Shown in pieces: positions 1 through 36,279 of a stretch of DNA of 36,279 nucleotides (within the stretch, counting starts at the first letter, position 1; every line of letters starts with the position of its first letter). This DNA comes from an uncultured delta proteobacterium (GTDB lineage Bacteria > Desulfobacterota > Syntrophia > Syntrophales > Smithellaceae), in NCBI GenBank assembly GCA_903907985.1, contig CAIVQG010000062.1, positions 1 to 36,279 of the forward strand, in the 5' to 3' direction. The notes beneath the pieces are model-generated. The model was given only the letters and a program-made list of their open reading frames with translations, did no database searches and had not been told where the DNA came from. Made by a program: the position numbers and the translations under genes.

Positions 1-675
1 GGACATAGCCTTGGTGAATATTGTGCTCTTTATGCTGCCGGGGCTTTTGGATTTGATGATGTTTTCCCGTTAGTACAGGCACGGGCGCGTTATCATCAGG
101 AAGCCCTGCCCCCGGGTGCAGGTGCAATGGGAGCAATCATCGGGATGGATGATGATGACGTAGAAAAAATATGCAGCCAAATAAACAGCGCCCAAGGGCA
201 TGTTTCTCTGGTGATTCATAATGCACCCCAGCAGGTTGTCGTTTCCGGCCATACCGGCGCGGTGGAAAAAGTAATGAAGGCAGCAAAAGAAAAAGGCGCC
301 ATGAAGACGGTTCTGTTGCCGATCAGCGTTCCCTGTCATTGCAGTTTGTTGCAGGATGCCGCCGATCGATTTGCTGAAAATCTGGATAAGATCGATTTTA
401 AGAATTTCATCACTCCGGTGATCCCGAACTTTAATCCCGACATTTTCTTCACGAAGGATAATGCCCGCGAGCTTTTACTGAGGCAAATTGTTTCTCCGGT
501 GAAATGGCGGCAGACAGTGGAAAAAATGGCGGACCTGGGTGTGGAAACAATTATTGAAATCGGCCCCAAAAGAACACTTTGCGGCTTAATTAAAAGGATA
601 AATAGAAATATTAAATTACATTGTGTCGAAGATATTACTTCCCTGTATAAAACTGCGGAAATTTTGGCTCACTAG
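1..675 (+). CDS. fabD: Malonyl-CoA:ACP transacylase, 5' end outside window
   Basis: The frame is open from base 1 and starts with GHSLGE, the nucleophile-serine motif of the FabD family, so roughly the first 90 residues lie left of the window. The family moves malonyl groups from CoA to acyl carrier protein, supplying fatty acid elongation in the cytoplasm. Further family marks are the segment VVSGHTGAVEKV in the small ferredoxin-like subdomain, the histidine-bearing SVPCHCSLL segment and the C-terminal EIGPKRTLCGLI. An ATG at 127 is internal and not the start. acpP and fabF follow on the same strand, which supports the call. The usual fabG does not sit between fabD and acpP. Confidence 0.95.
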   Translation, partial: GHSLGEYCALYAAGAFGFDDVFPLVQARARYHQEALPPGAGAMGAIIGMDDDDVEKICSQINSAQGHVSLVIHNAPQQVVVSGHTGAVEKVMKAAKEKGAMKTVLLPISVPCHCSLLQDAADRFAENLDKIDFKNFITPVIPNFNPDIFFTKDNARELLLRQIVSPVKWRQTVEKMADLGVETIIEIGPKRTLCGLIKRINRNIKLHCVEDITSLYKTAEILAH

Positions 676-721
676 AAAAAATTAAGGAATTATTTTTTAA
701 AAAAAGGTAAGAGCACCACAT

Positions 722-750
722 AATTCAATTTTTAATGCAATAATCGAATT
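722..750 (+). repeat. Imperfect inverted repeat just before the acpP ribosome binding site
   Basis: The nine-base arms AATTCAATT (722-730) and AATCGAATT (742-750) are complementary except at one position, with an 11-base loop. The right arm directly abuts the acpP Shine-Dalgarno GAGGAGG (751-757). It could be a weak mRNA hairpin tuning acpP expression, or a chance product of AT-rich sequence. No function is established. Confidence 0.3.
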
Positions 751-764
751 GAGGAGGATTGGGC

Positions 765-1001
765 ATGACATTAGAGGAAAAAGTAATTAAACTTGTTATG
801 GAGCAACTGGATGTGACCCGTGAAGAATGCGTCCTGGAAGCTTCTTTTATTGACGATTTGGGAGCAGATTCGCTGGACCTGGTTGAGATGATCATGGAAA
901 TGGAAGAAGTGTTCGGGCTGGAAATTGCAGACGAGGAACTGGAAAAGATTCGTACGATTAAAGATGTTATTGATTTTCTCAAAAACAAAGGGATTAATTA
1001 G
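765..1001 (+). CDS. acpP: Acyl carrier protein
   Basis: This 78-residue acidic protein carries fatty acyl intermediates on a phosphopantetheine arm. The attachment site is the GADSLD motif, with Ser36 as the modified residue, exactly where most bacterial ACPs have it. Length and charge are typical. The ATG at 765 was chosen over an in-frame TTG at 759 because GAGGAGG at 751-757 lies seven bases upstream of the ATG, a normal distance, while it would nearly touch the TTG. It lies between fabD and fabF in the same transcription direction, so it belongs to the fatty acid synthesis operon. Confidence 0.97.
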   Translation: MTLEEKVIKLVMEQLDVTREECVLEASFIDDLGADSLDLVEMIMEMEEVFGLEIADEELEKIRTIKDVIDFLKNKGIN

Positions 1002-1051
1002 TCTGTCAGGTATTTTTTTAGATCTTTACGAGCTTAGCAAGGTTTAAGCCA

Positions 1052-2293
1052 ATGAAAAGGCGAGTCGTGGTAACCGGCCTCGGTGCATTAACCCCTTTGG
1101 GTAATTCCGCTCAGGAATCCTGGGAAGGTGCAATTGCGGGCAAATCCGGCGTGGGCCCGATTACAAAATTCGACAGCACTTCCTTTAACACCAAGATTGC
1201 TGCCGAAATAAAAAATTTTGATCCGCTGCAGTTTGTGGATAAAAAAGAAGTTCGCCGCTACGATGATTTCATTCTTTATGCGCTGGCAGCGGCCGAAATG
1301 GGCATGGCTGACGCTAGCCTAACAATTACCCCGGAAACAGCAACGCGAGCCGGCGTGATTATCGGTTCTGCCATTGGCGGATTAGCGACAATGGAACATG
1401 AAAAAGAAGCTCTCCTTGCCTCCGGTCCCCGGAAGATCTCTCCTTTTGCTGTACCGGGAATTCTGGCCAATTTGGCAGCGGGTCATGTATCTATCCGTTT
1501 TGGGGCAAAGGGTCCGATCAATTGTGCAGTTACCGCTTGTGCGGCCGGCACATCGGCCATCGGTGATGCCTATAAAACAATTGCCTACGGTGATGCCGAT
1601 ATCATGATTACGGGCGGCACAGAAGCAGCAATCACTCCTCTGGCTGTCGGCGGTTTCAATTCCATGCGGGCATTATCGGTGCAGAATGGCGAGCCACAAA
1701 AAGCCAGCAGACCATTTGATAAAAACCGTGACGGTTTTGTTATCGGCGAAGGCTGCGGCATTATCATTCTGGAAGAACTATCCTTTGCTGTAAAACGGGG
1801 AGCCCGTATTTATGCGGAGTTGGCCGGTTATGGTTGCACATCCGATGCTTTTCATATGGCCGCACCACCGCCCGGACACGAAGGGGCCGCCCGCAGCATG
1901 CTTATTGCTGTGAAAGATGCTTCTTTAAATTCGGATGATATTGATTATATCAACGCTCACGGAACATCAACACCGCTCAATGACCTGTATGAAACACAGG
2001 CTGTCAAAACCGTTTTCGGAGAACATGCTCAAAAGCTTATGATCAGCTCCACCAAGTCGATGACCGGCCATATGCTGGGTGCAACCGGCGGCGTGGAAGC
2101 GATCTTTGCCGTGAAAGCATTATCCGAAGGCATTATACCGCCCACGATCAACCTAGATAATCCCGATCCCGAATGCGATCTTGATTACGTTGCCAATGTC
2201 GCCCGCAAAAAAGAAATTTCCACAGCCTTGTCCAGCACATTTGGCTTCGGCGGTGTCAATTCGGTTTTAGTATTCAAAAAATTTCACGATTAG
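1052..2293 (+). CDS. fabF: Beta-ketoacyl-ACP synthase II
   Basis: This 413-residue condensing enzyme elongates acyl-ACP with malonyl-ACP in type II fatty acid synthesis. The thiolase-fold catalytic triad is complete: Cys163 in TACAAGTS, His303 in NAHGTSTPLND and His340 in KSMTGHMLGATGG. These are the same residue numbers as in E. coli FabF. The C-terminal FGFGGVNSVLVF is also typical. The protein begins MKRRVVVTGLGALTPLGN, the standard start of the family, so the ATG at 1052 is secure although the upstream Shine-Dalgarno is weak. It follows acpP by 50 bases and precedes glyA by 24 bases. Confidence 0.97.
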   Translation: MKRRVVVTGLGALTPLGNSAQESWEGAIAGKSGVGPITKFDSTSFNTKIAAEIKNFDPLQFVDKKEVRRYDDFILYALAAAEMGMADASLTITPETATRAGVIIGSAIGGLATMEHEKEALLASGPRKISPFAVPGILANLAAGHVSIRFGAKGPINCAVTACAAGTSAIGDAYKTIAYGDADIMITGGTEAAITPLAVGGFNSMRALSVQNGEPQKASRPFDKNRDGFVIGEGCGIIILEELSFAVKRGARIYAELAGYGCTSDAFHMAAPPPGHEGAARSMLIAVKDASLNSDDIDYINAHGTSTPLNDLYETQAVKTVFGEHAQKLMISSTKSMTGHMLGATGGVEAIFAVKALSEGIIPPTINLDNPDPECDLDYVANVARKKEISTALSSTFGFGGVNSVLVFKKFHD

Positions 2294-2317
2294 TGACTGC
2301 AGGAGGAATTTGTTCTC

Positions 2318-3565
2318 ATGTCTTTTTTAGAAAAAGTTGATCCGGAAGTAAAACACGCCATTGACCTCGAAACATTAAGGCAAGCAGGCAAACTGGAGCT
2401 TATTGCTTCCGAGAATTTTGTCAGCGAAGCTGTATTGGAAGCTCAGGGCAGCATCATGACCAATAAATATGCCGAAGGTTATCCCGGAAAACGCTATTAC
2501 GGCGGCTGTGAATTTGTCGATATCGTGGAGAATCTGGCCATTGAGCGTTGTAAACAGCTTTTCGGCGCCGATAGTGTTAATGTCCAGCCGCATTCCGGAA
2601 CGCAGGCGAATATGGCTGTTTATTTTGCTGCTCTCCAGCCGGGCGACACTGTTTTGGGCATGAATTTATCACACGGCGGCCATCTATCACACGGCAGCCC
2701 GGCCAACTTTTCCGGCAAATATTACAAGATTATTCCCTACGGCGTGGACAAAGATACGGAAACTATTGATTTTATTGAAATGGAAAAATTAGCCAAAGAA
2801 CATAAACCGAAAATGATTATTGTCGGCGCCAGTGCCTATCCCCGAACTCTCGATTTTACGCGCTTCCGCAAGATAGCCGATGAAGTTGGCGCCGTCGTCA
2901 TGGCCGATATTGCCCATATCGCCGGACTGGTGGCGGTAGGACTTCACCAGACTCCCGTACCGGTTTGTGAATATGTTACTTCTACAACGCATAAAACTTT
3001 GCGCGGCCCGCGCGGCGGATTAATTATGTGTAAAGAAGCTTATGCCAAAACTTTGAACAGCCGTGTTTTTCCCGGCTCACAGGGCGGGCCTCTTATGCAC
3101 GTTATTGCGGCTAAAGCTGTTGCCTTTAAAGAGGCGCTGTTACCGGAATTTAAGCAGTACCAGCAGCAAATTCTGAAAAATGCCCAGGCTTTGGCCGATG
3201 AACTGAAAAACCAGGGTTTCCGTCTTGTTTCTGGTGGAACGGACAATCATTTGATGCTGGTTGATTTAACCGCCAAGGGTGTTAACGGCAAAGAAGCACA
3301 GGAAGCGCTTGACCGTGCCGCCATCACAGTGAACAAAAACGGTATTCCCTTCGATACTCAGGGACCGCAGGTTACCAGTGGTATTCGCATTGGCACACCC
3401 GCAGTGACCACCCGCGGCATGAAAGAAAATGAAATGCGACTGATTGCTTCTTATATTGCCGATGTTATTGCGAATATAAACGACGAAAATAAAATTCAGG
3501 CTGTGGCTGCGCAAGTCAAAACACTCTGTGCCCAGTTTCCGCTATATCAGCAGAGAATAAAATAA
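2318..3565 (+). CDS. glyA: Serine hydroxymethyltransferase
   Basis: This 415-residue PLP enzyme interconverts serine plus tetrahydrofolate with glycine plus methylene-tetrahydrofolate. It feeds one-carbon units to thymidylate and purine synthesis. The PLP-binding lysine is Lys226 in [14 protein letters not shown]. Other family marks are the N-terminal [22 protein letters not shown] near residue 51, and the C-terminal [16 protein letters not shown] strong AGGAGG at 2301-2306 lies 11 bases before the ATG. The dCMP deaminase and nrdR genes follow, so this stretch gathers folate and nucleotide functions. Confidence 0.97.
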
Positions 3566-3615
3566 TTACAGAACAGCAGCGGGCGTAAAGCCCGTCATTT
3601 GCAGGGCGGGAAAAA

Positions 3616-4101
3616 ATGGCAGGGGAAAAAATAGCGATTAAAGCTCAGCCGGAAATGGTTAAGCAGCGTCCTGATTGGGACACGTATTTTCTGGATATCA
3701 TTGAGCTGGTTTCCCGGCGCAGCACCTGTCGCCGGCGGGCCGTCGGTGCCGGTCTGGTACGCGATCGCCGCATTCTGGCTACTGGATACAACGGTGCCCC
3801 GTCCGGCCTCACACATTGCCTGGAAATCGGCTGCTTGCGTGAGCAGCTTAATGTTCCTTCCGGCGAGCGACATGAATTGTGCCGGGGCCTGCACGCAGAA
3901 CAAAATGTAATTATTCAGGCGGCATTGCATGGAGTTATCACGAAAGGCTCTACTCTGTACTGCACCAATCATCCTTGCGTTATTTGTGCTAAAATGATTA
4001 TCAATGCCGGCATCGTCCGCATCGTAATTCGTGACGGCTATTCCGATAAATTGGCTACAGACATGCTCAAAGAGGCTGACATCATCGTGAAACAACTCTA
4101 G
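3616..4101 (+). CDS. dCMP deaminase family protein (ComEB-like)
   Basis: This 161-residue protein belongs to the zinc-dependent cytidine/deoxycytidylate deaminase family. The expected reaction is dCMP to dUMP, supplying the thymidylate synthase substrate. The zinc site is complete: His93 and catalytic Glu95 in HAEQN, then Cys121 and Cys124 in PCVICAK. The earlier [10 protein letters not shown] segment is typical of the dCMP deaminase branch rather than of RibD or tRNA deaminases. It lies between glyA and nrdR. A short hairpin (CGGGC-GTAAA-GCCCG, 3580-3594) lies in the 50-base gap after glyA. The first about 20 residues are poorly conserved in type, so the exact start is less certain. Confidence 0.9.
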
Positions 4102-4116
4102 ATAAGGCAGAAAGTC

Positions 4117-4578
4117 ATGAAATGTCCATTTTGCGCTAATGCTGAAAACAAGGTTATAGATTCGCGGATTAGCAAAGACGGCAAGGCCATCCGCCGCCGC
4201 CGGGAATGCCTTGGTTGTGGCAAGCGCTTTACCACATATGAATTTGTTGAAGACATCCTGCCCATGGTGGTGAAAAAAGACGGTCGCCGCGAAGCCTTTG
4301 ATCGTCTGAAAATCCGCAATGGGGTGATGAAAGCGTGTGAAAAGCGTCCAATCAGTATGGATGCAATGGAAAAAATTGTCGAAAACGTCGAACAGGCTTG
4401 TCAGGAGTTCCAGGGTGAAGAGATTCCCTCCACTGTTGTCGGCGAAAAGGTCATGGATCAACTCAAGGCGCTCGATGGCGTTGCCTATGTTCGGTTTGCG
4501 TCTGTCTACCGGCAATTCCGCGATGTTGGCGAGTTTATTGCGGAATTAAAAGATATGTTGAGCAAGGACAAGAAATAA
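4117..4578 (+). CDS. nrdR: Transcriptional repressor NrdR
   Basis: This 153-residue protein has the NrdR architecture. An N-terminal zinc ribbon with Cys3, Cys6, Cys31 and Cys34 (CPFC ... CLGCGKRF) is followed by an ATP-cone from about residue 49. The family senses dATP/ATP through the cone and represses ribonucleotide reductase genes by binding paired NrdR boxes. The window also holds the likely target: two NrdR-box-like sites in the promoter of nrdJ near 21622-21671. The gene starts 15 bases after the dCMP deaminase and ends four bases before ribE, so it is co-transcribed with both. Confidence 0.97.
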   Translation: MKCPFCANAENKVIDSRISKDGKAIRRRRECLGCGKRFTTYEFVEDILPMVVKKDGRREAFDRLKIRNGVMKACEKRPISMDAMEKIVENVEQACQEFQGEEIPSTVVGEKVMDQLKALDGVAYVRFASVYRQFRDVGEFIAELKDMLSKDKK

Positions 4579-4582
4579 TTAT

Positions 4583-5218
4583 ATGTTTACCGGAATCGTG
4601 GAAGGACAGGGTAAAATCAAGCGCCTGACAATGAAAGGGGCCGATGCTGTCCTGGAAATTGCGAGCGATATTATCTTGACTGATGTTGCTATCGGTGACA
4701 GCATTGCCGTTAATGGCGCGTGTCTGACAGTTACAGCCAAAACGCAAGACACTTTCAACGCCGATGTATCGGCTGAGACGCTCACCAAGACAACGCTGAA
4801 GAATTTGAAAGCCGGCGATAAAATAAATTTGGAAAAGTCTTTGCGCGTCGGCGGTTTTGTTGGTGGCCATTTTGTTCTGGGACACGTTGATACTACCGGA
4901 AGAATTCTTTCGCGGACACAAAAGTCGGGATCAATTATACTGGCGGTAGAAATTGATGATAAAATGTCGCGCTATATCGTGGAGAAGGGATCTGTGACTC
5001 TCGACGGAGTTAGCCTCACCGTGAACAAGCTTGAAAAAGGCCGGTTTTATGTTAATATAATTCCGCATACGGCGGCCAATACTACTTTAGTAATGAAAAA
5101 AGAAGCGGAGTGGGTCAATATTGAAACTGATGTCTTGGGCAAGTATGTAGAAAAATTATTGCATTCTTCCTCTGGAATAGATAATGACTTTTTAGCAAAG
5201 CATGGTTTCATGAAATAA
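4583..5218 (+). CDS. ribE: Riboflavin synthase (alpha chain)
   Basis: This 211-residue protein catalyses the dismutation of two 6,7-dimethyl-8-ribityllumazines to riboflavin. It has two lumazine-binding beta-barrel repeats, about residues 1-97 and 98-196. Marks include the start MFTGIVEGQG, the GDSIAVNGACLTV segment in repeat 1 and the matching KGSVTLDGVSLTV segment in repeat 2. It starts only four bases after the nrdR stop, with no strong ribosome binding site of its own, which suggests translational coupling. ribBA and ribH follow. The deaminase/reductase gene ribD, often placed between nrdR and ribE in related genomes, is absent here. Confidence 0.96.
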   Translation: MFTGIVEGQGKIKRLTMKGADAVLEIASDIILTDVAIGDSIAVNGACLTVTAKTQDTFNADVSAETLTKTTLKNLKAGDKINLEKSLRVGGFVGGHFVLGHVDTTGRILSRTQKSGSIILAVEIDDKMSRYIVEKGSVTLDGVSLTVNKLEKGRFYVNIIPHTAANTTLVMKKEAEWVNIETDVLGKYVEKLLHSSSGIDNDFLAKHGFMK

Positions 5219-5238
5219 ATTAAGGATTAATAAAGACA

Positions 5239-6441
5239 ATGGCAATCAGCAGTATTCAGGAAGCAATTGATGATATCCGCAACGGGAAAATGATAATTCT
5301 CGTTGATGATGAAGATCGGGAAAACGAAGGTGATCTCTGCATGGCAGCGCAGTTTGTAACACCGGAAGCAATTAATTTCATGGCTCGTCAGGGCCGCGGT
5401 TTGATTTGTTTAACCATTAATGAAGAGTTGGCGGGCAAGCTTCGTCTCCGGCCGATGGTTCAGGACAACAAAGCACGCTTCGGAACGGCATTTACAGTCT
5501 CTATTGAAGCGCGCAATGGAGTTACCACGGGCATATCAGCGGCGGATCGCGCCACAACGATTCAGGCAGCAGTTAATCCCGCAGCCAAACACGATGATTT
5601 AGTGAGCCCGGGACATATTTTCCCGATTATTGCCCGCAAAGGTGGTGTTCTGGTTCGAACCGGCCAAACGGAAGGTTCCGTGGATTTATGCCGGATCGCT
5701 GGTTTGACTCCGTCCGGTGTAATTTGTGAAATCATGAAAGATGATGGAACAATGGCGCGGATGCCCGATTTGGAAGTATTTGCCGAAACACATAATATAA
5801 AGATTGTTACCATCGCCGATCTCATTGATTACCGGATGCAGAATGAATCACTCATTCGCCGAATGGCAGAAGCAACAATTCCCACCAGCTTCGGCGGCGA
5901 TTTTAAAATTATTGTTTATGAAAATGATGCGGACGACTGGCAACACATAGCCTTGGTTAAAGGCGACATTACCGAGGATGATGAAGTGCTGGTGCGCGTA
6001 CATTCGGAGTGCCTGACCGGAGATCTTTTTGGATCGGAGCGCTGCGATTGCGGCGATCAGCTTCACCGGGCGATGTCTATGGTAGGAAAAGAAGGCAAAG
6101 GCGTAATCGTTTATATGCGCCAGGAAGGCCGGGGAATCGGTCTGGTGAATAAAATTAAAGCTTATGCGCTCCAGGAAGAAGGACAGGATACAGTAGAAGC
6201 CAATCTCGCTCTGGGATTTAAACCGGATTTGAGGGATTACGGCATCGGAGCCCAGATTCTCGTTGACCTGGGAGTGCGCAAGCTGAAACTACTGACCAAC
6301 AACCCCAAGAAAGTCGTCGGGCTGGAAGGCTATGGAATCGAGATCACTAAACGAGTTCCCATAGAAATCGTCCCTAACGAAAACAATATGCGCTATATGA
6401 AAACCAAGCAGGACAAGATGGGTCATTTTTTGAAAATCTAG
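5239..6441 (+). CDS. ribBA: Bifunctional DHBP synthase / GTP cyclohydrolase II
   Basis: This 400-residue fusion makes both precursors of riboflavin. The N-terminal half (about 1-200, with [11 protein letters not shown]) converts ribulose 5-phosphate to 3,4-dihydroxy-2-butanone 4-phosphate. The C-terminal half (about 205-400) opens GTP. The zinc cysteines of the cyclohydrolase are present as Cys258, Cys269 and Cys271, with the same 11- and 2-residue spacing as E. coli Rib[13 protein letters not shown] and [12 protein letters not shown] are also present, so both halves look active. It follows ribE by 20 bases, with AAGGA at 5222-5226, and precedes ribH. Confidence 0.97.
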
Positions 6442-6459
6442 ACAAGGATGGTAATTATC

Positions 6460-6924
6460 ATGCCGAAAATAGTGGAAGGAAAAATTGTTGCCAAGGGAAT
6501 GAAGTTTGGCATTGTTGCCAGCCGTTTTAACGATTTTATCAGCGGCAGGTTAATTGAAGGAGCCATCGACACATTAATCCGCGCCGGCGCCGACGATAAA
6601 GACATCGTCATTTATAAAGTACCCGGCGCCTTTGAGTTACCCCTGACAGCAAAAAAATTGGCTAAAAGCGCCCGTTTTGACGCAATTATTTGCCTGGGAG
6701 CAGTTATTCGCGGAGCAACCCCTCATTTCGAATACATCAGCGCCGAAGTATCCAAGGGCATTGCCAGTGTTGGTCTGGAAGCGGAAATTCCGGTGGTTTA
6801 TGGTGTGTTGACAACAGACACTATCGAACAGGCTATTGAACGCGCCGGAACGAAATCAGGCAACAAAGGTGCTGATGCAGCTTTGTCGGCAATAGAAATG
6901 GTAGATCTATTTAAAAAGTTATAA
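6460..6924 (+). CDS. ribH: 6,7-dimethyl-8-ribityllumazine synthase
   Basis: This protein of about 154 residues condenses the RibB product with the pyrimidine from the RibD branch, the step before riboflavin synthase. The core [13 protein letters not shown] contains the catalytic His89, matching His88 of the Bacillus enzyme. [13 protein letters not shown] is also typical. The start was set at the ATG at 6460 rather than the in-frame ATG at 6448, because AAGGA at 6444-6448 is well placed for the former and overlaps the latter. It follows ribBA by about 18 bases and precedes nusB. Confidence 0.95.
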
Positions 6925-6963
6925 ATTATTCCCGGCAGCTTGCTGTAGAAGTTTGAGGTTTTA

Positions 6964-7395
6964 ATGCACGGACGGAGAAAGGCACGCGAAGTTGCCTTAC
7001 AGGTTCTTTACAGTCTTAATTTTGTAAGTCTGGATGTTCAGAAGGCACTGGATCTTTTCTGGGGCAATTTTATTGCCCCGCCAGAAGCCAAGGAATTTGC
7101 CGAGTCTTTGGTGGAAGGAACCTGGAGCCACAGAGCTGAACTCGATGGGTTGATTGCCGGCTGCTCGGATAACTGGTCGTTGAGTCGGATGCCCAAAGTT
7201 GATATCAGTATTTTACGTTTGGCGGTGTTTGAATTTCTTTACTGCCCGGATATTCCACCCAAAGTTACGTTAAATGAAGCAATTGATCTGGGCAAAACTT
7301 TCGGTTCGGAAAATTCGGGGGCTTTTATTAACGGCATTTTGGATGCCATTAATTTAAAATTAGAAAAGGAAAATGCAAGTAATCCTCTCGACTGA
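6964..7395 (+). CDS. nusB: Transcription antitermination factor NusB
   Basis: This 143-residue all-helical protein is NusB, which joins NusE/S10 at boxA sites to promote rRNA antitermination. The start MHGRRKAREVALQVLYSL and the C-terminal segment PKVTLNEAIDLGKTFGSENSGAFINGILD are characteristic. A GAGG lies just before the ATG. The ribH-nusB neighbourhood is very widely conserved. The last 23 bases overlap the next gene in another frame. Confidence 0.95.
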   Translation: MHGRRKAREVALQVLYSLNFVSLDVQKALDLFWGNFIAPPEAKEFAESLVEGTWSHRAELDGLIAGCSDNWSLSRMPKVDISILRLAVFEFLYCPDIPPKVTLNEAIDLGKTFGSENSGAFINGILDAINLKLEKENASNPLD

Positions 7396-7942
7396 ATCAC
7401 CAGATCTGCCCGGGCATAAATGCCTGGCACTGGGTATTTTTTCCGATGAAAGACCGCCGCGCGGAATTTGCGGATTTATTGATTGGCGTCTCAATGGTTT
7501 TATTTCCCGGGAAATGAAACAGGGACGTATCCGCGGTGAATTTCAGGAAAAAGTTATTATTCCGTTTCCCGGACGAATCAGTACGGAAATCTTACTCCTT
7601 TGCGGACTGGGACCACATACCGAATTTAATTACGAACGGATTTATACCTCCGCTTATGAAATTGCCGGTGCCATTGACGGCATGCTGTTGAATAATTTTG
7701 CTTTTGACCTGCCCGGAGAAAACCGTGGCACTCTAACTACTGCCGGCATCGTCGAAACCATGATAACCGGTTTTTTTGATTATTTCTCCAAAGACATCGA
7801 AAAACTTGCCAACATGACTCCCTGTATTGTTACTTCACCGGCCAACGTAAAAGAAATATCCACTGGTATTCAGCATTTCAAATCTAACGTCAAGGACATG
7901 GATTCCGTTGATGTCAGTGCTTTGGAAAACAGTTTTGCCTGA
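7373..7942 (+). CDS. Stand-alone leucyl aminopeptidase N-terminal-like (macro-fold) domain protein
   Basis: This 189-residue protein resembles the N-terminal domain of M17 leucyl aminopeptidases. The segment GICGFIDWRLNGFISREMKQG, followed by IPFPGRISTEILLLCGLGP, matches that domain in order. The C-terminal metallopeptidase domain, with its lysine and Asp/Glu metal ligands, is missing, so peptidase activity is not expected. No signal peptide or membrane segment is seen. The start at 7373 lies inside nusB (23-base overlap), with AAGGA just upstream, implying translational coupling to nusB. Its role is unknown; ligand binding or regulation is possible. The family assignment rests on pattern recognition. 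Confidence 0.75.
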   Translation: MQVILSTESPDLPGHKCLALGIFSDERPPRGICGFIDWRLNGFISREMKQGRIRGEFQEKVIIPFPGRISTEILLLCGLGPHTEFNYERIYTSAYEIAGAIDGMLLNNFAFDLPGENRGTLTTAGIVETMITGFFDYFSKDIEKLANMTPCIVTSPANVKEISTGIQHFKSNVKDMDSVDVSALENSFA

Positions 7943-8014
7943 TTGATATGTCATGAAATGCTACTCCTTAACATAACGTAATTAATTATAGTAACTACGT
8001 TTCTCAGTGATATA

Positions 8015-8042
8015 TTGCATTTTCGGGCATACTCATTATAGT
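8015..8042 (+). promoter_or_regulatory. Candidate sigma70-type promoter before the hybrid kinase
   Basis: TTGCAT (8015-8020) and TATAGT (8037-8042) are 16 bases apart and lie about 50 bases before the kinase ATG. Just upstream, AACGTA and TACGTT arms around 7975-8001 form an imperfect inverted repeat that might be an operator. The call rests on consensus resemblance only. Confidence 0.4.
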
Positions 8043-8094
8043 ATTTTTGAAATCTTGGCCTATTAGCCTCGTTGATTATCATTAGGAAGACCAC

Positions 8095-11000
8095 ATGAAA
8101 GATCCAGCCGGCACAAATCAAGAATTACTCAAAGAAATATCCGCATTAAAACAGCAAATCCAGAAGATGGAAAGCTCGGCAGCAGATCGAATGCTGAAAG
8201 AAGAGGAATCGCACAAAAGCCACCGCTTCCTGTCCGATCTGATTGAAAATAGCGGCGCTCTTATCTGTATCAAAGATCGTGCGGGACGTTATGAGCAAGT
8301 CAACCACAAATGGGAAGAAGTGACGGGATTAACCCGCCAGAATACTATCGGCCGAACGGATGAAGAATTGTTTCCCGGACCAGCAGCCAGACAATTTCGC
8401 CAGAATGATTTGGAAGTCATGGAATCAGGATCAGTGCTGGAAAAAGAAGAAATCCTCGAAAACGAGCACGGAAAGCGGTTCTTTATCTCCATTAAATTCC
8501 CTTTACGCGACGACACTGGCGCAGTCAAGGGGATCTGCGGCATGATCACGGAAATCACCGCCCGCAAGCAGGCCGAATCACAACGGGAGATAGCCCTCGC
8601 AGAGCTGGGCAAGAGCGACTCATTAATACGCGCCATAGCCGATTCGGCACAGGATGCAATATTGATGATGGATCCGGCAGGTTGCATCTCCTTCTGGAAT
8701 CCGGCAGCGGAATATATCTTCGGCTACACAAACCAGGAGGCTCTTGGCAGAAACCTGCATCATCTCCTTGCCCCTGAGCGTTTCCTGGAATTATACCATG
8801 AGGCCTTTGGCAGGTTTAAAACAACCGGCCAGGGCGCAGTAACGGATAAAACCATCGAACTTCAGGCCCGCCGGAAGGATGGAGAAGAATTTCCTATCGA
8901 GCTGTCGCTTTCCGCTCTGCAAATTGAAGATGACTGGCATGCCCTGGGAATCATCCGGGACATCACCGCCCGCAAGCACGCGGAAAAAGCATTGCGGGAG
9001 AGCGAGGCGCTTTATCGAACTTTTATCAATGCTACCTCGGACATTGTGTTCCTGAAAGATGAAAAACTCCGCAATATAGTAATAAATCAGTCCTTTTCGG
9101 CATATATGGGCAAAACGGAAGAGGAGATAATCGGAAAAGACGATTTCGAACTGATGCCACCGGCTGCCGCAGAAAAATGCCGCCAAACAGACCTGGAAGC
9201 CCTGGCAAGAATGTCCACAATCACGTCGGTAGAGATTGTCGGCGATCAGGTTTATGAAACCCTCAAGTTCCCTGTTGAACTGGGAAACAACAGGAAAGGC
9301 ATTGGCGGATTTATCCGTAATGTCTCCGCCCGGAAGCAAGCCGAGGAAGCCCTGCAGGAAAACGAAAAGCGATTCCGGTTGATCACTGATAACGTTCGCG
9401 ACACTGTCTGGCTGATGGATATGAACCTGCAGACCGTCTGGATTTCTCCGTCGGTCGAGCGCAAACGCGGCTTCACCCTGGAGGAACTCCGGAGCCTTTC
9501 TCTGGAGCAGCATATGACTCCGGAATCGCTCCGGATGGCTCTGGAATTGATCGAAAAAAACCTCTCTCCGGAAAGACTGGCCAATCCCCAAGAAGATATC
9601 TCCGTGACAGCGGAATTGGAATTCTACCACAAGGACGGCTCCACACTGTGGGCAGATACGGTCATAACGCTTCTCCGGGACGGGCAGGGCATCCCCACCG
9701 GTTTTCTGGGCGTTTCCCGCGATACGACCGAACGCCGGCAAATGGAAGAGGCATTGCGGGAAAGCGAAAGAAAGTACAGGCTCCTTACCGAAAAGATGAC
9801 CGATATTGTATGGATTGCCGACATGAATTTGCGGACGCTCTATGTCTCGCCCTCCATTCAGACAGTTCTTGGATTCAGCCAGGAAGAACGGATGCATCAG
9901 ACCATCGATCAACAACTCACACCGCCCTCCTTGTCTTCGGCGCTGGAGGCACTGGCTGAAGAGCTTGCCCGCGAAGAGCAGGGTCATGGTGACCCGAACA
10001 GGAACGTAAGCCTTGTATTAGAAAATTATCATAAAGACGGTTCAACCCGCTGGATGGAGACTATCATAACCGGTATTCGTAATAGCCAGGGTGTTTTGAC
10101 CGAACTTCATGGAGTGTCCAAAGACATCACGATCCGCATGCAGGTAGAGCAGGAATTGCACGAATCCCGCAGGAGATTGGAAAACATTATTGAATTTCTT
10201 CCCGATTCCACCCTGGTTGTCGATCATGAAGGAAAGGTGATCGCCTGGAACAGGGCCATTGAAGCCATGACCGGCGTCAGGAAAGAAGATATGCTCGGGA
10301 AAGGCAACTACGAGTATGCACTGCCGTTTTATGGGAAAAGAAGACCAATACTCATTGATCTTGCCCTTCGCCCGGACAGGGAGATGGAAAAACAATACAC
10401 TGATGTGCAGAGGATCGGAGATATCCTTTTGGGCGAAGCCTATACACCGAATTTGCCACCTGGTGACGTTCATCTCTCCGGCACGTCATCCGTTCTTTAC
10501 GATTCCAAGGGCGATATAATTGCCGCCATAGAATGTATCCGTGATAATACGGAACGCAAAAAGTTAGCCGAACGTTTAAGCCGCGCAGAGAAGATGGAGG
10601 CTGTGGGCACTCTGGCAGGCGGCGTCGCTCATGACCTAAATAATGTTCTCGGGGTCTTGGTCGGATTTTCGGAACTGCTTGTAGAAAAACTGCCCCAAGA
10701 CAGTTCCCTGCAAAAATATGCTGATAACATCCTGCAATCCAGCATCAGAGGTGCGGCAATCATTCAGGATCTTTTAACTTTGGCCAGGAGAGGTGTAAAC
10801 GTTTCGGAAGTAGTCAATCTGAACAAAATCGTTTCCGATTATCTCCGGACACCGGAGTTGGAGAAGCTGAAATTCTATCATCCGGGTTTGAAAATTTCGA
10901 CTGTGCTTGAAGATGGACTTCTGAACGTCAAAGGTTCGCCCATCCATTTAGGCAAAACCATAATGAATCTGGTTTCTAATGCCGCAGAATCCCTGTCCGT

Positions 11001-11724
11001 TCAAGGCGAAGTGACAATAAGAACGGAGAACCGCTACCTGGATCAACCCATCAAGGGTTATGACGAGATGAAGGAAGGCGATTATGTGGTTTTAACTGTT
11101 TCCGATACGGGCACGGGTATTTCCGCGAATGACCTGGGCAAAATATTCGAGCCCTTCTACACCAAGAAAGTAATGGGGAAAAGCGGAACAGGATTGGGCC
11201 TGGCTGTGGTCTGGGGAACAGTGAAAGATCATAATGGCTACATCGATGTACAAAGTGAGGAAAACAAAGGAACTACCTTCAACCTCTACTTCCCCGTGAC
11301 CAGAGAGGAAATGGGGAAAGCTGAAAAGGCCATATCTCCTGATTCCTATATGAGCAATGGTGAATCCATCCTGATCGTAGATGACGTAAAGGAACAGAGA
11401 GATTTGGCGATCAGTATGTTAGGGAGGCTGGGGTATCAGGTAGAAGCTGTTGCGGGTGGAGAAGAGGCAATTGAGTACCTCAAAAACAAAAAAGCTGACC
11501 TGGTCGTTCTGGATATGATTATGGAACCCGGAATTGACGGCCTGGAAACATACAGGAGAATACTTAAAATCAACCCCGGCCAGATGGCAATTATTGTCAG
11601 CGGTTTTTCCGAAACTGCCCGGATCAGGAAGACTCAGGAAATGGGCGCCGGGGATTTTGTCCGCAAACCTTATGTTATGGAGAAAATCGGCCTCGCTGTA
11701 AGAAAGGAACTGGACCGGAAATAA
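8095..11724 (+). CDS. Hybrid histidine kinase with six PAS domains and a receiver
   Basis: This 1209-residue cytoplasmic sensor kinase has no signal peptide or membrane segment. In order it has a short coiled coil (about 8-45), six PAS domains (about 46-160, 177-300, 304-420, 424-550, 558-685 and 691-820), a HisKA dimerisation domain, a HATPase domain (about 935-1070) and a receiver (1090-1209). The phospho-acceptor His846 is in GGVAHDLNN. The ATP lid reads GTGLGLAVVWG. The receiver has acidic residues in VDD and Asp1140 in VVLDMIM, so it can take phosphate. PAS4 and PAS5 resemble each other closely, as do PAS1 and PAS3, suggesting internal duplication. No response regulator gene is adjacent, so it is an orphan. 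Ligand and output are unknown. Confidence 0.95.
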   Translation: MKDPAGTNQELLKEISALKQQIQKMESSAADRMLKEEESHKSHRFLSDLIENSGALICIKDRAGRYEQVNHKWEEVTGLTRQNTIGRTDEELFPGPAARQFRQNDLEVMESGSVLEKEEILENEHGKRFFISIKFPLRDDTGAVKGICGMITEITARKQAESQREIALAELGKSDSLIRAIADSAQDAILMMDPAGCISFWNPAAEYIFGYTNQEALGRNLHHLLAPERFLELYHEAFGRFKTTGQGAVTDKTIELQARRKDGEEFPIELSLSALQIEDDWHALGIIRDITARKHAEKALRESEALYRTFINATSDIVFLKDEKLRNIVINQSFSAYMGKTEEEIIGKDDFELMPPAAAEKCRQTDLEALARMSTITSVEIVGDQVYETLKFPVELGNNRKGIGGFIRNVSARKQAEEALQENEKRFRLITDNVRDTVWLMDMNLQTVWISPSVERKRGFTLEELRSLSLEQHMTPESLRMALELIEKNLSPERLANPQEDISVTAELEFYHKDGSTLWADTVITLLRDGQGIPTGFLGVSRDTTERRQMEEALRESERKYRLLTEKMTDIVWIADMNLRTLYVSPSIQTVLGFSQEERMHQTIDQQLTPPSLSSALEALAEELAREEQGHGDPNRNVSLVLENYHKDGSTRWMETIITGIRNSQGVLTELHGVSKDITIRMQVEQELHESRRRLENIIEFLPDSTLVVDHEGKVIAWNRAIEAMTGVRKEDMLGKGNYEYALPFYGKRRPILIDLALRPDREMEKQYTDVQRIGDILLGEAYTPNLPPGDVHLSGTSSVLYDSKGDIIAAIECIRDNTERKKLAERLSRAEKMEAVGTLAGGVAHDLNNVLGVLVGFSELLVEKLPQDSSLQKYADNILQSSIRGAAIIQDLLTLARRGVNVSEVVNLNKIVSDYLRTPELEKLKFYHPGLKISTVLEDGLLNVKGSPIHLGKTIMNLVSNAAESLSVQGEVTIRTENRYLDQPIKGYDEMKEGDYVVLTVSDTGTGISANDLGKIFEPFYTKKVMGKSGTGLGLAVVWGTVKDHNGYIDVQSEENKGTTFNLYFPVTREEMGKAEKAISPDSYMSNGESILIVDDVKEQRDLAISMLGRLGYQVEAVAGGEEAIEYLKNKKADLVVLDMIMEPGIDGLETYRRILKINPGQMAIIVSGFSETARIRKTQEMGAGDFVRKPYVMEKIGLAVRKELDRK

Positions 11725-11741
11725 GCACGAATATTTCTTTA

Positions 11742-13376
11742 TTATTTCGTCATGACGAATTTTTGTTCATCTTTTGGAACGTACCATTTGATGAAATTAT
11801 ATTCGAGACCGATGGGTGCCGGTTCAATTCCGCGAAAGCGCTTATTGATGATAATCAGGCTATCAGGCACGTAGAGAAATGTGTAGGGTTGATCTTCCGC
11901 CAGTATTTCCTGAAACCGGTCGTAATATTTTTTTCTTTCCTTCTGGTCAAAAGTACTGCGGCCCCGCTCCAGCATCTCATCCGCCTCGGTATTTTTGTAA
12001 GAGATGAAATTTAATTCTTCCGGCGCGGTTTTACTGGAATGCCAGACATCGTAGGCATCAGGATCCGGCGGAATTGTCCAGCCCAGAATGACGGTATCGA
12101 AACGCCGTTTGTTGATGAAGTCATTAATAAAAGCCGCCCACTCCAGTACCCGGATTTTTACCGTGATGCCCACTTCCGCCAGTTGTCTTTGGATTATCTC
12201 CGCGCATTTCTGCCGCGTTTCATTGCCCTGACTGAGAACCAACTCAAAAACAAAGGGTTTTCCGTCCTTTTCCAGAATGCCATCACCATTTGAATCTTTC
12301 CATCCTGCTTCCCGAAGAAGCTCCCTGGCTTTTTGCGGGTTGAAGTTATAAATTTTTACATCCCCGTTATAGGCCCAGGTGCCCGGCTTGAAGGGCCCGG
12401 TTGCCGGTTTTCCCAATCCTAAAAGCACACCGCTGACAATCTCATCTTTATTAATCGCATACGATATGGCCTGCCGAACTCGCTTGTCGGTAAAAAGCGG
12501 ATTTTTTAAATTATATCCCAGATAAGTGTAGGCAAAGGACAGATAACGGTATTTGTTAAAATTATCCTGGAATACTTTACTTTCCGTCTGTCGCGTATAT
12601 TGCAGCGGAGACAATCCGGAAATATCAATTCCCTGGCTGCGCAATTCCAGGAACAATGTTGCCATATCCGGGATGATGCGGGTGATGTGACCGTCAATAT
12701 ACGGCCGACCTTCAAAATAATCGGGATTGGCCACAAGGACAATCTTTTGGCCGGCCACCCATTCCTTGAATTTATAGGGGCCCGTGCCGATGGGATGGCG
12801 GGTGAGAGGACTCTTGGTAATATCTGTGCCTGCCAGAAGATGTTTGGGCAGAATGGACGCCCCCCAGCTGATCAGGGCCGGGGCAAAAGGTTTGTCATAA
12901 GTTACCCGGAAGGTATAATCATCAAGGACATCGGCCTTTTTTACTTTCAGAAAATCACCGGCATAGGCAGTGGGAGTTTTAGGGTCGATCGTTACTTGAT
13001 AAGTATAAAGGACATCGGCGGCAGTAAAAGGTCGGCCGTCATGCCATTTAACTCCTTTGCGCAAATGAAAGGTGATTATCAGGCCATTGGCAGAAATATC
13101 CCAGAACTCGGCCAGATCGCCAACAGTATTCATGTTTTTGTCATATTTAACAAGACCATTATAGACTAAACCGGCAATATCGTGGGAAGGCTTGTCGGAG
13201 GCCAGCAGCGGAATCAGGTTGCTGGCGTCACCGATACCACCGTTGACAATAATATCACCATAGGCGGGCTCTTTAGCTGTCCGATTTTCCGTTTTTTCGG
13301 TTGTGGGCGCATTGTTGCAGGCGGCAACAAAAAGTGCTGCGACAAATAACAATAAGATCGAACGTAACATTTTCAT
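11742..13376 (-). CDS. Family 5 extracellular solute-binding lipoprotein (peptide-binding, DppA/OppA type)
   Basis: This 544-residue protein starts with a lipoprotein signal peptide ending in the lipobox VAAC (Cys20), so it is probably anchored facing the periplasm. The mature part has the family 5 binding-protein pattern: YNGLVKYDKNMN, then FHLRKGVKWHDGRPFTAADV at about residues 99-118, and later the RVRQAISYAINKDEIV segment. Such proteins deliver peptides, nickel or other solutes to ABC importers. No permease or ATPase gene is nearby, so this one is an orphan and its solute cannot be told. It is convergent with the hybrid kinase and divergent from cydA. The start could be ATG at 13376 or, two codons later, at 13370. 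Confidence 0.92.
   Translation of the reverse strand: MKMLRSILLLFVAALFVAACNNAPTTEKTENRTAKEPAYGDIIVNGGIGDASNLIPLLASDKPSHDIAGLVYNGLVKYDKNMNTVGDLAEFWDISANGLIITFHLRKGVKWHDGRPFTAADVLYTYQVTIDPKTPTAYAGDFLKVKKADVLDDYTFRVTYDKPFAPALISWGASILPKHLLAGTDITKSPLTRHPIGTGPYKFKEWVAGQKIVLVANPDYFEGRPYIDGHITRIIPDMATLFLELRSQGIDISGLSPLQYTRQTESKVFQDNFNKYRYLSFAYTYLGYNLKNPLFTDKRVRQAISYAINKDEIVSGVLLGLGKPATGPFKPGTWAYNGDVKIYNFNPQKARELLREAGWKDSNGDGILEKDGKPFVFELVLSQGNETRQKCAEIIQRQLAEVGITVKIRVLEWAAFINDFINKRRFDTVILGWTIPPDPDAYDVWHSSKTAPEELNFISYKNTEADEMLERGRSTFDQKERKKYYDRFQEILAEDQPYTFLYVPDSLIIINKRFRGIEPAPIGLEYNFIKWYVPKDEQKFVMTK
11746..11764 (+). terminator. Possible weak terminator between convergent genes
   Basis: The perfect 14-base palindrome TTCGTCATGACGAA (11746-11759) is followed by five T residues. 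It could form a 5-bp stem with a 4-base loop after the kinase gene. It lies within the last codons of the convergent gene on the other strand. The stem is short, so termination is uncertain. Confidence 0.3.
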
Positions 13377-13476
13377 GGCTGTTAAATTAGCCTAGCAGAT
13401 AATCCTTTGCAACACATTTTTGCCGGATCGCCGAACATCCTTCAACATCCAACGACAGTTTAAAAATTAAGTTGTT

Positions 13477-13487
13477 GATAAGTTATC
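13477..13487. promoter_or_regulatory. Short palindrome in the gap before cydA
   Basis: GATAA-G-TTATC is a perfect 11-base palindrome about 45 bases before the cydA start. The 156-base gap (13377-13532) must hold the divergent promoters of the solute-binding protein and cydAB, but no convincing -35/-10 pair was found. The site could bind an oxygen- or redox-responsive regulator, or be chance; it does not match the FNR box TTGAT-N4-ATCAA well. Confidence 0.25.
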
Positions 13488-13532
13488 TTCAATTCGCTAA
13501 TAATGTCGAGCATCAAAAAAATGGAGGTGTCT

Positions 13533-14840
13533 ATGAGTGCATTACTTCTTGCCCGTATCCAATTCGCCTTTACAATAGGCTTCCATTTTCTCTTTCCGGC
13601 TATGACACTGGGCACTGCACTGATCATCCTCATATCCGAAACTCTTTATTTGATCAAAAAAGATGAAGTTTATAAAAAGATCACCAATTTCCTGGCCAGA
13701 CTGCTGGGGCTGATTTTCGTAATAGGCGCGGCAACCGGTATTACCATGGAATTTTCCTTCGGCACAAACTGGTCGGGATATTCCAGGGCGGTGGGAGACA
13801 TCTTTGGACCGATACTCGCGGCCGAAGGCGTAATCGCTTTTTTTCTGGAATCCGTATTCATCGGAGTGCTTATTTTTGGCAGAAACAAGGTTTCGGCGAA
13901 AGTTTACTGGGTAGCGGCGCTGCTGGTATTCATAGGAGGTCACCTTTCCGCATTCTGGATAGTTGTCGCTAATTCCTGGATGCAGACTCCCGCAGGCTAC
14001 GCAATAAATGAAGCTGGTAAAATTGTTCTGACCAGTTTTACCGATACCGTTTTTAATCCATCAACGATCATCAGGTTTTGTCATACGGTAGTTGCTTCGT
14101 GGATGACCTGTGCGATTATGGTTGCGGGAATCGCCGGATATTATGTAAGACAAGGCCTGCATGGTCAGACGGCCAAGACAATGCTGAAAATCGGCATAAT
14201 TCTTTTTGCCCTCACTCCGCTTTTGCAACTGGCAACAGGCCATATTCATGCCATTGAAGTCATCAACATGCAGCCGGAAAAAGCGGCTGCACTTGAGGGT
14301 CATTTTGACACTGCCAAAGGCGTGCCGCTTTATCTTGTGGGATTTGTTGATGAGCAAAAAGAAAAGACATATGGAATTTACGCACCCAAGGCACTGAGCT
14401 TTTTATATAACTTTGACTGGAACTCGGAAATAAAAGGACTGAAAGATTTCCCCAAAGAAAACTGGCCGCCGGTTAACTTGACGTTTCAGGCCTATCATAT
14501 CATGGTGGGGATAGGCATGCTGGCAATTGCCTTGGGATTGCTCGGCGCGTATCTGCTTTGGACTAAAAAAATCTATGAGGCTAAATCATATCTTCTCATT
14601 CTTCCTTTTCTGATACCATTGCCGCATATCGCTCATGAGACAGGGTGGATAGCCGCGGAAGTAGGCAGGCAGCCCTGGATAATCTATAAGCTGATGAAGA
14701 CGGCCAATGCCGCCTCAGTAGTAGTTACTGCAGGTGAGATAGTTTTCAGCCTGCTCATGTTTTTCCTTATTTATTTGCTGCTGGCGATAATGTTTATCAT
14801 GCTGTTTATGAAAATTGTTAAAAATGGCCCTGCAGTGTAA
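13533..14840 (+). CDS. cydA: Cytochrome bd oxidase subunit I
   Basis: This polytopic membrane protein of about 435 residues is the quinol-oxidising subunit of cytochrome bd, which reduces oxygen to water with high affinity. His18 in RIQFAFTIGFHFLFP corresponds to the heme b595 ligand His19 of E. coli. The GRQPW segment near the C-terminal third is the family signature. The loop after GHIHAIEV is short, so this is the short-Q-loop form common outside enterobacteria. The start was set at ATG 13533, because GGAGG at 13523-13527 fits it and the family begins at about MSALLLARIQFA. cydB follows by 38 bases. In an otherwise anaerobic gene set the enzyme probably protects against oxygen. Confidence 0.96.
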   Translation: MSALLLARIQFAFTIGFHFLFPAMTLGTALIILISETLYLIKKDEVYKKITNFLARLLGLIFVIGAATGITMEFSFGTNWSGYSRAVGDIFGPILAAEGVIAFFLESVFIGVLIFGRNKVSAKVYWVAALLVFIGGHLSAFWIVVANSWMQTPAGYAINEAGKIVLTSFTDTVFNPSTIIRFCHTVVASWMTCAIMVAGIAGYYVRQGLHGQTAKTMLKIGIILFALTPLLQLATGHIHAIEVINMQPEKAAALEGHFDTAKGVPLYLVGFVDEQKEKTYGIYAPKALSFLYNFDWNSEIKGLKDFPKENWPPVNLTFQAYHIMVGIGMLAIALGLLGAYLLWTKKIYEAKSYLLILPFLIPLPHIAHETGWIAAEVGRQPWIIYKLMKTANAASVVVTAGEIVFSLLMFFLIYLLLAIMFIMLFMKIVKNGPAV

Positions 14841-14878
14841 TTAATATCAATGGTCCAACAGGTGCGGAGGAATGATCA

Positions 14879-15889
14879 ATGGAAAATATACAGAACTATC
14901 AAATTCTCTGGTTTGTTCTTGTTTTGATACTCTTTGCCGGCTATGCTCTCCTGGATGGATTTGATCTGGGAATAGGAGCGCTACTACCCTTTATCGGTAA
15001 GACAAAAGAGGAAAAGGATATACTGATCAATTCCATTGGCCCGGTCTGGGATGGTAATGAAGTATGGCTCATCACCGGCGGCGGCGCGCTATTTGCGGCT
15101 TTTCCCCACGCATACGCCACCGCCTTCTCCGGCTTTTATCTGGCGATGATGCTTGTTTTGTTCGCGCTGATCTTCCGGGCTGTCTCGATGGAATTTCGCG
15201 CCAATGATGAAGAGCGAGCCTTTATCTGGGAGAAGGCTTTTACTGTCGGCAGTGGCCTTGCCGCGCTTTTATTTGGCGTGGCCCTGGGTAATGTTGTTTA
15301 TGGAGTACCATTAGATAATAAAATGGAATTTACCGGCAGTTTCTTCACCCTGCTCAGACCGGTGCCTCTTTTGTTTGGCATCACCGGCTTTGCCGCTGTT
15401 CTCTTGCAAGGCGCAGCTTACGCCGTAATGAAAACCGAAGGCGAATTACAAAAGCGCTCTTTTCGTGCAGTCAGCATTCTGCTGCGGGTCAATCTTATAA
15501 CTGCAATTGCCTACTTTATGACAATGGCATTTACGTTTCCGGGGCTTACGTCCAATTGGGTATTCTATGTGGCAATTCTTTTCACTTTGCTGGGGCTTGC
15601 GGGAATTTTCTTCTCTCTCAAAAAGGAAAACGACTCCGCCCCGTTTTGGGAATCATCGTTTTCTTTTATCGGTTTATGGCTTGCCGTGGCCGCATTTCAT
15701 TTCCCCAATCTGATCAAAGCAAGCAATGATCAAAATTTAAGCATAACGGTATTTAACAGTTCCACTGGATTGCCAACGTTAAAGTTGATGAGCGTTATTG
15801 CCATAATCGGCATGCCGGTAGTCATCGGTTATACCATATTCGTTTACCGGATTTTTAAGGGGAAAACAAAAGTATCTGATCACTATTAA
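14879..15889 (+). CDS. cydB: Cytochrome bd oxidase subunit II
   Basis: This 336-residue membrane protein partners CydA. The N-terminal motif GYALLDGFDLGIGALLPF and the following GPVWDGNEVWLITGGGALFA are diagnostic of CydB. Several hydrophobic helices follow, as expected. GGAGG at 14866-14870 lies eight bases before the ATG. No small cydX-like ORF is evident in the 47 bases between cydB and the next gene. Confidence 0.96.
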   Translation: MENIQNYQILWFVLVLILFAGYALLDGFDLGIGALLPFIGKTKEEKDILINSIGPVWDGNEVWLITGGGALFAAFPHAYATAFSGFYLAMMLVLFALIFRAVSMEFRANDEERAFIWEKAFTVGSGLAALLFGVALGNVVYGVPLDNKMEFTGSFFTLLRPVPLLFGITGFAAVLLQGAAYAVMKTEGELQKRSFRAVSILLRVNLITAIAYFMTMAFTFPGLTSNWVFYVAILFTLLGLAGIFFSLKKENDSAPFWESSFSFIGLWLAVAAFHFPNLIKASNDQNLSITVFNSSTGLPTLKLMSVIAIIGMPVVIGYTIFVYRIFKGKTKVSDHY

Positions 15890-15936
15890 TGCCAAATATT
15901 TCCACAGCATTATCATTCCGCATAATGGAATAAATT

Positions 15937-17499
15937 ATGGTTAAAGAGAAAAAAAATAAATCTCCTCGTTCCCTGCTGAAATTAGAAAATCTGCGGCTCA
16001 AAGCTGCCAGTGGCTGGGATGTTTTAGCTGATGCTGTCAAAAATTACAGCCTCAACGGAGACACCAATCAAGCCGCAGCAATTGCCCTTTATGCCATCCT
16101 TTCCGCCATCCCCTTATTCATCCTGACCATCGTTGCTGCCGGATTTGTTTTCAATTCTTATCCGCATATTCAAGCGGACATTACCGAAGCCATAAGCCGT
16201 GGCTTCTTTTCGGAAAAACTTTTAGCGCAACTCGGCCAAATTGAGAAGAAAAGGAATTTATTGGGCTGGGCCGGTGTGCTGGGCTTGATCTGGCTTTCCT
16301 CTGCAATTTTTGACTCCATGGCGACGGCACTCAATATTATTTTCCGTTCGCAGAAAAAACGTAACTTTTTCCGGGCGAAGCTGCTCGCCATTTCCATGAT
16401 TCCGCTGGCCTGGATTGTGGGTATCGCCTCTGTAGCCATCAGCTATATCACTGCTTTGCTCGTCTCACAGCCGGCACTTTTTATGGAGAGTCTGGGATTT
16501 TCTCTTTCAGCGGTATCCGCCGTCCTGCTTCGCTACGTCGTGCCTTATTTAATTACAACTCTTTTTTTTATTATCGTTTACCGGGTAATTCCAACTGCCA
16601 GGATTCGTCTTTCCGTTGCCGTCGCCGGCAGCGCAATTGCCGCCCTGCTCCTGGAAATTGCCAAACAGTTCTTTACCTGGTATGTTGCCAACTATACCCG
16701 CTATGATGTTATTTTCGGCTCTCTGGAAGCAGTTGTCATCCTGGTCATCGGCGTATTTTACATTGCTTTAATTTTCCTGTTTTGTGCGGAAATGATGTCG
16801 TCGTATCAGCGCCGTGATATTCTTTTGCTCGAAGGAGCAATACTCAACCCTCATAAAAGCATCCTGAAAGTTGATGAACGTCTCTTTAAAAAATTTGGGC
16901 GCGCCTATGAAAAAGACAGCATTGTTTTTAATGAAGGTGATAGCGGACATGAAATGTTTTATGTCTTGTCTGGTCGTATCTTTTTGGAAAAAGTTGATTG
17001 CCAGATAAAAAAAGTATTAGCTGAAATGGGGCCTGGGAAATATTTTGGCGAAATGGCCGCTCTTATTGATATATCTCGGTCTGCGACGGCGCGCGCGATA
17101 GAGCACAGCCATCTGGCAGTTATTGACGGTAATACTTTCCGTGATATGCTGAGGGAAAGCCAGGATGTAGCCCTGCACATGCTCAAAGAATTTTCCCGCC
17201 GGTTAAAAAACTCCAATAGCGCTCTCGAAGAGTTGACTAATCTGTGGGTGCGCATGGCTATTGTCATTTATTTCATTGATAATCCCGGAGCAAAAATTAC
17301 AGAGCACCTGCCACAACTGGCAACGATTACTAAAAAGGAACCGGCAAACATCAGGGAAATATTAAATGAACTGGCCCGCGAAGGAATAATGATTATCAAT
17401 AATGATCTGTTGACGGAAGTAGTTCGGGAAAAAATGTGGAGCTTGCTGGAAAACGGGGAGTTACGTAAGTGCTTTATCGCCGAAAAAGATAAAGTCTGA
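15937..17499 (+). CDS. YihY/BrkB-family membrane protein fused to a Crp/Fnr-like regulator
   Basis: The first about 300 of 520 residues form a YihY/BrkB-type integral membrane domain with about six hydrophobic helices, including AAAIALYAILSAIPLFIL near residue 46. From about residue 315 a cyclic-nucleotide-binding fold follows. Its phosphate-binding cassette is intact in type: FGE at 370-372 and Arg381-Ser382 in SRSATARA. The tail then reads like the C-helix of Crp/Fnr proteins (LKEFSRRLKNSNSALEELT) and a winged-helix-like stretch (LATITKKEPANIREILNEL). So a membrane protein appears joined to a whole Crp-type regulator facing the cytoplasm. It might be a membrane-tethered regulator or a ligand-gated transporter. 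The ligand is unknown. It follows cydB by 47 bases. Confidence 0.85.
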   Translation: MVKEKKNKSPRSLLKLENLRLKAASGWDVLADAVKNYSLNGDTNQAAAIALYAILSAIPLFILTIVAAGFVFNSYPHIQADITEAISRGFFSEKLLAQLGQIEKKRNLLGWAGVLGLIWLSSAIFDSMATALNIIFRSQKKRNFFRAKLLAISMIPLAWIVGIASVAISYITALLVSQPALFMESLGFSLSAVSAVLLRYVVPYLITTLFFIIVYRVIPTARIRLSVAVAGSAIAALLLEIAKQFFTWYVANYTRYDVIFGSLEAVVILVIGVFYIALIFLFCAEMMSSYQRRDILLLEGAILNPHKSILKVDERLFKKFGRAYEKDSIVFNEGDSGHEMFYVLSGRIFLEKVDCQIKKVLAEMGPGKYFGEMAALIDISRSATARAIEHSHLAVIDGNTFRDMLRESQDVALHMLKEFSRRLKNSNSALEELTNLWVRMAIVIYFIDNPGAKITEHLPQLATITKKEPANIREILNELAREGIMIINNDLLTEVVREKMWSLLENGELRKCFIAEKDKV

Positions 17500-17563
17500 G
17501 GGCTGCTCGGGGAGTCCTGCGACTGTCGGCTAATTCGTTCGTTGACGGGTGGGAAATGGAACA

Positions 17564-18313
17564 ATGATCTGTCCGAAATGCGGCGCAAAGCAGGGAGAAC
17601 AAAAGCTTGAGTGCATTAACTGTGGCGTTATTTTTGCCAAACTGAAACCGGAAGACTTCGACAAACCCTCGCCGGAAATTGAGACAAAGGCATCAGACGC
17701 GATGCCGGAAGCCGGATGTGCCAGTACGATAAAGGACTATTTCCGCGGTTCCGACCAGGAAGAAAACCCCTTTTTCTGGGCAGGCAGGATCCTCGCCTAT
17801 CTGATCATTTTTATCTGGGGATGGAAATTTATTGCAACTCCCATGGCCAGCGATTACTTTGCCCGGACCTTCCTGCACGGGGTAAATCTGGCCTTTCATG
17901 AAGCCGGTCATGTTATTTTCGGTTTTTTCGGCAATTTCCTTGGCGTTTTTGGTGGCTCTCTCGGACAAATCGTGATGCCCCTCATTTGCCTGGGTACTTT
18001 TCTTTTTTACCGGAACCCTTTCGCTGCTTCTGTAGCACTTTGGTGGACTGGACAGAGCTTTATGGATATTGCTCTGTACATCAATGACGCCCGGGCGCTG
18101 CAACTTACCCTCCTCGGCGGCAACAGCGGAAGCGACAATCCCGACTTTCACGACTGGCATCACCTCCTGCGAGACCTGGGATGGCTCAACTACGACCACA
18201 CCCTGGCAGCTTTTTCCAATCATCTAGGAGCTTTGCTTATGATCGTCTCCTTAATTTGGGGAGGCTATTTGCTGTACCGCCAGCATAAATCGATCCGCTT
18301 GGACAGGATATAA
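17564..18313 (+). CDS. Zinc-ribbon membrane protein with HEAGH motif (putative metalloprotease-like)
   Basis: This protein of about 249 residues opens with a four-cysteine zinc ribbon (CPKCGAKQ ... CINCG), then a linker to about residue 75, then about four to five hydrophobic helices. His112-Glu113-x-x-His116 (HEAGH) lies at the start of a helix, as in zinc metalloproteases. The second M50 motif (NxxPxxxLDGG) is not seen. A conserved-looking IALYINDARALQLTLLGG and HDWHHLL follow and might supply the third metal ligand. The start was set at ATG 17564 so that the ribbon begins at the N-terminus, as is usual; a GTG at 17549 is the alternative. Peptidase activity is a guess; I cannot name the family. 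Confidence 0.7.
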   Translation: MICPKCGAKQGEQKLECINCGVIFAKLKPEDFDKPSPEIETKASDAMPEAGCASTIKDYFRGSDQEENPFFWAGRILAYLIIFIWGWKFIATPMASDYFARTFLHGVNLAFHEAGHVIFGFFGNFLGVFGGSLGQIVMPLICLGTFLFYRNPFAASVALWWTGQSFMDIALYINDARALQLTLLGGNSGSDNPDFHDWHHLLRDLGWLNYDHTLAAFSNHLGALLMIVSLIWGGYLLYRQHKSIRLDRI

Positions 18314-18423
18314 AACTCACGTTCGGGGTCATAATTACCCTATAGGCAAATGAAGGGCACCATTATCCTGACTGGCCGGGTAAACCAATAAGAGGCTACT
18401 CGCGTGTAAAGAAGGAATGAACT

Positions 18424-18735
18424 ATGAACATTGCAGAATGGCTGGACAAAAAAGAAGATCAGGGCCTGGACGTATCACAAATTGTTTTACCAGCTGATTT
18501 GGCTAATGACGAATCACCCGCCGAGACAATTTTTTTTAAGGAGATTCGTCCTTGCAGCATTCTCTGCACCCGCGATCATCCGTTTTCTACCGTCGAGAGA
18601 TTTGGCCACTGGTATTATTCCCGAGGCCGCGACAAGGAGAAAGGCCCGCACGCTATCAAACAACAATGGTGGCTTTTCACTAAAGATAAAGCCCTCGCGA
18701 TTAAAACCGCGAAGGAACATATAGAAGAAGGCTGA
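18424..18735 (+). CDS. Small protein of unknown function
   Basis: This 103-residue soluble protein is not recognised. AAGGA lies about nine bases before the ATG. It has no membrane segment. The C-terminal half is rich in aromatic and basic residues (RFGHWYYSRGRDKEKGPHAI, then QQWWLFTKDKAL). Two cysteines occur in RPCSILCTRDH. It is separated by 110 bases from the upstream membrane protein, and nothing clear was seen in that gap. It is probably real because of the ribosome binding site and the absence of a better competing frame. Confidence 0.55.
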   Translation: MNIAEWLDKKEDQGLDVSQIVLPADLANDESPAETIFFKEIRPCSILCTRDHPFSTVERFGHWYYSRGRDKEKGPHAIKQQWWLFTKDKALAIKTAKEHIEEG

Positions 18736-18800
18736 GTTACATATCGAGTTTGTGGAATTAACCCTGCCCTTTTGATTTTGATTAAATTCCCAGCAACAAA

Positions 18801-18841
18801 TGTTGTGCATACCAGAACATCAACTTGCTATTTGCACAACA
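18801..18841. repeat. Intergenic inverted repeat with 9-bp arms
   Basis: TGTTGTGCA (18801-18809) and TGCACAACA (18833-18841) are perfectly complementary, with a 23-base loop. They lie in the 175-base gap between two convergent genes. There is no long T run, so it is not a classical intrinsic terminator. It may be an RNA structure or a protein-binding site. Confidence 0.4.
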
Positions 18842-18910
18842 AAAGCAGCATGAGGCCATGATTATTAGATATATGGGCATAATGCCTAAAAAACAATACA
18901 ACTATTAAAA

Positions 18911-19285
18911 TTAGGAATTTCCCTCATGTCCTTCCAATAATTCCCGGATAACCGGCTTGATATAAATTTCACTGAGGTCAAACTGCTGCAATGCTTTGAT
19001 CATAACTTGATTTTTTTCTTTTACGGTAACCTGGGAATTCAGAATCAGAACATCTTTCCCTTCAAGACGGCAAAGCCCTCCGGTGCTCGATGTTTCCTCA
19101 ATGTTTATATTTTCATCACGAACTAATATTCCAAGCTTTTCGGCCAGTTCTTCGAGTTGATTTAACAGGACTTCTTCATTCTTAAGCTTATTGTTTAGAG
19201 AAGCTGCCGGAATTCTCTGATTCCATTTCCAAATCACAGATGATACCGCGACGGCTAGGAGGAGGCGACGAGGCGTACTATTCAT
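18911..19285 (-). CDS. Conserved small protein of unknown function, start disturbed by a repeat
   Basis: The core of this up-to-124-residue frame (from about residue 36) looks like a small conserved protein. LLNQLEELAEKLGILVRDEN is followed by GGLCRLEGKDVLILNSQVTV and a C-terminal FDLSEIYIKPVIRELLE. I recognise the pattern as a recurring hypothetical protein but know no function. The first about 25 residues (MNSTPRRLLLAVAVSS...) are translated from the repeat element at 19219-19344 and look non-native. Candidate starts are ATG 19285 and GTG 19237, neither with a Shine-Dalgarno. No ATG in frame lies between the repeat and the conserved core. The gene is downstream of nrdJ and may have lost its own start region to the element. 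Confidence 0.6.
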   Translation of the reverse strand: MNSTPRRLLLAVAVSSVIWKWNQRIPAASLNNKLKNEEVLLNQLEELAEKLGILVRDENINIEETSSTGGLCRLEGKDVLILNSQVTVKEKNQVMIKALQQFDLSEIYIKPVIRELLEGHEGNS

Positions 19286-19344
19286 ACGCTGAGGAAGCCT
19301 ACGACGACGCCAACAAAGGTAGCGCTTGATTTGGAGATGGAATC
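19219..19344 (-). repeat. Intercistronic element, copy A, with 18-bp terminal inverted repeats
   Basis: The ends GATTCCATTTCCAAATCA (19219-19236) and TGATTTGGAGATGGAATC (19327-19344) are inverted repeats with one mismatch. The interior matches copy B (26668-26835), with an identical CGGCTAGGAGGAGGCGACGA block, then CATACG-TGAGGAAGCC and GCCAACAAAG-TAGCGC. A short GCGTA/TACGC hairpin lies in the centre. It sits between nrdJ and the next minus-strand gene, and its right end overlaps the nrdJ stop codon. It encodes no recognisable protein. It could be a MITE-like element or a structured mRNA element. The orientation given is that of the flanking genes. Confidence 0.75.
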
Positions 19345-21574
19345 ACGCGCATTCGCTGTAGCCGCAGATGTGGCAAACGGCGCAGCCGCCTTCGTGCTCG
19401 ACAATCCCGCCACATTCGGGGCAGGCGCCCTTGAGAAAGGAGCGTTTTACATGCTGCACTTTACCGCCATTGGCCAGCATATGGGATTGAATGGCTTTGG
19501 CCACTGCATCGGCGCAAGACAAGATCTTGTTTTCACCAAAACCCGAAGGCGAATGGCAGGAAATGCCCTGCAGTTGCTTGATTACCTGTCGGGCCTGGAT
19601 GCCGCTACGCCAGGCGAGCGACACCATACGCCCGATAGCTTCGCTCTGGGATGCCGCGCAGCCGCCCGCTTTCCCCATCGTAGTGAAAAGTTCAAACAGA
19701 CCGGTAGTGTCTTCGTTGACGGTAACATATAGCGGCCCGCAGCCGGTTTGCATTTGATAAGTCCAGCCTTTCAGGATTTTGGGCCTCTCGCGCTTGGTTG
19801 CTGTTTTTTCTTTTTCCGCATTCTCTGGCACGGCTTTCTCTTCTTTTTTCCCTATGGACAGCACCTGCTGATCTCTTGACCCATCGCGATAAATTGTCAC
19901 ACCTTTGCAGTCCATTTGATAAGCCAGTTCATAGACGCGTGCCACATCCTGCACGGTCGCCCCATTAGTAAAATTGACGGTCTTGCTGACAGCGTTATCG
20001 GTGTGCTTCTGAAACGCGGCTTGCATCCGGATATGCACCTCCGGCGAAATATCATGCGCCGTGACAAAAAGATTACGGATATCCTCGGGAATTTCTTCGA
20101 GGCCATGAAGCGTTCCATGTTCCGCAATGCGCTGCATTAATTCCGGCGAATAAAATCCCCTCTCCTTGGCGATGGCTTCAAAGTAAGGATGGACTTCCAC
20201 CAGGATGTCATTATCCATAACCTGCCGGACATAAGAAACCGCAAAGAGGGGCTCCACGCCGGAGGAGGCATTGGCCATAATCGAAATAGTGCCGGTGGGC
20301 GCGATGGTGGTCACCGTGGCGTTGCGCAGCGGCGGTTGACTTTTTTTGTCATAGAGAGAACCTGGGAAATTCAAAAATGCACCCCGGATTTTGGCCAGCG
20401 CCTGCGAAGCGAGGTGTCCCTGCTCATTGATGAAGTGCATGACTTTTTGTGCCAGCTCGATAGCTTCTTCGGTGTTGTAAGGGATGCCTGACATAATCAG
20501 CATATCCGCCCAGCCCATGACACCCAGTCCGATTTTGCGGTTAGCCATTGTCATTTGAGCAATCTGCGGCAGGGGATATTTATTCACCTCTACGACATTA
20601 TCCAGAAAATGCACGGCCAGGTGGACAACTTCTTTTAGCCTTGTCCAGTCAACCTGGCCGTCTTTAACCATTTTGCTTAAGTTGATGGAACCGAGATTGC
20701 ACGATTCATAGGGCAACAGCGGCTGTTCTCCGCAAGGATTCGTTGATTCTATTTCTCCCACTTGCGGAGTCGGATTGTCACGGTTAAGCCGGTCGAGAAA
20801 GACAATTCCCGGCTCGCCATTCTCCCAGGCCTGCGTGATAATACGGTGGAAAACCTTGCGGGCGTTGAGCGTTCCCGAAACCTGTCCGTCGCGGGGATTG
20901 ATAATGTCATAATTTTCATCTTTTTCGACGGCTTTCATGAAGGCTTCGGTTAAACCGACGGAAATATTGAAATTATTTAACTGTTTTTTATCGGCCTTGC
21001 ACATGATGAAATCCATGATATCCGGATGATCAACCCGCAGAATGCCCATATTGGCGCCCCGGCGAGTGCCGCCCTGCTTGATAGTTTCCGTGGCCACATC
21101 AAAAACACGCATGAAAGAAATCGGCCCGCTGGAAATACCGGTGGTGGTTAAAACGACATCATTAGCCGGACGCAGACGGGAAAAGGAAAATCCGGTGCCG
21201 CCACCGGACTTATGAATCAGCGCGGTATATTTCACGGCATCGAAAATTTCTTCCATGGAATCGCCCACAGGCAACACAAAACAGGCAGATAGCTGCCCTA
21301 ATTCCCGTCCGGCATTCATCAGTGTCGGTGAGTTGGGCAGGAATTCCAATTGCGTCATCATGCGATAAAATTCTTCCGCAATCGCCGCGGTATCGGCTTT
21401 TTCATTGAACTTTAGATCGGCTGCAGCGATAGCATCGGCCACTCGCCGGAACATCTGGCCGGGGGTCTCCAAAACTTTCCCCTCTTTGTTGCGTTTGAGA
21501 TAGCGTCTTTCCAGAACGGTGATCGCATTTTTCGTCAATTCCGGAATAATCGGAGTGTAAGGCTTCTTTTCCAT
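19343..21574 (-). CDS. nrdJ: Adenosylcobalamin-dependent (class II) ribonucleotide reductase
   Basis: This 743-residue enzyme reduces ribonucleotides to deoxyribonucleotides using a thiyl radical made with B12, and works with or without oxygen. The active-site loop is NPCGEQPLLPYESCNLGS: Asn289, thiyl Cys291 and Glu293. The redox pair is Cys98 (LSACFV) and Cys302. A C-terminal TSCPD-type domain starts near GWTYQMQTGCGPLYVTV, and a four-cysteine zinc-binding tail (CPECGG ... CHICGYSEC) ends the protein. No ATP-cone is visible at the N-terminus. AGGAG lies about ten bases before the ATG. The promoter upstream carries NrdR-box-like sites. The stop codon overlaps the end of repeat copy A. Confidence 0.97.
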   Translation of the reverse strand: MEKKPYTPIIPELTKNAITVLERRYLKRNKEGKVLETPGQMFRRVADAIAAADLKFNEKADTAAIAEEFYRMMTQLEFLPNSPTLMNAGRELGQLSACFVLPVGDSMEEIFDAVKYTALIHKSGGGTGFSFSRLRPANDVVLTTTGISSGPISFMRVFDVATETIKQGGTRRGANMGILRVDHPDIMDFIMCKADKKQLNNFNISVGLTEAFMKAVEKDENYDIINPRDGQVSGTLNARKVFHRIITQAWENGEPGIVFLDRLNRDNPTPQVGEIESTNPCGEQPLLPYESCNLGSINLSKMVKDGQVDWTRLKEVVHLAVHFLDNVVEVNKYPLPQIAQMTMANRKIGLGVMGWADMLIMSGIPYNTEEAIELAQKVMHFINEQGHLASQALAKIRGAFLNFPGSLYDKKSQPPLRNATVTTIAPTGTISIMANASSGVEPLFAVSYVRQVMDNDILVEVHPYFEAIAKERGFYSPELMQRIAEHGTLHGLEEIPEDIRNLFVTAHDISPEVHIRMQAAFQKHTDNAVSKTVNFTNGATVQDVARVYELAYQMDCKGVTIYRDGSRDQQVLSIGKKEEKAVPENAEKEKTATKRERPKILKGWTYQMQTGCGPLYVTVNEDTTGLFELFTTMGKAGGCAASQSEAIGRMVSLAWRSGIQARQVIKQLQGISCHSPSGFGENKILSCADAVAKAIQSHMLANGGKVQHVKRSFLKGACPECGGIVEHEGGCAVCHICGYSECA

Positions 21575-21621
21575 TAAAGTTTTGCTCCTGGGATAAAGTA
21601 AGAGGGCTGTTAATTATAATC

Positions 21622-21639
21622 ACAACATGTAGTATTATT
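21622..21639 (-). promoter_or_regulatory. Second, weaker NrdR-box-like site of nrdJ
   Basis: ACAACATGTAGTATTATT matches the strong palindromic box at 21654-21671 at 12 of 18 positions, including all first seven. The centres are 32 bp apart, about three helical turns, which is the known spacing for paired NrdR boxes. It covers the expected transcription start of nrdJ. Confidence 0.65.
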
Positions 21640-21645
21640 TATTTC

Positions 21646-21674
21646 TATAAAACACAACATCTAGATGTTGTCAA
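21646..21674 (-). promoter_or_regulatory. Sigma70-type promoter of nrdJ
   Basis: On the minus strand, TTGACA (21674-21669) is followed after exactly 17 bases by TTTATA (21651-21646). The spacer contains most of the strong NrdR-box-like palindrome. Transcription would begin near 21639, leaving a leader of about 65 bases before the nrdJ ATG. Confidence 0.75.
21654..21671 (-). promoter_or_regulatory. NrdR-box-like 18-bp perfect palindrome
   Basis: ACAACATCTAGATGTTGT is a perfect palindrome lying between the -35 and -10 elements of the nrdJ promoter. It overlaps the -35 by three bases. Its form agrees with the NrdR box family (ACA-centre-TGT, AT-rich middle). Binding here would block RNA polymerase, consistent with repression by the NrdR encoded at 4117-4578. 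Confidence 0.8.
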
Positions 21675-21752
21675 TACGCTGATGTGTTTTTTAGAAAATA
21701 AAATGTAAGTAATTGACAGGGCTGGGAAAAATATTGGAAAATTTTTATTTTG

Positions 21753-23282
21753 CTACTTATACCTAAAAAACGGAGCGTGATTGGAAGTGAAATAGTCCGG
21801 TGTACGTAAGATTATTTCGTTGATGGCCGGATGTTTTTTGAAAGTCTTTTCTAAAAATTTGCGCACAGCGGAACGCTGCCAGCCTAAAGGATGCACGAAG
21901 TCCTTATAAAGCGACAAATCTCCCTCATAAAAATTCGCCGTGGCCAGACTTTGCGCCTCCGGACTTAATGCCGGTAAGTTAAAAATCGCCAGGTTCAAAA
22001 AATCGATACAGTCATGGTGATCAACGGTAAACCGCAAAGTCTTCTTTGCACTTTCTTCATTTTCCGGCGGTGTGCCAAAAAGAAGGTAAACGTAGGTGGC
22101 AATACCAGCCCCGTGGATTGCTTTTAATACCCGCGAAACCGTCGTCAAATCTATTCCTTTATGGAGCGAATCCAGCACTTCCTGATCGCCTGATTCAATG
22201 CCGAGCTTGAGCATAGTGCAACCGCTGCGCCGCAAAGACCGGCAAAAATCATCATCGGTCAGGTGGTGGGTAATTCGCGTAAATCCATACCAGGAAACTC
22301 CCAGGTCACTTTGGGCTAAAGCATTGAGCAGTGCAGGACTCAAGGCGTTATCCACAAGATGGATCAAAACGGGATGCATCTCGCCACAGAGCCCCTTCAG
22401 TTGCGCCAATACCTTATCCGGGGATTGCGGCAAATACGGATTATCTTCGGCCTTCTCGGGACAGAAAGAACATTGATGCCAGTAGCAGCCCTGTGCTGTG
22501 CTGTAGGGCAGAATCGGAGTGGGTGCCAGATAGTCAGGCACAAGAAAATCCCGATAACCGGGCGTCGTATCGATTGTGCCGCCTTGACAGCCCAGCAATT
22601 CCAACAATTTTCTTTCACCGGCCCCGGCAACCATTTCATCAACGAGTCCGCGGAAAATATTGTTATTCCCGGCAATCTTCACCCACGAAGTCGCAAGAGA
22701 GCCTCCCAGGATAATTTTCTGTAGGCGATTTTTCTTTTTGATAAATCCAATCATGGCAAAAGTGCAAAGCGCCTGACTTAAATAATTTAGCGAAAACCCG
22801 ATGAATTCAGGCTCTTCTTGCAGAGCATCCCCCAGACGGGCGGAGAAATAAGGATAAAAGGGATTCAACTGAGGCTGGGCGGCGGCAGCAAGCAAGTCAC
22901 CGCTTTTAACAGGAGTTAATTGCGGATCACGATAATCAGCCAGGGACAAATCAATTCCAGAAGCTTTTCCGGCCTGGCTTACCAGACGATTGATATCGGC
23001 AACTGCCCGCTGGTAGCGGCTTTTATTTTGGTATATTTCAACATCGCGCAACGCGGATAGATTTTTTTCCCGGTGTTTCCCAGCGCGCGCCGTCCAGCGA
23101 TCGCTTCCGGTGCTTCCCAGGTCGAAGTTGGAAAGCAGATAAAGAATGCCTTCTAGATTAGCATCTATGATTTCATGATCAATACCATTGGCCTGCAAGC
23201 AACCGGCAAGTTTGGCGATACTGGCCGGTGGTTCTGACGGCTTGCTGACCGGGGGATGAATCAGAATTATTTTTGGGTGCAT
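21753..23282 (-). CDS. Radical SAM protein with B12-binding-like N-terminal domain
   Basis: This 509-residue protein starts with IILIHPPVSKPSEPPASIAK, typical of the cobalamin-binding-like domain of the BchE/MiaB-type radical SAM group, but the DxHxxG cobalamin ligand is not seen. The iron-sulfur cysteines are Cys266, Cys271 and Cys274 in GCYWHQCSFC. That is CX4CX2C, one residue longer than the usual CX3CX2C, a variant I believe also occurs as GCYW-x-x-C in this group. Later segments KLGIESGDQEVLDSL and VYLLFGTPPE fit the radical SAM barrel. The substrate is unknown. It lies 178 bases before nrdJ, which has its own promoter. The start has only a weak ribosome binding site. Confidence 0.85.
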   Translation of the reverse strand: MHPKIILIHPPVSKPSEPPASIAKLAGCLQANGIDHEIIDANLEGILYLLSNFDLGSTGSDRWTARAGKHREKNLSALRDVEIYQNKSRYQRAVADINRLVSQAGKASGIDLSLADYRDPQLTPVKSGDLLAAAAQPQLNPFYPYFSARLGDALQEEPEFIGFSLNYLSQALCTFAMIGFIKKKNRLQKIILGGSLATSWVKIAGNNNIFRGLVDEMVAGAGERKLLELLGCQGGTIDTTPGYRDFLVPDYLAPTPILPYSTAQGCYWHQCSFCPEKAEDNPYLPQSPDKVLAQLKGLCGEMHPVLIHLVDNALSPALLNALAQSDLGVSWYGFTRITHHLTDDDFCRSLRRSGCTMLKLGIESGDQEVLDSLHKGIDLTTVSRVLKAIHGAGIATYVYLLFGTPPENEESAKKTLRFTVDHHDCIDFLNLAIFNLPALSPEAQSLATANFYEGDLSLYKDFVHPLGWQRSAVRKFLEKTFKKHPAINEIILRTPDYFTSNHAPFFRYK

Positions 23283-23544
23283 AGGCCAATGTTTCTTAAT
23301 ACTGTCGAAAAGGAAATTATTTTCAGGATTAATGCTACATACGCTTATTATTCAATGCTGGTTAATGCAAGGTGATTTTATGTCCCCTATTTCCAGCTTG
23401 ACAGGAAAGGTAATGTTTGCGCAATATACCGCCATTGCACCATGTTTCCGATGACTGCTGACAATGCATCAGCAAGCAGAAATTGGCGCAATGTTAACTC
23501 GAAAAAAAGAGAGCAGCTAACATTAAATAACATTTTGGTATTTT
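23283..23544. other. 262-base divergent intergenic region
   Basis: No gene is seen. It should hold divergent promoters for the radical SAM and TPM genes. A TTGACA at 23398-23403 is a possible + strand -35, but the -10 about 17 bases on (GCAATA) is poor. TGCTGA-CAATGCA-TCAGCA near 23456-23474 can form a 6-bp hairpin. TTGCGCAA and TTGGCGCAA occur on either side of it. Confidence 0.4.
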
Positions 23545-24333
23545 GTGATAAATAAAATAATCAAGCCGCCCAAAAGTGGCAAATTGATCATAGCTCTTCT
23601 GGCAGCACTTTTTGCTCTGCTTGCCGGCGGTCATTTATTTGCTGCGGAAAAATACCCGCAGCCGCGCGGCGCCGTCAACGATTTTGCCAATGTTATTGAT
23701 CAGGAAAGCAGCGCGAAGATGGAAGCTCTGGCTCAGGAAGTGCTGCAAAAAACAGGCACTGCTGTTGTTGTGGTAACTGTTCCGACTGTCGGGGAGAATG
23801 AAGAAACCAGTCTTTATGTCAATGGCCTTTACAAAGCCTGGGGCATAGGGAAAAAAGGCGAAGATAAAGGTGTTTTAATATTTTTAACGGTTAAGGAAAG
23901 AAAAATCCGCATCGAAACCGGTTACGGTGTCGAAGGTATTTTACCTGATGGTCTGGTCGGCGAAATTCGCGACAAGTATTTAAAGCCTCAACTCCAGGCC
24001 GGCAACTATGGTCAGGCCTTTTATGATACAATGTATGTACTGAGCTCTTATATTGCCAAAGATGCCAATGTGCAACTGAGCGGATCTCCTGTTTCTCCGA
24101 GGTCAAGGGCCCGAGCCGAAAAAAAAGGCTTTAATGTTTTCAGTCTGATTATCTTTCTGATAGTTGCAGCATTGCTTTTGGGTACAAAAAGCGGGAGATC
24201 AATGCTTCCCTGGATATTGCTGCTGCTGATGAGCGGTAGCGGTCGTGGGGGCGGTGGTGGTGGATTCAGCGGCGGTTTTGGCGGTTTTGGCGGCGGCGGA
24301 AGCGGCGGCGGCGGAGCCGGAGGTGATTATTAA
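23545..24333 (+). CDS. TPM-domain protein (YgcG family) with glycine-rich tail
   Basis: This 262-residue protein starts (GTG) with a short basic region and a hydrophobic signal segment to about residue 34. A TPM domain follows, with VNDFANVIDQES at about residue 44 and IRIETGYGVEGILPDGLVG. A second hydrophobic helix (about 193-213) precedes a tail made mostly of Gly, Ser and Phe ending AGGDY. The family is membrane-anchored with the TPM domain outside the cytoplasm; its role is unclear, and it recurs next to LemA, as here. The tail's last codons also carry the ribosome binding site of the next gene. The start codon has no strong Shine-Dalgarno. Confidence 0.88.
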   Translation: MINKIIKPPKSGKLIIALLAALFALLAGGHLFAAEKYPQPRGAVNDFANVIDQESSAKMEALAQEVLQKTGTAVVVVTVPTVGENEETSLYVNGLYKAWGIGKKGEDKGVLIFLTVKERKIRIETGYGVEGILPDGLVGEIRDKYLKPQLQAGNYGQAFYDTMYVLSSYIAKDANVQLSGSPVSPRSRARAEKKGFNVFSLIIFLIVAALLLGTKSGRSMLPWILLLLMSGSGRGGGGGGFSGGFGGFGGGGSGGGGAGGDY

Positions 24334-24334
24334 A

Positions 24335-25081
24335 ATGAAAAGATGGATTGAACTTATGACCAAAATACCAGATCAGCCACAAGACATTTTTGTGCCCTTA
24401 ACGCAGGATTATTTAAAAGTATTCGGCAAGGAACTCGTTTCGCTTGTTCTTTATGGCAGTGCTGCCGGCGGGTCATATATTCGGGGCAAGTCGGACATCA
24501 ATTTGCTGGTTGTGCTGACACCCGCCGGAATGGATAAATTTTCGGATGTTCTGGATACCGTCAAATTCTGGAAAAAGCGCCATGTTGCCGTGCCGCTGAT
24601 CATGACCAAAGATTTCATTGAATCCTCTTTAGATTCCTATCCGATTGAATTTTTAGGTATGAAAAACAGCCATATCTTGATTTACGGGGAAAATATCTTA
24701 GACGGGTTAAACTTTAATCCGGCCGATTTGCGTCTGCAAATAGAGAGAGAACTGCGGGGTAAATTGATTCTCCTGCGAGAGGGCTATCTTAAAGCAGAAG
24801 GCAAGCCGAAGCAATTGCGACAGCTTATCGGCAATTCATTGACAGCTTTTATTTCGGTTTTTAATGCCTTGTTATATTTTAAACAGGGCAAAGCGCCGCA
24901 GGGCAGGCGCGACACAATAAAAGAAGTGGGAAAGATCTTTACAATTGATACGGCAGTATTTATGTTATGCGCCGATATTAAAGAGAGTAAGGATAAACTT
25001 TCCAGTGGTGAAGTTGTGGATATTTTTAGAAAATATTTACAGGAAGTCGATAATATTTGTAACATCGTTGATCGCTTATAA
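24335..25081 (+). CDS. Nucleotidyltransferase-fold protein
   Basis: This protein of about 248 residues has a polymerase-beta-like nucleotidyltransferase signature: LYGSAAGGSYIRGKSDINLLVV. The second metal-binding Asp of the usual DxD is Asn here (SDIN), so catalysis is doubtful. The rest is largely helical and unrecognised. The start was set at ATG 24335, one base after the upstream stop, because GGAGGTGAT at 24319-24327, inside the glycine-rich tail of the TPM gene, is a strong Shine-Dalgarno. A frame extending back to 24245 only reads the glycine repeats out of frame. It lies between TPM and LemA genes and is probably co-transcribed with both. Confidence 0.75.
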   Translation: MKRWIELMTKIPDQPQDIFVPLTQDYLKVFGKELVSLVLYGSAAGGSYIRGKSDINLLVVLTPAGMDKFSDVLDTVKFWKKRHVAVPLIMTKDFIESSLDSYPIEFLGMKNSHILIYGENILDGLNFNPADLRLQIERELRGKLILLREGYLKAEGKPKQLRQLIGNSLTAFISVFNALLYFKQGKAPQGRRDTIKEVGKIFTIDTAVFMLCADIKESKDKLSSGEVVDIFRKYLQEVDNICNIVDRL

Positions 25082-25115
25082 TATAGAAACTCTAACATAA
25101 TTTCAGGAGGTAAAA

Positions 25116-25691
25116 ATGGATTCCAAAAAGAAAACTTTGCTTATCGTGCTGGCGGTAATTGTTGTTCTGGTCATAGCCGGATATTCTTTCTTTGCCGGCA
25201 ACTACAATAAATTCGTCAAGATGGATGTCGGAATAAAAGCGGCCTGGTCCCAAGTGGAAAATCAGCTGCAACGCCGATATGACCTGATTCCTAATCTGGT
25301 GGAAACCGTCAAGGGTTATGCCAAGCAGGAGCATGATGTACTGGTGGAAGTGACCAATGCCCGGTCCAAAGTTGGCGGTGCAGGAACTGTTCCGGATAAG
25401 ATTGCGGCCAATAATCAACTGAGCGGCGCTTTAAGCAGATTGATGGTTGTTGTCGAGCGATACCCGGATTTGAAATCAAATCAAAATTTCATGAAATTGC
25501 AGGATGAGCTGGCGGGCACGGAAAATCGCATTGCTGTGGAAAGAATGAGATATAACGAGACTGTTAAAATTTATAACGAAGCAATAAGATCGTTCCCGGC
25601 GAACATTCTGGCTGGCATGTACGGATTTAAAGAGGCGGCATTTTTTGAAGCCCCGAAAGATGCGAAAGTGGCGCCTAAAATTAAGTTCTAG
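25116..25691 (+). CDS. lemA: LemA family protein
   Basis: This 191-residue protein has an N-terminal membrane helix (about 7-27) and the LemA helical domain: YNKFVKMDVGIKAAWSQVEN followed by QRRYDLIPNLVETVKGYAKQE. The ending GFKEAAFFEAP is also typical. LemA proteins are membrane-anchored with an exposed helical bundle; their function is not firmly known. AGGAGG lies six bases before the ATG. A strong intrinsic terminator follows, closing the TPM-nucleotidyltransferase-LemA unit. Confidence 0.95.
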   Translation: MDSKKKTLLIVLAVIVVLVIAGYSFFAGNYNKFVKMDVGIKAAWSQVENQLQRRYDLIPNLVETVKGYAKQEHDVLVEVTNARSKVGGAGTVPDKIAANNQLSGALSRLMVVVERYPDLKSNQNFMKLQDELAGTENRIAVERMRYNETVKIYNEAIRSFPANILAGMYGFKEAAFFEAPKDAKVAPKIKF

Positions 25692-25720
25692 TTCCAATTA
25701 AATCAGTTACTGTTTTTCCT

Positions 25721-25759
25721 GCCCTGAACTTTTCTTTGATAAAAGTTCAGGGCTTTTTT
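25721..25759 (+). terminator. Strong intrinsic terminator after lemA
   Basis: GCCCTGAACTTTT (25721-25733) and AAAAGTTCAGGGC (25741-25753) form a perfect 13-bp stem with a seven-base loop, followed by six T residues. It ends the + strand lemA unit. Its T run overlaps the stop codon of the convergent Nudix gene. In the other direction no T run follows. Confidence 0.9.
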
Positions 25760-26654
25760 ATCTTTTGCAGAAAACCGCCTTCCACACTCCGTCTTCCGCA
25801 ATGATGCGGGAAGGTTCATCCGGATTTGCCGGGCGTCGATATTGTTCGAGGCCATACTCCGGATCATGCGGTAACAAAACTCCCTGTTCAAAAATCTGCG
25901 GGAGAATGGGATAAAGGATGCGCCTTTTTGCCGCCGCGAAAAGCTCATCCACGCTGGAAAATTGAGTCAATTCCATGACCGTCTTGAGTGTCGGTGGCAT
26001 TAAAATGATTTTTCGGGCATAATGCATCGAGAGCGCGTTTTGCGGTGTGACCCATAAGAATTCCGTGAGTTCCGAGTAATCGGAAACAGTCTTCTGCCCC
26101 TCGGGCAGCCGGGCCAGAAAAAAGCGGGTGTCAAATCGTTTTCCCTCGCCTTCCGGAGTAATCCAATGACTATAGGGGATCAAGGCATCCGGAAACAATA
26201 AAATCTTTTCTTTACGAAGAATATCGGCAAAAGAAATACTGGCTGAGTTCAGCGCCTGCCGGTGAGCGGCAAATCGGGTAAGAGCTTCCTCTTGATGAAA
26301 AGTAATAAAATTCCCTTTACTGTCGCCCGCCAGGAAAATTCCCGCTTCTTCAAAAGTCTCCCGAATTGCCGCGACAAAAAACCCCAATGCTCTGTCCGGT
26401 GTAAGGCTGCCATCCTGCAATAAAACCTGCGGATGGAAACCGTCGGCCGCGAAAACAAGGGAAGAAATTTCCGATTCACAATCACTTTTCTCCAGTTGTC
26501 CGCCGGGAAAAACAAAAGCACCGGCCATAAAAGACTGGCGGCGATGGCGGCGGGCAAGAAACAATTCCCACGAACCATCATTTAAAGTCCGCACCAGAAT
26601 TACTGTTGCCGCATCTCGGGGATTAACAGTAGTTGTTGATGTTGATGTAGGCAA
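25758..26654 (-). CDS. Nudix hydrolase (NUDT19-like)
   Basis: This 298-residue protein has a split Nudix box. The front half FVFPGGQLEKSDCE and the catalytic half AAIRETFEEAGIFL are separated by about 35 extra residues. Such an insertion inside the box is known in NUDT19-type hydrolases, which act on CoA and related diphosphates; the substrate here is only inferred. The start is a TTG at 26654, preceded by AGGGGAAG; no better in-frame ATG lies near the N-terminus. Repeat copy B begins 13 bases upstream of this start, so the element lies in its leader. Confidence 0.85.
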   Translation of the reverse strand: MPTSTSTTTVNPRDAATVILVRTLNDGSWELFLARRHRRQSFMAGAFVFPGGQLEKSDCESEISSLVFAADGFHPQVLLQDGSLTPDRALGFFVAAIRETFEEAGIFLAGDSKGNFITFHQEEALTRFAAHRQALNSASISFADILRKEKILLFPDALIPYSHWITPEGEGKRFDTRFFLARLPEGQKTVSDYSELTEFLWVTPQNALSMHYARKIILMPPTLKTVMELTQFSSVDELFAAAKRRILYPILPQIFEQGVLLPHDPEYGLEQYRRPANPDEPSRIIAEDGVWKAVFCKR

Positions 26655-26667
26655 ATCTCTTCCCCTA

Positions 26668-26835
26668 TTATTCCATTTCTAAATCAATGATGATAGCGCG
26701 GCGGCTAGGAGGAGGCGACGAGTCTTATTGTACATACGTTGAGGAAGCCGACGACCCCGGCACTCGTGACCTTTAGGTTATGCGCCGGTGCAGGCTGTGC
26801 CAACAAAGATAGCGCGCGATGGAGAATTGGAATAA
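26668..26835 (-). repeat. Intercistronic element, copy B, with terminal inverted repeats
   Basis: The ends TTATTCCATTTCTAAATCA (26668-26686) and CGATGGAGAATTGGAATAA (26817-26835) are inverted repeats matching at 15 of 19 positions. The interior shares with copy A the block CGGCTAGGAGGAGGCGACGA, then CATACG-TGAGGAAGCC and GCCAACAAAG-TAGCGC. About 42 extra bases near 26755-26798 form a nested hairpin (CCGGC ... GCCGG, with ACC-TTTA-GGT inside). As with copy A, it begins just after the stop codon of one minus-strand gene (SDR, seven bases away) and runs up to the next (Nudix), in the same orientation. Confidence 0.75.
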
Positions 26836-26842
26836 GACAATT

Positions 26843-27631
26843 CTAGTGGGCCAGCATACCACCGTCGGCAATAAGAACATGGCCGGTCATATACGCCGAT
26901 GCAGCGGAAGCGAGAAATACGGCAACCCCTTTGATATCATCACTTTTCCCCATGCGGCGCAGAGGAATAACACCAAGGGTAGCATCGTATGCCGGCTTAA
27001 ACTCGGGCCTTTCGATGTAGGCCATCATATCCGTTAGAAAGAACCCGGGGGCAATGGCATTGACCCGGATGTTATAGGGAGCAAGCTTTACGGCCAGATT
27101 CATGGTCAATACGTTGATGGCGGCTTTGGTGGAATTGTAGGGGACCGCCGGATGGGCCTCTTCCAGCGTGCCGCGAAAAGCCGTGACGGAAGAAATATTG
27201 ATAATATTGCCCCCACCCTGATTTTTCATGATGCGGGCAACTTTTTGGGTAATTACCCAGACGCCGCGGACATTGACATTGAAGAGTTGATCCCATTTTT
27301 CCAGAGGGAATTCCAGTGTGGGAGCACCCCAGGTAACACCGGCGTTGTTCACCAGAATGTCAATATGCCCGAATTGCTTTTGCGCTTCTTCCAACATGGC
27401 GTCAACTGTATCTTCTTTGCTCATATCACTGGCAATAGCTAAAGCGCGTATTTTATAATTATCTTCCAACTCCCTGGCTGTGTCTTCCAGGTTTTTTATT
27501 TTACGGGATGTTAAAATTAAATCGGCGCCGGCTTCGGCCAGTCCTGTTGCGATAAACCTACCGATGCCGCGTCCACCACCCGTGACCAGCGCAACTTTTC
27601 CTTTAAGTGAAAACAATTCTGCAATATTCAT
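26843..27631 (-). CDS. Short-chain dehydrogenase/reductase (FabG-like)
   Basis: This 262-residue NAD(P)-dependent oxidoreductase has the classical SDR marks. The cofactor loop TGGGRGIG is at residues 17-24 and NNAG at 95-98. The catalytic Ser is 147 or 148 in ISS, with Tyr165 and Lys169 in YNSTK. The substrate is not evident. It resembles gluconate 5-dehydrogenase and FabG-type enzymes, so it might stand in for the fabG missing from the fab operon, but nothing here shows this. AGGAGG lies six bases before the ATG. The stop is followed after seven bases by repeat copy B. Confidence 0.9.
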   Translation of the reverse strand: MNIAELFSLKGKVALVTGGGRGIGRFIATGLAEAGADLILTSRKIKNLEDTARELEDNYKIRALAIASDMSKEDTVDAMLEEAQKQFGHIDILVNNAGVTWGAPTLEFPLEKWDQLFNVNVRGVWVITQKVARIMKNQGGGNIINISSVTAFRGTLEEAHPAVPYNSTKAAINVLTMNLAVKLAPYNIRVNAIAPGFFLTDMMAYIERPEFKPAYDATLGVIPLRRMGKSDDIKGVAVFLASAASAYMTGHVLIADGGMLAH

Positions 27632-27664
27632 GCAATACCTCCTGACTTAAAATTGGTGGCAATT

Positions 27665-27689
27665 TACCATTAAACTGACCAGCATGGTA
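27665..27689. promoter_or_regulatory. Inverted repeat upstream of the SDR gene
   Basis: TACCAT and ATGGTA arms flank 13 bases (27665-27689), and an overlapping imperfect palindrome CTGACCAGCATGGTAG (27675-27690) lies within. It is 34 bases before the SDR start codon and might be an operator for a local regulator. No promoter boxes were confirmed in this 106-base gap. Confidence 0.25.
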
Positions 27690-27737
27690 GATATATTTTA
27701 TTGTGGCTTAACAATTAGGTTTAAAACAATCCCTATA

Positions 27738-28649
27738 CTATTTATTAATTTCATTTTGGATGTTTTGTAGGCGGCGCAAATCCAGAACAGCCAGAAGAAC
27801 GATTCCGCAAATGATCAGGATCATCCCGGCAGCTTCGCCCGGCGACGGCCTTTCGCCCAGTTGAACGGCGGCGGCTATAGCGCCGATCACCGGAGTGGCT
27901 AGCGTACCCATCGTAGCCGAGCCCGTCGGTAATTTCTGCAGAGCGTAAAACCATAACAGGATGCCGATAGCGCTGGCAAATACGATATTGTAGACCAGCG
28001 CGCCCAGCAGATAAGATGTCCATCGGACCGGAGGAGACGGAATCAGTGTAGCAACGATAACGAGCGGGATCGCCCCGAAAAAAAGCTGCCAGGCCGTAAC
28101 GGACAAGAGATCGAAATCGGTTTTTTTACCCATGACCTTGATCAGAATTGAACCACCGGCCCACATAAGGCCGGACAGTATAGCCAGCAGTGAACTCGAA
28201 AAATCGAGGGGTATTTTCCAGGGCGCCATAATCGCGATTAGCCCGGAGAAGGCCAGTCCAACCGCCAACCATTGCAGCCCGCGGATGCGTTCGGCAAGGA
28301 GAGGCCATCCCAAAAGCAGTGCCCAGAACGGCATGGTATAAACCAGAATCGCTGTTTTCCCGGCTCCGCCATTTTCGAGGGCCCATGTGGATATACCGGT
28401 TCCGCCGGTAATGGAAAGGATGCCGGCGAAGATGAGCAGGGGAATGTTGCGGGGAACGAGGCTCCCTCGCTTCCAGGCAAGAACGGTAAGCAGGATAACT
28501 GATCCGCAAAAGACACGTAACGCCGTGAAGACAAAGGGGTCACAATATTGGAGCGACTCCTTTATAATAACCCAGTTGTATCCCCAAAGAAGAGTCACGG
28601 CCACGAGGGCCAGATAGGCCTTGCGGTGGGTACTTTGCTGTTTTGTCAT
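27738..28649 (-). CDS. EamA/DMT-family transporter
   Basis: This protein of about 303 residues has ten hydrophobic helices in two EamA repeats, as in the drug/metabolite transporter superfamily. The first helix reads ALVAVTLLWGYNWVIIK, a common opening, and the second repeat has LSGLMWAGGSILIKV. It probably exports or imports a small metabolite across the inner membrane; the substrate is unknown. The start was set at ATG 28649, just before the first helix. A GTG at 28712 would overlap the end of parA by 28 bases and add 21 non-typical residues. Neither has a strong ribosome binding site. Confidence 0.88.
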   Translation of the reverse strand: MTKQQSTHRKAYLALVAVTLLWGYNWVIIKESLQYCDPFVFTALRVFCGSVILLTVLAWKRGSLVPRNIPLLIFAGILSITGGTGISTWALENGGAGKTAILVYTMPFWALLLGWPLLAERIRGLQWLAVGLAFSGLIAIMAPWKIPLDFSSSLLAILSGLMWAGGSILIKVMGKKTDFDLLSVTAWQLFFGAIPLVIVATLIPSPPVRWTSYLLGALVYNIVFASAIGILLWFYALQKLPTGSATMGTLATPVIGAIAAAVQLGERPSPGEAAGMILIICGIVLLAVLDLRRLQNIQNEINK

Positions 28650-28684
28650 ATATAAGGGAATGGCAGATCTCCCGGATAGGACAT

Positions 28685-29440
28685 TTATTTCTTTTTTACT
28701 ATTTCCTCGCACAGGCTCAGGAAATCTTCCGCACCATGACTTCTCGGCGCATATTCAAAAATTGTCTGGCCGAAGCTAGGGGCTTCCGCCACCACAATAT
28801 TTTCGCGAATTACCGTAGAAAACACTTTATCCCCGAAGCGCTCGCGGATGCTGTCCATAATGGCATTATTCAATTTCTTACGGGCATCAAAGCGGGTGGG
28901 AATAATCCCGGATATCTTCAGATTCTTGTTAAAACTTTTCTGCACTTCTTCAATGCGGTTCATCAGCCGGCCCATTCCTTTTAACGCCAGAAACTCCATC
29001 TGCAGGGGTATGTAAATCTCACGGCTGCAGGCCAGAGCATTAACGGTAATAAACCCTGTGGAAGGCGGACAGTCAATAAGGATATATTCCTTATCCCGGA
29101 TGCCGGCCAGTTTGTTCTTTAAGGTAAATTCGCCTTCGGGAAAAGCGGCTTTTTCGTTTTCCATTTGCGCCAGATCAATATTGGCCGGAAGCACACTCAT
29201 TCCGGAATGTTCTAAGAGCGCTTCTTCCAGAGGCACCAAACCTTTAATTACTGAATAAACTGTTTTCTGGAGATCATGGGCAACAATACCCAGAGAATAG
29301 GTTAAATGCGCCTGCGGATCGAAATCAACAAGCAGCACTTTTTTACCAAGTCTTGTCAGTCCGGCAGCAATATTTAAAGCACAGGTAGTTTTACCTACGC
29401 CGCCTTTTTGATTACAGAGGGCAATAATGTCGGGCTTCAT
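28685..29440 (-). CDS. ParA/Soj-family ATPase
   Basis: This protein of about 251 residues is a deviant-Walker ATPase with KGGVGKTT at 12-19, VDFDPQAHLTYSLG, and DCPPSTGFITVNAL. The signature lysine Lys12 is present, so it should dimerise on ATP. Such proteins segregate chromosomes or plasmids, or position other complexes. There is no parB beside it. CheW is two genes upstream, so positioning of a chemotaxis complex is one possibility, which is inference only. ATG 29440 was preferred to the adjacent ATG 29443 because AAGGAG is then six rather than three bases away. Confidence 0.9.
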   Translation of the reverse strand: MKPDIIALCNQKGGVGKTTCALNIAAGLTRLGKKVLLVDFDPQAHLTYSLGIVAHDLQKTVYSVIKGLVPLEEALLEHSGMSVLPANIDLAQMENEKAAFPEGEFTLKNKLAGIRDKEYILIDCPPSTGFITVNALACSREIYIPLQMEFLALKGMGRLMNRIEEVQKSFNKNLKISGIIPTRFDARKKLNNAIMDSIRERFGDKVFSTVIRENIVVAEAPSFGQTIFEYAPRSHGAEDFLSLCEEIVKKK

Positions 29441-29517
29441 CATTTACTCCTTATAGTAATACGCTTTATTTGGCTTTTTTGTTGGCAACGGCTGCGGTGA
29501 TTTCTTCTGTCGGGCTG

Positions 29518-30393
29518 TTAACCAATCTGCCGGTTGAATTCTTTGATAATTTCAACAATTTCTTTTGGCTTCTGCATGGGAATTAAATGCCCCGCACCTG
29601 CTACCGATTTATATTGCCCTTTACTTAATAAAGAAACGGCCTTTTGCACATCGACAAACCCCTTGTTCTCAGTCATTTCTCCTTCAACAACCAGAACGGG
29701 ACAGTTTATTTTCGTCAGCAAAGGCCAGGGATTTATATCCCAGCCGCCCATGAACATTGCCGCTTCGCTTTGCGGCGAACAGGTCAGTTGCAAACTTCCT
29801 TCTTCCTGTTTTTGCAGGCCGTATTGATGGTATATCTGTAAAACACCCTCATCCCAGCTGGAAAAAAGCGATTTGGACTTGAGGTAAGACCACGCCTCAT
29901 TTTCGTCTTTCCAGTGGTTTGTCCTTTTAATCGATTTGGACGCCAAAGGATGGCTTTCGACATCAGGCTTCATTGTATAGAATTGGTCCGGCAGGAAAAT
30001 TGGTTCAATGAGAATAAGGCCGCGTGGCTGTAGACCATAAATGGCAGTCGCAATTGCTGATACGGTCGCCCCCATGGAATGACCGACAATCAATGGGTTA
30101 CGAATTTGCTGCAAGCGGCAGAAAGCAGATAAATCGCGGGCAATTATATCCCAGCTCAAGCCTCCCGCATCGGGGTTACAGGAGCGATAATCACAAATAA
30201 AGGGAGCCCAGACATTGTAAGTCGGAACGAATTCTTGGATAACCGGCTGCCAGAGCCAGGGCAGGAAACCGGTGGCATGCATAAACATCATTTGCGGCGC
30301 GGAAGCTGCGGCCTCAAAGAAAAGATAAGGTAACCCGGCACCACCAACATCCTGAAAGCGTAACTCCAGCATTTCGTTTTTATTATCCGCCAA
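29518..30393 (-). CDS. Alpha/beta hydrolase
   Basis: This 291-residue protein has the alpha/beta-hydrolase nucleophile elbow GHSMGA with Ser106, an oxyanion-type segment FMHATGFLPWLWQP, and the catalytic His in GAGHLIPMQKP near the C-terminus. VLVVEGEMTENKG is where the acid residue would lie. No signal peptide is seen, so it is cytoplasmic. The substrate is unknown. The first in-frame start is a TTG at 30393, and an ATG follows at 30372; both lack a clear Shine-Dalgarno at ideal distance, so the start is uncertain by seven residues. It lies between cheW and parA on the same strand. Confidence 0.85.
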   Translation of the reverse strand: MADNKNEMLELRFQDVGGAGLPYLFFEAAASAPQMMFMHATGFLPWLWQPVIQEFVPTYNVWAPFICDYRSCNPDAGGLSWDIIARDLSAFCRLQQIRNPLIVGHSMGATVSAIATAIYGLQPRGLILIEPIFLPDQFYTMKPDVESHPLASKSIKRTNHWKDENEAWSYLKSKSLFSSWDEGVLQIYHQYGLQKQEEGSLQLTCSPQSEAAMFMGGWDINPWPLLTKINCPVLVVEGEMTENKGFVDVQKAVSLLSKGQYKSVAGAGHLIPMQKPKEIVEIIKEFNRQIG

Positions 30394-30460
30394 TTATGTA
30401 TACCCGGAATATCAGCAAATCAACGCTTGTATAGATTATTATTTCACTTCCGGCCTATGC

Positions 30461-30979
30461 CTATTCGCCGGCAACGTCAACAGCTTTTATTTCTTCAACA
30501 GATAAAACCCGGTCAATATCGAGCAGTATCTTAATGCCACCGCCAATTTTGGCCATACCCAGGATAAATTCGGTGTCGAGCTTAGTCCCGAAAGCGGGAG
30601 TTGCTTCGATATCGGCCCCTTTAATATTAAGCACCTCCGAAACGGAATCAACAACTATCCCCATGAGAATAGTTCGGCCTGCTGCTGATATTTCCACGAC
30701 GATAATGCAAGTCCTTTCCGTATAGTCAGCGGCTTCCATCATGAATTTTACGCGCAAATCAACAACCGGAATTACTTTACCACGCAGATTAATTACTCCC
30801 TTAATGTAGGAAGGCGTCTGAGGAACAATGGTAATAGGCATCATGCCGATTATTTCTTTGACTTTCAGAATTCCGATACCATATTCTTCCTCGGCAAGAC
30901 TAAAGGTTAAATATTTACCTTCCTTGTCGCCAATAACTTTGACGGCTTGATCCATGATTTTTGTTTGTTCCGTTGTCAT
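30461..30979 (-). CDS. cheW: CheW-type chemotaxis coupling protein
   Basis: This 172-residue single-domain CheW contains YLTFSLAEEEYGIGILKVKEI, then IKGVINLRGKVIPVVDLRVKF, which are the family's core strands. CheW links chemoreceptors to the kinase CheA. No cheA, receptor or other che gene is near, so it is an isolated copy that must work with partners elsewhere. A strong AGGAGG lies six bases before the ATG. It follows the arginine decarboxylase gene by 51 bases. Confidence 0.93.
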   Translation of the reverse strand: MTTEQTKIMDQAVKVIGDKEGKYLTFSLAEEEYGIGILKVKEIIGMMPITIVPQTPSYIKGVINLRGKVIPVVDLRVKFMMEAADYTERTCIIVVEISAAGRTILMGIVVDSVSEVLNIKGADIEATPAFGTKLDTEFILGMAKIGGGIKILLDIDRVLSVEEIKAVDVAGE

Positions 30980-31030
30980 GTATTACCTCCTCATGCCCGG
31001 TTTTTTAATATCCCGCTTAGGTACAATTCT

Positions 31031-31579
31031 TCAAAAAACAAACACAGCAGCGGCAATAACAGTGGTGTAATTATTGTTTTTACATATTGTTGATTGAGTT
31101 ACATTGAGCGTACGGACTATTTTCCCGCTGATTTTAAAAATTTCTTTTTTCTCATCCCAGCTTTCATCAACATTGAAATCAATACCTAAAGTGGAGGCCA
31201 GCATAGCAGCCGCAAGATCCTCGGCATATTCACCGGCCTGCTTTTCCGTTTGGCCGTAAGCGTGATGTTCACTGATATAACCATATGACGATTTATCTGC
31301 AGGAATGGCGCAACCGACAGACGCCGCCAGTAGCCGCTTCGGTTCGTTACTGCAGCAACGACTCATGACACAATAAGTAATGGCGCCGGGAACCAGCTCT
31401 GTGAGTCCCAGTGGCTTGGAAATCATTTTACAGTGCGGCGGAAAAATACTGGAAACCTGGACCAAATTACATTTCTCAATGCCGGCATCTCGCAAAGCCC
31501 GTTCAAAGGAATGCAACTCATCCTTGTGTGTTCCCACACCTTTGGTAAAAAAAATCTTTTTGGGTACAAAATCAGACAC
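31031..31579 (-). CDS. Pyruvoyl-dependent arginine decarboxylase
   Basis: This protein of about 182 residues matches the bacterial/archaeal pyruvoyl arginine decarboxylase family, which makes agmatine for polyamines. The proenzyme is cut at the Ser-Ser in [10 protein letters not shown] (about residues 43-44), and the second serine becomes the pyruvoyl group. Family marks are [37 protein letters not shown] and the ending [11 protein letters not shown]. The start was set at GTG 31579, because AAGGAG lies seven bases before it and the family begins at about [11 protein letters not shown] longer frame back to 31690 overlaps the upstream gene and adds 37 atypical residues. Confidence 0.93.
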
Positions 31580-31640
31580 TTTCCATCTCCTTTTTTCGTC
31601 CTTTAAAGGCGAATTTATATATTTGCGGAACCCCTTGCTA

Positions 31641-32108
31641 TTATCCGCCGTCGGTTTGCACAAACGCTGTGTTATCGTATAAGTACTCAACTTTTTCTTT
31701 ATGCTTCATTTCTTGATTGGCCATCTTGAGTAACATTTGTTTTATTTCGCCATCCGGATGAATAGCCGCCATTCCCTTGTAAAAATTATAGGAGTTCAAC
31801 TCTCTTGCCGCCGCCAGCAAATAAACATCTTTGCTATCCATATCGTATTTGACCTGGGGAGGCTGCAAAAACTCAGCAATTTTGTTATTAGCTGTTTCAT
31901 CGGTCTCTGTGGCGTTACCAATAAAATTTTCCTGCCGGTAATGCAGCAGATATTCTTTATGTTGCTTTTCTTCACTTGCCAGATAAAGCAGAGTATCTTT
32001 AACCATTTTATCGGAAACCATCTCGGAAAGCTTCAGATAAAACTGGTTTGCTTCTTCTTCATTGGCAATTGCTTTTTCAATGATGGAATCAAATTTCATA
32101 TTCTTCAT
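31641..32108 (-). CDS. Ferritin-like / rubrerythrin-family diiron protein
   Basis: This protein of about 155 residues is a four-helix-bundle ferritin-like protein. The carboxylate-histidine pattern of a diiron site is present: [30 protein letters not shown] and [15 protein letters not shown]. The C-terminal rubredoxin domain of classical rubrerythrins is missing. Such proteins commonly scavenge peroxide in anaerobes, though the role here is inferred. The start was set at ATG 32108, with GGTGA eight bases upstream; a frame from 32159 adds 17 unlikely residues. It lies 56 bases after the selenoprotein gene. Confidence 0.87.
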
Positions 32109-32164
32109 AATTATTTCACCCATCTGCAAATAAGGAAACGGCCCCCGGCCGGTATTCATATACC

Positions 32165-32371
32165 TCAGGAGCCACCATAGCCTACTGTTATTTTATCATC
32201 TTCAATGATCACCGGCACCTGACGTTTCCCGCCGGATAATCGCAACATTTCTGCCAATTTATCGGCATCAGCCTTTACATCGACATAAACAGCCGAATTA
32301 CCAAAAGCCACCCTGGCCTTATCTGTATATGGTCAGCCACTTTTCCCGTAAATTATTATTTTACCGGACAT
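32165..32371 (-). CDS. UXX-star-type small selenoprotein with in-frame UGA (selenocysteine 13)
   Basis: Read through a single UGA, this is a 68-residue glutaredoxin-like protein: MSGKIIIYGKSG-U-PYTDKAR, then RQVPVIIEDDKITVGYGGS. The UGA (32333-32335) stands where a glutaredoxin has its first active-site Cys, giving U-P-Y-T, as in the UXX-star (seleno)protein families. Downstream the frame keeps thioredoxin-fold marks: a VYVDVKAD strand, an EMLRLSGG helix, a cis-Pro-like QVPV and a terminal GGS. A hairpin fitting a bacterial SECIS follows the UGA. The function is unknown, probably redox. It lies between a cyclic-nucleotide-fold protein and the ferritin-like gene on the same strand. The ribosome binding site is weak. 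A pseudogene or sequencing error is the alternative. Confidence 0.85.
32304..32335 (-). promoter_or_regulatory. UGA codon and candidate bacterial SECIS element
   Basis: On the minus strand the UGA is followed by 12 bases, then the stem AAGGCC (32320-32315), loop AGGGU (32314-32310) and stem GGCUUU (32309-32304). The six pairs include one G-U. The loop guanines lie 20-22 bases after the UGA. Bacterial SECIS elements have a short apical loop with an early G about 16-37 bases after the UGA, so this fits SelB recruitment. Confidence 0.7.
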
Positions 32372-32395
32372 GAATAACACTTCTATTTCTATTAA

Positions 32396-32881
32396 TTAAT
32401 ATTCGTTTAAAACGGAAAGACCTCTTTCCCCCACTAAAATTATTCGTGTATGGGTCAACCTTGTCGAAATTACTTTGGCCACAAGCTGCATAACTTTGAA
32501 ACCGAGATTATTGTCTTCTTCCATTAATTTTCTCAAACCAAAGGAATCGAAGGCAATTACTTTTGTATCATCAATGCAAAGAGCACCAAGAGTATAAACA
32601 TAAGGATCAACTACAGCTGACCAACCCATGGACTCACCCTTGGTGATCATATCCACAGTAACTTGCATTGGCGGCTTATGTGGTCCCATATAATTATCTA
32701 TAAACAAAACAATTTTGCCCTCTTGAATCAGAAAAAGGGATCTCGCGGGATCACCATTTTGATACATCTGAGTTCCGGCCAAAAAACTTTCTTCGCTCGC
32801 CAAGGCTGCTAATTTATTTAACTGGTCATCATTAAATTCCTTACAAAAGACAAATTCCTTTAATAGGCTAATGGGGACCAT
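32396..32881 (-). CDS. Cyclic-nucleotide-binding-fold protein without DNA-binding domain
   Basis: This 161-residue protein has a cNMP-binding beta-roll: GTQMYQNGDPARSLFLIQEG and then GESMGWSAVVDPYVYTLGA (82-100). The phosphate-binding cassette is altered. The usual FGE-x-L and R-S/T-A pattern is replaced by MGW and Y-T, so cyclic nucleotide binding is doubtful. The helix-turn-helix of Crp/Fnr proteins is absent, so it is not a direct transcription factor. It has AAGGAG eight bases before the ATG and heads the minus-strand set with the selenoprotein, ferritin-like protein and arginine decarboxylase. Its role may be protein-protein signalling, which is a guess. Confidence 0.85.
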   Translation of the reverse strand: MVPISLLKEFVFCKEFNDDQLNKLAALASEESFLAGTQMYQNGDPARSLFLIQEGKIVLFIDNYMGPHKPPMQVTVDMITKGESMGWSAVVDPYVYTLGALCIDDTKVIAFDSFGLRKLMEEDNNLGFKVMQLVAKVISTRLTHTRIILVGERGLSVLNEY

Positions 32882-32946
32882 AAATTATCTCCTTCATCTT
32901 AGATTTAAGTGGTTTATTGCTTATACCAGCCTTCAATATCTTATGC

Positions 32947-32963
32947 CACAAAATTATTTTGTG
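32947..32963. promoter_or_regulatory. Perfect 17-base palindrome in divergent promoter region
   Basis: CACAAAAT-T-ATTTTGTG is a perfect inverted repeat around a central base, 66 bases before the start of the minus-strand selenoprotein operon. On that strand it lies in an 18-base spacer between TTGGTA and CATAAG, a possible weak sigma70 promoter. It looks like an operator; the regulator is unknown. Confidence 0.5.
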
Positions 32964-33085
32964 TACCAAGTTAAAATCTACTCCTTTATTCATTTAATCT
33001 TGCCCAAATACCTAAAAAAGACTATAAAAGTTTCTATTAAGGTTACCGGAAATCAAGACCGTTGAGTTCGGTTAAAGGATTTTTC

Positions 33086-34420
33086 ATGAAATTAAAATTG
33101 GTTATCGTTATTCTGGTCTTTTTTTCTTTAACAGCCTGTCTGAAAGTGCCCGAAACCATTAAAGACGTAAGTGATTTACAGCAGAATCATCTTGCCTATT
33201 TACCGGACCTGTCCAAAAACAAGGATTTAATTACTGCCGAAAACCAAATTCGCTTGGATGAAGACTACAACACCATCTATTTTTCCGTCTGGCACCAGCG
33301 AGAACCTTTTTACGCTCAATCCCCTACCGTAAATATTGATTCCAGAAAATTTGGTGCAAATTTCGGCTTCGGTGAAAACAAAAGAAAACATACCAGTGAC
33401 TGGTATAAAAAACTCCTGCAAAATGCCGCTCTGGATAATTACCCCAATGCCCTCTATCCCGCCATCACCATCCGTAATACTGCTCTGCGTGTATTGCCCA
33501 CGCAGAAACCTCATTTTTCCAGCCCGGACGGAGACAGCGACGGCTGGCCTTTTGATAATCTGCAGCGCTCCGCAGTGGCCGGCAACACACCGATTTTTGT
33601 CTGTCATTTAAGCGCCGATAAAACCTGGGCATTGGTGGAAACTTGCTTCACTTTTGGCTGGATGCCGGTTAATGATTTTGGCCGCGTCGACAGTGCCTTT
33701 ATCAAAAAATGGGAAGCGGGCCACTATGCCGTAATTACCCGCGATCAAACCCCAATATTCTATAAAAACGGACAATTCGGTTTGAAATCATCACTCGGAT
33801 ATCTTTTCCCCTTAGTCGAGGAAACCCCGGAAAAAATGGAAATCCTTATCGCTGCCATGAGTATTTTCAGTGACTATGCCGCGATCAAAAAAGGCTACGT
33901 TTCCCGGGATGCAGCCGCTATCAAGCCGCTTCGGCTCAACTCGCTCAATGCAGTAAAGATCGCCAATGAAATGATTGGTGAGCCTTATGGCTGGGGCGGT
34001 CTTTACGGAAACCGTGATTGTTCATCCATGACTCGAGATTATTTTGCGGTTTTTGGAATATGGCTGCCGCGCCATTCCGAAGATCAAGTCAAGGAAGCAG
34101 GCCGCTATATTAATCTTAGCGGTATTACCCCGGAACAAAAGGAAAAAATTATTTTAGATCGGGGAATCCCTTACTTAACAATCCTGTGGCGCAAAGGTCA
34201 CGTTATGCTGTATATCGGCGCTCAGGATGGTCAGGCCCTGATTTTTCACAATATCTGGGGAATCAGAACCAAAGATTTAACAGGGCAGGATGGAAGAAAA
34301 ATTATCGGGCAGGCGGTCATCACAACATTGCGTCCGGGCCGCGAGTTAAGAAGCTTCGATGCCGAAGCCGGTGATTTATTAACCAACATTTCTGGTATGA
34401 GCATTTTATCTTCAGAATAA
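33086..34420 (+). CDS. NlpC/P60-family peptidase lipoprotein with SH3 domains
   Basis: This protein of about 444 residues starts with a lipoprotein signal ending LTAC (Cys18). After an N-terminal stabilising region, two SH3-type regions follow (about 130-290). The C40 cysteine peptidase domain then has Cys312 in GNRDCSSMTRDYF, LPRHSEDQ, and the catalytic His in KGHVMLYIG. The order matches the N_NLPC_P60-SH3-SH3-NLPC_P60 architecture of gamma-D-glutamyl-diamino-acid endopeptidases that trim or recycle peptidoglycan peptides. It should act in the periplasm, anchored to a membrane. The start was set at ATG 33086, with AAAGGA six bases upstream, rather than a TTG at 33062. truA follows by 41 bases. 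Confidence 0.93.
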   Translation: MKLKLVIVILVFFSLTACLKVPETIKDVSDLQQNHLAYLPDLSKNKDLITAENQIRLDEDYNTIYFSVWHQREPFYAQSPTVNIDSRKFGANFGFGENKRKHTSDWYKKLLQNAALDNYPNALYPAITIRNTALRVLPTQKPHFSSPDGDSDGWPFDNLQRSAVAGNTPIFVCHLSADKTWALVETCFTFGWMPVNDFGRVDSAFIKKWEAGHYAVITRDQTPIFYKNGQFGLKSSLGYLFPLVEETPEKMEILIAAMSIFSDYAAIKKGYVSRDAAAIKPLRLNSLNAVKIANEMIGEPYGWGGLYGNRDCSSMTRDYFAVFGIWLPRHSEDQVKEAGRYINLSGITPEQKEKIILDRGIPYLTILWRKGHVMLYIGAQDGQALIFHNIWGIRTKDLTGQDGRKIIGQAVITTLRPGRELRSFDAEAGDLLTNISGMSILSSE

Positions 34421-34461
34421 AAATCCACCCGCTAATGCCTTTTCGCTTTCAAAGGATGACG

Positions 34462-35382
34462 ATGTCAACAAAGTTAATCAAAGACCGGAAGCGCATCACC
34501 ACTGCAGGAGAGCGCAAAGTAAATGAAGCTTCCACTGCCGTTAAGAGCCGCCTGCAAATTGGCAACTTACAAGAAAATAGTCTGAGCAGGCAGGATAAAA
34601 CAGCCATCATTTATAAATATAAGATTACTCTGGAATATGATGGCACCAATTATAGTGGCTGGCAGAAACAAAATAATGCCAAGAGCATTCAAGGTGCTTT
34701 AATTACCGCGGCGCAAAATTTTTTTGATGCACCCGTTGAAATTCAGGGCGCCGGTCGTACGGATGCCGGAGTTCATGCGCTTGCCCAAGTTGCTCATTTG
34801 GAAGCTGCCAAAAAAATCAACCCTGCAACTCTGCAAATGGGTATTAATGACAATTTACCCGCCAGCATCAATATCCTGCATGTCGAAAATGCCCCGCTCC
34901 GCTTTCATGCCCGCCACTCAGCAGTAAGCCGTAGCTACCTTTATCTCATCGCCCGCCGGCGGACCGCCTTCGGCAAACGTTATGTCTGGTGGATTAAAGA
35001 TAACCTGGATATAAAAAAAATGCAGCAGGCAATCCATGTTTTCGCCGGATTTCATGATTTTTCTTCCTTTGCCGACAAGAGAATGGATAAAGACGCATCC
35101 ACTCAAGTCAACATTGAAAACGTCCAACTGAAAGAATTTGACGATCTTATTGCTGTGCGCGTTACGGGTTCGCATTTTCTGTGGAAGATGGTCCGGCGCA
35201 TTATCGGCATAGCCGTCGAGGCCGGCCGGGGAAAATTCACCATTAGCGATATCGAACAAATGATCAATTCCCATACAGATATTCCGGCACAATTTACAGC
35301 ACCGCCATCCGGCCTATATCTCGAAAAAGTATTATACGAAGGTGATATCCTGCCGGAGATAAGGCTGCCCATTTATTTATAG
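34462..35382 (+). CDS. truA: tRNA pseudouridine(38-40) synthase with N-terminal extension
   Basis: This 306-residue protein is TruA, which makes pseudouridine at positions 38-40 of the tRNA anticodon arm. The catalytic Asp is Asp101 in GAGRTDAGVHA. KITLEYDGTNYSGWQKQ, FHARHSAVSRSYLY and GSHFLWKMVRRIIG are also typical. The TruA core begins near residue 51; the first about 50 residues are basic and have no counterpart in the usual short N-terminus. ATG 34462 was chosen because AAAGGA (34451-34456) lies five bases upstream. An internal start near the core has no clear ribosome binding site. A tRNA gene follows. Confidence 0.95.
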   Translation: MSTKLIKDRKRITTAGERKVNEASTAVKSRLQIGNLQENSLSRQDKTAIIYKYKITLEYDGTNYSGWQKQNNAKSIQGALITAAQNFFDAPVEIQGAGRTDAGVHALAQVAHLEAAKKINPATLQMGINDNLPASINILHVENAPLRFHARHSAVSRSYLYLIARRRTAFGKRYVWWIKDNLDIKKMQQAIHVFAGFHDFSSFADKRMDKDASTQVNIENVQLKEFDDLIAVRVTGSHFLWKMVRRIIGIAVEAGRGKFTISDIEQMINSHTDIPAQFTAPPSGLYLEKVLYEGDILPEIRLPIYL

Positions 35383-35394
35383 CTATACAAAACC

Positions 35395-35423
35395 TTGACA
35401 AGGCCAACGCCTTAAGATAAATA
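35395..35423 (+). promoter_or_regulatory. Sigma70-type promoter of the tRNA-Thr gene
   Basis: TTGACA (35395-35400) and TAAATA (35418-35423) are 17 bases apart. Transcription would start near 35430, about 20 bases before the tRNA. The bases after the -10 are GC-rich (CTGCGGC), like discriminators of stringently controlled stable-RNA promoters. It begins 12 bases after the truA stop. Confidence 0.75.
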
Positions 35424-35450
35424 CTGCGGCTCTTACCGGACATTATGGAT

Positions 35451-35526
35451 GCCGATGTAGCTCAGCCGGCAGAGCAACTGATTCGTAATCAGTAGGTCGC
35501 CAGTTCGATTCTGGCCATCGGCTCCA
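35451..35526 (+). tRNA. tRNA-Thr (anticodon CGU), CCA encoded
   Basis: The 76-base sequence folds as a tRNA. The acceptor arms are GCCGATG and CATCGGC. The anticodon arm is ACTGA-TTCGTAA-TCAGT with anticodon CGT (reads ACG, Thr). The T arm is GCCAG-TTCGATT-CTGGC. Discriminator T is followed by an encoded CCA. It stands alone after truA. AT-rich foreign-looking DNA begins after its 3' end. Confidence 0.97.
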
Positions 35527-35731
35527 ATAAAAATAAGTAGTTAGATAGCCGGTGTCACTCCTTCCTTTTCTCCATTGCTACCGTATTGCTACCCTTTGGT
35601 ATGATTTTTCGTGATCTCTGATGAGGTTTGAACGACGATGAATTTCACCTAAGCTTTCTTTCTTCATATTACATTATTTAAGAAAGATTTGATCCGTCCT
35701 CTCGAGAAGCTGTTTACTTTTTGTTTATTTA
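35527..35731. other. AT-rich junction after the tRNA, possible integrase-tail remnant
   Basis: No intact gene is seen. Two ATTGCTACC direct repeats lie at 35574-35582 and 35585-35593. On the minus strand a short frame ending near 35560 reads PKGSNTVAMEKRKE and then stops, with an in-frame stop about 30 codons upstream. Such a tail next to a tRNA 3' end would suit the remnant of a tyrosine integrase, but the catalytic residues are absent, so this is speculative. Confidence 0.3.
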
Positions 35732-36279
35732 TTAGTCTATTTTCCCTTTGTCAGAAAAAAAAGCTTTTTCAAAGGCAGGATCTTCTAAAATTGATGCTGC
35801 TATAAGATCAAAATAGACATACTGTCGTTTTTCAAGCTCATTCACGTTTAGACTTTGGTATGGTTTTTGGGTTACAGTTATTTCCTTTTGCATAAGTAAA
35901 TATCCATTTCTAGACAATCCCATGGTAAAGGTTGTTTTCTCATCATTAAAAAAAGCGAAAACTAAATTAAGTTCACAAGTATTTTTTATGGGGGCATTGT
36001 ATTCTAAAACTTTTAAACCAACAGTTCCAAATGATTTCTGAAATGCATACCATAAATAATTTTGAATAATTCCTGTTCTATAAGTAACTTTATTATCATC
36101 ACTTTTATAATCAAATGAATTGAATCCAGAGTTGTTCAACATAGTCATCTGATGAATTACTATTATTTGCCCCTCATACTCCTTACTGTTTTTTAAGGTG
36201 TCTTTTAAATTTGATTTGTAATCAGATATTCCAACATCCATGCTTCTGACAACCGATGGGTTTAGATAACCACAAAAAA
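35732..36279 (-). CDS. Unrecognised protein, 5' end outside window
   Basis: The frame is open to the right edge of the window. The ATG at 36241 has no ribosome binding site, and the codons before it read CGYLNPSVVRS, so the gene very likely starts beyond the window, perhaps with a lipoprotein signal whose modified Cys is the C of CGYLNP. The visible 182 residues are rich in Asn, Lys, Tyr and Phe. No known family motif was recognised; IIVIHQMTMLNNSG and CELNLVFAFFNDEKTTFTMG suggest a beta-rich fold. The sequence is clearly more AT-rich than the rest of the window, a sign of transfer. Confidence 0.6.
   Translation of the reverse strand, partial: FCGYLNPSVVRSMDVGISDYKSNLKDTLKNSKEYEGQIIVIHQMTMLNNSGFNSFDYKSDDNKVTYRTGIIQNYLWYAFQKSFGTVGLKVLEYNAPIKNTCELNLVFAFFNDEKTTFTMGLSRNGYLLMQKEITVTQKPYQSLNVNELEKRQYVYFDLIAASILEDPAFEKAFFSDKGKID

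Follow-up and report, generated by a model that had tools for sequence, protein, structure and literature searches.

A minus-strand locus in the 36,279-nucleotide contig of an uncultured delta proteobacterium (this whole stretch of DNA is referred to here as the window) raises the question of which of three in-frame UGA codons encode selenocysteine (Sec) and which one ends the protein. The initial annotation had proposed a glutaredoxin-like selenoprotein of 68 residues at positions 32,165-32,371, with a single UGA in the active-site motif U-P-Y-T and an end at GGS. Translation of the minus strand from the ATG at 32,371 to 32,168 gives the frame MSGKIIIYGKSGUPYTDKARVAFGNSAVYVDVKADADKLAEMLRLSGGKRQVPVIIEDDKITVGYGGS, in which this UGA is codon 13, so that this part of the proposal stands. 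The last codon of the proposed range, by contrast, is a second UGA (codon 69), and past it come Gly, Ile and a third UGA, only nine bases from the second. Read in this way the C-terminus becomes GYGGS-U-G-I-stop and the protein has 71 residues. Comparison with relatives supports a reading with readthrough at UGA codons 13 and 69, a separate SECIS hairpin after each of them, and termination at the third UGA. Because the second predicted Sec codon was taken for a stop, one of the two Sec residues, the C-terminal U-X-X-stop and the second SECIS were all missed at first. Ordinary ORF calling splits the gene, as had been pointed out, and the locus illustrates how ordinary, even careful, reading goes wrong where a frame contains UGA three times, twice for Sec and once as stop. 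The features of the gene, all on the minus strand, are the following.

32,159-32,371, minus: coding sequence of the UXX-star family 1 selenoprotein, 71 residues (MSGK...GYGGSUGI), matched by model NF041114
32,333-32,335, minus: first UGA, read as Sec13 in the U-P-Y-T motif
32,304-32,320, minus: candidate SECIS 1, AAGGCC-AGGGU-GGCUUU, loop 18 nt past the first UGA, inner pairs kept in most Sec rows
32,165-32,167, minus: second UGA, read as Sec69
32,156-32,158, minus: third UGA, read as the stop codon
32,139-32,151, minus: candidate SECIS 2, CGGCC-GGG-GGCCG, beyond the coding region, loop 18 nt past the second UGA, with covariation

Family assignment and selenocysteine machinery

The glutaredoxin-like nature of the protein and its assignment to the UXX-star type, both part of the initial annotation, were borne out by profile searches. 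The Pfam Glutaredoxin domain matched with about 32 bits (31.8; cut-off 22.9). The NCBIfam model NF041114 ('UXX-star selenoprotein family 1', cut-off 72) scored the 68-residue reading at 98.8 bits and reached model position 67 of 70, while the 71-residue reading scored 107 bits over positions 1-70 of 70, the rise being contributed by the UGI tail. A whole-genome search with the same model returned the match at 32,159-32,359 with '2 TGA' inside. Sequence-related to the same domain are UXX-star families 2 and 3 (NF041211 and NF047338) and the HUGP/GUXX-star fusion (NF045501). The window protein belongs to none of them, scoring 50.8 and 51.2 bits against cut-offs of 100 and 97 for the two families and 50.8 bits against 325 for the fusion.

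In excerpts, a 2026 review (PMC13188914) enters the family under the name 'Distant Grx-like protein 1', with the motif UxxT and 2 Sec, and a 2022 review (PMC9312934) gives it with UxxT. The window gene has the UxxT motif and two candidate Sec codons, UGA at 13 and 69. The finding itself is therefore not new, since an NCBIfam equivalog model exists and the excerpted 2026 review already gives two Sec; the window protein adds one member to a catalogued family. Excerpts of PMC13188914 cite Haft and Tolstoy 2025 for UXX-star family 2 and the 2008 GOS paper for family 1; the words 'distant Grx' do not occur in the excerpted main text of the latter. A literature search on C-terminal Sec in glutaredoxin-like proteins returned nothing on UXX-star family 1 in its listings. 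The name 'UXX-star' most plausibly denotes the C-terminal U-X-X-stop, as read from the model length and the tails.

All four sel genes sought in the source genome were found. SelA, SelB and SelD scored 607, 367.7 and 370.2 bits, all over the cut-off, and the tRNA-Sec gene (selC) scored 77.4 bits (cut-off 47) with the anticodon UCA; further, weaker matches over the same cut-off reached 51.8 and 47.4 bits. Since selA occurs in 58 of 59 genomes, its presence does not discriminate. The selD gene (contig C66 of the same genome, around position 1531 of locus L008) has an in-frame TGA in the motif V-H-G-A-G-U-A-C-K with a hairpin after it, so that SelD, which produces the selenium donor, is probably a selenoprotein here too. 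At gathering scores, Rfam models matched only tRNA in the window (a gene at 35,451-35,523, 71.8 bits), and near the selenoprotein gene there were two snoRNA matches far below gathering scores. A 5S rRNA match was not found in the 83 contigs of the source genome, so the assembly may lack rRNA operons.

Conservation of the two UGA codons and their hairpins

A single scan across species genomes yielded 37 loci, which together with the window form 38 rows for comparison; two of the alignments (A3 and A7) take in 32 of these. For codon 13, data exist in 37 rows (the window and 36 loci, all except L048), of which 25 have TGA and 12 encode Cys. The tail position is more constant, with TGA followed by X-[VIL] in 34 of 38 rows; L026 has TGG, and L046, L049 and L050 lack a comparable tail. 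Both TGA codons are present in 23 rows. The stop after the tail is TAA, TAG or TGA and mostly follows immediately, being displaced by one to five codons in L027, L031, L033 and L034, and beyond it the sequences diverge. L014, the relative closest to the window, matches it in DNA without any difference over codons 15-32, with silent changes on both sides. Two rows deserve separate mention. In L026 (positions 5-225) the Trp codon TGG stands at the tail position while TGA is kept at codon 13. In L023 (positions 3001-3240, from a MAG titled Syntrophus aciditrophicus) TAA lies inside the tail, the second hairpin is absent, the frame runs on and the match to the next gene starts truncated right after; this looks like a deletion, a pseudogene or an assembly error.

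A search of 59 genomes, the window's own among them, with NF041114 gave matches over the cut-off in 24. Among the 26 matches, 19 contain two in-frame TGA codons, three contain one and four contain none. We read 17 of them individually, namely the ten best-scoring, which are not a random sample, plus the complete set of seven that contain fewer than two TGA codons. Each of the ten best, fetched as loci, has TGA at both places. The seven others all have the tail TGA just past the match (as U-S-V, U-A-V, U-P-V or U-A-I), with Cys at codon 13 in four and TGA in three; L020 and L025 have DNA in common with two of them. Altogether, of 35 rows with a tail, 34 carry TGA at that codon and one TGG, and all 17 further matches (two sharing DNA with earlier rows) carry TGA as well; Cys occurs there in none of these. 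The gene found no match in the plasmids and phages searched.

The first hairpin had been described as six pairs with the loop AGGGU, 12 bases past the UGA, and it was found as such at 32,304-32,320. The bacterial SECIS model, as given in excerpts of PMC13188914, has a loop of 3-9 nt, a stem of 4-16 bp, a G in the first two loop positions, a UGA-to-loop distance of 16-37 nt and a minimum free energy of at most -7.5 kcal/mol. With a 5-nt loop, six pairs and 18 nt, SECIS 1 agrees with this geometry, while its free energy is -6.1 kcal/mol alone, weaker than the published limit, and -8.9 kcal/mol over 46 nt. These 46 nt from the first UGA onward fold no better than shuffles (z 0.07), and 11 of the 1210 TGA triplets in the window, its own included, are followed by an equally high-scoring hairpin. 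Therefore, SECIS 1 by itself proves little, and the comparison across homologs carries the case. In 20 of 25 Sec rows all five inner pairs can form, compared with 2 of 12 Cys rows (L016 and L017; Fisher one-sided p 0.0004, relatedness ignored). In the longer form of the protein (L020, L025, L027, L028, L030, L031, L033 and L034), they are complete in 4/4 Sec rows and 0/4 Cys rows. The Sec rows without the full stem are L042 with two of five pairs, L050 with one, and L037, L039 and L045 with four. Using alignments A5 (without L050) and A6 (without L046 and L049), 95.0% of the cells are paired in 24 Sec rows, with no shuffle as high, versus 72.0% in 10 Cys rows, where 189 of 500 shuffles are as high. 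For the number of pairs with two-sided changes in the 24 Sec rows, 91 of 500 shuffles are as high. Among the ten best genome matches, the five pairs are complete in six and four pairs form in the others.

The second hairpin, with the 3-nt loop GGG, five pairs and 18 nt, also agrees with the geometry of the published model, and its free energy alone is -8.0 kcal/mol, next to the published -7.5. Folding of the single sequence after the second UGA is not significantly better than that of shuffles. A hairpin score of at least 12 was reached in 33 of the 34 tail rows, compared with 28 of 257 control TGA ends (10.9%). For the covariation analysis 27 of the 34 tail rows were aligned. L016 was left out as almost a duplicate of L015 and L017, L023 because it lacks the hairpin, L035, L040 and L048 because their stems are much longer, and L041 and L043 because their hairpin starts later. 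In this alignment, 87.7% of the cells are paired and two-sided changes occur in all six pairs. These compensatory changes number 53 against 20.2 in shuffles, and the covariation reaches 0.787, compared with 0.288 after shuffling and no more than 0.299 after sliding. Of the five measures, two are unremarkable, as 176 of 500 shuffles are as high for pairs with two-sided changes and 46 of 500 for further pair types. Unaided, RNAalifold predicted a helix that has five of the six pairs in common with SECIS 2. The second hairpin scores at least 12 in nine of the ten best genome matches, the best hairpin of L056 being unusually placed, and for the seven matches with one or no internal TGA, six tails were scored, four at 12 or above and two at 11. 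A good second hairpin is absent in L023 and L053. Judged by this comparison with relatives, the second UGA is very probably a selenocysteine codon too, and the window gene encodes, with very high probability, a two-Sec UXX-star protein. The sel genes are present in the genome, homologs align across the first UGA and the part downstream of it is conserved, the three points at which the initial annotation could have failed.

Gene neighbourhood and alternative readings

The genes around the selenoprotein gene follow the order cyclic-nucleotide-binding protein, selenoprotein, rubrerythrin-like protein, pyruvoyl-dependent arginine decarboxylase. The coordinates of these three neighbours are as follows.

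32,396-32,881, minus: upstream neighbour, 161-aa protein with a cyclic-nucleotide-binding domain (Pfam PF00027), relatives in at least 15 of 47 loci
31,641-32,159, minus: downstream neighbour, rubrerythrin/ferritin-like protein (Pfam PF02915), relatives in at least 14 of 47 loci
31,031-31,690, minus: next gene, pyruvoyl-dependent arginine decarboxylase (Pfam PF01862), relatives in at least 13 of 47 loci

All three occur together in at least 13 of the 47 loci (tblastn, L014-L060); the counts are lower bounds because several loci are short. The listed start of the rubrerythrin-like gene overlaps SECIS 2; translation of this gene probably begins at an internal ATG, at 32,108. A distinct U-P-H-C glutaredoxin-like selenoprotein candidate lies behind a ferritin gene in L050 (positions 1703-2880), and this ferritin and the rubrerythrin-like neighbour in the window hint at a link of such selenoproteins to ferritin-like proteins. 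Elsewhere in the window (15,937-17,496), a BrkB-like membrane domain is fused to a cyclic-nucleotide-binding domain.

The initial reading, in which the second UGA is a real stop and the protein has 68 residues and one Sec, has in its favour the plain decoding of UGA as stop and a number of Sec residues that varies within the family, Cys standing at codon 13 in about a third of the rows (12 of 37). We consider it very improbable and reject it on account of the tail TGA-X-[VIL] kept in nearly all rows, the strongly covarying hairpin right behind the second UGA, and the NF041114 match that extends three positions further with a rising score. Decay of the gene or a sequencing error at the UGA codons would fit a draft genome of 83 contigs and the visible damage in the relative L023, but the same two TGA codons recur in many other genomes with matching hairpins, which leaves this explanation a negligible chance.

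A third alternative accepts both Sec residues and differs in their use: Sec13 and Sec69 would clamp a soft ion such as mercury or arsenic for metal or metalloid handling instead of forming a redox pair. Longer U/CPFC-type relatives point in this direction, as they lie near SBF-family permeases (4/4 scanned members of an eight-locus cluster), an ArsP permease and an ArsR-type regulator; a thioredoxin domain is found near such relatives as well. The SBF family includes arsenite exporters. Excerpts of PMC13188914 likewise allow for the Sec residues of UXX-star proteins serving as metal ligands or contacting unknown substrates. However, none of the five scanned window neighbours (the cyclic-nucleotide-binding protein, the rubrerythrin-like protein, the arginine decarboxylase, CheW and NlpC/P60) is an arsenic or mercury gene, and fold and motif are of the glutaredoxin type. 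A metal-binding role is possible, though we regard it as unlikely. The reading that we prefer, with moderate confidence as a whole, is a two-Sec member of UXX-star family 1 whose tail would take part in the redox mechanism proposed below.

Predicted structure and a proposed role of the C-terminal tail

An AlphaFold2 model of the 71 residues with Cys in place of Sec showed a glutaredoxin fold with a pLDDT of 92.1 (84 for the last block, the tail), and the best structural matches (Z 9.5 to 9.2) were the thioredoxin-like BC3987, glutaredoxins and NrdH-redoxins. The modelled fold stops where the last glutaredoxin helix would begin. DSSP assigned strand marks at residues 51-52 and 69-70; modelling the protein again after removal of residues 69-71 abolished the mark at 51-52 and left the rest unchanged. 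Since the two marks vanish together, the tail probably pairs with residues 51-52, beside Val52-Pro53, which is invariant in the 32 rows aligned. This suggests that Sec69-Gly70 docks before Pro53, at what is the glutathione site of glutaredoxins.

In ordinary glutaredoxins, glutathione lies along the strand before the conserved Val-Pro, and in glutaredoxin-glutathione complexes its backbone pairs with the residue preceding the cis-proline. Combining this with the predicted pairing of the tail, we propose that Sec69-Gly70 replaces glutathione and resolves Sec13. The protein would be a glutaredoxin fold cut short after the last strand and thus without the last helix, in which Sec13 would attack the substrate while Sec69-Gly70 lies along the strand before Val52-Pro53, at the place of glutathione. 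Sec69 would then serve as a built-in resolving selenol. The resulting bond, a diselenide between Sec13 and Sec69 or, in the relatives with Cys13, a Cys-Sec bond, would be reopened by a cellular reductant; the partner may be the rubrerythrin-like protein of the adjacent gene, though relatives of that protein turned up in only 14 of the 47 loci, a lower bound. As a whole, this tail-resolving mechanism, derived from the models, is a tentative proposal that falls slightly on the doubtful side. The wider notion that UXX-star proteins are glutaredoxins whose own C-terminus replaces glutathione, with Sec69-Gly70 imitating Cys-Gly and closing the diselenide with Sec13, is more speculative still and, in our view, rather unlikely. 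If true, it would be the tail selenium that is constant and functional, with either Sec or Cys at position 13. For this selenoprotein family, to which the excerpted literature assigns no tested function, the proposal offers a concrete testable mechanism in which a selenol of the tail occupies the glutathione pocket.

Among known systems, UXX-star family 1 ('distant Grx-like protein 1') is the closest, sharing the full-length match, UxxT, two Sec and the glutaredoxin-like character with the window protein; nothing essential differs, although the last residue is Ile in the window protein and Val or Leu at this place in the other tail rows. Functional glutathione-using glutaredoxins have a CxxC or CxxS site and a last helix that helps to bind glutathione. 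The window protein matches the Pfam domain itself, but its site is UPYT and it ends before the last helix. With Glutaredoxin 3 and NrdH-redoxin it has the fold and the first active-site position in common, while it lacks the last helix, carries Thr instead of Cys at the fourth active-site position, possesses a C-terminal Sec tail and scores far below the cut-offs of both models. The proposed role of this tail can be likened to that in mammalian thioredoxin reductase, whose tail is Gly-Cys-Sec-Gly and in which a mobile, near-terminal Sec acts as a redox partner. That is a different enzyme with a different fold, and in the window protein the partner would be another Sec.
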